In this document: piece by piece, positions 1 through 64,000 of the stretch
Position numbering within the stretch: position 1 is the first letter of the stretch
Layout: every line of letters begins with the position of its first letter
Assembly: GCA_030446485.1 (NCBI GenBank)
Contig: JAUJNF010000006.1
Location: forward strand, 24,956-88,955
Source: Thermoleophilaceae bacterium
Lineage (GTDB): Bacteria > Actinomycetota > Thermoleophilia > Solirubrobacterales > Thermoleophilaceae
Direction of reading: 5' to 3'
DNA length: 64,000 nucleotides
Notes under the pieces: generated by a model
Seen by the model: only the letters and a program-made list of their open reading frames with translations
Databases searched by the model: none
What the model was told of the DNA's origin: nothing
Program-made: the position numbers and the translations under genes

Positions 1-1112
1 CCAACGCCGGCCCCAACACCATGCCGGACTACAGCGCGCTCGCCGCGGAGGGCGTCAGGTCGCTTCCGGGCGGAGGCAAGGTCTTCGTGGGCGACCGCGA
101 CGAATCGTTCTTCATCGATCTCGGCGCCACCTTCGACTCGGTCAACCTGCGGGTTCCGCCGGGCAACGCGGGCGGCGGCAGGGACGACTTCGCCGGTTTC
201 GGCACGAGCTCGATCGTGATGCAGGTGCCGGAGGCCGAGGTCACCAAGAACGGGCGATCGGTCGCCGGCGAGGGCGCCGCCAACGCGGTGGTGGGCGTCT
301 GGGCTTCCACGGAGCGGCGGGCGCTGCAGGTGACCGACGCCGACTACAACGTCGCGGCCGCCCCCAGGATCGTCCCCCGGGAGCGGACCGCTTCGGAGGG
401 AGGCCCGCCGCGCCGGCCGGCCACGCGTGGCGGCGGCCAGACGCGTGACCGGAACCAGACCCGCGAGCAGACCACGATGATCTCGCGCAGCGGCTCGGCG
501 CGGCGTACCGCGGGCGATTGGGTGCAGGTCTCGCGCCTCGGCGGACCGCTCATCAATGAGCTGTTCTCCCCGGCGGTTCGCAAGGACCTCTACAACCGCA
601 GAACCCCTGACGGAGATGGAGCCCTGCTGGGGCGCCAGACCCGCGAGCCGATCCTGGCAAGGATCATCAACCGGGAGTTCCCGGATCTGATCAACGCTCC
701 CGAGACCGGCCGCACCGATCTCACCGAGATTCTGCTGCAGGGGGTCGAGGGCCTCAACCGGCAGATCCCGGGTGCCGGAGCTCCCACCGTGGACACCCTG
801 AAGATCAACCTCGGCACGGCGCCCGCCACGGTCCCGAACCGCTTCGGCCTCCTGGGCGGCGACCGTGCCGGTTACCCGAACGGCCGTCGCCTGGAGGACG
901 ACATCGTCGACATCCAGGTCCGCCTGATCGCAGGCTTCCTGGTCGGCAACAAGCAGCCGCTGGGCGATGGCGTGGTGGCCAACGACAAGCCGTTCCTGAC
1001 GGAGTTCCCGTACCTGGCGGAGCCCGACTCGGGCTTCGACTCCCGGCTCAAGCGCCAGGAGCCGGCGCAGCCGCCGGACCTGCCCGATCCGGCTCCAACC
1101 GACGGGCTGTAG
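1..1112 (+). CDS. DUF4331 family protein (5' end outside window)
   Basis: Open frame runs to the stop at 1112; VFVGDRDESFFIDLGATFDSVNLR and NxxxPxxxxLINELFSPAVRKDLYN segments are typical of DUF4331. Confidence 0.75.
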   Translation, partial: NAGPNTMPDYSALAAEGVRSLPGGGKVFVGDRDESFFIDLGATFDSVNLRVPPGNAGGGRDDFAGFGTSSIVMQVPEAEVTKNGRSVAGEGAANAVVGVWASTERRALQVTDADYNVAAAPRIVPRERTASEGGPPRRPATRGGGQTRDRNQTREQTTMISRSGSARRTAGDWVQVSRLGGPLINELFSPAVRKDLYNRRTPDGDGALLGRQTREPILARIINREFPDLINAPETGRTDLTEILLQGVEGLNRQIPGAGAPTVDTLKINLGTAPATVPNRFGLLGGDRAGYPNGRRLEDDIVDIQVRLIAGFLVGNKQPLGDGVVANDKPFLTEFPYLAEPDSGFDSRLKRQEPAQPPDLPDPAPTDGL

Positions 1113-1201
1113 TACGCGACCGCGACTGCGGGAGGGGCCTCGCCGGCACCCTCCCGCTTGCGGTTTCGGCGCCTTCGCGGCGCATTGAGGTTGCACCCAC
1201 G

Positions 1202-2512
1202 ATGAACCGCCTTCGAGCCCATCTCCTCAAGCTGGCCGTGCCGGCCCTGGTGTTCGTGGTGGCCCTGGTCGTGCTGGGCGTCGTGAACAGGTCCTCGACG
1301 CCCGCGGCCCCTCCGACCGGGGAGTCGGGCGTCATCTCACGGGGGCAGTCGACGCCCGAGCAGATCGAGGCCCTTCAGGACGCCGTCCGCGAGGCTCCCG
1401 GCGACGCGGGTTCCTACGCGCTCCTGGGCGACGCCTTCCTCCAGCGCGCACGCGAGACCGCCGACCCGAGCTGGTACGCCAAGGCCGACGACGCCTTTGG
1501 CGAGGCCCTGCGACGTGACCCCCGGGAGCTGACCGCCGTCAACGGACGGGCGACGCTCGCGCTGGCCCGTCACGACTTCCGGGCCGCCCTGGAGCACGCG
1601 CGACGCGCGCGGCGCCTCGAGCCAGGCCTCGTGCGGCCGTACGCCGCGCTCGTGGACGCGCTGGTGGAGCTCGGCCGCTACGACGAGGCCGGTCGTGAGC
1701 TGCAGCGCATGATCGACCTGAAGCCGACGCTGGCCTCCTACGCGCGGGTGTCCTACTTCCGGGAGCTGCACGGCGACCTCGCGGGGGCCATCGAGGCGAT
1801 GGAGCTGGCGGTCTCGGCCGGATCCGGCACGCCCGAGAACAGCGCCTACGTGCAAACCCTGCTCGGCAACCTCGAGCTGAACCGCGGGCGCACCGGACCT
1901 GCGCGGCTGGCCTACCGGACGGCGCTCGAGCGGCTGCCGGGCTACGTGCCCGCCGACGCGGGCCTCGCGCGCGTGGATGCCGCCCGCGGGCAGCTTGACG
2001 CCGCGATCCGTCGCTACCGCCCGCTTGTGGAGCGGCTCCCGCTTCCCGAGTACGCGATTGCCCTGGGCGAGGCCGAGCTCGCCGCGGGGCGCATCGGCGA
2101 CGGCCATCGCGACCTCGAGCTCGTCCGCGCCGAGGAGCGCCTCCTCAGCGCGAGCGGCGTGAACACCGACGTGGAGATCGCGCTGTTCGAGGCCGACCAC
2201 GGGAGTGCTGCCAGGGGCGTGCGGGTCGCGCGCAGGGCATGGCGCGCCGCTCCCAGCGTGCGCTCGGCGGACGCGCTCGGCTGGGCGCTAACCGCCGCGG
2301 GTCACGCCGAGGAAGGCCTCGCGTGGGGTAGGCGCGCCCTGAAGCTCGGCTGGCGCGATCCAGTGGTCCTCTACCACGCCGGCGTGAGCGCGACCGAGGC
2401 CGGCCGCCGGGAGGTTGCGCGCCGCTACCTGAAGCAGTCACTGGCGCTCAACCCGGAGTTCTCGCCCTATCACGCGCCGCGGGCCCGGCGAGCGCTGGAG
2501 CGAGTGTCGTGA
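1202..2512 (+). CDS. TPR-repeat protein with N-terminal membrane anchor
   Basis: 436 aa ORF with hydrophobic N-terminus and repeated TPR-like helices; overlaps the next gene by 4 bp (GTGA). Confidence 0.8.
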   Translation: MNRLRAHLLKLAVPALVFVVALVVLGVVNRSSTPAAPPTGESGVISRGQSTPEQIEALQDAVREAPGDAGSYALLGDAFLQRARETADPSWYAKADDAFGEALRRDPRELTAVNGRATLALARHDFRAALEHARRARRLEPGLVRPYAALVDALVELGRYDEAGRELQRMIDLKPTLASYARVSYFRELHGDLAGAIEAMELAVSAGSGTPENSAYVQTLLGNLELNRGRTGPARLAYRTALERLPGYVPADAGLARVDAARGQLDAAIRRYRPLVERLPLPEYAIALGEAELAAGRIGDGHRDLELVRAEERLLSASGVNTDVEIALFEADHGSAARGVRVARRAWRAAPSVRSADALGWALTAAGHAEEGLAWGRRALKLGWRDPVVLYHAGVSATEAGRREVARRYLKQSLALNPEFSPYHAPRARRALERVS

Positions 2513-4011
2513 GCCGCGCGGCATCTATTGCCACTGCCGCGCTGGCGATGGCCCTGGCGCTCCCGCCTTCCGCCGCGCTCGCTCACCCGCTCGGCAACTT
2601 CACGGTCAACCACCTGAGCCGCGTGAAGGTCTCGAGCGAGCGGGTCGAGGTGCGCTACATCCTCGACCAGGCGGAGATCCCGACCTTCCAGGAGCGCGAG
2701 CTCTCGCCGCAGGAGATCACCGAGCGTAAGGTCGCGGAGGTCCGCCGCGGCCTGCTTCTGACCGTCGATGGCCGGGCCGCGCCGCTGCGCGTAGCACCCG
2801 ATCCGCGCCTCACCTACGTCCCCGGGCAGGGCGGGCTGCGCACCACGCGGCTGGAGATTCTTCTTGCCGCCGAGGTCGGTGATCCGCGCACCGTGGAGCT
2901 GCGCGACGACACCTTCTCCGACCGCCAGGGCCTCACCGCAATCGTGTCCGTGCCGGGGGAGGGCACCGCGGTTCGGGCCACCGCTCCCTCCGGCGATCCG
3001 ACTGACGGGCTGCGCCGCTATCCGGAGGACATCCTCAAGAGCCCGCTCGACCAGAGGTCGGCGAGCTTTGCGGTCGAGCGAGGTGACGGCACGCTCGACG
3101 CGCCGCGGAGCGAGGGAGGTCAGACCGCTACCACGCGCACCACCGGCGGCGACGGCTTCGCCGGGGTGTTCGAGAACGCGTCCACCGGGGAGCGGGGGCT
3201 CCTTTTCCTGCTGGTGGCGGCCTTCGCCTGGGGCGCCTTCCATGCGCTGTCGCCCGGCCACGGCAAGGCGATGGTGGCGGCCTACCTCGTGGGCGCGCGC
3301 GGCACCGCGCGGCACGCCGTCGCCCTCGGGGCGACGGTGACGGTGACTCATACGATCGGGGTCTTCGCGCTGGGGATCGTGACCCTCGCGCTCTCGCAGT
3401 ACGTGCTGCCGGAGGATCTCTACCCGTGGCTCAACCTGGCCTCCGGCCTGCTGGTGGTCGCGATCGGGGCCGGGGTCCTCCGTTCCCGTGTCCGCTGGGC
3501 CCGGGTGCGGCGCGCCGAGGGGGCGGTGGCGGACGCCGAGGAGCCGGGCCACTGGGTCGCTCCCACGGACGGGCACGGGCATGACCACGCGCACGCTCAC
3601 GACGTCCACTCGCACGGCCACCGCGACCACTCGCACGGCCCCGGTGCTCACGGCCACTCGCACGGCGGCGGCCACCATCACCATCACATGCCCGACCGCA
3701 TCACGTGGAAGGGACTCATTGCTATGGGCGCCTCGGCCGGCCTCATCCCGTGCCCCTCGGCGCTCGTGGTCCTGCTGGCGGCGATCTCCCAGCACGAGGT
3801 GGCGCTCGGGCTCGTGCTCATCGTGGCCTTCAGCGTCGGGCTTGCGGGCACGCTCACCGCCCTCGGCCTCGCGGTCGTCTTCGGTGGGCGGGCCACATCG
3901 CGCCTCAACTTCTCCAACCGGTTCGCGTCCGCGCTCCCGGCGGCGTCCGCCGTTGTGATCCTCGGCGCGGGCTTCCTGCTCACCGCCCGCGCATTGCCGG
4001 AGATCCTGTGA
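2509..4011 (+). CDS. NicO-family nickel/cobalt transporter with His-rich loop
   Basis: Signal peptide, multiple TM segments, HALSPGHGKAMVAAYLVG motif, His-rich GHGHDHAHAHDVHSHGHRDHSHG loop. Confidence 0.85.
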   Translation: MSRAASIATAALAMALALPPSAALAHPLGNFTVNHLSRVKVSSERVEVRYILDQAEIPTFQERELSPQEITERKVAEVRRGLLLTVDGRAAPLRVAPDPRLTYVPGQGGLRTTRLEILLAAEVGDPRTVELRDDTFSDRQGLTAIVSVPGEGTAVRATAPSGDPTDGLRRYPEDILKSPLDQRSASFAVERGDGTLDAPRSEGGQTATTRTTGGDGFAGVFENASTGERGLLFLLVAAFAWGAFHALSPGHGKAMVAAYLVGARGTARHAVALGATVTVTHTIGVFALGIVTLALSQYVLPEDLYPWLNLASGLLVVAIGAGVLRSRVRWARVRRAEGAVADAEEPGHWVAPTDGHGHDHAHAHDVHSHGHRDHSHGPGAHGHSHGGGHHHHHMPDRITWKGLIAMGASAGLIPCPSALVVLLAAISQHEVALGLVLIVAFSVGLAGTLTALGLAVVFGGRATSRLNFSNRFASALPAASAVVILGAGFLLTARALPEIL

Positions 4012-4109
4012 CCAGGCGAGCACCGCCGGTCCCGACTCCGTGGGTGATCCGGATGCCGCCCCCGGCGGAATTAAGGGTGAACGAGCGCTAGCGCGTTCCG
4101 CTGACACCG

Positions 4110-4595
4110 ATGACGATCTCACGCACCGGACCCGCTCGCCGCGCCGCCGACCTCGAAGGGGCGCTCACGGTGATGCGCGAGGCTGGATTTCGGGCCACGG
4201 CGGCGCGGCGCCTCGTGTTGGAGGCACTGTTCGCGGCGGATGGGCCCGTGTCAGCCGACGATCTGGCCAGCGGCCTCGGGGGTCTCACGAGCCGTTCCGA
4301 CCTCGCTTCGGTGTACCGCAACCTCGAGACGCTCGAGGAGATCGGGCTCGTCCATCACCTGCACGTCGGCCACGGCCCCGGTCTGTACGCGCTGGCTCGC
4401 GAGGGAGGGCGCGAGTACCTGACCTGCCATCGCTGCGGGGCGCTTCGAGCTCTCGACTCGTCGGCCTTCGACGGGGTGCGCGCCGCGGTACGCAGCGCGT
4501 CGGGCTACGAGGCGCGGTTCGCGCACTTCCCGATCGTGGGCCTGTGCCCGGACTGCGCGGGGTCGGCAAACGGCAACGGCGTTCCGCGGTCGTGA
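4110..4595 (+). CDS. Fur-family metalloregulator
   Basis: Fur-like winged helix (SVYRNLETLEEIGLVHHLHVGHGPGLYAL) with CxxC pairs (CHRCG, CPDC). Confidence 0.85.
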   Translation: MTISRTGPARRAADLEGALTVMREAGFRATAARRLVLEALFAADGPVSADDLASGLGGLTSRSDLASVYRNLETLEEIGLVHHLHVGHGPGLYALAREGGREYLTCHRCGALRALDSSAFDGVRAAVRSASGYEARFAHFPIVGLCPDCAGSANGNGVPRS

Positions 4596-4605
4596 GGGAA
4601 GCCTG

Positions 4606-5367
4606 ATGTTCGGCCTGGACGAGGAGATCGCCGGCCTCGGTGGCGGGGACGCGGCGACGCTGATCCTGGTGGTGGCGGTCCTGCTCGGCCTGCGTCACGC
4701 GACCGATCCCGACCACCTCACCGCTGTCTCGGCCCTCATCGCCGGTGACCGTGACCGGCACACGCGCAAGGCCGGGATCCTCGGCCTGTCGTGGGGGTTC
4801 GGGCACGCCACGACGCTGATCATGCTCGGGCTGCCGATCGTGCTCTTCGACGAGTTCCTTCCCGACGAGGTCCTCCAGGGGGCGGAGGTGGCGGTCGGAG
4901 TGATGATCATCGTTCTCGCCGTGCGGCTCCTCATCCGCTGGCGCGGCGGTTACTTCCACTCCCACGAGCACACGCACGATGGCACGGCGCACCGGCATCT
5001 TCATTCGCACGCGGCCGTGAGGACCACCGATCCACACGCGCATCGCCATTCGCAGGTGCTCGGGCGATCGCCGCAACAGGCCTACGGGATCGGACTCATA
5101 CACGGCGTCGGTGGGTCGGCCGGAGTGGGCATCCTCCTGCTCGCGGCCATCGACGATCAACTGGCCGGCGTGGGCGCGCTGGTGCTCTTCGCGTTGTTCA
5201 CGGCCCTGTCCATGGCGGTCGCCTCAACGGCCTTCGGCTACGCGATCACCCGTGGACCGGTTGCCCGGCGGTTCGCGCGGCTGGCGCCCGCGCTCGCGTT
5301 TGTCAGTGTGCTCTTCGGTGCTTGGTACGTCCTCGGCGCCCTCGAGGTCATGCCGTACTACTTCTGA
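4606..5367 (+). CDS. Nickel/cobalt transporter (HoxN/NicO-like membrane protein)
   Basis: LGLRHATDPDHLTAVSALI (HxxxxDH signature), His-rich loop, multiple TM segments. Confidence 0.85.
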   Translation: MFGLDEEIAGLGGGDAATLILVVAVLLGLRHATDPDHLTAVSALIAGDRDRHTRKAGILGLSWGFGHATTLIMLGLPIVLFDEFLPDEVLQGAEVAVGVMIIVLAVRLLIRWRGGYFHSHEHTHDGTAHRHLHSHAAVRTTDPHAHRHSQVLGRSPQQAYGIGLIHGVGGSAGVGILLLAAIDDQLAGVGALVLFALFTALSMAVASTAFGYAITRGPVARRFARLAPALAFVSVLFGAWYVLGALEVMPYYF

Positions 5368-5379
5368 GCCGGGCTTCGC

Positions 5380-6282
5380 TCAGGCGGGCTTGGCGTCCCC
5401 GTACGGCTCGTCGCGCTCGCGCACGGCCTCCCTGAACCCCACCTCGGCGGCCCGCTGCTGGAACGCGTAGCCCTCGGGCGTGTGCCGGGCGATGCCGTCG
5501 AACACCGTGCCCATCACCTGGGTGGCGTGGAGGCCGGCAGCCCGCACCGTCGAGTTCACGAGCAGCTTCATCAGCACGAGCTGGTTCACGGGCATCAGCG
5601 CGATCCGCTCGACCAGCGCCTCGAAGCGCTCGTCGAGCCCGTCAGCGGGAGGTGCCTCGACCGCGAGGCCCCAGTCGAGCGCCTCCCGCCCGGTGATCAG
5701 GTCGCCGGTGAACAGCATCCGCTTGGCCCGCTGCGGCCCGACGCGATGGGCCCACAGCGCGGTGGTGGGGACGCCCCACACGCGCGCCGGCGGGTAGCCG
5801 ATCCGCGCCGTGTCCTCGATCACCAGCAGATCCGAGCACAGCGCCATGTCGGTGCCGCCGGCCACGCAGAAGCCGTGCACGCGGCACACCACGGGCTTGT
5901 CCGCGTCGAAGAGGCTCATGAAGCCGCGGACGTTGCGGCTCATCATCGCGTAGTCGACGGTGGGGTCCCACGTCGCGCCGGGGTCGTGGTTGCGCGCCTG
6001 CACGATCGGATCGAGGGGCGATCCTTGCGGCGCAGCGTCGGCGGCGAGCCCCTCCATCGTGCCCTCGGCGCTGTCCACCAGGTCGTATCCGCCGCAGAAG
6101 CCCTTGCCGTTGCCGGCGAGCGCGATCACGTGCACCGCCGGGTCCAGATCGGCGCGCTCGACGCAGGCCGCCAGCTCGCGAGGCATGGCCAGCGTGATGC
6201 CGTTCCCGCGCTCGGGGCGGTCGAGGGTGATACGCGCCACGCGGCCCGTTACCTCGTAGGTCATGGTCGTGAGCTCCGGCAT
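5380..6282 (-). CDS. Enoyl-CoA hydratase/isomerase family protein
   Basis: Crotonase fold signature VIALAGNGKGFCGGYDL and VCRVHGFCVAGGTDMALCSDLLV; start trimmed from a longer ORF. Confidence 0.85.
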   Translation of the reverse strand: MPELTTMTYEVTGRVARITLDRPERGNGITLAMPRELAACVERADLDPAVHVIALAGNGKGFCGGYDLVDSAEGTMEGLAADAAPQGSPLDPIVQARNHDPGATWDPTVDYAMMSRNVRGFMSLFDADKPVVCRVHGFCVAGGTDMALCSDLLVIEDTARIGYPPARVWGVPTTALWAHRVGPQRAKRMLFTGDLITGREALDWGLAVEAPPADGLDERFEALVERIALMPVNQLVLMKLLVNSTVRAAGLHATQVMGTVFDGIARHTPEGYAFQQRAAEVGFREAVRERDEPYGDAKPA

Positions 6283-6287
6283 CGGCG

Positions 6288-7649
6288 TCAGGCCGTGAAG
6301 CGCATCGATCCCGTGCGCAGCGGCGGACACACCACTCCGGTGGCGAAGCGCCGGCCGTAGAACTCGCCCTCGCTCGACAGCACCGAACGGGCGCCGAGTT
6401 CCTGCACGCGGCCGAGGATGCCGAGCACCGTGTCGGTGAAGCGAAGATCGTGCAGGGGACGGGTCACCCGGCCGTCCTCGATGAGGAACGTGCCGTCGCG
6501 GGTGACGCCGGTGAGGAGCGTCTCCTTCGGGCGCACCGCGTTCGTGTACCAGAGGCGCGTCACGTACACGCCACGCTCGATCGGCCGGCACAGCTCCGCC
6601 TCGTCGGCCGCGCCTCCGCCCATCATCACCAGGTTGGTGGGGGAAGGCCCGTCTCCGGCGCCGGCGGGGGTGAGCGCGTGGCCGGTCGATTGTGCCCCCA
6701 CCAGGGCGGCGCTGCGCGTGTCGTGCACCACGCGGGTTGCCACGCCGTCCTGGATCAGCGGCAGCGGCGCCTTGGGCACACCCTCGGCGTCGAACGCCCG
6801 CGGCAGCGTGCCGGGGTAGCGCGGGGAGTCCGAGAGGTTGATCGCGGGAGACACGACGCGGGTGCCGAGGCGCCCGCACAGCGCACCGCGCTCGTCCGCG
6901 TGGGCCAGGCCGTTGAAGGCCAGCGTGCCGAGCCAGGTGAGGAGGTCCGCTACCGCGTGGGCTTCGAGCACCACCGGGTACTCGCCCGGCTCCAGCCGGT
7001 CCGGCGTGCCGCAGGCGGCCTTGCGCGTCGCGCGCTCGGCGGTAACGTGCGGGTCGAGTGCTCCCAGCGAGCAGGCCGTCTGGCTGGCGTAGCCGCTGCG
7101 GCCGTCGCCGGCGATCCCGACGACCTTGAGGAAGGCGTCGGTCACACGGTCGTTCGCGGCCACGCCGGTGCTCGAAGCCACCGCCGTCTCCACCTCGCCC
7201 GCCGTCCACGCCCCGTGCGCCTCCACCCCGTGGCCGGCCGCCGCCTCGAAGGCGGTGGTCAGAGCGGCGCCGCCCGCATCGGGATCGAGGCGAGCGGTCT
7301 CTGGGTCGTGGGCCGCGTGTGCGCGCGCCCGCGCGGGTGCCGGCAGGCCGGGATAGGAGCCGCTCGTTCCGGCGGCGGCCGCGGCGGCCCGCACCACCGT
7401 GTCGGCAGCCCGGGCACAGGCTCGAAGGGCCTCCGCGTCGGTGCGGTTGGTGGCCGCGGTACCCACGTGCCCGTCCCGCACCGCGGTGAGCTCCACGGTG
7501 GTGTCATTCAGCGACGTGGCCTGCGTGGGGCGCGAGCGGGCGAAGCGCAGCAGCAGGGACCGCTCCTTGGTGACGGTGGCCTGAGCCCCGTCGCCGGACA
7601 CCATGGCCGCGAGTGCGCGCTCGGCCAGATCCAGGGCGGCCGGGGCCAT
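6288..7649 (-). CDS. TldD/PmbA family metallopeptidase subunit (TldE-like)
   Basis: Homologous architecture to the adjacent TldD-like gene but lacking the HExxxH zinc motif. Confidence 0.8.
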   Translation of the reverse strand: MAPAALDLAERALAAMVSGDGAQATVTKERSLLLRFARSRPTQATSLNDTTVELTAVRDGHVGTAATNRTDAEALRACARAADTVVRAAAAAAGTSGSYPGLPAPARARAHAAHDPETARLDPDAGGAALTTAFEAAAGHGVEAHGAWTAGEVETAVASSTGVAANDRVTDAFLKVVGIAGDGRSGYASQTACSLGALDPHVTAERATRKAACGTPDRLEPGEYPVVLEAHAVADLLTWLGTLAFNGLAHADERGALCGRLGTRVVSPAINLSDSPRYPGTLPRAFDAEGVPKAPLPLIQDGVATRVVHDTRSAALVGAQSTGHALTPAGAGDGPSPTNLVMMGGGAADEAELCRPIERGVYVTRLWYTNAVRPKETLLTGVTRDGTFLIEDGRVTRPLHDLRFTDTVLGILGRVQELGARSVLSSEGEFYGRRFATGVVCPPLRTGSMRFTA

Positions 7650-9086
7650 CTACGCCACTCCGATCTCGACGCCGCGGAACCGCGCGGGGGCGGTGCCGTG
7701 CGAGACGTGGGCCACCTGGCCGGGCTCGCCCTTGCCGCAGTTCACCACCCCCCATAGCTGCCACTCGGGACTCGAGCACACGGCGTCGAGCCCGGCCCAG
7801 AACGCGGGCGTCGTGCCGGCGTAGCTCGGGTTCTTCAGCAGCCGTCGCCGCTCGCCGTCCACGATCTCCCACGCGGCTTCGGTGGCGAACTGGAAGTGGA
7901 GCCGCCGGGAGTCGATCGACCACGATCGGTTGGTGGCCATGAGCACGCCGCGGTCGGTGGCCGCGATCAGGTCCTCGAGTGAGCCGGCGTCCCCGGGCTC
8001 GAGGTTCACGTTGGTCATCCGCACGAGCGGCTGGCGGGCGAAGCCCTCGGCGCGCATGCAGCCGCCGGAGCGCTCGAGGCCGGCCTCGGCGGCCGACTCG
8101 CGGGAGGACAGGAAGCCCTGCAGCTCGCCGTCGCGCACGATCGGCGTGCGCTGGCCGGCCACGCCCTCGTCGTCCCAGCCGAACGTACCCAGACCACCCG
8201 GGGCGGTGGCGTCGGCCGTCACGTTCATGAGCGGCGAGCCGTAGCGCAGGCGGTCGAGGTCCGTGGCGGAAACGAAGCTCGTGCCCGCGTAGGAGGCCTC
8301 GGTGCCGAGTATGCGATCTAGCTCGACCGCATGGCCGACCGACTCGTGCAGCTGAAGGGCGAGCTGCTCGCCGTCGAGGATGAGCGTGGTGCGCTCCGCC
8401 GGGCACGGCGGAGCGCTGAGGAGCGCGACCGCCTCGTCCGCCACCCACGCGGCGGCGGAGGGCAGGTGCAGCGCCGTGAAGTGCTCGTGACCGGCCTGGG
8501 CGATGTCCCCCCGGAAGGACCCGGGGTGAGAGCGCACCTGGGCGTCGCCGTCGCTCACGGCCAGCGCCACGATCCCGCCGCCGCACTCCGTCGACCGTTG
8601 AGTGCACAGCGCGCCCTCGGTGGAGGCGAAGGTCTTCTCCACGCGGTGGGCCAGGTAGTGGGCGCGGGCCACCTTCACCCGCGGATCGCCGCGCATGCCG
8701 GCGTCGGCGCTCACGAGGGTCGCGAGCTTGTCCTCGAGCGGGACGTCGAAGGGATCGATCCGAGCCGGCGAGCGCCAGTCGCCTCTGGCGGGCGCCACGG
8801 GCGCGAGCGGCGTGGCGCGCGTCCGCGGCTGGGCCAGGGCAACGGCCAGGGCGCGGGCGAGCGCCTCGTCGGCCGCGGCGCGGTCGGTCCCGCGGGTGGC
8901 GGCGAAGCCCCAGGCCCCGCCCACGCGCACCCGGACCCCGAGGCCCTCCTCCTCGGTGTGGTCGAGCTCGTCGATGGCGCCGTTGCGGGTGGATATCCGC
9001 TCGACGTCGGAGTGCACGAGGCGGGCGTCGGCGTAGTCGGCGCGTCCGGCGGCCGAGTCCATGAGGTCGAGCAGCAGCGCGGACAC
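7650..9086 (-). CDS. TldD/PmbA family metallopeptidase (TldD-like)
   Basis: HESVGHAVELDRILG (HExxGH) zinc-binding motif; GCMRAEGFARQPLVRMTNV. Confidence 0.88.
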   Translation of the reverse strand: MSALLLDLMDSAAGRADYADARLVHSDVERISTRNGAIDELDHTEEEGLGVRVRVGGAWGFAATRGTDRAAADEALARALAVALAQPRTRATPLAPVAPARGDWRSPARIDPFDVPLEDKLATLVSADAGMRGDPRVKVARAHYLAHRVEKTFASTEGALCTQRSTECGGGIVALAVSDGDAQVRSHPGSFRGDIAQAGHEHFTALHLPSAAAWVADEAVALLSAPPCPAERTTLILDGEQLALQLHESVGHAVELDRILGTEASYAGTSFVSATDLDRLRYGSPLMNVTADATAPGGLGTFGWDDEGVAGQRTPIVRDGELQGFLSSRESAAEAGLERSGGCMRAEGFARQPLVRMTNVNLEPGDAGSLEDLIAATDRGVLMATNRSWSIDSRRLHFQFATEAAWEIVDGERRRLLKNPSYAGTTPAFWAGLDAVCSSPEWQLWGVVNCGKGEPGQVAHVSHGTAPARFRGVEIGVA

Positions 9087-9143
9087 GAACGCGGCAGGCT
9101 ACCGGCGCGGGCTCCCGCCCATCGCTCGGCTACGGTCACCGAG

Positions 9144-10007
9144 GTGGCCTGGGACATCGCCGGAAAGATGGTGGTCGTCACCGGAGCAAGCTCCGGCATC
9201 GGCGCGGAGGCCGCCGTTGAGCTGGCGTCGCGCGGGGCCCGGGTGGTGGCCGTCGGGCGCGATCCGGAGCGGCTCGCGCGGGCGGTCGAGCGCATCAGCG
9301 CCGCGGGGGGAGGCGGCGCCGTCGACTCGGCGACGGCCGACTTCGCCTCGCTCTCCCAGGTCCGCCGCCTGGCCGCTGAGCTGCTCGAGCGCTGTGAGCG
9401 GATCGACGTGCTCGTGAACAACGCCGGCCTCGTGAGCGGCCGCCGGACGCTCACCGAGGACGGCCACGAGACCACGTTCGCCGTGAACCACCTGGCTCCG
9501 TTCCTTCTCACCAACCTGCTCCTCGACCGGCTGAAGGCCTCGGCTCCGGCGCGCGTAGTCACCACTAGCTCCGAGGCCCACGGCAGCGGACGCATTGACT
9601 TCGACGACCTCGACGGGGACCGCCGCTGGTCGAGCTGGCGCGCCTACTGCAACTCGAAGCTCGCCAACATCCTCTTCACCCGCGCGCTGGCCCGGCGGGT
9701 GCCCGATCACGACCTCGCGGTGAACTGCCTGCATCCCGGCGTGGTGCGCACGCGGCTCGGCTACGGCGGGAGCGGCCTCCTGTCGGCGGGCTGGGTGCTC
9801 GGGCGCCCGTTCTTCGCGTCCGCCCGGCGCGGCGCCTCGACCATCGTCGACCTCGCGAGCACGCCCGCGGGCGGGGACGTGTCGGGCCTCTACTTCGCGG
9901 ACTCGCGCCCGGCGCCCATGAGCCCGGCGGCTACCGACGACGAGGCGGGGGAGCGGCTGTGGGCGGTGAGCGAGGAGCTGACCGGGCTTTTGCGAGGGGG
10001 CGCCTGA
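9144..10007 (+). CDS. Short-chain dehydrogenase/reductase
   Basis: VVVTGASSGIGAEAA (TGxxxGIG), NNAG, YxxxK region YCNSKLANILF; GTG start at 9144. Confidence 0.88.
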   Translation: MAWDIAGKMVVVTGASSGIGAEAAVELASRGARVVAVGRDPERLARAVERISAAGGGGAVDSATADFASLSQVRRLAAELLERCERIDVLVNNAGLVSGRRTLTEDGHETTFAVNHLAPFLLTNLLLDRLKASAPARVVTTSSEAHGSGRIDFDDLDGDRRWSSWRAYCNSKLANILFTRALARRVPDHDLAVNCLHPGVVRTRLGYGGSGLLSAGWVLGRPFFASARRGASTIVDLASTPAGGDVSGLYFADSRPAPMSPAATDDEAGERLWAVSEELTGLLRGGA

Positions 10008-10037
10008 GCCGGTCGACGTGCGACCATCGCCCTACCG

Positions 10038-10658
10038 GTGCCCGAAGCCTCGACCCTCCTGCTCTTCGCCGCCGCCAGCGCGACGCTCGTGGCCATCCCG
10101 GGCCCCGCGGTGCTCTACATCCTCACCCGGTCGATCGCCCAGGGCCGATCCGCCGGCATCGTGAGCGCGGTAGGCATCGAGGCCGGCGCCCTGCTCCACG
10201 TGGCCGCGGCGATTGCCGGCCTCTCCGCGCTCGTGGCCTCGTCGGCCACGGCGTTCGCCGTCGTCAAGTACGCCGGTGCCGCGTACCTGGTGTTCCTCGG
10301 CGTGCAGAGGCTGAGAACGCGCGGCGACCTGGCGTTGGCGGACCTACCACCCGAATCGCGTGCCCGGTTGTTCCGCCAGGGGGTGGTGGTGAACGCGCTC
10401 AACCCGAAGGTCGCCGTCTTCTTCGTGGCGTTCCTGCCGCAGTTCGTCGATCCCGGCCTTCCGGTGGCGCCGCAGGTGGCGCTGCTCGGGGTGCTGTTCG
10501 TGGCCGTGGCGACGTTGATCGACTTCGCATGGGCGCTCGCGGCCGGATCGGTGGGCGCCCGCCTGCGTCGCAGCCCGCGCGTGCGCAGGCTGCTGGACCG
10601 GCTCAGTGGAGTGACGTTCATCGGCCTCGGGGCCGCCGCCGCCCTGTCGCGTCGCTGA
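10038..10658 (+). CDS. LysE/RhtB family transporter
   Basis: 206 aa, IPGPAVLYILTRSIAQGRSAG and NPKVAVFFVAFLPQF motifs. Confidence 0.85.
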   Translation: MPEASTLLLFAAASATLVAIPGPAVLYILTRSIAQGRSAGIVSAVGIEAGALLHVAAAIAGLSALVASSATAFAVVKYAGAAYLVFLGVQRLRTRGDLALADLPPESRARLFRQGVVVNALNPKVAVFFVAFLPQFVDPGLPVAPQVALLGVLFVAVATLIDFAWALAAGSVGARLRRSPRVRRLLDRLSGVTFIGLGAAAALSRR

Positions 10659-10732
10659 GCCGGCGAGCCGGGGTCCGGCAAGAACTAGGCGCCGCGTCCG
10701 TCGGCGTGCCGCGCCGGTGCGCCCCCCGGAAG

Positions 10733-10755
10733 CAGAAAGCCCCGCTGAGCGGGGC
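10733..10755 (-). terminator. Intrinsic-type terminator downstream of tRNA-Leu
   Basis: GCCCCGC-TCA-GCGGGGC 7-bp stem followed by TTTC on the minus strand. Confidence 0.55.
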
Positions 10756-10762
10756 CCTCTGA

Positions 10763-10847
<85 letters not shown>

Positions 10848-10904
10848 GCAGCGACCGCGGATCATAGCCTCGGATCCGCGCCGGCGCCGGGCATCGTCCG
10901 CGAC

Positions 10905-10933
10905 TTGATGGCGTCCGACGGGCTGGGTACTCT
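10905..10933 (+). promoter_or_regulatory. Putative lexA promoter (-35 TTGATG, 17-bp spacer, -10 TACTCT)
   Basis: Sequence match and spacing directly upstream of the SOS box. Confidence 0.5.
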
Positions 10934-10934
10934 G

Positions 10935-10948
10935 CGAACACATGTTCG
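10935..10948 (+). promoter_or_regulatory. LexA (SOS) box CGAACACATGTTCG
   Basis: GAAC-N4-GTTC Gram-positive/actinobacterial SOS box immediately upstream of lexA. Confidence 0.85.
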
Positions 10949-10974
10949 TCATCCGCTCACGAGGAGGTCGCTAG

Positions 10975-11862
10975 ATGGTCGATCTGGAAGCTGACCAAGC
11001 GCCAGCAGGAGATCTTCGATTTCATCGGCCGGTACTCGGCCAAGCACGGCTACCCGCCCACGGTGCGCGACATCGGTAGCGCCATCGGGCTCACCTCGTC
11101 CTCGACGGTGCACGCCCACCTCGCCAACCTCGAGAAGGTGGGCCTGCTCAAGCGGGACCCCACCAAGCCGCGGGCCCTGGAGGTGCTCGTAGACCGGGCG
11201 AAGAAGGTGGTCACGCCGGGCGGGCTGCCGCTGGTGGGCTCGGTGGCCGCCGGCTCACCCGTGCTCGCGGAGGAGAACATCGAGGAGTACGTCGAGGTGC
11301 CGCAGATCGCCGGGGGGAGGACGGCGAGTACGTCCTCAAGGTGAAGGGCGACTCGATGAAGAACGCCGGCATCCTCGAGGGCGACTACGTGGTCGTCCAT
11401 GCCCAGCAGACGGCGCGCGACGGCGAGATCGTCGTGGCGCTGGTCGGCGACAGCGAGGCCACCGTCAAGCGCTTCTTCAAGGAGCGCGACCACATCCGCC
11501 TGCAGCCGGAGAACGATGCGCTCAAGCCGATCCTGAGCTCGGACGTGAAGGTCATCGGCCGGGTGGTCGGTCTGCCGGAGGGTCTCGTGAGCGCGGTGCG
11601 CGGCGCCCGGCCGGCGCGGTTGGCGCGGCAACCCCGCCTCTACGAGGATCTCAGCCGGCGCACGTTCGTGGACAACCTTCGCGCTCGTCGCGAACGCCGC
11701 CCATGCCCCGATGGCGGCAGACTTACGCTCGCCCAACGTGTGGGTGACGTGTGGGAGAGACCTGCTCGCCGTCGGGGCGGCGGGTGCCCGGTGTGCGGGG
11801 GCCGCATGGAGATGACGGACGAAGCGGGGCGGTGCGCGGACTGCGGCTCGAGCCTGAGCTGA
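10975..11862 (+). CDS. lexA: LexA repressor (apparent frameshifts; runs on into a zinc-ribbon segment)
   Basis: [44 protein letters not shown], cleavage/catalytic region [19 protein letters not shown]; one G missing at about 11312-11317 joins the two ORFs; start codon region also out of frame. Confidence 0.85.
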
Positions 11863-11864
11863 GC

Positions 11865-12000
11865 GAGCTGAGCCGAGCCAGAGCAGAACTGAGCTGAGCC
11901 GAGCGAGAGCGACCAACCGTCCTTCGCCGCCAACTGCCACCGCCAACCGCCAACCGCCCTTCGCCGCCAACCGCCAACTGCCAACTGCCAACTGCGCAAG
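11865..12000. repeat. Degenerate short tandem repeats (CTGAGCCGAG-type and CCGCCAA/CTGCCAA heptads)
   Basis: gagctgagcgagctgagccgagcc... followed by ccgccaactgccaccgccaaccgccaaccgcccttcgccgccaaccgccaactgccaactgccaactg. Confidence 0.8.
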
Positions 12001-12036
12001 TGTCACGCCGCGCAGAAACACCCCTACCATCACACC

Positions 12037-12397
12037 GCTGGCCAAGCAGCCGCGGGGGTCGGAGAGAAAACCGGCCTTCGAGGAAAGTCCGGACACCGCA
12101 GGGCAGGGTGGTCGGGGAAGCCGACCCGGGGAAACCCGCGGGAAAGTGCACAGAAGACACCGCCTAAGCGGCGGGCCACGACGAGCCCGTCGCCGGTAAG
12201 CGAAATGGTGCGGTAAGAGCGCACCGGCGGCGTGGTGACACGCCGGCCAGGCAAACCCCACCCGGTGCAAGGCCAAGCAGGGACGTTGACGCTGCCCGCC
12301 GAGTCCCAGGTAGGCCGCAGGGCCCTCGGGCCCGCTCCGGCGCAGGCCGGGGCAGATGGATGGCTGCTCGCGACAGGATCCGGCTTATCGGCCGGCT
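12037..12397 (+). ncRNA. rnpB: RNase P RNA (bacterial class A)
   Basis: GAGGAAAGTCCGGACACC, ACAGAAGACACCGCC, GGTAAGAGCGCACCGG, CCAGGCAAACCCCACCCGG, AGATGGATGGCTGCTCGCGACAGGATCCGGCTTATCGGCC; terminal helix gctggcc/ggccggc. Confidence 0.95.
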
Positions 12398-12550
12398 AAG
12401 GAGGGACCCGCGCCAAGCGGGGGACTTCCCTATGCGCTCCGGGGAGGCGCTCGGCCGCCGGCCGGTCCTGCGCGCGAGATTCGTGCGTTCCGCGCCGCCG
12501 CTGGTTAACATTTTCCGTCCGCCGGCCCCGCCGTCGCGACCTCCTCAACC

Positions 12551-15500
12551 ATGGATCCGCTAACTCGACCTCAGGCCGTGGGTCTTTACGACCCGAACTT
12601 CGAGCATGACGCGTGCGGGGTCGGGGCGGTGGCGCACCTGTCGGGCGCGCCGAGTCACGAGACCGTGCACCGCGCGCTCGACGTGCTCGACGCCCTCGAG
12701 CACCGCGGCGCGAGCGGCGCGGAGATAGACACCGGTGACGGCGCCGGGATCCTGCTGCAGGTCCCCGACGCCTTCCTGCGCGCCGCGGTGGACTTCGAGC
12801 TGCCGGCCACGGGCCGCTACGGGGTGGGCATGTGCTTCCTGCACCCGAAGGCCGAACGGCGGACCGGCATCGAGCAGTCGATCGAGAAGGCCATCGCCGC
12901 CGAGGGCGCCCGCGTGCTCGGTTGGCGCGACGTGCCGGTCGACCACTCCGTGCCCGGCCCGAGCGCCGCCGAGGTCGAGCCCGTGATCCGGCAGGTGTTC
13001 GTCGGCTCAGACATCGAGGACCATGCCGCGCTCGAGCGCAAGCTCTACGTGATTCGCCGGGTGATCGAGCGGGACTGCGGACGGCACGACCTGGCCATCC
13101 CCTCCTTCTCGTCGCGCACCGTCGTCTACAAGGGCATGCTCACCTCGCCCCAGCTGCGGCAGTACTACGCCGACCTGCGCGACGAGCGGCTCGCGAGCGC
13201 CGTGTGCCTGGTGCACTCACGCTTCTCGACCAACACCTTCCCGAGCTGGGAGCTCGCGCACCCGTACCGGCTGATCGCCCACAACGGCGAGATCAACACG
13301 CTGCGCGGCAACGTCAACTGGATGCGCGCCCGCGAGTCGGAGCTCGGAGCGAGCTGTTCGGCGACGACCTCGAGAAGGTGATCCCCGTGGTGCGCGAGGG
13401 CGGGAGCGACTCGGCGATCTTCGACAACGTGCTCGAGCTGCTGATGCTGGCGGGCCGCTCACTGCCGCACGCGCGCTGATGATGATGATCCCGGAGGCGT
13501 GGGAGGGCCGCGAGGACATGCCCGCCCACCTCGGGAGTTCTACGCCTACCACTCGTGCCTGATGGAGCCGTGGGACGGCCCGGCGGCGGTGGCCTTCTGC
13601 GACGGCCGCCTGATCGGCGCGACGCTCGACCGCAACGGGCTGCGGCCCGGACGCTGGCAGCTCACCAAGGACGGCTACGTGGTGCTCGCCTCGGAGACCG
13701 GCGTGATGGAGGCGCCGGCCGACCAGGTGGTGCAGAAGGGCCGCCTGCAGCCCGGCAAGCTGTTCCTGATCGACGTCGAGGAGGGACGGATCGTCGACGA
13801 CGGCGAGATCAAGCACCAGGTGGCCACGCGCAAGCCCTATGGCGACTGGTACCGGGACTGCGTCGTGCAGCTCGACGACATGGGCGCGGTGGCGGCCGCC
13901 GAGCGGGACGGGGGACCGCCGCCGCCCGGCGCCCCGGCGCGCGCGGGCGAGCCGCTGCGCACCCGCCAGCGGCTCTTCGGCTACACGCTCGAGGACCTCC
14001 GGGTGACGCTGGCGCAGATGGGCGGGCACTCCGCGGCGGAGCCCATCGGATCGATGGGCAACGACTTCGCCCTGGCCGTCCTGTCCGAGCGCGGCCCGTT
14101 GCTGCCGTCCTACTTCAAGCAGCTCTTCGCGCAGGTGACCAACCCGCCGATCGACCCGATCCGCGAGCAGATCGTGATGAGCCTGTCGTCGGCGGTCGGC
14201 GGTGAGCGCAACCTGTTGGACGAGACCGAGGAGCACGCGCACCAGCTCGTGATCTCCCAGCCGCTGCTCTCGAGCGGCGAGCTCGAGAAGCTCCGCCAGG
14301 TCAGCCAGCGCATGTTCAGCGCCTGCACCCTGGACGCCACCTGGCCGGTGAGCGAGGGTCCCGAGGGCCTCGCCCGGGCGATGGAGCGCCTGTGCGCCGA
14401 GGCCTCGGCCTCGATCGACAGCCAGGAGAACATCGTCATCGTCTCCGACCGCGCAGCGGGCCCCGAGCGGGCGCCCGTGCCCGCCCTCCTGGCCGTGGCC
14501 GGCGTGCACCACCACCTCGTGCGCGAGGGCACCCGCCTGAAGACGAGCCTGATCGTGGAGTCGGGTGAGCCTCGTGACGTGCACCAGATCGCCTGCCTGA
14601 TCGGCTACGGAGCGGCCGCCGTGAACCCGTACCTGGCGTTCGAGACCCTGCGCGACATGTTCGCGAACGGCTACCTGCCGGGGTCGAGAGCGCCGACCAG
14701 GCCGAGCGCAACATGGTGAAGGCCACCGGCAAGGGGCTGCTCAAGACGATCTCCAAGATGGGCATCTCGACCATTCGCAGCTACTGCGGGGCGCAGATCT
14801 TCGAGGCCGTGGGCCTCGAGCGCGAGCTCGTGGACAAGTACTTCACGGGCACCACCTCGCGGATCGGCGGGATCGGCCTGGACGTGCTGGCCGTGGAGGG
14901 GCTGCGGCGCCATCGCCGGGCCTACCCCGAGGTACCGCTCGAGGTGGGCACCTTCGAGGCCCTCCCGGCCGGCGGCGTGCACGCCTGGCGGCGCGACGGC
15001 GAGCACCACCAGTGGAACCCCGACACCATCTCGGCCATCCAGCACGCCGTGCGCGGCGGCGCCCCGACTCGTACGAGCGCTTCACCGCGATGGTCAACGA
15101 CGAGTCGCGCGCGGGCCACGCTGCGCGGGTTGCTCGAGCTGAACCTGCCCGATCAGCCGATCCCGCTCGAGGAGGTCGAGCCCGCGAAGGACATCGTCAG
15201 GCGCTTCGCCACCGGGGCCATGTCGCTCGGATCGCTCTCGCGCGAGGCCCACGAAACCCTGGCCATCGCCATGAACCGCATCGGCGGCAAGTCGAACACC
15301 GGCGAGGGCGGAGAGGACCCCGTTCGCTACACGGCGGACCCCAACGGCGACCGCCGCCGCTCGGCGATCAAGCAGGTGGCGTCCGGGCGCTTCGGCGTGA
15401 CCGTGCAGTACCTCGTGAACGCCGACGAGCTGCAGATCAAGATGGCTCAGGGCGCCAAGCCCGGCGAGGGCGGCCAGCTTCCGGGCCACAAGGTCGACAG

Positions 15501-17139
15501 CTACATCGCCAAGATCCGCCACTCGACGCCCGGCGTGGGCCTGATCTCCCCGCCGCCGCACCACGACATCTACTCGATCGAGGACCTCAAGCAGCTCATC
15601 TTCGACCTGCGCTGCGCCAACCCGGAGGCGCGCATCAGCGTGAAGCTCGTGTCCGAGGTGGGCGTGGGCACGGTGGCGGCCGGCGTGGCCAAGGCCAACT
15701 CCGACCACGTGGTGATCGCCGGACACGACGGCGGCACGGGCGCCTCCCCGGTGTCCTCGATCCAGTCGGCGGGCGTGCCGTGGGAGATCGGGCTGGCCGA
15801 GACCCAGCAGACGCTCGTGATGAACAAGCTGCGCGACCGCATCGTCGTGCAGGCCGACGGCCAGATGAAGACGGGGCGCGACGTGGTGATCGGGGCGCTC
15901 CTGGGCGCGGAGGAGTTCGGCTTCTCGACCGCTCCGCTGATCTCGCTCGGCTGCATCATGATGCGCGCCTGCCACCTGAACACCTGTCCCGTGGGCATCG
16001 CGACGCAGGACCCGGAGCTCCGCAAGCGCTTTCGCGGCCAGCCCGAGCACGTCGTCAACTTCTTCTTCTTCATCGCCGAGGAGGTGCGCCACCTCATGGC
16101 GCAGCTCGGCATCCCGCGCTTCGAGGACCTCGTGGGGCGCACCGACCTGCTCCGTGCCGAGGAGGCCATCGAGCACTGGAAGGCGCGTGGGGTGGATCCT
16201 CACCCACCTGCTCACCGCACCCGACATGCCGCCCGAGGTGGCGCGCCGGCGCGTGCGCCCGCAGGATCCGGTGCTCGAGGACCACCTCGACCACGAGATC
16301 ATCGAACAGGCCCGAGCGGCCATCGACCGCGGCGAGCGGGTGAGCCTCGAGCAGCGCGTTCGCAACCCGAACCGCACCGTCGGGCTCCTCTCCGGGGCGA
16401 TCGCCCGCCGTTACGGCGCGGAGGGGCTGCCCGAGGGCACGATCGACATCGAGGCCCACGGGTCGGGCGGCCAGAGCTTCGGCGCCTGGCTGGCACCCGG
16501 GGTGTCGATCACCCTGCGGGGCGACGCCAACGACTACACCGGGAAGGGGTTGTCGGGCGGGGTGCTGTCGGTCCGCCCGCCCGACAATGCCGGGTACGCC
16601 GCGGAGGACAACGTGATCGTCGGCAACACCGTGTTGTACGGGGCCACCTCCGGCGCGCGTTCTTCCGCGGGATGGCCGGCGAGCGCTTCGCGGTGCGCAA
16701 CTCGGGCGCGCACGCCGTGGTCGAGGGCACGGGCGACCACGGCTGCGAGTACATGACCGGCGGGCGCGTGGTGGTGCTCGGACCCACCGGTCGCAACTTC
16801 GCGGCCGGGATGAGCGGCGGCGTGGCCTACGTGCTGGACGGGACCGGCACCTTCGCGGAACGCTGCAACACGGAGCTCGTCGACCTCGAGCGGCTGACCG
16901 CGCAGGACCTCGAGGAGGCTCGTGGCCTCGTGCTCGAGCACGCCGAGCGCACCGGCAGCCCGGTGGCCGAGCGGGTGCTCGCCAACTGGGCCCATCCGGG
17001 CGCCTCGTGGGTCAAGGTCATGCCGCGCGACTACAAGCGCGCGCTCGCCGAGGCCGCGGAGCGCGAGGCGGTGGGTGGGGGTGAGTCGACCAACCTCGGT
17101 GTCCCGACGGGCAGCGAGGAAGACGTGGTGGCGGCGTGA
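12551..17139 (+). CDS. gltB: Glutamate synthase large subunit (several apparent single-base frameshifts)
   Basis: [17 protein letters not shown], class II amidotransferase and FMN domains, [33 protein letters not shown]; reading frame switches near 13350, 13480, 13535, 14680, 15060, 15115, 16190 and 16655. Confidence 0.92.
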
Positions 17140-17205
17140 TGTGGCGGTACGGCCGCGTGGGGCCGGCGTGGGCGCCGGCGCCTTCGGGCAGGGGGCCGGC
17201 AGCTG

Positions 17206-18645
17206 ATGGGCAAGGTCGGCGGCTTTCTCGAGATCCAGCGCCAGGATGGGCGCAAGCGCCCCGTGGCGGAGCGCGTCGGCGACTTCCGGGAATACCAGCA
17301 GGGCCTGAGCGTGCCCGAGCTCCAGGAGCAGGGCGCACGCTGCATGGAGTGCGGCGTGCCGTTCTGCCATTCCGGCTGCCCGCTCGGCAACCTGATCCCG
17401 GACTGGAACGACCTGGTCTACCGCGACCGGTGGAAGGAGGCGATCGACTCGCTCCACGCCACCAACAACTTCCCGGAGTTCACGGGTCGCATCTGCCCCG
17501 CCCCGTGCGAGGCCGCCTGCGTGCTCGACATCAACGACGACGCGGTCACGATCAAGCAGATCGAGGTCTCGATCGCCGACCGCGCCTTCGCCGAAGGCTG
17601 GGTCAAGCCACGCCGCCCCCGTGCGCACGGGGCGCAGCGTGGCCGTGATCGGCTCGGGCCCCTCCGGACTGGCGGCCGCCGCCGAGCTCAACCAGTTCGG
17701 CCACCTGGTCACGGTCTACGAGCGCAAGGACCGTCTCGGCGGACTCCTGCGCTACGGGGTGCCCGACTTCAAGCTCGACAAGGCGGTGGTGCAGCGGCGG
17801 ATCGACCTCATGGCCGAGGAGGGCGTCGAGTTCGCCTGCAACGTCGAGGTCGGCCGCGACGTCACGGCCGACGAGCTGCGGGAGCGTTACGACGCGGTGG
17901 TGATCTGCACCGGCTCGACGGTGCCGCGCGACCTGCCGGTCCCGGGGCGCGAGCTCGACGGCGTGCATTTCGCCATGGAGTACCTCGAGCAGCGCAACCG
18001 CTTCGTGGCCGGCGACTACCCGGACGGCACGCCGATCAGCGCGGCCGGCAAGCACGTGGTGATCATCGGCGGCGGCGACACCGGCGCCGACTGCCTGGGC
18101 AACTCGCACGCGAGCGGCCCGCGAGCGTGCGGCAGTTCGAGGTGCTGCCCGAGCCGCCGCCGACGCGCCCGGAGGACCGCACGCCGTGGCCGCAGTGGCC
18201 CGCCATCCTGCGCACCTCCCCCGCCCACGAGGAGGGCGGTGAGCGCCAGTTCAGCGCGATGACCACCCGCTTCAGCGGCACGGGCGGTCGGGTCACCCAC
18301 CTGCACGGCCACCACGTCGGTCCGCCGCCCTCCTTCGACAAGGTGGAGGGCAGCGACTTCACGCTCGAGGCCGACCTGGTGCTGCTGGCCATGGGCTTCC
18401 TGCACTGCGAGCAGCCGCTCCTCGAGCAGTTCGGGGTCGATCGCGACCCCCGCAACAACGTGGCGTCGATCGGTCACGCCACCTCGGTGCCGGGCGTGTT
18501 CACCGCGGGCGACGCCCACCGGGGGCAGTCGCTGATCGTGTGGGGAATCGCCGAGGGCCGCCAGGCCGCTCGCGCCGCCGACCGCTACCTCGACGGGCTC
18601 GAGGGCGAGGGCGAGGACCTGATCGGCGCTCTCATCGCCGGCTGA
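17206..18645 (+). CDS. gltD: Glutamate synthase small subunit (two apparent frameshifts)
   Basis: [30 protein letters not shown] motif [18 protein letters not shown]; frame switches near 17615 and 18115. Confidence 0.92.
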
Positions 18646-18764
18646 CGCGGCGGAACCGGGCGCGGAAACGCCTTTTCGAGTCTCCACGGCTGGCACTGTC
18701 CTGCCCTGCAGCCCTACTGTGGGCGTAAAGCAGGACAGCGCGTCCCAGACCATCCTCTCCGCAC

Positions 18765-19583
18765 TTGCCCGCCACCACCTTCGACCCGCACGTAGCCGCC
18801 CACTGGATCGAGCGGTTTCGCGCGGGCGCCCGCGAGCGCGTGCGCGACGAGCTGGCGGTGGAGGAGCCGCTCGAGATCCGGGTCGACGGCAGCCCGCTCG
18901 CCGTGACCATGCGCACCCCCGGCGAGGACGAGGAGCTTGCGGCGGGCTTCCTCCTGGGCGAGGGGCTGGTGACCGGGCCGGGCGACCTGGCGTCCGTGGG
19001 GCTCGCGGAGGACCTCGCCGCCAACGTTGTCGAGGTCCGCACCCGAAGCGGCCTCCGGCGAGACCCGTCGGCCGAGCGCCGCTTCCACCTGAGCTCGTCG
19101 TGCGGCATCTGCGGAAAGGGAGCGCTCGAGCTCGTGCGCCAGGAGGCGCCGCCGGCCCGTCCGGTCGCGCCCGGGTCGATCGAGCCCGAGCTGGTCATAG
19201 GGGCGCCCGACCGCGCGCGCCGGGAGCAGGTGGCGTTCGAGCGCACCGGTGGCCTCCACGCCACGGCGCTCTTCGACTGCGCCGGCGAGCTCATGCTCCT
19301 GCGCGAGGACGTCGGACGCCACAACGCGATGGACAAGGCCATCGGCGCGCTTCTCCTCGCCGGCGCGCTTCCCACCCCCGGCACGGTCGCGTGCCTCAGC
19401 GGCCGCTCCTCCTTCGAGCTCGTGCAGAAGGCCGGCCTGGCGGGACTCGCCGGGATCGTGGCCGTGGGCCCGCCCTCGACGCTGGCCGTCGCCCTCGCCC
19501 GCGAGCGTGGCATGCTCCTGTGCGGATTCGTCCGCGGGGAGTCCTTCAACGTGTACGCGGGCTCTGAGCTGCTGGCCGAATAG
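18765..19583 (+). CDS. fdhD: Formate dehydrogenase accessory sulfurtransferase FdhD
   Basis: SSSCGICGKGALE (CxxC loop), FDCAGELMLLREDVGRHNAMDKAIG, CLSGRSSFELVQKA. Confidence 0.93.
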   Translation: MPATTFDPHVAAHWIERFRAGARERVRDELAVEEPLEIRVDGSPLAVTMRTPGEDEELAAGFLLGEGLVTGPGDLASVGLAEDLAANVVEVRTRSGLRRDPSAERRFHLSSSCGICGKGALELVRQEAPPARPVAPGSIEPELVIGAPDRARREQVAFERTGGLHATALFDCAGELMLLREDVGRHNAMDKAIGALLLAGALPTPGTVACLSGRSSFELVQKAGLAGLAGIVAVGPPSTLAVALARERGMLLCGFVRGESFNVYAGSELLAE

Positions 19584-19644
19584 CTCTTTTCGGGAAGCAC
19601 CCGGAGGGGTAACGTAGACGTATCCTGCAACGAACCTCTCAATC

Positions 19645-20699
19645 GTGAGCGACACCCCGATCACCCCAGCCGGCGCCTTCGAGGCCCTCTTCCGCAAGGG
19701 CGAGGAGAGCGGCTGCCTGGAGTTCTCGGAGTTTGCGGCGCTGGTGGAGGAGCACGACCTCGAAGAAGGGTCGGTCGAGTCCCTCTACGCCGAGGCCGAG
19801 AAGCGCGGGATCGAGGTGGCCGAGGACTGCGGCGCCAAGGCCGAGGCCCCGGCGGCCACCTACGAGCGCACCGACGTGGCCGACGCCACCAGCGACTCCC
19901 TCCAGCTCTTCCTGCGCGACATCGCCCAGCGCCCGCTGCTCACCGCGGTCGAGGAGGTGGAGCTCGCCAAGCGCATCGAGAAGGGCGACCAGGCCGCCAA
20001 GGACCGCATGATCGAGTCGAACCTGCGGCTGGTGGTGGCCAACGCCAAGCGCTACCGCGGGCTCGGCCTGCCCTTCCTCGATCTGATCCAGGAGGGCATC
20101 CTCGGCCTCATCCGCGCGGTCGAGAAGTTCGACTACCGCCGCGGCTTCAAGTTCTCCACCTACGCGACCTGGTGGATCCGCCAGGCCATGCAGCGCGGGC
20201 TGCAGCAGCACTCGCGCACGATCCGCATCCCGGTGCACATCGGCCAGGAGCTGATGAAGGTGCGCGGTGCCGAGCGGCGCCTCTCGAACGAACTCGGTCG
20301 CGATCCCACGCCCGAGGAGCTGGCCAAGGACGTCGGGCTCACGGTCGAGCAGGTGGAGGAGCTCCGCTCCGCCGAGCGCGCGCCGGTCAGCCTCGAGACG
20401 CCGGTCGGATCCGAGGGAGACACGGAGCTCGGCTCGCTGGTGCCCTTCGACGGCCCCACGCCGCTCGAGGAGGTCACCGTGGAGCTCGAGGAGCAGTCGA
20501 TCCGCCGCGCCCTCGAGCGGCTCGACCCGAGCGCCCGGATGGTCATCGAGCTGCGGTTCGGCATCGGCGGCGGCGAGCCGCTGCCGCTGCGCGAGGTGGC
20601 CAAGCGCACCGGCCTGTCGGCCGAGGGGGTCGCAAGCTGGAGCGGCGCGCGTTGCGCAAGCTCGCCGAGGAGCGCGAGCTGCAGGCCCTGGCCGCCTGA
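19645..20699 (+). CDS. RNA polymerase primary sigma factor (one apparent frameshift near the 3' end)
   Basis: Sigma-70 regions: LPFLDLIQEGILGLIRAVEKFDYRRGFKFSTYATWWIRQAMQR; region 4 continues as RKLERRALRKLAEERELQALAA after a 1-nt shift near 20633. Confidence 0.92.
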
Positions 20700-20757
20700 G
20701 CACCGCGCTGAACCACCGCCACCCGCCCGCCGGCTCGTGGTCTAGGATCCGCTGCCG

Positions 20758-21243
20758 ATGAAGATCGCGATCTTCCTCGCCCCCTGGGTGATCCTCGGTG
20801 CCGGAGTGCTGTTCGTGGCGTTCTCGGGCGGCCCGAGCCGCGCGCGCCAGGCCTACCTCACACGCGGCAACCGGGTCGTCCGTCTCATTGCGCCGCTGGT
20901 GTTCGTGGGCATGGGTATCGCGGTCCCCGCCGTGGTCATCGCCGACCAGGATCAGGCCCTCGGTGGCGGCGGCTCGCTGAGCAGTCAGCGGCCCTCGGAG
21001 GACGACGCGCGGGGCAAGTCTCTCTTCGGCGCCAACTGTGCGACCTGCCACTCGCTAGCCGCGAGCAACGCCCGCGGCGTGACCGGGCCGAGCCTCGACA
21101 ACCTGGGCCTGCTCGACGAGAAGCGGGTGCTGAACGCCATTCGCATCGGAGGCAGCGGCAAGGATCAGATGCCGGCCGGCCTGCTGGAGGGCGAGAACGC
21201 CGAGGCGGTGGCGAAGTACGTCGCGCGGGTGGCGGGCCGGTAG
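20758..21243 (+). CDS. Membrane-anchored class I cytochrome c
   Basis: TM segments then CATCHSLAASNARGVTGPSLDNL heme motif and distal QMPAGL. Confidence 0.85.
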   Translation: MKIAIFLAPWVILGAGVLFVAFSGGPSRARQAYLTRGNRVVRLIAPLVFVGMGIAVPAVVIADQDQALGGGGSLSSQRPSEDDARGKSLFGANCATCHSLAASNARGVTGPSLDNLGLLDEKRVLNAIRIGGSGKDQMPAGLLEGENAEAVAKYVARVAGR

Positions 21244-21279
21244 CTCCGGCGCCGCCATCGCTGCGCCCGCAATTTCGGC

Positions 21280-22089
21280 TCAGCCGCCGCCCGTCTCGGC
21301 GCGCCAGCGCTCGCGGTTGCGCTCGCCGAGCTTCCGAAACGCGGGAACGAGGCGTATGCCCGCGCGGGGAAAGGTGTAGAGCAGCCGGCCGAGCACTCCC
21401 CGCCAGGCCGGCATCACCGCCCTGAGCGCCGGGCCGTAGAGCAGCTCGACGCCGCGGTCGGCCACCTGGTCGGCCGTGAGCAGGCTCGGGGCCGAGAAGA
21501 GGAGCGCCGCCGCGTGGCCCTCGGCCTCCTCGCGCACCATCTCGGTGTCGATCGCGTCCGGGCACAGGCAGCGCACGGTGACCGGGCGTCCCGCTTCGTG
21601 CAGCTCGGCTTCGAGGGAGGTGGAGAAGGCCAGCACCGCGTGCTTGGTGGCCCCGTACACGGCCAGGCCCGGGGCGGGGCTGAACGACGACATCGAGCCC
21701 ATGTTCAGTATCCGGCCGCCGAGCGTGCCCATGGCTTCGACCGCGGCGCGCGAGCCGTTGATCACGCCCAGCAGGTTGACGGCCACTATCAGCTCCACCG
21801 TCGCGTCGTCGTGGGCCTCCACGGCCTCGGTCCTGAGCACCCCGGCGTTGTTGACCCACACCGCAAGCCGGCTCCGCCCGGCCGCCTCGGCGGCCACGCG
21901 CCGGCAGGCCTCCGGGTCGCGGACGTCGAGCGCAGCCGACCACGACGGCTCTCCCAGTGCCGCGGCCGTGGCCTCGGCGGCCCGTTCGTCCACGTCGGTG
22001 GCCAGCACGGCCAGCCCGCGGGCCGCCAACCGCTCGGCGAAGGCCCGCCCCAGCCCGCGCCCCGCGCCGGTGACCACCGCTACCTCCAT
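21280..22089 (-). CDS. Short-chain dehydrogenase/reductase
   Basis: MEVAVVTGAGRGLGRAFAERL, NNAGVL, YGATKHAVLAFS. Confidence 0.87.
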   Translation of the reverse strand: MEVAVVTGAGRGLGRAFAERLAARGLAVLATDVDERAAEATAAALGEPSWSAALDVRDPEACRRVAAEAAGRSRLAVWVNNAGVLRTEAVEAHDDATVELIVAVNLLGVINGSRAAVEAMGTLGGRILNMGSMSSFSPAPGLAVYGATKHAVLAFSTSLEAELHEAGRPVTVRCLCPDAIDTEMVREEAEGHAAALLFSAPSLLTADQVADRGVELLYGPALRAVMPAWRGVLGRLLYTFPRAGIRLVPAFRKLGERNRERWRAETGGG

Positions 22090-22261
22090 GGCGGGGGAGA
22101 CTAGAAGGCCCACTGGATGGTTGATTCCCCGGCCGGCGTCTCGGCCACCGGGGGCGTCCCGCGGCGCCGACTACCCCGGTATCTCCGGCCGTTCGCGTGG
22201 CGTCCGAGCAACGCCGCTCTCCTGCCGGCGGAGTCGGTTGGTACGATGCGCGCCGTCAACC

Positions 22262-22390
22262 GACGGCCGAGGCCGTGCCCTCCCGGAGGGCGCGGCGCGG
22301 GGGAACCGATTGGTCCGAGGACCGGGGCGAATCGCCGTGTGGCGGCGTAGCGAACCGAAGCGCGAGCCCGACAGCTGACCCCGCAGGCCA
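22262..22390 (+). ncRNA. Cyclic di-AMP (ydaO/yuaA-type) riboswitch
   Basis: Conserved blocks GCGCGGGGGAACC, ACCGGGGCGAATC, GAGCCCGACAGCTGACCCCGCAGGC in order, ending just 5' of an SD/ATG. Confidence 0.82.
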
Positions 22391-22400
22391 ATCGAGGTGA

Positions 22401-22712
22401 ATGTCAGTGCAGGACGCAAGTGCCCGTAAGCAGTGGGTCGAAGACGATGAGGAGCGCCGCCTTCGCCAGTCGCAGCGGCGCCTGCGGGTGGTCGAGCAGC
22501 CGCCCGCGCGGCGCCCGGCCGGTCGTGCGCCGGGCGGCGCCGCCCCCCCCCGGCGCACCGTGCGCATCAACGGGCAGGCGCCCGCTCCACGCCGCCGTCC
22601 GGAGCGGGCGGATGGCCTGGCCGGTCGGCCGGACCGGCCCGCGCGCTGGGCGTTCGGCCTGGGGCTCTTCATGATCCTCATGGCCGTCGTCACCGGCGAC
22701 CCCAGCGCGTAG
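22401..22712 (+). CDS. Small Arg/Pro-rich protein with C-terminal TM segment, downstream of the riboswitch
   Basis: ATG at 22401 with aggtga SD; 103 aa with WAFGLGLFMILMAVVTG tail. Confidence 0.65.
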   Translation: MSVQDASARKQWVEDDEERRLRQSQRRLRVVEQPPARRPAGRAPGGAAPPRRTVRINGQAPAPRRRPERADGLAGRPDRPARWAFGLGLFMILMAVVTGDPSA

Positions 22713-22892
22713 GCGCCACCGCGATGGGGCATCGCGATCCGGCGCGCCGGACCGTGCGAAGCCCTTAAGAATCCGTAAAGCCGAGCGCGGCACCGATCCT
22801 TTCACCCCCTGCCCGCGTATAGGTCAAGGACGCCCCTCAGGATCGCCTCGACGATGTCGGAGCCGAGGCTCGGTCCTTGACCAGCCGCGTAT

Positions 22893-22909
22893 GCTTACTT
22901 TACGTAAGC
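22893..22909. promoter_or_regulatory. Palindromic operator candidate GCTTAC-TTTAC-GTAAGC
   Basis: Perfect 6-bp inverted repeat just upstream of the AhpD-like/HxlR pair. Confidence 0.6.
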
Positions 22910-22929
22910 GACCGGCAGAGAGTGAAGCC

Positions 22930-23493
22930 ATGAAGACCAAGGAAAGCCGCTTTCAGGTACACGACGAGCTGACCGCGCCCGAGCGCAGCCTGCCCATTCT
23001 CAAGGGTGCCCTCGCCGGCGGTGGGCAGCTCTCCAACTTCCTCGGCGTCATGGCGGGGTCTCCGGCCACCCTGCGCGCCTACGCGCGCTTCCGCTCCGAG
23101 CTGCGGCACGGCGCGCTGCCGCTGAAGACCCAGCAGCGAATCGCTCTGGCGGTGGCCGAGCAGCAGGGCAGCGAGTACTCCCTGGCGACCCTGCAGCGCA
23201 CCGCTCGTGAGGCCGGGCTCGGACTCGACGAGATCTCCCTCGCCCGCGAGTTCGACTCCCGGGACGAGCGCGAGTCGGTGCTTCTTAGCTACGTCAAGGC
23301 GGTTGTGCAGGCCGACGGCGCGCCGCCGCTGCACCTCCACGAGGAGGCCCGTGAGGCCGGCTGGAGCGACGAGCAGATCCTCGAGGCCTTGGCCCATGTG
23401 GCGCTCGGCACCTTCACCAACCTGCTCACGCGGGCGGGCGACGTGCCCCGTGACGGCTCGGGCGAAGAGGGCAGGATGGTTCAGGCCGCCTAA
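22930..23493 (+). CDS. AhpD/carboxymuconolactone decarboxylase-like protein lacking the CxxC site
   Basis: CMD-like LPLKTQQRIALAVAEQQGSEYSLATLQRTAREAGL; CEYC equivalent reads SEYS. Confidence 0.75.
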   Translation: MKTKESRFQVHDELTAPERSLPILKGALAGGGQLSNFLGVMAGSPATLRAYARFRSELRHGALPLKTQQRIALAVAEQQGSEYSLATLQRTAREAGLGLDEISLAREFDSRDERESVLLSYVKAVVQADGAPPLHLHEEAREAGWSDEQILEALAHVALGTFTNLLTRAGDVPRDGSGEEGRMVQAA

Positions 23494-23529
23494 CCGCTGG
23501 TAGCTTTCCGCTCGAGTGAGGGGGGAGCA

Positions 23530-23883
23530 GTGGCCACAGCCGTCGGGGTGAAGGGCGAAGCGTCCGCGGGCGGGCATCCCGGCCCCGAGTGCTGCGCGGG
23601 CTACCGCCGCGCGGTGGAGCTCATCGGCAAGCGCTGGACGGGGGCGATCGTGCTCGTGCTGATGGACGGGCCGCTTCGCCCCTCGGAGATCCGGCAGCGC
23701 GTGCCCGACCTGTCGGACCGGCTGGTGTCCGAGCGGCTGCGGGAGCTCGAGGCCGAGGGGGTGGTCGAGCGGGCCGTGCTCGGCGACAGGCCGGTTCGGG
23801 TCGAGTACGCGCTCACCGCCAAGGGCCGGGCCCTGCAGGGCGCCGTCGGGGCGCTGAAGGCCTGGGCGGCCGAGTGGTGCTGA
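23530..23883 (+). CDS. HxlR-family transcriptional regulator
   Basis: CCAGYRRAVELIGKRWTGAIVLVLMDGPLRPSEIRQRVPDLSDRLVSERLRELEAEGVV. Confidence 0.85.
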   Translation: MATAVGVKGEASAGGHPGPECCAGYRRAVELIGKRWTGAIVLVLMDGPLRPSEIRQRVPDLSDRLVSERLRELEAEGVVERAVLGDRPVRVEYALTAKGRALQGAVGALKAWAAEWC

Positions 23884-23942
23884 CGGCCCCCGGGCCGTGT
23901 GCCCGGTAGCCTGACCCGCCGCTCCCCGAGGCAAAGGACCCG

Positions 23943-25289
23943 ATGGCCGACCAGCCGAAGACCGCCGACGACGTCCGCGCCCTCGTCGACGAGCACAGCA
24001 TCCGCTTCATCCGGTTCTGGTTCACCGACATCCTGGGACAGCTCAAGAGCTTCTCGATCAACCAGGCCGAGCTCGACGACGCGTTCGAGGGCGGCATGGG
24101 CTTCGACGGCTCCTCGATCACCGGCTTCAACGCCATCGAGGAGTCGGACATGATCGCCATGCCGGACCCTTCGACCTTCGCGATGCTGCCGTGGCGGCCC
24201 GACGAGCAGGGGGTGGGGCGGATGTTCTGCGACGTCGTCACCCCCAACCGCGAGCCCTACGAGGGCGACCCGCGCCACGTGCTGCGCCGCGCCCTCGAAC
24301 GGGCGGAGTCGATGGGGTTCGACGCCTTCAACGTGGGGCCGGAGCTCGAGTTCTTCTACTTCCGAAGCGCGCGGCCGGACGGCAAGCCGGAGGTGCTGGA
24401 CGAGGGCGGCTACTTCGACCTGACCACGCTCGACGCAGGCTCAGACGTGCGCCGCGAGACGGTGCTCGCCCTCGAGCAGCTGGGCATCCACATCGAGTAC
24501 ACCCACCACGAGGTCGGGCCCTCGCAGCACGAGATCGACATGCGCTACGCGCCCGCGATGAAGATGGCCGACGACTGCATGACCTACCGCATCACGGTCA
24601 AGGAGTACGCGATGAAGTACGGCTGGCACGCCACCTTCATGCCCAAGCCGCTGTTCGGCGAGAACGGCTCCGGGATGCACACCCACCAGTCGCTCTTCAA
24701 GGGCGGCCGCAACGCCTTCTACGACGCCGACGACCAGTACTTCCTGTCGCCGGTCGGCAAGGCCTTCATCGCGGGGCAGCTGAAGCACGCGCGCGAGATC
24801 TCCTCGATCTTCGCCCAGTGGGTCAACTCGTACAAGCGCCTCGTGCCCGGCTACGAGGCGCCCGTGTACATCGCGTGGTCGCGCCGCAACCGCTCGGCGC
24901 TCGTGCGCGTGCCGCTCTACCACCCGGGGCGGGAGCAGGCGACGCGCATGGAGCTCCGCTGCCCCGACCCCGCGTGCAACCCGTACCTGACCTTCGCGGC
25001 ACTGCTGCAGGCCGGGCTCGAAGGGGTCGAGAAGGGCTACGAGCTGCCGGAGCCGATGGAGAAGAACCTCTACCACCTGTCGCCCGACGACCGCCGGCGC
25101 CTGGGCATCGAGCAGCTGCCGGAGACGCTCGGGGAGGCGATCGAGCTCACGGCGGAGTCCGAGCTCGTGCTGCGCACCCTGGGCGAGCACATGTTCAACC
25201 GCTTCGTCGAGATCAAGCGCCAGGAGTGGGACGACTACCGCGTGCAGGTCACGCAGTGGGAGCTCGACCGGTACCTGCCGGTCTTGTAG
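23943..25289 (+). CDS. glnA: Glutamine synthetase
   Basis: GFDGSSITGFNAIEESDM, KPLFGENGSGMHTHQSL, NRSALVRVPLY. Confidence 0.95.
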   Translation: MADQPKTADDVRALVDEHSIRFIRFWFTDILGQLKSFSINQAELDDAFEGGMGFDGSSITGFNAIEESDMIAMPDPSTFAMLPWRPDEQGVGRMFCDVVTPNREPYEGDPRHVLRRALERAESMGFDAFNVGPELEFFYFRSARPDGKPEVLDEGGYFDLTTLDAGSDVRRETVLALEQLGIHIEYTHHEVGPSQHEIDMRYAPAMKMADDCMTYRITVKEYAMKYGWHATFMPKPLFGENGSGMHTHQSLFKGGRNAFYDADDQYFLSPVGKAFIAGQLKHAREISSIFAQWVNSYKRLVPGYEAPVYIAWSRRNRSALVRVPLYHPGREQATRMELRCPDPACNPYLTFAALLQAGLEGVEKGYELPEPMEKNLYHLSPDDRRRLGIEQLPETLGEAIELTAESELVLRTLGEHMFNRFVEIKRQEWDDYRVQVTQWELDRYLPVL

Positions 25290-25302
25290 AGGCGCCGGCG
25301 CC

Positions 25303-25323
25303 GGCCGCATTTAGCGGCCTTTT
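25303..25323 (+). terminator. Rho-independent terminator after glnA
   Basis: GGCCGC-ATTTA-GCGGCC followed by TTTT. Confidence 0.8.
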
Positions 25324-25469
25324 CGCTTGAGCCTTGACCGCCGGCTCTACGACAGTCGTCGAACTCGGGAACTTCTGACGCCGCCGGTGCGTCATAGGGG
25401 GACTTGGCGAGCGCGTCCAGACGCGCCAAGAGCACTCAAGCCCCGACCGCAGGTACCGATAGAGAGACC

Positions 25470-26816
25470 ATGGCCGTTCCCACCTACTCAGGAAGCTTTG
25501 GACCCGCCGAAGCCGAGCGGCTGCTCTGGCGCGCGGGCTTTGGACCCAAGCAGGGCGAGATCGAGGCGCTTGCCGCCAAGGGGCTCGCCGGCGCCGTCTC
25601 GTCGCTGACCAATCCGCCGAGGGAGAAGCTCACCGGGCCGCAGCCCCGCCCCGATGGCCGGAGCCTCAACCCCGCGGTCACGAGCGGGCACAACGCCCTT
25701 TGGTGGCTCGACCGCATGGTCCGCACCAATCAGCCGCTCGTCGAGCGCATGACGCTCGTCTGGCACGACTGGTTCGCCACCCGCGGCGTTGGCCCCGGCA
25801 AGCGGCGGATGCCGCTCGAGCAGAACTACATGCTGCGCCGCCACGCGCTCGGCAACTTCCGCGCGCTGGCGCTGGAGGTGACGCGCGACCCGGCCATGCT
25901 CCTCTTCCTCTCCGGCGTGCACAACCGGATGGGCAAGCCCAACGAGAACTACGGGCGCGAGCTGATGGAGCTGTTCACCCTCGGCGCCGGCAACGGGTAC
26001 AGCGAGCGCGACGTGCGCGAGCAGGCCCGGGCGCTCACCGGGTACACGTTCACGCGCGTCACGAGCCGCGGCCACGAGGGCTTCCGCTACGACAAGCGCC
26101 GCCACGACCCGGGCAGGAAGCGGATCCTCGGCAAGACCGGGCGCTTCGACGCCAGGGACGCCGTCGATCTCGCCGTCAGGCATCCCGCGCACGGCCCGTT
26201 CTTCGTGACCAAGCTGTGGTCGGCGTTCATACCCACGCCACCGGAGCCGGGCACGCTCGGCGAGCTCGTGAGCCTCTACCGCTCGCGCCGCTACGCGGTG
26301 AAGCCCGTGGTCGAGGCCATCCTCAAGCACCCCGACCTGTATCAGGGCCCGCGCATGGTCAAGCCACCGGCCGTGTACGCCGCCGGGCTGATCCGCGCCC
26401 TGGGCGACGGCATCACCCAGCGCTCGTGGTCGGGCGCCGACTACGGCGGCGACTCGGGCCAGCGCCTCTTCGACCCGCCGAACGTGTCCGGCTGGGACGA
26501 GTCGAGCTGGCTCGACACCGGCACCTTCCAGGGCCGCTGGAAGGTCGCCCGGCTCATCGCCTCCGAGTACTCGCTGTCGCCCGGCGAGAACCGCGACTAC
26601 CCCGCCAACGAGGACGGCGACACGGCCGTGAACCGGGCACTCGCGTTCTGGGGGAGCCCGACCCTGACCCGGGAAACCCGCCGGACGTTGATCGAGTTCG
26701 CCGACGCGTGCGCGAGGGACGCCAACGTCGAATACCTCCGGACCGCGTACCGGGTGAGCCGCCAGAACGCTCTCCGCATGCTGATCGCCACCGCCCCCGA
26801 ATCCCACACGAGCTGA
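25470..26816 (+). CDS. DUF1800 domain protein (copy 1)
   Basis: AERLLWRAGFGP, MVRTNQPLVERMTLVWHDWFAT, NENYGRELMELFTLG, FDPPNVSGWDESSWLDTGTF. Confidence 0.9.
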   Translation: MAVPTYSGSFGPAEAERLLWRAGFGPKQGEIEALAAKGLAGAVSSLTNPPREKLTGPQPRPDGRSLNPAVTSGHNALWWLDRMVRTNQPLVERMTLVWHDWFATRGVGPGKRRMPLEQNYMLRRHALGNFRALALEVTRDPAMLLFLSGVHNRMGKPNENYGRELMELFTLGAGNGYSERDVREQARALTGYTFTRVTSRGHEGFRYDKRRHDPGRKRILGKTGRFDARDAVDLAVRHPAHGPFFVTKLWSAFIPTPPEPGTLGELVSLYRSRRYAVKPVVEAILKHPDLYQGPRMVKPPAVYAAGLIRALGDGITQRSWSGADYGGDSGQRLFDPPNVSGWDESSWLDTGTFQGRWKVARLIASEYSLSPGENRDYPANEDGDTAVNRALAFWGSPTLTRETRRTLIEFADACARDANVEYLRTAYRVSRQNALRMLIATAPESHTS

Positions 26817-26822
26817 GCTGAC

Positions 26823-28238
26823 ATGGCCCTTCACTGCAGAAACTTCTCCCGCACCCAGTTCCTACGCGAGGCGGCGGCCGAGGCCGGTCGCGGCCTGCCG
26901 AACGTGGAGCCGGGCATGCCGATGCCCGCGGGCACCGGCCTCGACCGGCGCTCGTTCGTGCTCCGCTCCGCCGGCCTGGCTCTGTCGGTGTACGGCGGGC
27001 AGAAGCTCGGCTTCGACGCCCTGAGCGCCGGCGTGGCGCAGGCCCAGAGCGGCGGCGGGCAACGCGTGCTCGTGTCCGTGTTCCTCGAGGGCGGCGCGGA
27101 CTCGATCTCGATCCTTGCTCCCACCGGCGACCCGCGCTACCGGCGCCTGCGCCCCACGCTCGCCCTTCCGGGCTCGAAGGGCTCGCCGTTCCGCGAGGAC
27201 CGCCGGCTCCGCTGGCACCCCGTGGCCGCCAAGCTCGCCGCCCTGCACGCCGAGGGCAAGCTCACCGTGATGCCGTCGATCGGCTACGAGGGGCCGGACC
27301 AGTCGCACTTCACCTCGCGCCACTTCTACGAGGTGGGCGCCCGCCAGGCCAACCTGCCCACCGGCTGGCTGGGCCGCTACCTCGACCTGGTCGGCACGCC
27401 CGACAACCCGCTCCAGGGCCTCGCCCTGAACCGGCAGCTCGCCCCGTCGCTCGCCGCCGGACGCAATCCCGTGTCTGCCGCGAACTCCGTGACCGACTAC
27501 ACCTACACCGCTCCGTTCGTGTTCGACGACGTCGAGCGGCGGCTGCACCAGTACCTGCCGAAGGTCGGCGAGGCGCACCTGGGATCGAGCGACCCGGCCC
27601 TCCGCGAGGCGGGCTCGATTGCCTCGGACGCGGGTGCGCTGCGTGGGCAGCTCGGGCGCTACGCGGCAAGGGGCGTCAGGAGCCCGGTCATCTACCCCGG
27701 CTCCAAGAGCGGGGCTGGTTCGGTGGGCGGAGGCGTCGGCGCCGGTGGCGACATGTTCCCCGAGCGCCTGGCCGGCCTGGCGGCGCTCCTCGACGCCGGC
27801 GTGCCCATCCGCGTGGCCGCGCTCACCGGGCCGGGCGACCACGACACCCACGCCCAGCAGGCGAAGTCCTTCGGCAGCGACGTCAAGCTCACCGCCGACT
27901 CCCTGTTCGCCTTCCAGCGCGACCTCGAGGCGCGCGGCCTTGCTGACCGCGTGATCGTGCACGTGTGGTCGGAGTTCGGCCGTCGTGCCCAGGAGAACGG
28001 CTCCAAGGGCACCGACCACGGCGCCGGCGGCATCGGCTTCCTGATGGGCACGCAGGTACGCGGCAAGATGATCGGCGAGTTCCCGGGGCTCGCGAAGCTC
28101 GATCCGCAGGGGAACCTGAGGTCGACCTCGGACTTCCGCGCGCTCTACAGCTCGATCCTCGAGCAGTGGTTCGAGACCGACGCCGGCGCGGTCATTCCCG
28201 ACGCCTCGCGGTTCGGGCGCTACGCGCTGATCAAGTAG
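26823..28238 (+). CDS. DUF1501 domain protein (copy 1), Tat-like signal
   Basis: DRRSFVLRSAGLALS; VSVFLEGGADSISIL; VIVHVWSEFGRRAQENGSKGTDHGAGG. Confidence 0.9.
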   Translation: MALHCRNFSRTQFLREAAAEAGRGLPNVEPGMPMPAGTGLDRRSFVLRSAGLALSVYGGQKLGFDALSAGVAQAQSGGGQRVLVSVFLEGGADSISILAPTGDPRYRRLRPTLALPGSKGSPFREDRRLRWHPVAAKLAALHAEGKLTVMPSIGYEGPDQSHFTSRHFYEVGARQANLPTGWLGRYLDLVGTPDNPLQGLALNRQLAPSLAAGRNPVSAANSVTDYTYTAPFVFDDVERRLHQYLPKVGEAHLGSSDPALREAGSIASDAGALRGQLGRYAARGVRSPVIYPGSKSGAGSVGGGVGAGGDMFPERLAGLAALLDAGVPIRVAALTGPGDHDTHAQQAKSFGSDVKLTADSLFAFQRDLEARGLADRVIVHVWSEFGRRAQENGSKGTDHGAGGIGFLMGTQVRGKMIGEFPGLAKLDPQGNLRSTSDFRALYSSILEQWFETDAGAVIPDASRFGRYALIK

Positions 28239-28294
28239 CACGCGCGGCCACTGGCTCCCCGGGGCCTCAACTCCGGGGCCGGCCGGGCCGATGC

Positions 28295-29704
28295 ATGCGT
28301 ATGTCCGCCGCCGTTCCTGCTACGCGACCACGGTCTGCCGCCACGCGTCCTGCCCGCCGCCGTGCCGCACCGGCGCTTCCGGTCTACTCCGGCCCCTTCG
28401 GCGAGGCGCAGGCCGAGCGCCTGCTGTGGCGCGCGGGGTTCGGGCCGCGGCCGGGAGAGGCGTCGGCTCTGGCCGACAAGGGGCTTCGCGGCGCGGTGCT
28501 GTCGCTCACCCATCCGCCGCGGGCACGGCTCGAGGGCCCGGGCCCCACCGACTCCAAGGGCCGACCGATCGCCCCGGGCGACGCGTGGGGACATGACCAC
28601 CTGTGGTGGCTCGACCGCATGGTGCGCACCAACCAGCCGCTCGTCGAGCGCATGGCCCTCAACTGGCACGACTGGTTCGCCACCGGCGACGTCGGCGCCA
28701 CCCGCCTGAACCTGGCCCAGAACAGCCTCATGCGCCGGCGCGCCCTCGGCTCCTTCTCGGCGCTCCTCACCGACATCACCCGCGACCCGGCGATGTTGCT
28801 CTGGCTGTCCGGCACCGAGAACAGCAGGGACGCCCCGAACGAGAACTACGCGCGCGAGCTGATGGAGCTCTTCACGCTCGGCGCCGCCCGCGGCTACACC
28901 GAAAACGACGTGCGCCAGATGGCGCGGGCGCTCACCGGCTTCACCAACGACTGGAGCCGCGGCGTCGGGCCCCACCGCTTCCGCTTCGAGGCGAAGCGCC
29001 ACGACGGCGGGGTCAAGCGCGTGTTCGGCCGGCGCGGGAAGTTCGACTGGCGTGACGCGTGCCGCCTGTGCCTCGAGAACCGGGCCCACCCCTCCTACTT
29101 AGTGACAAAGCTGTGGTCCTACTTCGTGCCCACCCCGCCGGCGCCCCGCACCGTCTCGTCGCTCAGCGCCCTGTACGTGCACGGGCGTTACGAGGTGCGC
29201 CCGGTGGTCGAGGCCATCCTCATGCACCCCGATCTCCACGAGGGCCCGCGCCTCGTGAAGCCGGCCATCGTGTACGTCGCCGGCCTGCTGCGCACCCGCG
29301 GACGGCCGCTCACCACGGAGTCGTGGACGTGGCTGAGCCACCTGAGCGGCCAGATGCTCTTCCAGCCGCCGAACGTGGCGGGCTGGGACGAGGATCGCTG
29401 GCTCGACACGGCCACGATCTGTGGGCGCTGGAAGGCGGCCAATACATCGCTCCAAGACCAGGAGATCGACACCGGCGACCAGACCTACGACGTCGCCGAG
29501 ACGCCCGAGGCGGCGGTGAGCTCGGCGATCGCCTTCTGGGGCGGGCCGGGCATCACGCCCGAGACCCGCGGACGCCTGCTGGCCTTCTCGCAGCGTTGCG
29601 CCGACGGGATCGAGCACCGCTGGCAGCAGCGCTCCTACCGCGTGCTGCGTCAGAACGCGCTGCGCATGCTCGTGGCCACATCACCCGACTTCCAGACCTG
29701 CTGA
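28295..29704 (+). CDS. DUF1800 domain protein (copy 2)
   Basis: AERLLWRAGFGPRPGEASAL, NENYARELMELFTLG, FQPPNVAGWDEDRWLDTATI. Confidence 0.9.
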   Translation: MRMSAAVPATRPRSAATRPARRRAAPALPVYSGPFGEAQAERLLWRAGFGPRPGEASALADKGLRGAVLSLTHPPRARLEGPGPTDSKGRPIAPGDAWGHDHLWWLDRMVRTNQPLVERMALNWHDWFATGDVGATRLNLAQNSLMRRRALGSFSALLTDITRDPAMLLWLSGTENSRDAPNENYARELMELFTLGAARGYTENDVRQMARALTGFTNDWSRGVGPHRFRFEAKRHDGGVKRVFGRRGKFDWRDACRLCLENRAHPSYLVTKLWSYFVPTPPAPRTVSSLSALYVHGRYEVRPVVEAILMHPDLHEGPRLVKPAIVYVAGLLRTRGRPLTTESWTWLSHLSGQMLFQPPNVAGWDEDRWLDTATICGRWKAANTSLQDQEIDTGDQTYDVAETPEAAVSSAIAFWGGPGITPETRGRLLAFSQRCADGIEHRWQQRSYRVLRQNALRMLVATSPDFQTC

Positions 29705-29711
29705 GGTAGCC

Positions 29712-31103
29712 GTGGCCCACCACCACTGCCGCGACTTCGACCGCGCCGCGTTCCTGCGGGGAGTGGCCGCCGAGGCCGGACGCGGGCTACCGGCGGTCAA
29801 GCCCGGGACACCGCTTCCGGCGGGCACGGGCCTCAGCCGCCGCTCGCTGCTCATGCGCTCAGCGGGTATGGCGATGTCGATCTACGGCGCCTCGGCGCTC
29901 AGCCCGGGCGCCTTCGAGGCGGGCGTGGCCGAGGCCGCGGCGGCTTCCCCCAACGCTCCGGTGCTGGTCTCGGTCTTCCTCGAGGGAGGCATCGACTCGA
30001 TGTCGGTGCTCGCCCCCACGGGCGACCCCAAGTACCGGCGGCTGCGGCCGAAGCTATCCCTGCCCGACGGCGCGGGCTCCGCGTTCGCCGAGGACGACAG
30101 GCTGCGCTGGCATCCCGCCGCGGCGTCGCTCGCCGCCCTGCACGGCGCGGGCAAGGTGAGCGTCTTCCCCTCGATCGGCTACGACCACGCCGACCAGTCC
30201 CACTTCACCTCGCGCCACTACTGGGAGGTGGGGCAGACGAACGCCAATGCCGCCACCGGATGGCTCGGCCGCTACCTGGACCGGGTGGGCACGGGCGCCA
30301 ACCCCCTTCAGGGCCTCTCGCTCGACGGCAGCCTGTCACCGGCCCTCGCCACCGCGCAGGCGCCGGTGGCGGCCATAGAGGGGCCGGGGTCGTACGAGTT
30401 CTGGGGCCGGGGGGTGTGGGGCGACGTGGAGGAGTGGATGCACGAGGCCTTCGCCGACATCGGCGCCGCGCACGCCTCCTCGCCGGGCGCACTCGGAGCG
30501 GCCGGTGCCGTGGCCGCGCGGGCCGGCCAGCTGCGGCGCGACCTGCTCCCCTTCCGCGACGACGCGGACGGCAACAAGGCCTACACGAGCCCGGTCGAGT
30601 ATCCGGCCGGCGACGACTTCCCCGAGCGCCTGGCCGGCCTCGCCGCCATGCTCGCCGCCGGACTGCCGATCCGGTGCGTCGCCCTCAGCGCGGGCGGTGA
30701 CTGGGACACCCACGACAACCAGGAGGAGGACTTCGCCGACAGCCTGAAGCTCACCGCCGACTCGCTCGCCGCCTTCCAGAGCGACCTCGAGGCGCGCGGC
30801 CTCGCCGACCGTGCGCTGGTGCTCGTGTGGTCCGAGTTCGGGCGCCGGGCGGAGGAGAACGGTTCGGCGGGCACCGACCACGGCGCCGGCGGCACCGCCT
30901 TCCTCATCGGCACCCGCGCGCGTGGCCGCATGGTCGGTGAGTTCCCCGGTCTCGGCCGCGGCCTCGACGCCGAGGGCAACCTGCGCGCCACCTCTGACTT
31001 CCGCGGTGTCTACAGCGGCCTGCTCGAGCAGTGGTTCGCCACTGACGCCGCGGCGATCATCCCAGGCGCCGCGGGCTTCGCCCGGCCGGAGCTCGTGCGA
31101 TGA
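29712..31103 (+). CDS. DUF1501 domain protein (copy 2), Tat-like signal
   Basis: SRRSLLMRSAGMAMS; VLVWSEFGRRAEENGSAGTDHGAGG. Confidence 0.9.
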   Translation: MAHHHCRDFDRAAFLRGVAAEAGRGLPAVKPGTPLPAGTGLSRRSLLMRSAGMAMSIYGASALSPGAFEAGVAEAAAASPNAPVLVSVFLEGGIDSMSVLAPTGDPKYRRLRPKLSLPDGAGSAFAEDDRLRWHPAAASLAALHGAGKVSVFPSIGYDHADQSHFTSRHYWEVGQTNANAATGWLGRYLDRVGTGANPLQGLSLDGSLSPALATAQAPVAAIEGPGSYEFWGRGVWGDVEEWMHEAFADIGAAHASSPGALGAAGAVAARAGQLRRDLLPFRDDADGNKAYTSPVEYPAGDDFPERLAGLAAMLAAGLPIRCVALSAGGDWDTHDNQEEDFADSLKLTADSLAAFQSDLEARGLADRALVLVWSEFGRRAEENGSAGTDHGAGGTAFLIGTRARGRMVGEFPGLGRGLDAEGNLRATSDFRGVYSGLLEQWFATDAAAIIPGAAGFARPELVR

Positions 31104-31531
31104 GGCGCCTGGCACTGGTCGTGGCGTGCTCGGTACTGGCGGTGCCCGCCACGGCGGCGCACGCCGGCGGCTCCGAGCGGGCGACCGCGACGTCCACCGA
31201 GCGTCCGGCGAGCGCTCCCTCCCGGCTGCTCGTCACCGCCGGCGAGTGGCACCTGACCCTCTCGCGCCAGACGATCCTGCCGGGCACCGCGGTGATTCAG
31301 CTACTGAACGGGGGCGAGGACGCCCACGACCTGAAGCTGCGTCGGCTGCCGCCCCGTATCGCCCCCGCCGCGCCGCGCCCGCCGCAGCGCACGGTGTCGG
31401 TCCCGGAGACGCCGTCCGGTGAGATCTCGGAGATCGAGACCCGCCTTCCGCGTGGCCGCTTTCGGCTCTGGTGCTCGCTGCCCGGCCATCGCCAGGCCGG
31501 GATGCGGGCCGACCTCACCGTTCGGGGGTAG
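31100..31531 (+). CDS. Cupredoxin-like secreted protein
   Basis: Signal peptide; DAHDLKL and LWCSLPGHRQAGM (C-x4-H-x4-M) type 1 Cu pattern; ATGA overlap with upstream gene. Confidence 0.75.
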   Translation: MRRLALVVACSVLAVPATAAHAGGSERATATSTERPASAPSRLLVTAGEWHLTLSRQTILPGTAVIQLLNGGEDAHDLKLRRLPPRIAPAAPRPPQRTVSVPETPSGEISEIETRLPRGRFRLWCSLPGHRQAGMRADLTVRG

Positions 31532-32099
31532 CCCCCTTCCCGGCGTCCCGCGCGGTGGCCGGAAGGTCGCGTCCCTGCCCGAGGCCCTCGAGATAGCGGG
31601 CCGTCAGATCGAGCAGCATGCGGTGGTAGGCCGTCCCGCCCACGAGCGAGCGCTCCACGCCGGGTGAGCTCTCGCCTTGTCGGACGGCGTTTAGGTAGCC
31701 CTCGAGCTCCGCGAGCTTCTCGCTGTGCCAGCGCACGCGCGCCCGCAGCAGCGGCTTCGGGTCCGCGCCGAAGAAGATCTTCAGCATGGCCTCGTCGCGG
31801 AGCTGGGGCGGCGCGGCCTCGGCGGCGCTCACCCACTCCCGCAGAGCGGCCGCGCCGCGGTCGGTGAGCGAGTAGAGCCGCCGGCGCCGCCCCCCCGGCT
31901 CCTGCTGCTCGGACAGGTAGCCAGCCGCGGCGAGGCGCGCAGGCTCGGCGTAGAACGTGGTGTGCGGCACCGGCCAGAAGTTCTCGACCGACTGCTCGAT
32001 CGCCCGCTTCAGGTCGTACGGGGTCGACGGTCCCTTGTAGTCGATCAGCCCTAGAACCACGAACGATGTGCTGGTCAGGCGGGGGCTGTCAAACGGCAT
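31515..32099 (-). CDS. PadR-family transcriptional regulator
   Basis: VLGLIDYKGPSTPYDLKRAI, FYAEPARLAAAGYLSEQQEPGGRRRRLYSLTDRG. Confidence 0.85.
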   Translation of the reverse strand: MPFDSPRLTSTSFVVLGLIDYKGPSTPYDLKRAIEQSVENFWPVPHTTFYAEPARLAAAGYLSEQQEPGGRRRRLYSLTDRGAAALREWVSAAEAAPPQLRDEAMLKIFFGADPKPLLRARVRWHSEKLAELEGYLNAVRQGESSPGVERSLVGGTAYHRMLLDLTARYLEGLGQGRDLPATARDAGKGATPER

Positions 32100-32114
32100 A
32101 GTACGTGTGGTACT
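32100..32114. promoter_or_regulatory. Inverted repeat AGTAC-GTGTG-GTACT between divergent genes
   Basis: Perfect 5-bp arms at the padR start and upstream of the FAD oxidoreductase. Confidence 0.6.
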
Positions 32115-32164
32115 GTTCTGGCCGAATCATCTGGACAGCATTGCGATCACGAGAGGAGAGTGTC

Positions 32165-33547
32165 ATGTCGGGTGATCATCGCGCCTCGCCTCCGATGAAC
32201 CGCCCCCGCGCGGACTTCGACGCGGTGGTGGTGGGCGCGAGCCTCGCGGGGTGCACCACGGCGCAACTGCTCGCCCGGCAGGGGGCCCGAGTGGCGCTCG
32301 TCGACAAGGTCCCCGACGCCAACGCGTTCAAGCGCATCTGCGGGCACTACATCCAGGCCTCGGCGGTGTCGACCCTCGAGCGGCTCGGCCTCATGGGCGC
32401 GATCGAGGCCGCCGGCGGCGTGCGCTCGCACGTGCGGCTGCACACGCCGTGGGGCCTCATCCTCGTGCCGCCCGGTGCACGGGTCACCCGCAGCGTGAAC
32501 ATCCGGCGCGAGCGGCTCGACCCGATGCTCCGACACGCCGCCGCCGAGCAGGCCGGTGTCGAGCTCATCCTCGGCCGCACGGCGCGGCGTGTGCTCGACT
32601 GCGGCGCGAACGGCGTCGAGCTCGCCGACACGGCGGGGCAGGCCACCCGTGTGCGGGCGCCGCTCGTGATCGGAGCGGATGGGCGCGACTCGCCTGTCGC
32701 GCGCATGGCGGGCCTGCGGAGGCGGATCAGCCCGCACGGCCGCTTCAGCTACGCCGCCTACTACGAGGGGCCGCCACCCGAGGGTGCTCCGGACGGCACC
32801 ATCTGGTACCTGGACCCCCACTGGGCCGCCGCCTTCCCCACCGACAGCGGCCTGACGATGTACGCGTGCATGCCGACCATGGACCGCCTGCCGGAGTTCA
32901 AGGGCGACCCGGCCGCCGGGCTCGAGTCCTTCGTGGCCGGCCTGCCGAGTGCACCGCCCATAGGCGCCTCGCGCCGTGTCTCCCCGGCCTTCGGCAAGAT
33001 CAAGATGCCGAACGTGCAGCGAGGACCAACCGGGCCGGGAGTGGCGCTCGTAGGGGACGCCGCGCTGGCCACCGACCCACTGTGGGGTGTGGGATGCGGC
33101 TGGGCGCTGCAGTCCGGTGAGTGGCTGGCCGACAGCGTCGCCCCGGCGCTGCGCGGCGAGGAGCCTCTGGAAGGCGGCCTGCGCCGCTACGCCCGCCGCT
33201 GGCACCGCCAGCTCGCCGGCCATGCGTTCATGATCCACGACTACGCCACCGGTCGGCCCTTCAGCGGCGTCGAACGCCTGCTGTACTCGACCGGCGCGCA
33301 GGACCCGCGGGTCGCGGAGCGCCTCAGCGTGTTCGGCACGAGGAGCATCGGCCTCGAGCGGCTCCTCACGCCCCCGGTGCTCACGCGGGCAGTGGCCACG
33401 GGGGTACGCGCTCGCCTCGAGCGGCGCGGCCGCGTCCTCGCCGGGAAGCACCAGCCACGAGGCATTGGCGTGACGGCGCGGGCCGCGGGCGGTGAGGCCG
33501 CGAGCTCGTGGGAGCCGGCGGGCGGCGACCTCCGGGCCGTCTCGTGA
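32165..33547 (+). CDS. FAD-dependent oxidoreductase (geranylgeranyl reductase/monooxygenase-like)
   Basis: FDAVVVGASLAGCTTAQLLARQGARVALVDK; GVALVGDAALATDPLWGVGCGWAL. Confidence 0.85.
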   Translation: MSGDHRASPPMNRPRADFDAVVVGASLAGCTTAQLLARQGARVALVDKVPDANAFKRICGHYIQASAVSTLERLGLMGAIEAAGGVRSHVRLHTPWGLILVPPGARVTRSVNIRRERLDPMLRHAAAEQAGVELILGRTARRVLDCGANGVELADTAGQATRVRAPLVIGADGRDSPVARMAGLRRRISPHGRFSYAAYYEGPPPEGAPDGTIWYLDPHWAAAFPTDSGLTMYACMPTMDRLPEFKGDPAAGLESFVAGLPSAPPIGASRRVSPAFGKIKMPNVQRGPTGPGVALVGDAALATDPLWGVGCGWALQSGEWLADSVAPALRGEEPLEGGLRRYARRWHRQLAGHAFMIHDYATGRPFSGVERLLYSTGAQDPRVAERLSVFGTRSIGLERLLTPPVLTRAVATGVRARLERRGRVLAGKHQPRGIGVTARAAGGEAASSWEPAGGDLRAVS

Positions 33548-34008
33548 GGCTGTACCGGCGGGTGATCCGGCGGCTCGGTCACCGACGCTGGTTCGCGGCC
33601 CTGGGCCGGCGGCTTGCACCGGTGGATCGAATTCTCTACCGCGCCACCGGTGGCCGGTTCGGAGTGACGGGCCCGCCTGTCTACCCGGCTCTCCTGCTCA
33701 CGACAACCGGCCGGCGCACCGGCCAGGAGCGGACGACGCCGGTGATGTACGTGAGAGACGGCCCGCGCTTCGTGGTGAGTAGCGAGAACTTCGGCCAGGA
33801 GCGCCCTGCGTCCTGGCCGCTGAACCTCGAAGCCGAACCACGGGCCAGGGTCCAGGTCGGCAAGGAGGTGCTTGCCTGCCACGCGCGCCGAGCCACCGAG
33901 GACGAGGTGACGAGGTACTGGCCCCGGCTCGTCGAGATGTGGCCCGCGCACGAGAGCTACCTTCGCCGCAGCGGCGTGCGGCACACGTTCGTGCTGGAGG
34001 TGAGCTGA
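33544..34008 (+). CDS. Deazaflavin (F420)-dependent nitroreductase (DDN) family protein
   Basis: LLTTTGRRTGQERTTPVMYVRDGPRFVVSSENFGQERPASWPLNLEAEPRARVQVG. Confidence 0.85.
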   Translation: MRLYRRVIRRLGHRRWFAALGRRLAPVDRILYRATGGRFGVTGPPVYPALLLTTTGRRTGQERTTPVMYVRDGPRFVVSSENFGQERPASWPLNLEAEPRARVQVGKEVLACHARRATEDEVTRYWPRLVEMWPAHESYLRRSGVRHTFVLEVS

Positions 34009-34066
34009 CGCGGTCGTGGCCGGCCGGCGCGGCGGAAGGCCTCACTTCGGCGCCGCCCGGGCCGCC

Positions 34067-36019
34067 TCAGGCCAACAGCGCGGCCAGCTCCTCCGGCTCG
34101 CTGACCGGCCGCTGGCACGCGAAGCGCTCGCACACGTACGCCGCCGCCCGGCCTTCCACCGGCTCGCGCCCGTTCAGCAGGGGCACGCCGTCGGGCTCAC
34201 CCCCCGCCAGCACCAAATGCGGGCGGAAGCTTCCTCGTACCACGCGCTCGAGTGGCTCGCGCGGCTCGCCGACGAGCGCCACCTCCTTGACCGGTGCGAA
34301 GTGGAAGTCCATGGCCTGCAGCAGGTGGGCGAAGGCCTGCGGGTGCTGAGGGGCCACCTCGTGCAGTAGCCGGAAGACGCCGACGGCGCGGCGCTCGTAC
34401 TCCGCTTCGCCCGTGAGCGCGGCCAGGCGCAGCAGGCCGTAGGCGGCGCTCGAGTTGCCGGCGGGAATGGGGTTGTCCTCCAGGTCCTTGCGGCGGGCGA
34501 CCAGCTGCTCGTGGTCGGTCGAGGTCTCGTAGAAGCCGCCGCGCGCCTCGTCGGCGAAGCGGGCCGTCATCTGCTCGGCGGTCTCGCGCGCCGCCTGGAA
34601 CCAGCGCGGATCGAAGGTCGCCTCGTAGAGGGTGATCAGCGCCTCGAGCAGGAACGCGTGGTCCTCGAGGTAGGCGTTGAGCCGTGCGCGGCCGTCCTTG
34701 TAGGTCCGCAGCAGGTGCCCGGCCTCGTTGCGCTGCTCGCGCAGGAGGAAGTCCGCGCATCCGGCCGCGGCCTCCACGTAGTCGGGCCGCTCCAGGGCCG
34801 CGCCGGCGTCGGCCAGCGCCGAGATCATCAGCGCGTTCCATGCCGTCAGGCGCTTGTCGTCGAGCCCCGGCCAGACTCGCTCCGCGCGCACGTCGTAGAG
34901 CCGGCGCTTGATCTCCGCCAGCCGCGGCGGCTCGGGGCCGGCTCGCACCGGGATGTTCTCGCCCTCGAAGTTGCCGCGCTCGCTCATCCCGAAGTGGGCG
35001 ATGGCCGCCTCGGCATCGTCCCCGAGCAACTCGCGCACCTCCTCGAGGGACCAGACGTAGAACTTGCCCTCCACGCCCTCGGAGTCGGCGTCGAGGGCCG
35101 AGAAGAACCCTCCCTCGGGCGCGCGCATCTCGCGCAGCGCCCAGTCGAGCGTCTCCTCGCAGATCTGACGGAAGAGGCCTTCGCCGGTCACCTGCCAGCC
35201 GTGCAGGTAGGCACGGGCCAGAAGGGCGTTGTCGTAGAGCATCTTCTCGAAGTGCGGCACCACCCACTCCGCGTCGACCGAGTAGCGCGAGAAGCCACCG
35301 CCGACCTGGTCGTAGATGCCGCCCGAGGCCATCGCCCGCAGGGTGTGGGCGCTCATCTCGGTCTCCCCGCGGCGCAGGAGCAGCTCGATCGCCGACGACG
35401 GCGGAAACTTGGGCGCCCCGCCGAAGCCGCCGTTGCGACGGTCGTACGACGAGCGCAGGCGGGCGACCGCCTCGTCGAGCGTGCGCGGGTCCATCGGCTC
35501 ACGCGACGGCTGCAGCCGCGCGCCACCCTGCAGCCGCTCCACCACCCGCTCGGCGCCGGCGCGTATCTCGTCGCGCTTCGTCTCCCACGCGTCGGCCACG
35601 GCCTCGAGCACGCGTCGCCAGCTCGGCATGCCATGGCGGGGCTCGAGCGGGAAGTACGTGCCGGCGTAGAACGGCACCTGCTCCGGGGTGAGGAAGACGT
35701 TGAGCGGCCAGCCGCCGTGGCCGGTCATGGCCTGGCAGGCCTCCATGTATATGGCGTCGAGATCCGGCCGCTCCTCGCGGTCGAGCTTCACGCACACGAA
35801 GTGCTCATTCATGTAGGCGGCCGTGTCCTCGTGCTCGAAGGACTCGTGGGCCATCACGTGGCACCAGTGGCAGGCCGAGTAGCCGCTCGAGAGCAGGATC
35901 GGCCTGTCCTCGTTCTTCGCGCGCTCCAGCGCCTCGGGGCCCCACGGGTACCAGTCGACCGGGTTCTCGCGGTGCTGGAGGAGGTAGGGCGAGGTCTCCT
36001 CTTCGAGGTGGTTGGGCAT
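34067..36019 (-). CDS. YyaL/DUF255 thioredoxin-domain protein
   Basis: [60 protein letters not shown]. Confidence 0.92.
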
Positions 36020-36030
36020 CTGTTGCGAGG

Positions 36031-37494
36031 CTACCCCGCATCGCCGGAGCCGGAACCGCCGCCGCCGCCGTTGCGCGTGACCGCTCCACGCAGCTCCGCC
36101 CGCCTTATCTTCCCGCTCGCGGTCTTCGGCAGAGCGTCCACGAAGTCGACGATGCGCGGGTGCTTGTAGGGGGCCGTCTGGGCCTTGACGTGCTCCTGGA
36201 GCTCGCGCGCCAGGTCCTCGCCGGCGGCGTGGCCGCCGCGCAGCACCACCACGGCGCGCACCACCGAGCCGCGCAGCTCGTCGGGGGCGGCCACCGCGGC
36301 GGCCTCCGCCACCGCCGGGTGCGACACCAGCGCCGACTCCACCTCGAACGGGCCGATCCGGTACCCCGACGAGATGATCACGTCGTCGGTGCGGCCCTCG
36401 AACCACAGGTACCCGTCGTCGTCCTGGCGGACGCGGTCGCCGGTGCGCCAGGGGCTCGAGTCGTGGTCCAGGAAGAACGTGGGCACGGTCGCCGGGTCGG
36501 CGCACAGCTCGCCGTCCTCGACCCACAGGCGAAAGCCGGGAAGGGGTAGCCCCATCGAGCCCACCCTCACCGGCTCGCCGATTGGCATGCCGGTGAGGGC
36601 GCCGGTCTCGGTCTGGCCGTAGCCGTCGCGGATCCCCACGCCGGTGGCGGCGCGCCACAGCGCGATCACCTCCGGGTTGAGCGGCTCACCGGCGGCCACC
36701 GCCTCCCGCAGTGCCGGCAAGGGCCGCAGGTCGGCGCGCTTGACGATCGCCCGGTACTCGGTTGGGGCCATGCACAGCACCGACACCCCTTCGCGCTCGA
36801 GGGTCGCGAGGCGGGCGGAGGGGTCGAAGCGGACGTCCTCGAGCAGCGCGGTGGCGCCCATCAGCCACGGCGCGACGAACGCGTTGCGCGCCGACTTCGA
36901 CCAGCCGCTCGCCGCCGTGCACCAGCAGAGGTCACCGGGACGGGCGCCGTACCAGTGCTCGGCCTGCACCCTCTGCCCCGTGAGGTAGCGCTGGCCGTGC
37001 CGGATCGGCTGCGGGCTCCCCGACGTGCCGGAGGTGAACGTGATGAGCGCGGCATCGTCCGGGCTAAGGGCGGCCGCCGGGGCGGGTGGGCCCGCGAAGA
37101 GCCGCTCGTCCGGCACGCTCACGACCGGGCCGTCGTAGCCGCTCGCGGCCACCGTCTCGAGGTTGCGCTCGTCGGCCACCACGAGGCGGGGCCGCACGGC
37201 GTCCATCCGCGCCCGCAGGTCGGCCGCGCGGAGCTGCTCGGTGGAGGGCAGAGCCACGGCGCCGATGCGGAAGCACGCCACCATGGCCAGCGCCCACTCG
37301 GGCCGGTTGCCGATCAGGGTCATCACCACGTCGCCGCGACCCACCCCGGCGGCCGCCAGCGAGCCGGCCAGGCGCGCGGAGCTGTCGCTCACCTCGGCGA
37401 AGGTGAGCTCGCGACGGCTCCCGTCCGCCCCGCGCGCCACCAGCGCGACGCGGGCACCGGGCGCGGCGTCGACGACGTCGCGCGCGAAGTTCAC
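36031..37494 (-). CDS. AMP-dependent acyl-CoA synthetase/ligase
   Basis: [60 protein letters not shown]. Confidence 0.92.
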
Positions 37495-37539
37495 CGGCCC
37501 GATCCTAGGAGCGGCGGGCGGCCTGTCCGCCGAGCCGCG

Positions 37540-38307
37540 CTACGCGCGCGGCGTGCAGGCGGGCGCGGCGTCCCGCTCGACCGTGCGGTCCGGGTAGCGG
37601 GCGCTCAACCGGATCAGGTACTCACCCCGGCACACGCGGGGGTTGGTGATGAGGCTCAGGCGCCGACGGCGAGTGACGGTGCGGCCCCTCACCCGGCGCC
37701 TCACCTTCACCGTGCGCTGGGCGCCGGCGCGCAGCGTCAGCCGCTCGACCTCGACCTTCGTCACGCCGGCGGGCGGGTCGTTCGCCTGACCGACCTTGAA
37801 GCGCAGCTCCGCCGCGAACTGCCCGCTCTCGAACGGCGTGAAGCGTCCGCGTGCCGATATCTCCGTCTTCGACTGCGGCTCGCGCACCTCGATGATCACG
37901 TCGGCGATGTCCCCGCCGTTCTTGGCGCGGGCCAGGAAGAGATCGATGGTGGCCGTGAACGGCACCGGCGTAACGCCCACGGTCGCCGTGCCGCGCGCCT
38001 CGCCCCTGCCGATCCGGCTCGAGTCCGGGCAGTTGACGTTGCGGGCCTGCTCGTCGCTGCAGCGGCCCGGGCGGGCGCGGGCGTCGAAGCGAAAGCCACG
38101 TTGGAAGGCTATGGCGAGCGACTCGGGCAGCGAGTCCGGGGACTCGACCTGGCGCGGATCGACGTCGACGACGATGCTCGTGGCCCGGCCGGCCCCGTCC
38201 GGGTCGAGCGTGACACTCCTTTCGGGCAAGCGCTCCGCGGCGGTCGCGCTGGCGACGCCTACGGCCATGGCAAGCAGCAGGAGGAGGAGCGGCCGAGGCA
38301 ACGTCAA
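37540..38307 (-). CDS. Secreted hypothetical protein
   Basis: 255 aa with N-terminal signal peptide (LLLLLLAMAVGVASATA). Confidence 0.65.
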   Translation of the reverse strand: MTLPRPLLLLLLAMAVGVASATAAERLPERSVTLDPDGAGRATSIVVDVDPRQVESPDSLPESLAIAFQRGFRFDARARPGRCSDEQARNVNCPDSSRIGRGEARGTATVGVTPVPFTATIDLFLARAKNGGDIADVIIEVREPQSKTEISARGRFTPFESGQFAAELRFKVGQANDPPAGVTKVEVERLTLRAGAQRTVKVRRRVRGRTVTRRRRLSLITNPRVCRGEYLIRLSARYPDRTVERDAAPACTPRA

Positions 38308-38389
38308 GAGGCGAGCGTAGCGGTGTTGACGCTCGCCGGAGCCACCTACGGCCGTTTAGCGCGGCAGAGGCCGGGGAAGCGAAGGCCCG

Positions 38390-39406
38390 ATGGCGGCCAA
38401 GCGAGTCAGGCCGAAGCTGCGGCGGACCGAGCGGGAGACGGTCGAGGCCAAGCGCAGGGGCGGCGCCCCCGAGGACCGGACCCCCGACAGCCCCCTGGAG
38501 CTCCAGGGCACGTCGAAGAGGGAGACCCTCAAGCGCACGGTCAAGGAGTTCCTGGCGGACGACATCACCGACCGGGCCGCCGCGCTCACCTACTACGGCG
38601 TGCTGGCGCTGTTCCCGGCGCTGATCGCGCTCGTGTCCATCCTCGGGCTGGTGGGCGAGTCCGCAACCCAGCCGCTGATCGACAACCTCAACGAGGTGGC
38701 CCCGGGACCGGCCCGCGAGATCCTCACCGGCGCCATCGAGGGGATCGCGGGCAGTCAGGGGTCGGCCGGGGCGGCGTTCGTGGTCGGGCTCGTCCTGGCG
38801 CTGAACGCCGCCTCGGGCTACATCGGCGCCTTCACGCGCGCCTCGAACGCCATATACGACGTCGAGGAAGGGCGTCCCGTGTGGAAGCGCAAGCCGATGC
38901 AGATCGGCATCACGCTCCTGCTCCTGATCCTCCTTGCCCTCATCGCCGTCGGGGTGACCGTCACGGGGCCCGTGGCCGAGGAGGTCGGCAAGCTCGTCGG
39001 CGCAGGCGACACGGCGGTCACCGCTTGGGGCATCGCCAAGTGGCCGGTGATCCTCGCGCTGGTCTCGTTTCTCTTCGCCTTCCTCTACTGGGCGGCCCCG
39101 AACGTGAAGCAGCCGGGCTTCCGGTTCATCAGCCCGGGCGGTCTGGTGGCGGTGCTCCTGTGGGTCGTGGCGTCGGCGCTGTTCGCCTTCTACGTCGCCA
39201 ACTTCGGCTCCTACAACAAGACCTACGGCTCGCTCGGCGGAGTGGTGGCCTTCCTCGTGTGGCTGTGGATCACCAACATCGCGATTTTGCTCGGAGCGGA
39301 GTTCAACGCCGAGCTCCAGCGCAGCCAGCAGGTCGAGGCCGGCCGCGATGCTCCCCTGGACCAGCCCTTCCTCGAGCCGCGGGACGTGTCGAAGCTCGAG
39401 AAGTGA
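38390..39406 (+). CDS. YihY/BrkB family inner membrane protein
   Basis: DDITDRAAALTYYGVLALFPALIALVSILG; YNKTYGSLGGVVAFLVWLWITNIAILLGAEFNAEL. Confidence 0.9.
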   Translation: MAAKRVRPKLRRTERETVEAKRRGGAPEDRTPDSPLELQGTSKRETLKRTVKEFLADDITDRAAALTYYGVLALFPALIALVSILGLVGESATQPLIDNLNEVAPGPAREILTGAIEGIAGSQGSAGAAFVVGLVLALNAASGYIGAFTRASNAIYDVEEGRPVWKRKPMQIGITLLLLILLALIAVGVTVTGPVAEEVGKLVGAGDTAVTAWGIAKWPVILALVSFLFAFLYWAAPNVKQPGFRFISPGGLVAVLLWVVASALFAFYVANFGSYNKTYGSLGGVVAFLVWLWITNIAILLGAEFNAELQRSQQVEAGRDAPLDQPFLEPRDVSKLEK

Positions 39407-39426
39407 GCGGATACGCTCGCGGACCC

Positions 39427-39999
39427 GTGAGACGCCCAGGCCTGCTGCTCGTGCTGACCGTGGCCATCGCCGGCTGCGGCGGGGGCGGGGATGGCGACAC
39501 CGCCTCCAGGCCCGCCGCCACCGCGGAGCGCTCTCCGCCGGCCGGCGGGCGCACCGCCGAGGACCCCGCCGACCGGGCCGCGCGCGAGCGCTACGTGGAG
39601 CAGGTCCGCCCCGCGTTCGCCCGGCTGCCGGCGGTGGACTCGCTGAGCGCCAGGGTGGGGGAGGCCGGGGCGCTCAGCGACATCACGCGAGCCGTCTCGA
39701 AGGCCGAGCGCGCCTTTGCGCCCACCGCGCGGCGGATCGAGGCCGTCGAGCCACCCGCCGAGGTCGTTTTCCTGCACCGGCGGCTCGTGGAGGCCAACGG
39801 CGCCTTCGCGCTCGAGCTGCAGGCCGCCCGCGCGAACGCCCAGGCCGGCAACACCGAGGGCGCCTCGGCCATCGGAAGCGCGGCCGACGGCTACCGAGCC
39901 GTGCTGGACGAGCTGGCCGCGCAGTTCGAGTCCCAGGGGTATCGGGGCCTCGGTGACCGGGCACCCGCGAGCTCAGGAACGCCTCCGCGGGTAGACTGA
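39427..39999 (+). CDS. Putative lipoprotein
   Basis: GTG start, signal peptide with lipobox-like IAGC. Confidence 0.65.
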   Translation: MRRPGLLLVLTVAIAGCGGGGDGDTASRPAATAERSPPAGGRTAEDPADRAARERYVEQVRPAFARLPAVDSLSARVGEAGALSDITRAVSKAERAFAPTARRIEAVEPPAEVVFLHRRLVEANGAFALELQAARANAQAGNTEGASAIGSAADGYRAVLDELAAQFESQGYRGLGDRAPASSGTPPRVD

Positions 40000-40033
40000 C
40001 TCGCGAGTCAACGAGCCGATCAGGAGCCCCGAC

Positions 40034-41263
40034 ATGGCCGTCGCCACGCAGCCGTACGCAGAGCAGACCGACGAGCAGAAGGCCATCACCGAGATGGTCC
40101 ACCAGTTCGTGGACGAGCAGGTGCTGCCCATCGCCGAGGAGCACGACCACGAGGACAAGTTCCCGGAGGACGTGGTCGCGCAGATGCGCGAGCTCGGCCT
40201 CTTCGGCGTGACCATTCCCGAGGAGTACGGCGGCATGGGCCTCGACCTGACCACCTACGCGCTGATCGTCGAGGAGCTGTCGCGGGGGTGGATCTCGATC
40301 TCCGGCATCGTGAACACCCACTTCATCGGCTCGTACCTGCTCATGAAGTTCGGCACCGACGAGCAGAAGGAGCGCTGGCTGCCGCGGATGGCCACCGGCG
40401 AGCTGCGTGCGGCCTTCTCCCTGTCGGAGCCCGGGCTCGGCTCGGACGTCCAGGCCATTGGCACGCGCGCCAAGAGGGACGGCGATACCCAGACGGGCAC
40501 AGGCGACTGGGTGATCAACGGCCAGAAGATGTGGGTGACCAACGGCCTGCGCTCCGGCCTTGTGTTCCTGCTCGCCAAGTCCGATCCCGATGCGAGCCCG
40601 CCGTACAAGGGGATGACCTGCTTCGTCACCGAGAAGGAGCCCGGGCAGTCCGTGGGCGAGGGCCCGTACGCGGGCTTGACCGTTCCGCCCCAGATCAAGA
40701 AGATGGGCTACAAGGGCGTCGAGTCCACCGAGCTCGTGTACGAGGACTACCGCTGCCCGTCCGCGAACGTGCTGGGCGGCGAGGAGGCGGGCCTCGGCAA
40801 GGGCTTCGGGCAGATGATGGACGCCCTCGAGGTGGGCCGCGTGAACGTCGCGGCCCGCGGCGTGGGGATCGCCCAGCGCGCCCTCGAGCTCGCTCTGCGC
40901 TACTCGCAGGAGCGCAAGACCTTCGGCAAGCAGATCGCCGAGCACCAGGCGATCCAGTTCAAGCTGGCGGACATGGCCACCAAGGTTGAGGCGGCGCGCC
41001 TGCTTACCCGCAAGGCCGCTCGCCTGAAGGACGCCGGCGAGCGATCGGACCTCGAGGCGGGAATGGCCAAGCTGTTCGCGTCGGAGACGGGCAAGGAGGT
41101 GGTCGAGGACTCCTTCCGCATCCACGGCGGCTACGGCTACTCCAAGGAGTACGAGATCGAGCGGCTCTACCGGGACGCCCCGCTGCTGCTGATCGGCGAG
41201 GGCACCTCCGAGATCCAGCGCATGGTGATCGGGAAGAAGCTGCTGCAGCGGCACAAGGTCTAG
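40034..41263 (+). CDS. Acyl-CoA dehydrogenase
   Basis: AAFSLSEPGLGSDVQAIGTRA; ARQYSQ-like ALRYSQERKTFGKQIAEHQAIQFKLADM; YGGYGYSKEYEIERLYRDA-type motif. Confidence 0.92.
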   Translation: MAVATQPYAEQTDEQKAITEMVHQFVDEQVLPIAEEHDHEDKFPEDVVAQMRELGLFGVTIPEEYGGMGLDLTTYALIVEELSRGWISISGIVNTHFIGSYLLMKFGTDEQKERWLPRMATGELRAAFSLSEPGLGSDVQAIGTRAKRDGDTQTGTGDWVINGQKMWVTNGLRSGLVFLLAKSDPDASPPYKGMTCFVTEKEPGQSVGEGPYAGLTVPPQIKKMGYKGVESTELVYEDYRCPSANVLGGEEAGLGKGFGQMMDALEVGRVNVAARGVGIAQRALELALRYSQERKTFGKQIAEHQAIQFKLADMATKVEAARLLTRKAARLKDAGERSDLEAGMAKLFASETGKEVVEDSFRIHGGYGYSKEYEIERLYRDAPLLLIGEGTSEIQRMVIGKKLLQRHKV

Positions 41264-41428
41264 CCCGAGCCCGCCTGCCGGGCGAGCCGGACCAAGGCCT
41301 CGGCCGGCTCGATCGCGCTCCGCCGCAGGAACTCCAGCAGGGTGGTCTCCGCCTCGCTGGCGCCAGACGGGCAGGTGGGTCCTGCGGCCCGAGGCGGGCG
41401 TGCCCAGTAGCTAGGATCCGCGGCCCCC

Positions 41429-41803
41429 GTGGCTTCCACAGACGCCAAGAGCCTCATCGAGCAGGCCGTCAAGAACGTGCAGGATGAGGTTCATTCGCTG
41501 CAGCAGCTGAAGCTCGTGTTCGCGGTCGAGCTGCAGGGCGGCCGGGACGTGCAGATGTACCGGGTCGAGTTGCCGGGGCCGGTGGTTACCAAGAGCATGG
41601 CGGGGGACGCGAAGGTGCGCGTGACCGTTCCGCGGGCCTTCTTCAACGTGATGGCCGTCGAGGGGAGGGTGGCGGACTGGCGCGAGGCGTTCGCGCATGG
41701 GCCGGCCAAGGCCTCGGGTCCCCCGCAGATCCTCAAGCTGATCGACAAGGTGGTCGAGCGGCACGAGGAGCGCGACCGCCTGCGCAAGCAGTCGCACCCC
41801 TAG
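41429..41803 (+). CDS. Hypothetical protein
   Basis: 124 aa ORF between oppositely oriented annotated genes; no family recognised. Confidence 0.5.
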   Translation: MASTDAKSLIEQAVKNVQDEVHSLQQLKLVFAVELQGGRDVQMYRVELPGPVVTKSMAGDAKVRVTVPRAFFNVMAVEGRVADWREAFAHGPAKASGPPQILKLIDKVVERHEERDRLRKQSHP

Positions 41804-41839
41804 CGGGGCACAGGCACCCGAGGGCACAGGCACCCCGAT

Positions 41840-42601
41840 TCAGCCGGGCCCGCCGGCGACCTGCTCGCGGGGGCACCAGAAGGTGGTGCGGCCCCCCACC
41901 GTGGCCCGCTCGAGCGGCGTCCCGCAGCGTGGGCAGGCCCCGCCGCGGCGGCGGGCGGGCATCAGGTTTCCGTTGTGCACTCCACCGCGGCTGATCGCGT
42001 CCCTCGTCGCGGCTCGCAGCGCGCGGCGCAGCGCGTCGAGCTCCTGGCTGTTGAGCTCGCCGGAGAGCCGAAGAGGCGAGAGGCGCGCGCGCCACAGCGT
42101 CTCGTCCGCGAGGAGGTTTCCGACGCCGGCGATCGTCGACTGGTCGAGGAGGCGCGCCTTGAGGGGCAGTGTGCCGCGGCCGACCCGTCGGCGGAATGCG
42201 TCGCGGCCGATCTCGGCGGCGTCCGGGCCGAGGCCCGAGAGGTCCGGGTCGAGCACGGCGCGCGACAGGCGCCGCTTGTCGCGCAGGGCCAGTCGTCCTC
42301 CGTCCACGAATGTCACCGAGAAGCGGTCCCAGCCGCGCGGTGCAGGCTCGCCGTCCACCACCACGTGCCCGGACATGCCGAGATGCAGGCCGAGCACGGG
42401 GCCGCTCGTCTCCACCCACATCGTCTTGCCGCGGCGGTGGGCGCTCTCGAGCACGCGGCCGGTGAGGGCGGCGGCGATCTCGCCCGGCGCGTGAGGACGG
42501 CAGACGAAGGTGTCGGCGTCATCCACGGCGGCGATCGTGCGTCCGAGGGCCCTGCTCGCGATTGCCGCACGAGCACGCTCGACCTCCGGGAGCTCAGGCA
42601 T
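41840..42601 (-). CDS. Formamidopyrimidine-DNA glycosylase family protein (Fpg/Nei)
   Basis: MPELPEVERARAAIASRALG; LLDQSTIAGVGNLLADETLWRA; C-terminal CPRCGTPL...FWCPREQ zinc finger. Confidence 0.9.
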   Translation of the reverse strand: MPELPEVERARAAIASRALGRTIAAVDDADTFVCRPHAPGEIAAALTGRVLESAHRRGKTMWVETSGPVLGLHLGMSGHVVVDGEPAPRGWDRFSVTFVDGGRLALRDKRRLSRAVLDPDLSGLGPDAAEIGRDAFRRRVGRGTLPLKARLLDQSTIAGVGNLLADETLWRARLSPLRLSGELNSQELDALRRALRAATRDAISRGGVHNGNLMPARRRGGACPRCGTPLERATVGGRTTFWCPREQVAGGPG

Positions 42602-42641
42602 TGGTGCGAAAAGCACGCATTGCGTTCTCTAGTCTGACCAT

Positions 42642-44933
42642 GTGGCGGACACGGGGGAACTGCAGTTCACTGTCGCTCGCGTGCTCTCGGAGTCGCCCGT
42701 CCTGGAGCGAGCCGCTCCGCGCATCCTGGCCACCCTCGGTGAGGGGCTCGGGTGGAGCCTTGGAGTCCTGTGGGAGGTGGCGCCCGGCGGTGATGTCCTG
42801 CGCGCCTACCACCTGTGGAGCGTGCCGGACTACGACCTGACGGCCTTCGCGGAGGCCACCCGCCGTACGGCACTCCCCGTCGGAGTGGGCCTTCCCGGGC
42901 AGGTGTGGTCGAGTGGACGGCCGACCTGGTTCGCCGAGCTCGCGGAGGACGACAACTTCGTGCGCGCGCCGGCCGCGAACGAGGCGGGGCTCCGGTCGGC
43001 GGTCGTCGTGCCGGTTTGGGGCCGTCGCAACCTGCTGGGCGTCATCGAGCTCTTCTCGATCGAGCGACGAGAGCTCGAGCCCGAGCTGCTCGAGGCGCTG
43101 CGCGCCATCGGAGGGCAGATCGGCCAGTACGTCGACAACAGCCGTGCCGAGGACGCCGTGCGGGCCAGCGAGGCGACCCGCGCGGCCATGCTCGAGTCGG
43201 CGCTCGACTGCATCGTGGCCATGGACCACAGGGGCTACGTGGTCGAGTTCAACCCGGCCGCCGAACGGACCTTCGGGTACCGCCGCGCCGAAGTGGTGGG
43301 TCGCTCGATGGCCGAGTCGATCGTGCCTCCCGCGCTCCGCGAGGCCCACCGCAAGGGACTCGCCCACTACCTCGCAACGGGGGAGGGCGCGATCATCGGG
43401 CAGCGCATAGAGATCGTCGGGATGCGCGCCGACGGGACCGAGCTCCCGGTCGAGCTCGCGGTCACGCGGGTCGCCGGCAGCGAGCCGCCCATGTTCACCG
43501 CCTACCTGCGCGACATCACCGAGAAGAAGCAGGCCGACGAGGAGCGTGCGCGCCTGCTCGAGCTCGAGCACGGGGCCCGCGTGCGCGCTGAGCGCGCTGA
43601 GCGCAGCGCCGCGTTCCTCGCCGAGGCGGGCGCCGTGCTCGGAGCCTCCCTCGACTACGACACCACGCTCCAGCAGGTGGCGAGCGTGGCCGTCCCGGGC
43701 TTTGCCGACTGGTGCGCCGTCGACATGCTGCAGCCGAGCGGCTCGATCAAGCGCGTGGCAGTCGCCCATCGGGACCCGGGCAAGCGAGAGAACCTCCTGG
43801 AGATCGCCCGCCGGTACCCGACGAACCCGAACGTCGGACCGGTCGCCGTCGCCCTGCGCACCGGACGGTCCGAGCTGCTACCCGAGATCTCGGACGAGCT
43901 GGTCCTGAGCATGGCCCACGATGCGGAGCATCTGCGCCTGCTGCGCTCGCTGCGCCCGGACGCCGCGGTGATCGCCCCGTTGTGGGTGGACGACAACATC
44001 ATCGGCGTGATGGCCTTGGCGGTCGCGGAGTCGGGGCGCCGCTACGACGAGTCCGACCTCGCGGTGGCCGAGGAGCTGGCCCGGCGGGCGGCGGCGGCCA
44101 TCGAGAACGCCCGCGTGTACCAGGACCGCAGCCACATCGCACACACCCTCCAGCAGAGCCTGCTGCCGCCCGCACTGCCGGCGATCCCCGGCTGGGAGGT
44201 GGCCGGGCGCTACCGGACGAGCGGAGAGGCGAACGAGGTGGGCGGGGACTTCTACGACCTCTTCCAGACCGCCGACTCCACCTGGGTCTTCGTCCTCGGC
44301 GACGTATCCGGCAAGGGAGCCTCGGCCGCCGCCGTGACGGCGCTTGCGCGCTACACGCTCCGGGCGGCGGCGATGCGCGAGCGCCGGCCGAGCGGAATGC
44401 TCGAGATCCTGAACGACGCGCTGTTGCTGCAGCGGGGACCGGAGGAGTTCTGCAGCGTGATCTGCGGGCTGCTCGAGCTGGCCGGAGGCCACCCGCGGCT
44501 GACCATCGCGAGCGGCGGCCATCCGCTGCCCTGGCTCCTCCGGGCGAGTGGCGAGGTGGAGGAGGTCGGCGCACCGGGGATGCTGCTGGGCATCGGGCCG
44601 GACCCCCTGCTCGAGGACCGCAACGTCGAGCTCGGGCCGGGTGACAGCCTGTTTCTGTTCACCGACGGGCTGGTCGACGCTCACGCGCCGGAGGTGATCA
44701 TCACCTCCGAGGATCTCCGCACGATCATGGCCTCGTGTTCAGGGCTCGAGCCGGCGAGGGCCGCGGAGCGGATCGAGCGGGCGGTGGTCGGGCAGCGCGA
44801 GTCCGAGGTGCGGGACGACATCGCCATCCTCGCGCTGCGGCTGAGCGCTACGAGAAACGGCGCGGCGCCCGGCCACGAGCCGGAGCTGGTGGCTCCGGGG
44901 GCCCCACCACAGCCTCCGGATCACACCACGTAG
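42642..44933 (+). CDS. GAF/PAS sensor PP2C (SpoIIE/RsbU-type) phosphatase
   Basis: GAF and PAS segments, then EVGGDFYDLFQ...VLGDVSGKGASAAAVTALARYTLR and LFLFTDGLVDAH. Confidence 0.9.
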   Translation: MADTGELQFTVARVLSESPVLERAAPRILATLGEGLGWSLGVLWEVAPGGDVLRAYHLWSVPDYDLTAFAEATRRTALPVGVGLPGQVWSSGRPTWFAELAEDDNFVRAPAANEAGLRSAVVVPVWGRRNLLGVIELFSIERRELEPELLEALRAIGGQIGQYVDNSRAEDAVRASEATRAAMLESALDCIVAMDHRGYVVEFNPAAERTFGYRRAEVVGRSMAESIVPPALREAHRKGLAHYLATGEGAIIGQRIEIVGMRADGTELPVELAVTRVAGSEPPMFTAYLRDITEKKQADEERARLLELEHGARVRAERAERSAAFLAEAGAVLGASLDYDTTLQQVASVAVPGFADWCAVDMLQPSGSIKRVAVAHRDPGKRENLLEIARRYPTNPNVGPVAVALRTGRSELLPEISDELVLSMAHDAEHLRLLRSLRPDAAVIAPLWVDDNIIGVMALAVAESGRRYDESDLAVAEELARRAAAAIENARVYQDRSHIAHTLQQSLLPPALPAIPGWEVAGRYRTSGEANEVGGDFYDLFQTADSTWVFVLGDVSGKGASAAAVTALARYTLRAAAMRERRPSGMLEILNDALLLQRGPEEFCSVICGLLELAGGHPRLTIASGGHPLPWLLRASGEVEEVGAPGMLLGIGPDPLLEDRNVELGPGDSLFLFTDGLVDAHAPEVIITSEDLRTIMASCSGLEPARAAERIERAVVGQRESEVRDDIAILALRLSATRNGAAPGHEPELVAPGAPPQPPDHTT

Positions 44934-45571
44934 GGGTCGACCGCCCTCAGCACCTCGTCGCGCTCCAGGGCCTCGTCGAAGGCCTCCGGCGCGATCTCGG
45001 CCCCGCGCTTGAGCCTGATCAGCGCCGCATGCCGCCCCTCCACCTGCGCGATCGTGCCGGCTGCGGCGAGCAGCTTCTTGTCCTTGATCTGCGGCGCGGC
45101 GCCGTTGTAGGCGCTCACCCCCGTGTCCTCGAAGGTCTGGGCGAGAGTCAGGTACTTCTCCTGGCTGGCGAACGCGTCCCCGAAGTCGACCTCGGGGTCC
45201 GGAACCGGCTCACCGCCCAGGTTGCGGATCATCGTCGTGAGCACGCTCACGTGCTCGGTCTCGTTGTCTCGCAGCTCCGTGGTCAGCTCCTTCAGGTCGC
45301 CGCTCAGGCCCCTGACCTCGGTGAGCGCCTGCTCATAGAAGGCGGCCTCGAGCACCTCGAGCGTGTAGGCGAAGTTGAGGATGTCGACGTCGCCCGACTC
45401 GCCCTCCGCCTCCTGGGCGATCACCTGGCGGACGAGCGGCGTAACGGCGGCGCCCCCGTAGATCGCGCCCGCGGCCAGGGCGCTGCGCAGCATGAACGCA
45501 CTGCGCGTCAGCCCACGGACCTCCACGGCGGCGAGCTCGGGCAGGACGAGCTTGGTGTTCGGCATGTTCAT
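44921..45571 (-). CDS. Ferritin-like domain protein with Tat-like signal
   Basis: LNFAYTLEVLEAAFYEQAL...RDNETEHVSVLTTMI. Confidence 0.8.
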   Translation of the reverse strand: MNMPNTKLVLPELAAVEVRGLTRSAFMLRSALAAGAIYGGAAVTPLVRQVIAQEAEGESGDVDILNFAYTLEVLEAAFYEQALTEVRGLSGDLKELTTELRDNETEHVSVLTTMIRNLGGEPVPDPEVDFGDAFASQEKYLTLAQTFEDTGVSAYNGAAPQIKDKKLLAAAGTIAQVEGRHAALIRLKRGAEIAPEAFDEALERDEVLRAVDPYVV

Positions 45572-45585
45572 TCCTTTCCGGCCGG

Positions 45586-46296
45586 CTAGGCGATGAAGGG
45601 CTTGACGAGCTTCATGACCTCGTCCATGGTCTTGGGCTTGGCGAACGCGCCGTCGGGCACGGCGCCGACGAACTCGCCGCTGCCCCGAAGGCCGTTGCCG
45701 GCCAGGTCGTTGAGCGCGGCGGCGTGGCGAGCCTCGACGGTGTGGATGGCCAGAGCGGCGTTGAGGATGTCCTCGCTCATGATCTTGTCGGCCTGGCCCA
45801 GGTAGGCCGAGGCGCCCACGTTCTCGACCATCGCGGCGGTGGCCAGGATCTTCGCCTCTCCGCCGGCAAGGACCGAGTCGAATTTCGTCTTCGGCTTCTC
45901 CACCGCGGGAGAGCCGAGCTGCTTCACCACGCCGCTCAGCGCGTCGACGTGCTCCTGCTCGTTCTCTCCGATCCGCTTGGCCATGTCGACGAGCTTGGGA
46001 TCCTTCACCACGCCGCTCGCGATCACCTTCTCGTAGAAGTCGGCTTCGATCAGCTCGAGCAACAGGGCGTACTGGGTGATCTCCAGGTCGCTGCCCCCCT
46101 GCGAGGCCGGGTCGTTGACGCCGCCCTGCACCCGCTCTCCCTCGCTGCCCTCCGAGCCGCTGCCGCACGCCGCCACCAGGGCCGCGAAGGCGGTGGCAGC
46201 GCCAGCTCCCCCGACCATCTGCATGAATCGCTTGCGCGACGCCCCATCGGCCACGCGCTCCCGCAGCTCCGCGCCCCCAGCCTGCCTGTGCTCCAT
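45586..46296 (-). CDS. Ferritin-like domain Tat lipoprotein
   Basis: RKRFMQMVGGAGAATAFAALVAACGSG; ALLLELIEADFYEKVI...GENEQEHVDALSGVV. Confidence 0.8.
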   Translation of the reverse strand: MEHRQAGGAELRERVADGASRKRFMQMVGGAGAATAFAALVAACGSGSEGSEGERVQGGVNDPASQGGSDLEITQYALLLELIEADFYEKVIASGVVKDPKLVDMAKRIGENEQEHVDALSGVVKQLGSPAVEKPKTKFDSVLAGGEAKILATAAMVENVGASAYLGQADKIMSEDILNAALAIHTVEARHAAALNDLAGNGLRGSGEFVGAVPDGAFAKPKTMDEVMKLVKPFIA

Positions 46297-46364
46297 CGCT
46301 CCCCCTCGATTGCCGAGCGCCGCACTCTACGCACAACGAGCGGCGTCCCGCGCCGGTCGCCAGA

Positions 46365-46919
46365 ATGAGGCTCGTGACCTCCCTGCGCGGCCAGCTGCTC
46401 GTGGCCTCACCGGCGCTGGTGGACCCGAACTTCCGGCGCGCGGTGGTGCTGGTGGCCGAGCACGGCGAGGACGGCGCCATGGGTGTTGTGTTGAACAGGC
46501 CAAGCGAGATCCGGGTGTCCGACGCGCTTCCCGGGCTTCTCACCGTCATAGCCGACGACGAGCCGGTCTTCCGCGGTGGACCGGTGGGCCCGGAGGGCGT
46601 CGTGGTGCTCGCCCGGTTCAGTGAGCCGGGGCGTGCCGTGGCCCCGATCGCACCCGACGTCGGCTTCGTGGGCGCCCACGAGGAAGTGGACGACCTGGCC
46701 GGCGTGGTGCGGCGGGCCCGCGCCTTCGCCGGCCATGCCGGCTGGGGGCCCGGCCAGCTCGATGCCGAGCTGCGCGACGACGGATGGATCCTGGCCGAGG
46801 CCGAGCCTGACGACCTGTTCACCGAGGATCCCGAGGCCCTGTGGCGCCGAGTGCTCGAGCGCAAGGGCGGCCGCTACGCCCTGGTGGCGCAGATGCCGCT
46901 TGACCCCTCGCTGAACTGA
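46365..46919 (+). CDS. YqgE/AlgH family protein
   Basis: LRGQLLVASPALVDPNFRRAVVLVAEHGEDGAMGVVLNRPSE. Confidence 0.88.
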   Translation: MRLVTSLRGQLLVASPALVDPNFRRAVVLVAEHGEDGAMGVVLNRPSEIRVSDALPGLLTVIADDEPVFRGGPVGPEGVVVLARFSEPGRAVAPIAPDVGFVGAHEEVDDLAGVVRRARAFAGHAGWGPGQLDAELRDDGWILAEAEPDDLFTEDPEALWRRVLERKGGRYALVAQMPLDPSLN

Positions 46920-46942
46920 GAGCAGGGCGGCTGGCCCGTCTG

Positions 46943-47267
46943 TCAGGTGGGCAGCACAACCGTCTTCAGCACGGTGCACTCGTCGATCGAGTAGCCGAGC
47001 CCCTCGCGGCCGATGCCCGAGTCCGGCTTGCGGCCGCCGAACGGGAAGTGGCCGACCCCGTGCGCCGGCGCGTCGTTCACGTGCACCATCCCGCACTCGA
47101 GCGCCCGCGCGGCGCCCCAGGCGCTGTCCAGTGCCGTCGATCGGGGAGCGCACCTCGAAGGTCCCGCCGCCGGCGGCCGGGCGCCACTCGCCGCCGATCA
47201 GGAGCCGCAGGGTCGCCGGGCCTCCGCCGGGATCCGGCTCCACGGCGGGGTGAAACAAGGAGGGCAA
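46943..47267 (-). pseudogene. Aldehyde dehydrogenase remnant: N-terminus joined to C-terminus with the central domain absent
   Basis: [25 protein letters not shown] (N-term) followed out of frame by [62 protein letters not shown] (C-term). Confidence 0.8.
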
Positions 47268-47368
47268 GTCGACCGCTGGTCGTGAGACGTCGCGGGATCT
47301 CGAGGAGGGGCGTGCGGGAACAGCTCGCCACGCGATCCAGCTCGCGTGGTGGTGCGCCGACACGCCGG

Positions 47369-47605
47369 CTATCCGGCCCGGTGGCCGATCACGTGGCTCA
47401 CCATCCGGCAGCCCGGACAGGCGCCTGCGAAGGACTCGCCGGAAAGCTGCTCGCGCACCCGCTCGGGCAACGGCGGCGGCTCCTCGCCGCGCGCGCGTGC
47501 CTCCTTGGCCAGCGACTCGTAGCGCGGCTCGTGGTCGTGCTCCTCGAATCCGATCGGAGAGCCGCACCAGGGACAGAACTGCGGGCGCTGCGGGGCCGTC
47601 GACAC
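47369..47605 (-). CDS. Small double zinc-ribbon protein in the hyp cluster
   Basis: FCPWCGSPIGF and GACPGCRMVSHVIGH; GTG start just 3' of hypE. Confidence 0.7.
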   Translation of the reverse strand: MSTAPQRPQFCPWCGSPIGFEEHDHEPRYESLAKEARARGEEPPPLPERVREQLSGESFAGACPGCRMVSHVIGHRAG

Positions 47606-47609
47606 TCGG

Positions 47610-48698
47610 TCAGCAGATGCGGGGCAGGGGATCGCCGGCCAGCATGTCCACCACGCGGCTGCCGCCGAACGCGGTGTCGAGCACGACCATGCCCGGGGGC
47701 TCGGCACGTACCTCGCCCACCACGGCGGCGTCCGCGCCGAGGGGGTGGGAGCGCAACGCGGCCACCGCCCGCTCGGCAGCCTCGGCGGCGACGATCGCCA
47801 CCAGCTTGCCCTCATTGGCCACGTACAGCGGATCGATCCCCAGGATCTCGCAGGCGCCGTTCACCTCCGGGCGCACCGGCAGGGCGGCCTCGTCGAGCGT
47901 GATTCCCACCCCGGCGGCCATCGCCAGCTCGCACATCACGGTGGCCAGCCCCCCGCGGGTGGGATCGCGCAGGCAGCGCACCTCGTCGGTGGCCTCGAGC
48001 AGTGTCGCCACCAGCTCGTGGAGCGGCGCGCTGTCGCTCTCGAGGTCCACCTCCAGCTCGAGCTCCCCGCGGGCGATCATGATCGCCATGCCGTGATCTC
48101 CCAGCGTGCCCGACACGATCACGCGGTCGCCGGTACGGATGGCCGCCGGCCCGAGCTTGAGGTCGTGGTCCACGGTCGCCACCCCCGAGGTGCACACGTA
48201 CAGGCCGTCGGCCTTGCCCCGCTCGACCACTTTCGTGTCGCCGGCCACGACCGCCACCCCCGCGTCCCTGGCCGCCCTCCCCATCGAGGCCGCCACCCGC
48301 TGCAGGTCGGCGGTCGGGAAGCCCTCCTCAATGATGAAGCCCGCGGACAGGTACAGCGGCCGTCCGCCCGCCATGGCCAGGTCGTTCACCGTCCCGTTCA
48401 CCGCCAGCTCGCCGATGTCGCCGCCGGGGAAGAAGAGAGGCTTCACGACGTAGGAGTCGGTCGAGAGGGCCACGCCCGGGCCGACCTCGTCGTAGAGCCT
48501 GAAGCTCGCGCTGTCCCCCATGGGCTCGAGCAGCGGGTTGCCGAGCTCCTTCATGAACAGGGTCTCTACGAGCACGTGGGTGGACTTGCCACCGGCGCCG
48601 TGAGCGAGCGTCACGTGCTCGTCCATCAGCTTCACGTGCGGCCGCCGCCGCCGGCGCTCGATCGCGTCGAGCACGTCCTGCTCGGTGCGCGCCGCCAT
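47610..48698 (-). CDS. hypE: Hydrogenase expression/formation protein HypE
   Basis: LAHGAGGKSTHVLVETLF, VVAGDTKVVERGKADGLYV, C-terminal DPLPRIC. Confidence 0.95.
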   Translation of the reverse strand: MAARTEQDVLDAIERRRRRPHVKLMDEHVTLAHGAGGKSTHVLVETLFMKELGNPLLEPMGDSASFRLYDEVGPGVALSTDSYVVKPLFFPGGDIGELAVNGTVNDLAMAGGRPLYLSAGFIIEEGFPTADLQRVAASMGRAARDAGVAVVAGDTKVVERGKADGLYVCTSGVATVDHDLKLGPAAIRTGDRVIVSGTLGDHGMAIMIARGELELEVDLESDSAPLHELVATLLEATDEVRCLRDPTRGGLATVMCELAMAAGVGITLDEAALPVRPEVNGACEILGIDPLYVANEGKLVAIVAAEAAERAVAALRSHPLGADAAVVGEVRAEPPGMVVLDTAFGGSRVVDMLAGDPLPRIC

Positions 48699-48703
48699 CC
48701 GGT

Positions 48704-49866
48704 TCAGGAGCCGGCCGGGTGCGCCGCGACCGCCAGGGACTCCCGAGCCTCGGTCGCACGACCGCGCCGCCGTGCCAGGCGGCCGTAGTTGTAGTAGGCG
48801 GCGCAGGCGCCCTCGCTGGAGACCATGCACGTGCCGATCGGGCGCTCCGGGGTGCACGCCGTGCCGAAGACCTTGCACTCCCACGGCTTGATCACGCCCT
48901 TCAGGACCTCACCGCACTGGCAGGCCTTGGGGTCGGCCACGCGCACGCCGGGCAGCTCGAAGCGCACCTCGGCGTCCCAGGCGGCGAACTCCGGGCGCAG
49001 CTTGAGGGCGCTCTGGGAGATGAAGCCAAGGCCGCGCCACTCGAACGTCGTGCGCAGCTCCATCGTCTGGGCGATCGCCTTCAGCGCCAGCGGGTTGCCC
49101 TCCTCGCGGACCACGCGCGCGTACTGGTTCTCCACCTCGCTGCGGCCCTCGGCGAGCTGGCGCATGACCATGTAGACGCCCTGCAGCACGTCGAGCGGCT
49201 CGAACCCGGAGACCACCACCGGCCGCGCGTAGTCACGGGCGATGAAGCGGTAGGGGCGGTTGCCGATCACGGTCGACACGTGGCCCGGCCCCAGGAAGCC
49301 GTCGAGGCGCAGGTCGGGCGAGTCGAGGATGGCCCGGATCGCCGGGATGATCGTCACGTGGTTGGCGAACAAATAGAAGTTCGAGATCCCCTCGGCGCGG
49401 GCTCGGAGCAGCGTGAGCGCGGTGGAGGAGCCGTGGTCTCGAAGCCGATCGCGAAGAAGACGACCTCGCGGCTCGGGTTTTGCCGGGCCACCTTCAGGGC
49501 GTCGAGCGGCGAGTACACCATCCGCACGTCCGCCCCGCGCGCCTTGGCGTCGAGCAGGGAGCCGCGGGTCGAGGGCACCCGCATCATGTCGCCGAACGTC
49601 GTGAAGATCACCTCGGGGCGCTCGGCCAGGGCGATCGCGTCGTCCTGGCGGCCCATCGGGATCACGCACACCGGGCACCCGGGCCCGTGCACGAGCTCGA
49701 TCTCGGGCGGCAGCACGTCCTCGACGCCGTGCTTGTAGATGGCGTGCGTGTGCCCACCGCACACCTCCATCAGCTTGTAGTGGCGTCCCGGCTCGACCAG
49801 CGCGGAGATCTCCTCCGCCATTCGACGCGCGTGGTCGCTCGAGCGGTACTCGTCCACGAACCTCAT
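48704..49866 (-). CDS. hypD: Hydrogenase formation protein HypD (one apparent frameshift)
   Basis: [36 protein letters not shown]; frame switches near 49425; [47 protein letters not shown]. Confidence 0.93.
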
Positions 49867-51245
49867 CGCAGGTCTACGATCGCCTCGAGCAGCAGGTGAT
49901 AGATGGTGGCATGGGCCTCCTGGAGGCGCGGCACGTAGTCGCTGCCCACCACGAACAGGTGGTCGAGCCAGTCGAGCTCGGCCAGGCGCCCGCCGTCGTA
50001 GCCGGTGATCGCCACCGTGAGCATCTGTCGGCGGCGGGCCTCTTCCAGCCCGGCCACCACGTTGCGCGACGACCCGCTGGTGGAGATGGCAAGGGCGACG
50101 TCGCCGGCGCGCCCGAGCGGAATGAGCTGGCGGGCGAACACGTTGTCGAAGCCCACGTCGTTGGCCACGGCGGTGACGGTTGCCACGTCGCCCGTCAGGC
50201 ACACGGCCGGCCACCCGCGCGCCAGGAAGTCACCCGCCGCGTCCTGGGCGTCGGTGGAGGAGCCGCCGTTGCCGAAGGCGATCAGGCGGCCACCGGCCTC
50301 CAGACGCTCGCGCACCGCCGCGGCGCAGCCCTCGACGGCCGCGAGGTCGATTGCCCGCTGCAGCTCGATGGTGTCGGCGCCCTTGCGGACGGTCGAGGCC
50401 CGCACGTCGGCCAGGACGGTCTCGAGATCGTGCTCCTGCGACTCCAGGAAGGGGTAGAGAAAGCCGGTCGGATCCTCGGGCGCGGGTGCGGCCGCGGGCT
50501 CCGGATCGGAGCGCTCCGGCAGCCGCTCGAGCGCCACGCCGGCGTGGCACAGCAGCACGTCGCCCACACACGCGCCCTCGACGAGGTCGACCGCCACCTC
50601 CTCGCGCAGGCCATCCCGCTCGATCATCGCCATGCTCCCGCGCAGGCCCACGACGCGGGCCTCGACCGCGACGTCGCCGCACGTGATGCAGGCCTCGTCG
50701 AGGAGCCCTGGGTGCTCGAAGAACACGTGCACGAGCTCCCACAGCACGTGGTAGGCCGTCTCCTGCGCCTCCTGCACGACCTGCGGGTCGTCGCTCGCCA
50801 CCGAGAACGAGTGATCCGCGCCGCCGGTAGTCCCGCCACCGGTCAGCGCGATCGTGAGCAGGCCGCGCCGCCGCGCCTCGGCGAGGAACGCCGTGACGGC
50901 GGGCTCCTGGGCGCCGTGGCTGATGCCCATCGCGATGTCGCCCGCCCGGCCCAGGCGGCCCAGGCTCGAGGCGCCGGTGGGGTCGTTCACCGGGGCGAGC
51001 GCCGGCAGCGCGCGCTTGCCCACGATCACCGGGTGCATGAACTCGACCGCCACGTGGGCAGCGTCGGTGGCGGCCGCCCCCGTCCCAAAGGGGATGAGCA
51101 CCCCGCCGCGGGCGAAGGCGCGTGCCATGTCGTGGCAGGCGCGCGCGATCCGGTCGCCGTCCCGCGCGAACAGCGACGACAGCGCGTCGCGCCGGGCGTC
51201 GAGCAGCGGGGAGAGCCGACCGGCGGTCGGCGCGGAGGCGCTCAC
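49863..51245 (-). CDS. SIS-HypC-SIS fusion protein (GmhA-like phosphosugar isomerase domains flanking a HypC-like domain)
   Basis: First [25 protein letters not shown]; HypC-like: [54 protein letters not shown]; second [27 protein letters not shown]...[14 protein letters not shown]. Confidence 0.85.
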
Positions 51246-51520
51246 TCGATCGAGCTCGACTTCAGCTCTTCGAGCTCGGACTCGTAGTGCTCGCCGAGCG
51301 TCTCCATGAACTCGATCGTGGAGCGCGCCTCCTCCTCGTCGATCTTCGACATGGCGAAGCCCACGTGGATCAGGACCCAGTCGCCCATGCCCACGGCCTC
51401 GGGGCCGTCGCTCAGCAGGGCGACGTTGACGTTGCGCCTGACGCCCGACACCTCGGCCTTGGCGATGTGGTGCTCGGCGTCGACGAAGTCGACGATCTGG
51501 CCGGGAATCCCTAGGCACAT
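51242..51520 (-). CDS. hypC: Hydrogenase maturation chaperone HypC
   Basis: MCLGIPGQIVDFVDAEHHIAKAEVSGVRRNVNVALL...GDWVLIHVGFAMSKIDEEEA. Confidence 0.94.
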   Translation of the reverse strand: MCLGIPGQIVDFVDAEHHIAKAEVSGVRRNVNVALLSDGPEAVGMGDWVLIHVGFAMSKIDEEEARSTIEFMETLGEHYESELEELKSSSIE

Positions 51521-53694
51521 GCTGCGCTCCTCCTCGCCGCCACCGCGGCCTGTCCGTAGCTGATCCCGCCGTCGTTCGGAGGCACGTGGCGGTGGGTGAG
51601 CACCCGGAACCCGAGCCGCTCCAGCCGCCGCCGCACCGAGCCGAGCAGCCGCAAATTCTGGAAGCTTCCCCCGGAGAGTACGACGGTGCCCGGCCCGCCC
51701 GCGCCGGCACAGGCCTCGGCGGCGATCGCGGCCACGCCCTCGTGGAAGGCCGCGGCGATCTGGGCGCGCGGCCGCCCGGCGGCCAGGTCGTCGTGGGCCG
51801 CCGCCACCAGGTCGGCCCCGGCGATCACGCCGTCGCGCAGCCCGCACGGGTAGGGCTCGGCCGGCGCCTCGCCGGCCAGCTGTTCGAGCTCTATCGCGGC
51901 CTGGCCCTCGTAGGTAACGCGGTCGCGCACGCCGAGCAGCGCGGACACGGCGTCGAACAGGCGGCCCATCCCGGACGACAGCGGGGCGTTCACGCCGAGG
52001 CCCTGGCGCACGAGCGGCCAGCGCTCGTAGGGCACCGGCCGTCCCGCCCGCTCGAGGTGGGCGGCGGCGGTCCGCCAAGGCTCGCGGATCGCCGCCTCGC
52101 CGCCGGGAAGGGGCACCGGCTCGAGGTGGGCCACGCGCTCGAAGCCCTCGAGGTCGCAGCGCAGCAGCTCGCCGCCCCAGATCGTGCCGTCGGTGCCCTG
52201 GCCCGTGCCGTCGAACACGAGCGCCAGCGCCGGACCCTCTTCGCCGTGCTCGGCCAGGCAGGCGGCCGCGTGCGCGTGGTGGTGCTGCACCTCGACGAGC
52301 TCGGTCCCCTGCTCGCGCGCCCAGGTCGTGGACAGGTAGCCGGGATGGAGGTCGCAGGCCACCACCTCCGGCCGGACCCCCAGCATCTCGAGATAGAGGT
52401 CGAGGTCGATCCGGAAGGCGCGGTAGGCGGTCGCGTCGTGGAGGTCGCCGAGGTGCGGGGAGAGGAACGCCCGGGCGCCGCGGGCCACGCAGAACGTGTT
52501 CTTCAGCTCGGCTCCTGCGGCCACGATCGACCGCTCGGCGGGCACCGGTAGGGCCAGCGCCGCCGGGGCGTGGCCGCGCGACCGGCGAAGGGGAAACGCC
52601 GAGCGCACGACCGAGTCCTCGCAGCGGCGGTGGATCGGGCGGTCGTGGGCGAGGAACGCGTCGGCGATCGCCCCGAGGCGTTCTCGGGCCTCGGCGTCGT
52701 CGTAGGCGATCGGCTCGTCGGAGCGGTTGCCGCTCGTCATCACGAGCGGTCCGCCGAAGTCGGCCGCGAGCAGGTGGTGGAGCGGCGTATAGGGCAGCAT
52801 CACCCCGAGCCAGTCACCACCGGGTGCCACCGCCCGCGCCACCCGCGCCGCCGCGCGCCGCCTCACCAGCACGATCGGCCGCTCGGGGGAGCGGAGCAGC
52901 GCCTCCTCGGCGGGGTCGACCGCCGCGACGGCCGCCGGGTCGGCCGCCATGACCGCGAACGGCTTCTCCTCGCGATGCTTGCGGGCCCTCAGCCGGGACA
53001 CCGCGGCCTCGCTCGCCGCATCGCAGGCGAGGTGGTAGCCGCCCAGGCCCTTCACGGCGACGATGGCGCCGCCGCGGAGGAGCGCGACCGCATCCTCGAG
53101 CGGCATGGACAGCCGCGGGCCGCAGGCCGGGCAGGCGATCGGCTCCGCGTGGAAGCGGCGGTCGCCGGGATCCTCGTACTCGCGCCGGCAGTCCGCGCAC
53201 ATCGGGAATCCGGCCATGGTGGTGTTGGCCCGGTCGTAGGGCACCGCGCGCACGATCGTGAGGCGCGGGCCGCAGCGCGTGCAGTTCAGGAACGGGTATC
53301 GGTGGCGCCGGTCGGCCGGGTCGAAGAGCTCGCGCAGGCAGTCGTCGCAGGTCGCGAGGTCGGGCGGGATCGCCGCCGTCCGGTCGCCGGCGCCGGCTCG
53401 GCTGGGGGCGATCGCGAAGCCGCGCTCGCCGGTCGGCGGCACGGCACGCGCGACCACCGACTCCACCCGCGCGTGCGAGGGCGCCTCGCGGCTCAGGTCG
53501 CCGAGGAACCGGTCGAGCGCCTGCGGCTGGCCCTCGGCCTCGATGACCACGCCGCGGGCGTCGTTGAGGACGAACCCGTCGAGCCGATGGCGCTGCGCCA
53601 GCGTGTACACGAACGGACGGAAGCCCACGCCCTGCACCCGACCCAGCACCTCGCACCGGCGGCGCTCGAGCGTGGGCGGCGCCGCTACGGCCAC
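51511..53694 (-). CDS. hypF: Carbamoyltransferase HypF
   Basis: Acylphosphatase VLGRVQGVGFRPFVYTLA, zinc fingers CDDCLRELFDP...CTRCGPR, YrdC-like and carbamoyltransferase domains (HHHAHAAACLAEHG). Confidence 0.95.
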   Translation of the reverse strand: MAVAAPPTLERRRCEVLGRVQGVGFRPFVYTLAQRHRLDGFVLNDARGVVIEAEGQPQALDRFLGDLSREAPSHARVESVVARAVPPTGERGFAIAPSRAGAGDRTAAIPPDLATCDDCLRELFDPADRRHRYPFLNCTRCGPRLTIVRAVPYDRANTTMAGFPMCADCRREYEDPGDRRFHAEPIACPACGPRLSMPLEDAVALLRGGAIVAVKGLGGYHLACDAASEAAVSRLRARKHREEKPFAVMAADPAAVAAVDPAEEALLRSPERPIVLVRRRAAARVARAVAPGGDWLGVMLPYTPLHHLLAADFGGPLVMTSGNRSDEPIAYDDAEARERLGAIADAFLAHDRPIHRRCEDSVVRSAFPLRRSRGHAPAALALPVPAERSIVAAGAELKNTFCVARGARAFLSPHLGDLHDATAYRAFRIDLDLYLEMLGVRPEVVACDLHPGYLSTTWAREQGTELVEVQHHHAHAAACLAEHGEEGPALALVFDGTGQGTDGTIWGGELLRCDLEGFERVAHLEPVPLPGGEAAIREPWRTAAAHLERAGRPVPYERWPLVRQGLGVNAPLSSGMGRLFDAVSALLGVRDRVTYEGQAAIELEQLAGEAPAEPYPCGLRDGVIAGADLVAAAHDDLAAGRPRAQIAAAFHEGVAAIAAEACAGAGGPGTVVLSGGSFQNLRLLGSVRRRLERLGFRVLTHRHVPPNDGGISYGQAAVAARRSAACA

Positions 53695-53696
53695 GG

Positions 53697-53951
53697 CTAG
53701 TGGGTAGGCGTCTTGGGCTTGGCCACCTCGTCGAGCGCGCCGGCCACCTGCTCGAGCGCTCCGTTGATGTCTCGCACGACCGGGCCGATCGGCTCGGTCT
53801 GCTTCTCGATCGCGCGTACGCCGAAGGTGACGAGCCCGAGGGTCTGCGAGATCTTGCGTAGGGTCGCGTTGATCACGATCAGGTAACCGGCCAAGACGAC
53901 CACGAGCAGCGCGACCTCGATCAGCGTGATGATGATCAGCACGGTGTTCAC
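53697..53951 (-). CDS. Small membrane protein (hydrogenase locus)
   Basis: 84 aa, N-terminal TM helix VLIIITLIEVALLVVVLAGYLIVI; 4-bp overlap with upstream gene. Confidence 0.65.
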   Translation of the reverse strand: MNTVLIIITLIEVALLVVVLAGYLIVINATLRKISQTLGLVTFGVRAIEKQTEPIGPVVRDINGALEQVAGALDEVAKPKTPTH

Positions 53952-54223
53952 ACCCGTTCTCCCTTCGCCGCGGCGCGGTGTAGCTCGACCTCTTCGAGGA
54001 GGTCGACTCCGCGCGCCTTGGTGGTTTGCAGAAGATGCGTGGCCTGTGTGTTCTGCGCCACGAACTGGCCGGCCGTCCACACGTCGTCCACCGACCGGTC
54101 GATGTCGCGCACGGTCCGCCGCAGCCACTCGAGCAGGAAGGCGACCACCAGCGCGACCACCAGCCCCACCGCGAGCGTGATCCACCACAGCGTCTGGTTG
54201 GTGGACATGGCGATCTCGATCAT
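53948..54223 (-). CDS. Small membrane protein (hydrogenase locus)
   Basis: 91 aa, TM helix plus charged helical tail; 4-bp overlaps on both sides. Confidence 0.65.
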   Translation of the reverse strand: MIEIAMSTNQTLWWITLAVGLVVALVVAFLLEWLRRTVRDIDRSVDDVWTAGQFVAQNTQATHLLQTTKARGVDLLEEVELHRAAAKGERV

Positions 54224-54495
54224 GGCTGCGGACCCCTCAGACGGGCGAGGTAGGCGCCCGCGAGCCCCGGCAACGCCCCACCGAGCTCCCTGGTGCGCAG
54301 CAGCTCGTCCACCCCGTCGACGCCGCGGGCTATGCCCAGGCCGGCCGTGAGGATGTCGCTCGCGTAGCGGCGTATCTCGAGCAGCGGGCGCACGAAGCCG
54401 TTGAAGAGCGCCACCACGATCCCCAGGACCACTACTCCCAGCAACAGGCCGATGATGGCGAGGATCGCGATCCCCGTGGAGACCGTGGCGATCAA
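54220..54495 (-). CDS. Small membrane protein (hydrogenase locus)
   Basis: TM helix ILAIIGLLLGVVVLGIVVALFNGFV; 4-bp overlaps on both sides; start inferred. Confidence 0.6.
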   Translation of the reverse strand: MIATVSTGIAILAIIGLLLGVVVLGIVVALFNGFVRPLLEIRRYASDILTAGLGIARGVDGVDELLRTRELGGALPGLAGAYLARLRGPQP

Positions 54496-54746
54496 GCGTC
54501 GCCTCCGCCCCGGGCGCGGGCGAGGCCGCGCGTGATCCGGATGACCACCAGGTTCAAGCCCGACACGTCGAACAGGGGCGTCGTGTTCTCGCGGGTTCCG
54601 GTCAGCGCCTCGGTGATCGCGTCGCCCTGACCGGAGATCTTGCGGCCGGTCATGATGGCCATGAGCAGCAGGCCGGCGGCGAGGAGGACCACCACCGCGC
54701 CGATGATCCATCCGACGTACCAGCCGGCGGAGATCGCGAGGACCAT
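54492..54746 (-). CDS. Small membrane protein (hydrogenase locus)
   Basis: 84 aa, TM helix WIIGAVVVLLAAGLLLMAIM. Confidence 0.65.
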   Translation of the reverse strand: MVLAISAGWYVGWIIGAVVVLLAAGLLLMAIMTGRKISGQGDAITEALTGTRENTTPLFDVSGLNLVVIRITRGLARARGGGDA

Positions 54747-54751
54747 CGGCC

Positions 54752-54949
54752 TCAGTGATCCGCCGCCGCGGGCGACTCGTCGCGGACGAGGCTCTGCGCG
54801 TAGCGCGCGAGCGTCTGGGAGTTCGTGAGGTCGACACCGTGCGCCTTCTGGGCGTGGGCGATGGCCTTCTCCAGCACCTCCTCGTCCGTCTCCCCGGTGA
54901 CCTTTGCGCCACAGGCGACGCCGCCGTGCTCACAACTGAAGCTCTTCAT
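54752..54949 (-). CDS. DUF1059 family small protein
   Basis: MKSFSCEHGGVACGAKVTGETDEEVLEKAIAHAQKAHGVDL. Confidence 0.8.
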   Translation of the reverse strand: MKSFSCEHGGVACGAKVTGETDEEVLEKAIAHAQKAHGVDLTNSQTLARYAQSLVRDESPAAADH

Positions 54950-54993
54950 CGCATCCCCTCCACCTCGAACTTCCCACCCGCCGCTGGGTGCGG

Positions 54994-55012
54994 TAGGTGT
55001 ACGGTACATCTA
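54994..55012. promoter_or_regulatory. Palindromic operator candidate 1: TAGGTGTACGGTACATCTA
   Basis: TGTAC-G-GTACA perfect palindrome extended to TAG...CTA, in the divergent hydrogenase promoter region. Confidence 0.75.
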
Positions 55013-55031
55013 TCCGCGCCGATGCGGCGAC

Positions 55032-55050
55032 TAGGTGTACCGTACATCTA
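55032..55050. promoter_or_regulatory. Palindromic operator candidate 2: TAGGTGTACCGTACATCTA
   Basis: Second copy 38 bp downstream, differing only at the central base. Confidence 0.75.
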
Positions 55051-55103
55051 TCGCCCTCTCAGGAGTGGGGCGCCGGCGCAAGACCACCCGGGGAGGGGAC
55101 GCG

Positions 55104-56540
55104 ATGGCCACCAGAACAGCCGCCAGAAGGGGGAAGGCCAACGGGGCGGGACCCGAGCCCACGCCGGCCGAGCGCCTGCTGGCCGCGCTGGGCCCCACCG
55201 GCGACCGCTACTTCGAGGACGCGAACCTCGGCGACTTCGGGCTCCCGGCGCGCGTCGACACCGAGACCTTCCTCGAGCCCCACGCCAAGGCGGGGCCCGC
55301 GAGCCGGCTCGGTCCCCTCGAGAAGGTGCACGCCTTCTGGTTCGCGGGCATGAGCTGCGACGGGTGCTCGGTGGCCGTCACCGGTGCGCAGGCTCCGTCG
55401 CTCGAGGATCTGCTCCTGGGCGCCCATCCCGGCCTTCCCCGCGTGGTGCTCCACCACCCGGTGATCAACCTCGAGTCGGGCCCGCACTACCTGCGGCCGC
55501 ACGAGCTCGCCCTGAAGGGTGAGCTCGACGCGCCCTACGTGATCATCCTCGAGGGCTCCAACACCGACGAGACGCACCCGATCGAGACCGGTGGCTACTG
55601 GGCCGGTGTGGGGGAGGAGCCGTGGGGTCCGGACGGCCAGATGCGCACGGTCACCACCGACGAGTGGATTGCCCGCCTGGCCCCCGGCGCCGCTGCGTCG
55701 CTCGCGATCGGCACCTGTGCCACCTGGGGCGGGATCCCCTCGGCGGCAGGCAACCCGACCGGGGCGATGAGCCTGATGGACTTCCTCGGCAAGGACTACC
55801 GCAGCGCGCTCGGCGTACCCGTGGTGAACGTCCCGGGCTGCCCGCCGATCGGCGACAACTTCAACGAGACGGTCGCCGCGATCCTCTACTTCCTGCAGGG
55901 CTTCGGGCCGCTGCCCGAGTTCGACGACCTGGGCCGGCCGGCGTGGCTGTTCGGGGAGACGGTCCATCGGCACTGCGTGCGCGGGGCGTACTACGAGGAG
56001 GGCAACTACGCGGAGGAGTTCGGTGACCCGGAGTGCCTCGTGGAGATCGGCTGCTGGGGCCCGGTCGTGAACTGCAACATCACCTCGCGCGGGGCGATCA
56101 ACTACCACGGTGGGTGCATGAACTCGGGCGGCGCGTGCATCGGTTGCACGATGCCCGGCTTCCCCGACAAGTTCACGCCCTTCCACAAGCGGCCACCCGG
56201 CTCGGCGGTCTCGACCGCGGCGTCACGCGTGCTGGGCAGCCTGATCACCCCACTGCGCCGGTACAGCAACGAGCACCTCGACCGTGAGGTGCGCTGGGAC
56301 CTCCACGGCGAGGTGCCGAGCGGCTGGGCCTCTGAGAAGACCGAACCGGGCTTCATCAGGGGCTACGGCCACAAGTTCTATGACCGCCTGCGCCGCTCCG
56401 GTGACGGGGGCAAGAGCAACGCCGAGACCTGGGGCAAGCAGACCGAGTGGACGCAGGAGCGGGATCCCGCCCGCGAGCTCGAGCTGCCCGGCGGCCCCGA
56501 GTCCACCACCACCGGAACCACCGGCCCGCGGGAGACCTGA
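55104..56540 (+). CDS. [NiFe]-hydrogenase small subunit, group 1h-like
   Basis: FWFAGMSCDGCSVAVTGA, AIGTCATWGGIPSA, VNVPGCPPIGDNF, CXXGC-rich FeS ligands; no obvious Tat signal. Confidence 0.92.
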   Translation: MATRTAARRGKANGAGPEPTPAERLLAALGPTGDRYFEDANLGDFGLPARVDTETFLEPHAKAGPASRLGPLEKVHAFWFAGMSCDGCSVAVTGAQAPSLEDLLLGAHPGLPRVVLHHPVINLESGPHYLRPHELALKGELDAPYVIILEGSNTDETHPIETGGYWAGVGEEPWGPDGQMRTVTTDEWIARLAPGAAASLAIGTCATWGGIPSAAGNPTGAMSLMDFLGKDYRSALGVPVVNVPGCPPIGDNFNETVAAILYFLQGFGPLPEFDDLGRPAWLFGETVHRHCVRGAYYEEGNYAEEFGDPECLVEIGCWGPVVNCNITSRGAINYHGGCMNSGGACIGCTMPGFPDKFTPFHKRPPGSAVSTAASRVLGSLITPLRRYSNEHLDREVRWDLHGEVPSGWASEKTEPGFIRGYGHKFYDRLRRSGDGGKSNAETWGKQTEWTQERDPARELELPGGPESTTTGTTGPRET

Positions 56541-56541
56541 C

Positions 56542-58443
56542 ATGTGCTTCAAGAACCTGCCCATCGAGTTCGACGAGGGGGGGGTCGCGACCCTCAGGGG
56601 CGGCATTCCCGACCCGTACTCGGTGACCGTCACCAAGCCCGACGTGGGCAAGACGGACGCCGACCGCGAGGCCGAGATCAAGGAGCTGGTGGCCCGCAAC
56701 GGGCACATCAAGGACCTCAACATGGACCCGGTCACCCGCATCGCCGGCGCCATGGCGGTGAACGTGACCGCCGACCTCCAGGGGGGCCGTTACCTCGACT
56801 CGCGCTCGCAGGCCACGCTCTTCCGCGGGTACGAGGTGATCCTGATGGGCCGCGATCCCCGTGACGCGAGCTACGTGGCGTCACGCGCCTGCGGGGTGTG
56901 TGGTGGGGTTCACTCGCACGCGTCCGCCTACGCCGTCGAGATGGCGATGGGCATTGCGCCGCCACCGCTCGGCACCGCGATCCGCAACATGGGCGAGGCG
57001 GCCGAGATGGGCTACGACAACCCGCTCCATCTCTACCTCCTGGCCGGGCCCGACTACTCGGAAGCCGTGATCAAGGCGGTGAACCCCGAGCTCTGGCCCA
57101 AGGCGCAGGCCTGGCGGTGCCCGGGCGAGAAGCACCACGGCTTCAGGACGATGGCCGACCTCATGACCGCGCTCAACCCGCTGACGGGGTCGCTCTACCG
57201 CGAGGGGCTCGACTTCACCCGCCTGTCGCGCGAGATGTGCGTGCTTCTCTGGGGCAAGTACCCGCACCCCCAGACGGTGGTGCCGGGCGGGATGTCGAGC
57301 ACCATCACCCTTCAGAGCCTGAACGAGTACCACTCGAAGCTCGGCCGCATCTTCGACTACGCGCAGCGGCTGATGGCCGTGTGGGACGACATCCCGGAGT
57401 TCTTCTACGAGGCCGACGAGCGCTACAAGCAGGTCGGGTCACGGGCGATGAACTTCGTCGATCCCGGCTACTGGGACCAGCCCGATGCCTACGACGCGCG
57501 CTACGAGACGTGCGACGACTGGGGCGAGAAGCGCTGGTCCACGCCGGGCGCCATCATCGACGGCGAGCTCGTGACCACGCGGCTCACCGACCTGAACATG
57601 GGCTGGGAGGAGTTCGTCGAGCACTCCTACTACGACGAGTGGAGCGGCGACCGCTATCCGACGGACCCCAACGGCAACCCGCTGAGCCCGTACCACTCGT
57701 GGAACAAGCGGACGCTCCCCAAGCCCCAGGAGAAGAACTGGAAGGACAAGTACACCTGGGCCACGGCGCCGAGGTGGGATCGCAAGGTGGTCGAGGCCGG
57801 CGCCTACGTCAGGCTGTTCACCACCGCCATGGCCCAGAAGCAGCCGGCGAACGACTTCATCGAGGCCACGGGCCACGGCCTGCGGATGAGGATCCCCAAG
57901 GGCAACAGCCCGGAGACCGAGGTCGAGTGGCGCGTCCCCGAGACCTGGAACGCCTTCGAGCGCAATCGCGGGCGGGCGTACCACTACGTGTTCTCGCAGC
58001 TCGTAGGGATGGCGAACCTGCTGGAGGCCTACCGGCTGTTCGCCAAGGGCGACACCAAGGTGGCCGCCGTCGCACCGGGAGACCTCGACAAGCACATGCC
58101 GAAGGAGGAGACGCGCGGGGTCGGGTTCTGGGGCGCCGGCCGCGGGTGGCTCACCCACCACCTGAGCATGGAGAAGGGCAAGCTCACCAACTACCAGATC
58201 TGCACGCCGTCCACGATCAACGCCTCCCCCCGCGATCCGTGGGACCAGCCGGGCCCGTACGAGGAGGCGGTGATGAACACGCCGATCATCGAGGACGTCT
58301 CCGACCCGTCCAAGTTCACGTCGATCGACATGCTCCGGACCATTCGCAGCTTCGATCCCTGCATGCCGTGCACGACGCACGTGCACACGGGCGCCGGCAC
58401 GGTCGTGCGCGAGGTGAACACCTGCTCCTGCGGAGTCGACTGA
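56542..58443 (+). CDS. [NiFe]-hydrogenase large subunit, group 1h-like
   Basis: Ni ligands: RACGVCGGVHSHA (L1) and SFDPCMPCTTHVHTG (L2) plus short C-terminal extension. Confidence 0.95.
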   Translation: MCFKNLPIEFDEGGVATLRGGIPDPYSVTVTKPDVGKTDADREAEIKELVARNGHIKDLNMDPVTRIAGAMAVNVTADLQGGRYLDSRSQATLFRGYEVILMGRDPRDASYVASRACGVCGGVHSHASAYAVEMAMGIAPPPLGTAIRNMGEAAEMGYDNPLHLYLLAGPDYSEAVIKAVNPELWPKAQAWRCPGEKHHGFRTMADLMTALNPLTGSLYREGLDFTRLSREMCVLLWGKYPHPQTVVPGGMSSTITLQSLNEYHSKLGRIFDYAQRLMAVWDDIPEFFYEADERYKQVGSRAMNFVDPGYWDQPDAYDARYETCDDWGEKRWSTPGAIIDGELVTTRLTDLNMGWEEFVEHSYYDEWSGDRYPTDPNGNPLSPYHSWNKRTLPKPQEKNWKDKYTWATAPRWDRKVVEAGAYVRLFTTAMAQKQPANDFIEATGHGLRMRIPKGNSPETEVEWRVPETWNAFERNRGRAYHYVFSQLVGMANLLEAYRLFAKGDTKVAAVAPGDLDKHMPKEETRGVGFWGAGRGWLTHHLSMEKGKLTNYQICTPSTINASPRDPWDQPGPYEEAVMNTPIIEDVSDPSKFTSIDMLRTIRSFDPCMPCTTHVHTGAGTVVREVNTCSCGVD

Positions 58444-58462
58444 CCGCACCGGCGTCCGGACG

Positions 58463-58975
58463 GTGACGGTCCTCGTCGGCGGGGTCGGCGAGCTCTACCA
58501 GGGCGACCTCGACCTCGGTCGCGTCGCGGTCGAGCGGCTGTCGGGCGAGGACCTGGGCGACGGCGTCATCGTCGAGGACTTCTTCTACGGTGCCGTGGCC
58601 GTGGCCCAGCGGCTCGAGGAGCTTCGTCCCGACGGCCTCGTGCTGGTGGCCGGCGTGGAGCGCGGCCACGCACCGGGCACGGTCACGCGCCGGTCGATGG
58701 GAGAGACCCACGTGTCGACGGACGACTTCCAGGGTGCCGTCGTCGACGCCGTTACGGGCTACGTGACCGTCGACCTGGTACTCCGGGTGGCGGCCGGCCT
58801 CCAGGCGCTGCCGCAGCAAACGGTGGCGATCGAGGTCGAGCCCGCCAGCAAGGAGCCCTCGGAGCACCTCTCGCCTGCGGCCGAGGCCGGCCTCGAAGAG
58901 GCGCTCGCGCTCGTCAGGACGGAGGTTCGCGGGCTGGGGGCGGGCCCACGTCCAGCACCAGGGGCTGGCCCTTAG
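58463..58975 (+). CDS. M52 hydrogenase-protease-like protein with divergent active-site residues
   Basis: LVGGVGELYQGDLDLGRVAVERL...LVLVAGVERGHAPGTV resembles HyaD/HupD but lacks the GN...GDD motif. Confidence 0.65.
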   Translation: MTVLVGGVGELYQGDLDLGRVAVERLSGEDLGDGVIVEDFFYGAVAVAQRLEELRPDGLVLVAGVERGHAPGTVTRRSMGETHVSTDDFQGAVVDAVTGYVTVDLVLRVAAGLQALPQQTVAIEVEPASKEPSEHLSPAAEAGLEEALALVRTEVRGLGAGPRPAPGAGP

Positions 58976-59720
58976 GCGCCGGAGACGCCGCGGGCTCGTT
59001 GCTGCGGGGGTCGGGCTCCTCGAGCAGTCCCAGGTTCTGGGGCCGCACCGCCACGCGGCTGCCCCGGGCCGTCTCGAGCACCAGCGCGCCGTCCTTAAGC
59101 GCCACCGCGGCGGTCCCGGTGACCTCCGGGCCCCCCGGGCCGAGCGGGATCATGCGTGCCCGTACCTCTCTACCGAGCGTGTCGCAGCGCCGGGCGTAAA
59201 CGGCGACGGTGGCGGCCGAGGGAGCGCGGTACCGGGCCTCGATCGCCTCGACCACCCGCGCCAACAGGGGCGCTCTGGGCGGCAGGGCGTCCACCACCAA
59301 CACGTTCACCACCGCCCAGCTGACGCTCTGCGGTCCCAGCTCGGTGGTCACCCCGACCGCCGCGGCACGAACGCCCCCCACACGCACCTCGTCGGGCCAT
59401 TCGATCGTCGCCTCGTCGCCGAGGGCGTCGGCGATCCCCGAAACGGCCACGGTGTACACCCAGCCCTCCCGTTCCGCCGCGATGTGGGGCCGCAGGATCA
59501 GCGAGAAGCAGAGTCCCTCGCCCTGGCGCACCTTCCACTCGAGGCCGGCGCGCCCGCGCGGCGAGGCCTGGTAGTCGGCCACCACCACGGCGCCCTCGGG
59601 GCCGCCGGACCGCGCCCACCCGAGCGCATCGGCCTCGGTCGAGAGCAGCGCGGGATACGTCCTGATGGCGCGCCCGGGCATCGCCTCCGCCAGCGCCCGC
59701 TCGGAGAGATCGCCGCTCAT
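58914..59720 (-). CDS. Biotin/lipoate-ligase-like (BPL fold) protein with degenerate motifs
   Basis: VVVADYQASPRGRAGLEWKVRQGEGLCFSLILRP and IEWPDEVRVGGVRAAAVGVTTELGPQSVSWAVVNVLV align with BirA GRGRxGRxW and KWPNDxxxxxxKxxGxLxE...GIGxNV. Confidence 0.65.
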   Translation of the reverse strand: MSGDLSERALAEAMPGRAIRTYPALLSTEADALGWARSGGPEGAVVVADYQASPRGRAGLEWKVRQGEGLCFSLILRPHIAAEREGWVYTVAVSGIADALGDEATIEWPDEVRVGGVRAAAVGVTTELGPQSVSWAVVNVLVVDALPPRAPLLARVVEAIEARYRAPSAATVAVYARRCDTLGREVRARMIPLGPGGPEVTGTAAVALKDGALVLETARGSRVAVRPQNLGLLEEPDPRSNEPAASPAPKGQPLVLDVGPPPAREPPS

Positions 59721-60979
59721 TCCCACGTGGGGTCCTGACCGAGCTCGGCGGCGATGCGGTTGAAGCTGTCTCGCAGCCGCGTCCACTGCGGCACGTGGAA
59801 GCGTGCCATCGAGCGCGACACGTCGGAGCGGAACCGCTCGGCCGCCTCGGAGGGACGATCGACGAGCGCGGCCAGCGCCGTGTGGATCATGCGTTCCGCG
59901 CTTGCGGGCGGCAGCTCGAGCAGGGCGCCGAGCCACAGCTCGGCGAGGTCGGGGCCGCTGTGGCGCCGTGCGGCCTGCCCGTCGATCCACGCCGCGGCCT
60001 CGGCAGCCTGCACGGGAGGGTCGGAGTCGACCCAGCGGGCCATCTCCTCGCGGAACACCTCGGGCCAGCGATCGCGGGCTTCGTCGTCCAGCAGCAGGAG
60101 CACGTCGCCCGGATCGTCGCCGAGCCGGTCGAGCACGCCGGCGGCCTGTGTCCGCACGGCCTCGGCGACTCCGGGAACGCCCAGCGCCTGACGCGCCGCC
60201 ACGCGCGCGCGCAGCTCGTCACCGGCCTGTTCGTGGGCGAGCGCCATGTTGGCCCGCGCCATGGCGTAGCCCTCGGGCCGGAGGCGCCTCGGGTGGCCGC
60301 CGAGCGCGATCTCAAAGGCCTCCACTGCCTGCGCCGGGCGGCCGGCGGCGAGGTGCACGAGCCCGCGCGCGTTGGCGGCCATCGCCAGCCCGGGGGAGTC
60401 GCCGGCGCGATCGGCGAGCGCGATGGCCTGCGCCAGGGTTCTCTCCGCGTAGTCGAGGTCGCCGGTCGCGAAGAAGGTCACGCCGAGCTCGCGGGCGGCG
60501 GCCGCGGCTTGGCCCGCCGCCTCGCGGCCCTCGAGCAGCTTCCCCGCTCGTCGGAACGACTCGATGGCCGGCCGGCCCTGACCGAGGTCACGCTGCACCA
60601 GGCCGAGGTTGAAGACGGCGGCGCCCTCCTCGGCCGCAAGTCCGGCTCCCTGGAACCCCGCCACGGCCGACGTGAACGCGTCGTGGGCCGCGCCGAGCTG
60701 CCCGGAGGCCCGGAGCGCCGCACCCAGCGCGTTCACGGCCTTGGCGTGCTCGACGGGCAGGCGGTCGGGACCGAAGAGCTCGGCGGCCACGCGCAGCGAT
60801 TCGGCCGCGTCGTCGAACCGGCCGGCATTGGTGAGCGCCACGCCGAGGTGGAAGCGGGCGGTGGCGTGCTGTATCGGGAAGCGATCGGGCGGATGACGCC
60901 GCAGCCGGTGCTGCAGCTCATCGATCACGGCGTCCGTGTCGTGGGTCCGGCTCGGCGAGAACGCGCCCTGAGGACTCAC
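59717..60979 (-). CDS. TPR-repeat protein (hydrogenase locus)
   Basis: Repeats such as ARFHLGVALTNAGRFDDAAESLRVAAELF; 4-bp overlap with downstream gene. Confidence 0.8.
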   Translation of the reverse strand: MSPQGAFSPSRTHDTDAVIDELQHRLRRHPPDRFPIQHATARFHLGVALTNAGRFDDAAESLRVAAELFGPDRLPVEHAKAVNALGAALRASGQLGAAHDAFTSAVAGFQGAGLAAEEGAAVFNLGLVQRDLGQGRPAIESFRRAGKLLEGREAAGQAAAAARELGVTFFATGDLDYAERTLAQAIALADRAGDSPGLAMAANARGLVHLAAGRPAQAVEAFEIALGGHPRRLRPEGYAMARANMALAHEQAGDELRARVAARQALGVPGVAEAVRTQAAGVLDRLGDDPGDVLLLLDDEARDRWPEVFREEMARWVDSDPPVQAAEAAAWIDGQAARRHSGPDLAELWLGALLELPPASAERMIHTALAALVDRPSEAAERFRSDVSRSMARFHVPQWTRLRDSFNRIAAELGQDPTWE

Positions 60980-60988
60980 CAGCGGTGG

Positions 60989-61507
60989 TTAGCCGGGGTG
61001 CGGCTGGATCTGGAGAAGCGTGGGGCCCGGTGGCGGGTGTGCCGGGCCGTCGTCCTCCTCGACCTCCATGGCCCTGAAGCCGGCGAAGTTGTCCCGGAGG
61101 GCCTCCTCGACGCCCTCGCGGAGGGTGACCGCCGATGCGGTGCAGCCCGAGCAGGCGCCCGAGAGCTTCAGCTGCACGACTCCGGCCTCCGCGCCGAGCA
61201 CGTCCACGCTGCCGCCGTGCGACTCGATGTAGGGGCGGACCGACTCGAGCGCGGCGTCGGCCGCGGCCCGCTCGTCGATCCCCACGGCGTAGGCGTCGAA
61301 CAGCCAGCCGACGGCCGGATCTGCGCCGCGCAACTGCTCGAGCGTCTCGGGCTCGAGCGTCTGGCCCAGGCGGCCGAGGGCCATCCGGTGCATGGCGTCG
61401 ATACCGTCCAGGAGCTCGAAGACCTGCTCGCGCACGGGGTCGTCGAGCGCCTCGATCTCGCCGAGAAGCTCCTCGAGCCTCTGGAGAACGTCATCGAATC
61501 CGCCCAT
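60989..61507 (-). CDS. NifU C-terminal domain protein
   Basis: VRPYIESHGGSVDVLGAEAGVVQLKLSGACSGCTASAVTLREGVEEAL (CxxC). Confidence 0.88.
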   Translation of the reverse strand: MGGFDDVLQRLEELLGEIEALDDPVREQVFELLDGIDAMHRMALGRLGQTLEPETLEQLRGADPAVGWLFDAYAVGIDERAAADAALESVRPYIESHGGSVDVLGAEAGVVQLKLSGACSGCTASAVTLREGVEEALRDNFAGFRAMEVEEDDGPAHPPPGPTLLQIQPHPG

Positions 61508-61581
61508 GGCCTAACTCTACGCCCCGACCGGCGGGCTCCTCGCCGGTCGCGGGGGGCCACACCGGTCCCGCGGGGGCGGCC

Positions 61582-62058
61582 GTGACCCGCATCATCGTCG
61601 CCTGCGTGGGAAACGTGCTTCGGGGGGATGACGGCTTCGGGCCCGTGGTCGCCTCCCGCCTCGGCCCACTGCCCGAGGGAGCCGAGCTCCTGGAAACCGG
61701 CATCGGCGGCATTGCGCTGCTGCAGGAGCTGATGGCCGGGTGCGACGGCCTGGTGGTGGTCGACGCGATGGAGCGCGGCGCCCCGCCCGGAACCGTCTTC
61801 GTGCTCGATCCCGACATCCAGGCGGCCGAGGAGGCCGTCCGCGTCCCGGACATGCACCTGGCGAACCCCGACCGCGTGCTGGCGATGGCCAGCGGCCTCG
61901 GCTGCCTCCCGGAGCGCCGACTCGTGGTGGGCTGTCAGCCGGCCGACGTTGACGGCGTCGGCGAAGCACTCTCTCCAGAGGTCGAGCGGGCGGTGCACGT
62001 GGCCATCGAGCGGGTGCACGAGACCGTCAGGGCGTGGTTGGCCCCGGGCGCAACGTGA
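61582..62058 (+). CDS. Hydrogenase maturation protease (M52, HyaD/HupD-like)
   Basis: IIVACVGNVLRGDDGFGPVVASRL, VVVDAMERGAPPGTVFVLD. Confidence 0.9.
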   Translation: MTRIIVACVGNVLRGDDGFGPVVASRLGPLPEGAELLETGIGGIALLQELMAGCDGLVVVDAMERGAPPGTVFVLDPDIQAAEEAVRVPDMHLANPDRVLAMASGLGCLPERRLVVGCQPADVDGVGEALSPEVERAVHVAIERVHETVRAWLAPGAT

Positions 62059-62074
62059 GCCGGCGAGGGTGCGG

Positions 62075-62569
62075 CTACTCCTGCGGCCGCCGGCGCATCT
62101 CGGACAGGACCAGTCCGTAGAGCAGGTGGTCGGCCACGAGCGCGAGGCGCTCCGCCGGCCGCTCCTTCGTGGTGGCCTGGTTGAGGCCGAGCAGCGGAGC
62201 GATGCCCGCCTCGAAGCCCAGCCAGGTGACGAAGCCGTAGACGGGCCCCGCCCACGGCTGCCGGCGCAGGCCGGCGGGCAGTGCCCCGAAGGCGGCTCCG
62301 CCCACCGCTCCGTAGCTCCAGTGCATGAGCTCCACCGCGGCAGGCCTCCTTCGGCGGGGGATGCGCCTCATCAGGCCCCTCGCGCGCTGGCGCGTGATGG
62401 CCTGGGGCGGGGTCTGCCCGACGAGGCCGATCTCGACGGTGAGCGTCCGCACGCCGGTCATCGCCATCGCCCCGATCGCGCCGCGAAGGGCGGCGTGTGC
62501 GACCTCGTGTGCGGGGTTGTCCGTGCCGGCGCGCGCTGGAGAGGCATTGGTGGTGTCGGTCACACTCAT
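62075..62569 (-). CDS. Hypothetical membrane protein
   Basis: 164 aa with hydrophobic segments; no family recognised. Confidence 0.6.
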   Translation of the reverse strand: MSVTDTTNASPARAGTDNPAHEVAHAALRGAIGAMAMTGVRTLTVEIGLVGQTPPQAITRQRARGLMRRIPRRRRPAAVELMHWSYGAVGGAAFGALPAGLRRQPWAGPVYGFVTWLGFEAGIAPLLGLNQATTKERPAERLALVADHLLYGLVLSEMRRRPQE

Positions 62570-62679
62570 GGGGAGATGACTTTAGCCCGCCACCCACCCG
62601 GTTCCTTCCGGGGGAACCGCGCGCCGGAAGCCGATCTGCTTCGACCGACGGCTCGTGCGACCGCTAGGATCGCGGGCGG

Positions 62680-63441
62680 ATGAAGGTCGCGATCGCCGGC
62701 AAGGGAGGCTCGGGCAAGACCTCGATATCGGGGACGCTCGCGCGGATACTCGCGCGCCGTGGCCGGCACGTGCTGGCCATCGACGCGGACTCGAACCCCA
62801 ACCTCGCGCTCACGCTCGGCATCCCCGCCGAGCAGATGGGCAGCATGCCCACGCTGCCCCGCGACCTGCTGCGGCGCACCGACAGCGGCACCGAGCTCAC
62901 GAAGACGCTCGACGAGGTCTACGCATCCCATTCGGTCACCGGCCCGGACGGCGTAAGGCTCCTGGTGATGGCGCATCCGCAGCACGCGGGCACCGGGTGA
63001 CTCTGCTCCCTGCACGCTACGGTTCGTAGCGTGATCGAGGCGGCCGGGGACACCCCCGAGGACGTCACCATCCTCGACACCGAGGCCTCTCCCGAGCACC
63101 TCTCGCGCGGCACCGCCCGTTACGCCGACGCGATGCTCACCGTCGTCGAGCCCTACTACAAGTCGCTGGAGACGGGCCGTCGCATGGCCGTGCTCGGCAA
63201 GGACCTCGGGCTCGACCACGTGGCGCTCGTGGCCAACAAGATCCGCGACGAGCGGGATCTCGCGGCCGTGCGGGAGTTCGCCACCCAGCACGAGCTCGAG
63301 CTGGCCGGGGTGATCCCCTTCGACGAGCACCTGACCGACGCCGAGCGCGCTTCGATCGCGCCGCTCGACCATGACCCCGACGCGCCGGCGATGGTGGCGA
63401 TCGGCGAGCTCGAGGAGGCGCTGAAGAATGGACGAGCTTGA
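62680..63441 (+). CDS. CooC-like (MinD/SIMIBI) Ni-insertion ATPase interrupted by in-frame TGA at codon 107; candidate selenoprotein
   Basis: KVAIAGKGGSGKTSISGTLARILARRGRHVLAIDADSNPNLAL, then GTG-(TGA)-LCSLHATVRSV, DTEASPEHLSRGTARYADAMLTVVEPYYKSLETGRRMA; both halves are in the same frame. Confidence 0.85.
63013..63033 (+). promoter_or_regulatory. Hairpin CACGCTACG-GTT-CGTAGCGTG, candidate bacterial SECIS element
   Basis: Perfect 9-bp stem, GGU at apex about 21 nt after the TGA (62998-63000). Confidence 0.6.
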
Positions 63442-63796
63442 GGCCCTGAGGGTGCGCGACGAGGTGCTCCAGGCCATGTACTGGATGCGCGCCGAGGGCC
63501 TGGCCGAGGCTCCGGGGGCGGCCGAGCTGGCGCGCTTCCTGGCGGTGCCGCCCGCGACGCTCGGGCCCTACCTCGAGCGCTTCACGGAGGACGGCTACCT
63601 GGCACGCCCCGACGGCGATGGCTACCGGCTGACCGCCTCGGGGGAGGACGCCGGCAAGCGCACCTTCGCCGACGAGTTCGCCGACCTCACCCGGCCCGGC
63701 CACGGCGAGTGCGACGCCGACTGCTGGTGCCACGACTCGCCCGAGGACGCCGCGCGTTGCCTGGAGGAGCGGGCGGGGCACGCCCACTCGCACTGA
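63428..63796 (+). CDS. Winged-helix-like protein with metal-binding C-terminus
   Basis: Overlaps the CooC-like gene; C-terminus CDADCWCHDSPEDAARCLEERAGHAHSH. Confidence 0.65.
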   Translation: MDELEALRVRDEVLQAMYWMRAEGLAEAPGAAELARFLAVPPATLGPYLERFTEDGYLARPDGDGYRLTASGEDAGKRTFADEFADLTRPGHGECDADCWCHDSPEDAARCLEERAGHAHSH

Positions 63797-63800
63797 CGGC

Positions 63801-64000
63801 GTGCCCGCGCCCGTCCTACCGAAGAACTTCCTCAGGCCCTGCCTGCTGCTCCTGCTGCGCGAGCAGCCGGCGCACGGCTACGAGCTGCTCGAGCGGCTGC
63901 GGCCGCTGGGCTTCGACCGCGACGATCCCGGCGGGCTCTACCGGACGCTGCGCTCGCTGGAAGAGGAGAAGCTCGTCCGAAGCGGCTGGGAGCAGTCCGA
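63801..64000 (+). CDS. PadR-family transcriptional regulator (3' end outside window)
   Basis: LRPCLLLLLREQPAHGYELLERLRPLGFDRDDPGGLYRTLRSLEEEKLVRSGWEQS. Confidence 0.8.
   Translation, partial: MPAPVLPKNFLRPCLLLLLREQPAHGYELLERLRPLGFDRDDPGGLYRTLRSLEEEKLVRSGWEQS

What the first reader, a model, noticed from the sequence alone, without database searches (positions are those of the whole stretch)
62680..63441. Candidate selenocysteine-containing CooC-like nickel-insertion ATPase (U-x-C replacing C-x-C)
Seen directly: one frame from 62680 to 63441 encodes a complete CooC-like P-loop ATPase, interrupted only by TGA at 62998-63000 (codon 107). Both halves are in the SAME frame, so this is not an indel. 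The TGA falls in ...HAGTG-[TGA]-L-C-SLHATVR..., where CooC-family proteins carry a conserved CxC motif near residues 112-114 that binds metal at the dimer interface (established knowledge, from memory). Starting at nt +13 after the TGA is a perfect 9-bp hairpin, CACGCTACG-GTT-CGTAGCGTG, with a GGU at the apex about 21 nt downstream. That fits the bacterial SECIS model as I recall it (apical loop roughly 16-37 nt after UGA, G in the loop). The hairpin is written with codons GCT, GTT and CGT in a genome that strongly prefers C/G third positions, which suggests selection on RNA structure. Inference: UGA is read as Sec, giving a selenol/thiol Ni site for maturation of the adjacent [NiFe]-hydrogenase. 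I do not recall CooC among standard bacterial selenoprotein families.
Basis: partly seen in the sequence, partly recalled or inferred. Interest (0 to 1): 0.93.

Follow-up and report, generated by a model that had tools for sequence, protein, structure and literature searches.

The report
Selenocysteine nickel-insertion ATPase for hydrogenase
A gene that looks broken by a stop codon instead appears to put the rare amino acid selenocysteine at the metal-binding spot of a CooC-like nickel-loading ATPase next to an air-hydrogen-oxidising hydrogenase, and dozens of relatives from several bacterial phyla show the same swap, which points to a family of selenoproteins that I could not find described.

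Summary
An in-frame TGA (62998-63000) interrupts a complete CooC-like ATPase at the first residue of the CxC motif, and a perfect 9-bp hairpin follows 12 nt later. The genome encodes tRNA-Sec, SelA, SelB and SelD, and has a canonical Sec formate dehydrogenase. In 102 homologues the TGA column is always Sec (42) or Cys (60), with about 9 switches on the tree. UGA forms occur in several Actinomycetota families, SAR324 and Verrucomicrobia, usually beside the same [NiFe]-hydrogenase. The hairpin is present in most UGA genes with compensatory changes (3 of 7 pairs) and is lost in Cys genes. A paralogue downstream carries its own UGA(s) (CxUC or UxUC) and a different covarying hairpin (19 of 19 UGA genes, 0 of 16 Cys genes). 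PDB sequence and fold searches both give CooC1 first; its CxC aligns with U-L-C. The genome has no Ni-CODH. Seven good genomes with the UGA form lack HypA and HypB, so the ATPase probably loads nickel into the group 1h-type hydrogenase in their place. The Sec reading is very well supported; nickel delivery and the benefit of selenium are inferred. A 2026 list of 119 prokaryotic selenoprotein families has no CooC.

The parts
62680..63441 (+). CooC-like P-loop ATPase gene, 253 aa with Sec at residue 107 (stop TGA 63439-63441)
62998..63000 (+). in-frame TGA read as selenocysteine (U107), first residue of the CxC-type metal motif
   Evidence: column is U or C in all homologues
63004..63006 (+). 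TGC, Cys109, second residue of the U-L-C motif
   Evidence: aligned with the second Cys of QCYC of CooC1
63013..63033 (+). bacterial SECIS hairpin CACGCTACG-GTT-CGTAGCGTG
63428..63796 (+). 122-aa winged-helix-like protein overlapping the ATPase gene, with a conserved HGEC-x3-CWC-H ... C Cys/His tail; probable partner (metal binding inferred)
   Evidence: no Pfam or NCBIfam match
56284..58443 (+). [NiFe]-hydrogenase large subunit, group 1h-type (ORF; the true start lies further in)
   Evidence: Pfam NiFeSe_Hases; best PDB match 5AA5 HofG, E 7e-138
55035..56540 (+). [NiFe]-hydrogenase small subunit
51511..53694 (-). HypF-type hydrogenase maturation protein
   Evidence: open reading frame, named from its sequence; conserved near the ATPase in relatives
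49863..51710 (-). SIS-domain / HypC fusion
47610..48884 (-). HypE-like protein (AIR synthase domains)
61135..62058 (+). ORF containing the hydrogenase maturation protease HycI domain
60989..61507 (-). NifU-like domain protein, conserved in these loci

Best explanation
The gene encodes a selenoprotein. The ribosome reads UGA at codon 107 as selenocysteine, directed by the hairpin just downstream and by SelB with tRNA-Sec. The product is a CooC-like, MinD-fold ATPase whose CxC metal motif has become Sec-x-Cys. As a homodimer it would hold nickel between two U-x-C motifs and release it, driven by ATP, into the large subunit of the adjacent group 1h-type [NiFe]-hydrogenase, working with the Cys/His-rich protein encoded directly downstream. 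In many of these bacteria this pair would stand in for HypA and HypB. Shown by sequence evidence: the frame, the U/C exchange, the covarying SECIS-like hairpin, the Sec machinery, the CooC homology and the linkage to hydrogenase. Inferred: Sec insertion in vivo, nickel as the metal, the dimer site, and the benefit of selenium (perhaps softer metal binding or easier recovery from oxidation by air).
For: Sec machinery in the same genome: tRNA-Sec 66 bits with TCA anticodon, SelA, SelB, SelD. A canonical Sec formate dehydrogenase with its own SECIS-like hairpin is in the same genome. U or C and nothing else at the column in 102 family-A rows, about 9 changes on the tree. Hairpin in 29 distinct UGA genes: 96.6% of cells paired, 3 of 7 pairs with both-side changes, registers slid by 1-3 bases at most 49%; in Cys genes most pairs are broken. 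Paralogue B: hairpin core in 19/19 UGA genes and 0/16 Cys genes, compensatory changes. CooC1 is the best PDB sequence match, E 8e-27, with U-L-C on QCYC, and the best fold match. Hydrogenase linkage across phyla. No Ni-CODH in the genome. No HypB over the cut-off and no HypA in G003, G162, G079, G179, G226, G298 and G124, all at least 91% complete and carrying the UGA form.
Against: No protein or selenium measurement. Four of 18 genomes with the UGA form show no SelA, all fragmented assemblies at 74-91% completeness. The hairpin is weaker or in another register in SAR324, one Verrucomicrobia record and the HARVR group, and one row (L058) lacks the consensus stem. The synonymous-codon test is not corrected for kinship; the family-A difference is modest, p 0.005. 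HypA and HypB exist elsewhere in some genomes of the family (G231, G191, G107, G077). A subfamily with U-x-G lacks the second cysteine, so the metal site cannot be identical throughout.
Confidence: 0.85

Rival explanations
1. The protein is a selenoprotein, but the Sec-x-Cys pair is a redox switch or reductant (selenylsulfide/dithiol), not a metal site; it would reduce the hydrogenase, its Fe-S clusters or a maturation partner.
For: Most known UxC/UxxC selenoproteins are thought to be redox-active (review PMC13188914); the hosts are soil bacteria exposed to air (inference); a U-x-G subfamily lacks the second thiol expected of a simple metal site.
Against: The fold and closest relative are the nickel-binding ATPase CooC1 with CxC; linkage is to a nickel enzyme and its assembly genes; the U-x-G form also lacks the intramolecular redox partner.
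Confidence: 0.12
2. Pseudogene or assembly error: the TGA is a real stop or a miscalled TGC/TGT.
For: The source is a 76%-complete draft genome, and a TGA-for-TGC difference is a single base.
Against: The same TGA occurs in about 40 distinct homologues from several phyla with intact flanking frames and conserved hairpins; GC3 is the same on both sides.
Confidence: 0.02
3. The UGA is a functional stop: a 106-aa N-terminal protein and a separate C-terminal protein starting at GTG 63031 are made (split gene).
For: The ORF finder lists both pieces.
Against: The bases between the TGA and that GTG encode the most conserved motif of the family (LCSLHATVR) and the column is Cys in the unsplit relatives.
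Confidence: 0.01
4. UGA is reassigned in this genome (for example to Trp or Cys) without selenium.
For: An in-frame UGA is read through.
Against: The same gene ends in TGA, and the genome has full Sec machinery. The aligned residue is Cys, never Trp, and a hairpin is conserved only in UGA genes.
Confidence: 0.01

Closest known systems
CooC1 of Carboxydothermus hydrogenoformans (PDB 3KJE-3KJI), Ni-CODH accessory ATPase
   Same: Best PDB match by sequence (E 8e-27) and by fold (E 1.4e-16); P-loop ATPase of the MinD/NifH fold; CxC motif at the same place.
   Different: Sec replaces the first Cys; the genome has no Ni-CODH catalytic subunit; the neighbour is a [NiFe]-hydrogenase.
HypB (and HypA), nickel GTPase and chaperone of [NiFe]-hydrogenases
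   Same: Proposed role: nucleotide-driven nickel delivery to a hydrogenase large subunit.
   Different: Different family; not found over cut-off in the host and in several good relatives.
CobW-related selenoprotein with UxxC (in Table 1 of PMC13188914)
   Same: A nucleotide-binding metal-trafficking family (as I recall CobW/COG0523) with a predicted Sec form.
   Different: Motif UxxC not UxC; a different NTPase family; no link to hydrogenase shown here.
[NiFeSe] hydrogenases
   Same: Selenium in hydrogen metabolism, Sec near nickel.
   Different: There Sec is in the catalytic subunit; here the hydrogenase keeps Cys (DPCMPC) and the assembly factor carries Sec.
Archaeal MinD-type HypB-like ATPase of Thermococcus (from memory, not tested)
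   Same: A MinD-family ATPase used in nickel delivery to hydrogenase.
   Different: No Sec known to me; no sequence comparison made here.

Membership tests
Bacterial selenoprotein | in-frame UGA with coding sequence on both sides | tested here: met
Bacterial selenoprotein | Sec/Cys pairing at the UGA column in homologues | tested here: met
Bacterial selenoprotein | SECIS hairpin just downstream of the UGA, conserved in UGA and absent in Cys genes | tested here: met
   weaker in SAR324, Verrucomicrobia and the HARVR group
Bacterial selenoprotein | host encodes tRNA-Sec, SelA, SelB, SelD | tested here: met
Bacterial selenoprotein | selenium in the protein, measured | not testable with these tools
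   needs 75Se labelling or mass spectrometry
CooC family | MinD/NifH-fold P-loop ATPase closest to CooC1 | tested here: met
CooC family | CxC metal motif | tested here: met
   as U-x-C here and C-x-C in relatives
CooC family | Ni-CODH (CooS) as client in the genome | tested here: not met
   no TIGR01702 match (genome 76% complete). It is CooC-like, not a CODH-specific CooC.
CooC family | nickel binding and ATPase activity | not testable with these tools
   biochemistry needed
HypB | match to TIGR00073 | tested here: not met
   no HypB in the host genome; the gene itself has no HypB match in NCBIfam

The most novel reading that the evidence does not exclude
A whole class of bacterial [NiFe]-hydrogenase maturation in aerobic trace-gas oxidisers uses a set of selenocysteine CooC-type ATPases (U-x-C, U-x-G, C-x-U-C and the double-Sec U-x-U-C) with a Cys/His-rich partner in place of HypA/HypB, so that atmospheric hydrogen uptake in these soils depends on selenium through assembly factors and not through the enzyme.
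Probability: 0.5. Interest if true: 0.92.

Novelty: new variant of a known kind. Interest (0 to 1): 0.85.

Why it matters
It would add selenocysteine to the CooC/MinD group of metal-loading ATPases, where I found no report of it (the 2026 inventory of 119 prokaryotic selenoprotein families has no CooC). It links selenium supply to hydrogen uptake by soil actinobacteria, suggests a HypA/HypB-independent way of loading nickel, and includes natural Sec/Cys pairs across a tree and natural double-Sec motifs, which make the old question 'why selenium and not sulfur?' testable in one family. An ordinary ORF finder cuts this gene in two, so annotated genomes are likely to hide it.

Tried and rejected
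A base error or pseudogene (rejected by the many independent TGA homologues). A split gene (the motif lies between the pieces). Code reassignment (the gene's own stop is TGA and Sec machinery is present). A Ni-CODH client (no CooS). The idea that Cys forms simply follow loss of the Sec machinery: true at most for some genera; g17 keeps SelA and SelB with a Cys form, G077 shows a UGA formate dehydrogenase but no SelA in its assembly, and G332 has a partial SelB match and no SelA. Literature searches for a described Sec CooC found nothing; only an open-access library was searched.

Full report
Observation. The frame 62680-63441 encodes 253 residues of a P-loop ATPase and is broken only by TGA at 62998-63000, codon 107. 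Third-position GC is 0.93 before and 0.91 after the TGA, so the reading frame is under the same constraint on both sides. The hairpin CACGCTACG-GTT-CGTAGCGTG is at 63013-63033, from nt +13. Perfect 9-bp hairpins with a loop of 3-5 occur 5 times in the window; 4 of 1156 TGA triplets (both strands) have one at the right distance.

The host can decode Sec. The genome (G000, 2.6 Mb, 76% complete) has a tRNA-Sec with anticodon TCA, SelA at 505 bits, SelB beside it and SelD at 389 bits. It also has a classical Sec formate dehydrogenase...IENQARI-U-HSSTVPGLG..., followed by GGTCCCC-GGTCT-GGGGACC, the ordinary bacterial SECIS layout. Relatives show the same formate dehydrogenase pattern.

The column is Sec or Cys. 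A search of 399 genomes of the class found orthologues at 66-79% identity; most carry exactly one in-frame TGA, and the rest carry TGC or TGT at that place. In alignment A1 the column is invariant U/C. Named records add Solirubrobacterales, Thermoleophilaceae and Candidatus Siliceabacter. A U-form is also in SAR324 (L077, L079), a Verrucomicrobia record (L091) and an unclassified bacterium (L080); Cys forms are in Acidimicrobiia, Pseudonocardia, Saprospiraceae and others. A phylum search adds U-forms in further Actinomycetota families. In 102 family-A rows the state is U in 42 and C in 60, never anything else, with a minimum of 9 changes on a quick tree; the tree has uncertain deep branches, so the count is approximate.

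The hairpin behaves as a SECIS. In 29 distinct UGA genes that share the register, seven pairs are formed in 96.6% of cells; three pairs show changes on both sides (U-A to C-G in 8 rows, C-G to U-A in 3 and 2 rows), 13 cells against 2.6 in shuffles (0 of 500 reach it), and registers slid by 1-3 bases are paired in at most 49%. I chose these 29 for the shared register out of 41 UGA sites; the other 12 are the 8 HARVR-group genes, the two SAR324 genes, L091 and L058, whose hairpins are shifted, weaker or (L058) not of this form. In Cys genes the same pairs are mostly broken. One Cys gene, L032 (TGT), keeps half of the hairpin (GGTTCGTAGCGTG), like a recent conversion. Against synonymous-codon resampling all UGA genes together fold better than Cys genes (p 0.005; not corrected for kinship).

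Paralogues repeat the trick. About 8.2 kb downstream of the gene's end, outside the window (G000:C16:96594-97307; L050:12594), a second CooC-like gene reads PGCQ-U-CGVS; relatives have PG-U-x-U-C with two UGA codons six bases apart, or PGCxCC without Sec. Its hairpin is different, CCCGAGC-AGTT-GCTCGGG, with compensatory forms GCTGAGC/GCTCAGC and GCCGAGC/GCTCGGC. GAGCAGTTGCTC is in 19 of 19 UGA genes and 0 of 16 Cys genes, and the folding contrast is strong (p 6e-6). It lies next to a third CooC-like gene that has no cysteines at the motif. A further subfamily has U-L-G, with C-M-G or C-L-G as its Cys form.

What the protein is. The best solved relative by sequence is CooC1 of C. hydrogenoformans (3KJE, E 8e-27), and its QCYC aligns with G-U-L-C. 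The AlphaFold model (mean pLDDT 88.9) has 3KJE as its first fold match (E 1.4e-16); the stretch around U107 is among the least certain parts (block 101-110 at 56). No NCBIfam selenoprotein model matches. That CooC1 binds nickel at CxC in the dimer interface is from memory of the 3KJE papers.

What it serves. The genome has no CooS, so the classical CooC client is absent, within the limits of a 76%-complete assembly. The window encodes a [NiFe]-hydrogenase whose large subunit is closest to 5AA5 (HofG, E 7e-138; the actinobacterial, group 1h type, by established knowledge), with HypC, HypE, HycI and NifU-like genes and HypF and HypD named from sequence. The pairing of the ATPase with this hydrogenase and Hyp genes recurs in some 40 loci, including SAR324, Saprospiraceae, Pseudonocardia and Acidimicrobiia. 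HypB over the cut-off and HypA are missing from G000 and from seven genomes at least 91% complete that carry the UGA form (G003, G162, G079, G179, G226, G298, G124), while others have them elsewhere. The 122-aa gene overlapping the ATPase gene keeps HGEC-x3-CWC-H...C and often a His-rich end in the 40 homologues aligned. Inference: the ATPase and this partner deliver nickel, in place of HypA/HypB in many hosts.

Mechanism, shown and inferred. Shown: frame, U/C exchange, covarying hairpin, machinery, fold, linkage. Inferred: Sec in the protein, nickel as cargo, a U-x-C dimer site, ATP-driven release. Selenium may soften and speed metal exchange or protect the site in air; nothing here tests that.

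Novelty. A 2026 review lists 119 prokaryotic selenoprotein families; CooC is not among them, though a CobW-related one is. Targeted searches found no report. The claim of novelty is limited to that library. I file it as a new variant of a known kind: a CooC-like ATPase, and a new selenoprotein family.

Noticed in passing
G000:C16:96594-97307 (L050:12594-13301), 8.2 kb downstream of the gene: Second CooC-like selenoprotein gene (PGCQ-U-CGVS) with a different SECIS; relatives have two UGA codons six bases apart (U-x-U-C), apparently sharing one hairpin.
   Followed up: yes
L050:11775-12542: Third CooC-like gene without motif cysteines, next to the Sec paralogue in most loci; suggests a heterodimer of a metal-binding and a non-binding ATPase.
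   Followed up: partly
window 63428-63796: Winged-helix-like protein with a conserved HGEC-x3-CWC-H...C tail and often a His-rich end, no Pfam or NCBIfam match; a candidate HypA-like nickel carrier or regulator.
   Followed up: partly
L050:9006-11717 and 6771-8948: FtsH-like protein with two AAA domains plus peptidase M41, and a probable ABC-transporter substrate-binding protein (named from its sequence); relatives of both recur near these loci.
   Followed up: partly
L032:1303-2055: Cys form (TGT) that keeps about half of the SECIS hairpin, like a recent Sec-to-Cys conversion.
   Followed up: partly
L033, L034, L058, L069 (U-L-G) and L054, L060, L061 (C-M-G or C-L-G): Subfamily in which the second motif residue is Gly, so only the Sec or Cys remains.
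   Followed up: partly
L192 (G077:C24): Formate dehydrogenase with UGA at the Sec position in a 97%-complete genome in which no SelA was found.
   Followed up: no
window 4606-5367 and 4110-4595: NicO-type nickel transporter gene next to a probable Fur-family regulator (named from its sequence).
   Followed up: no
window 18765-19583: Probable FdhD, formate dehydrogenase accessory protein (named from its sequence), fitting the Sec formate dehydrogenase of this genome.
   Followed up: no
L063:7102-7801 and L064:5030-5729 (G298): Two copies of the ATPase gene in one assembly, each broken by apparent frameshifts; errors or decay.
   Followed up: no
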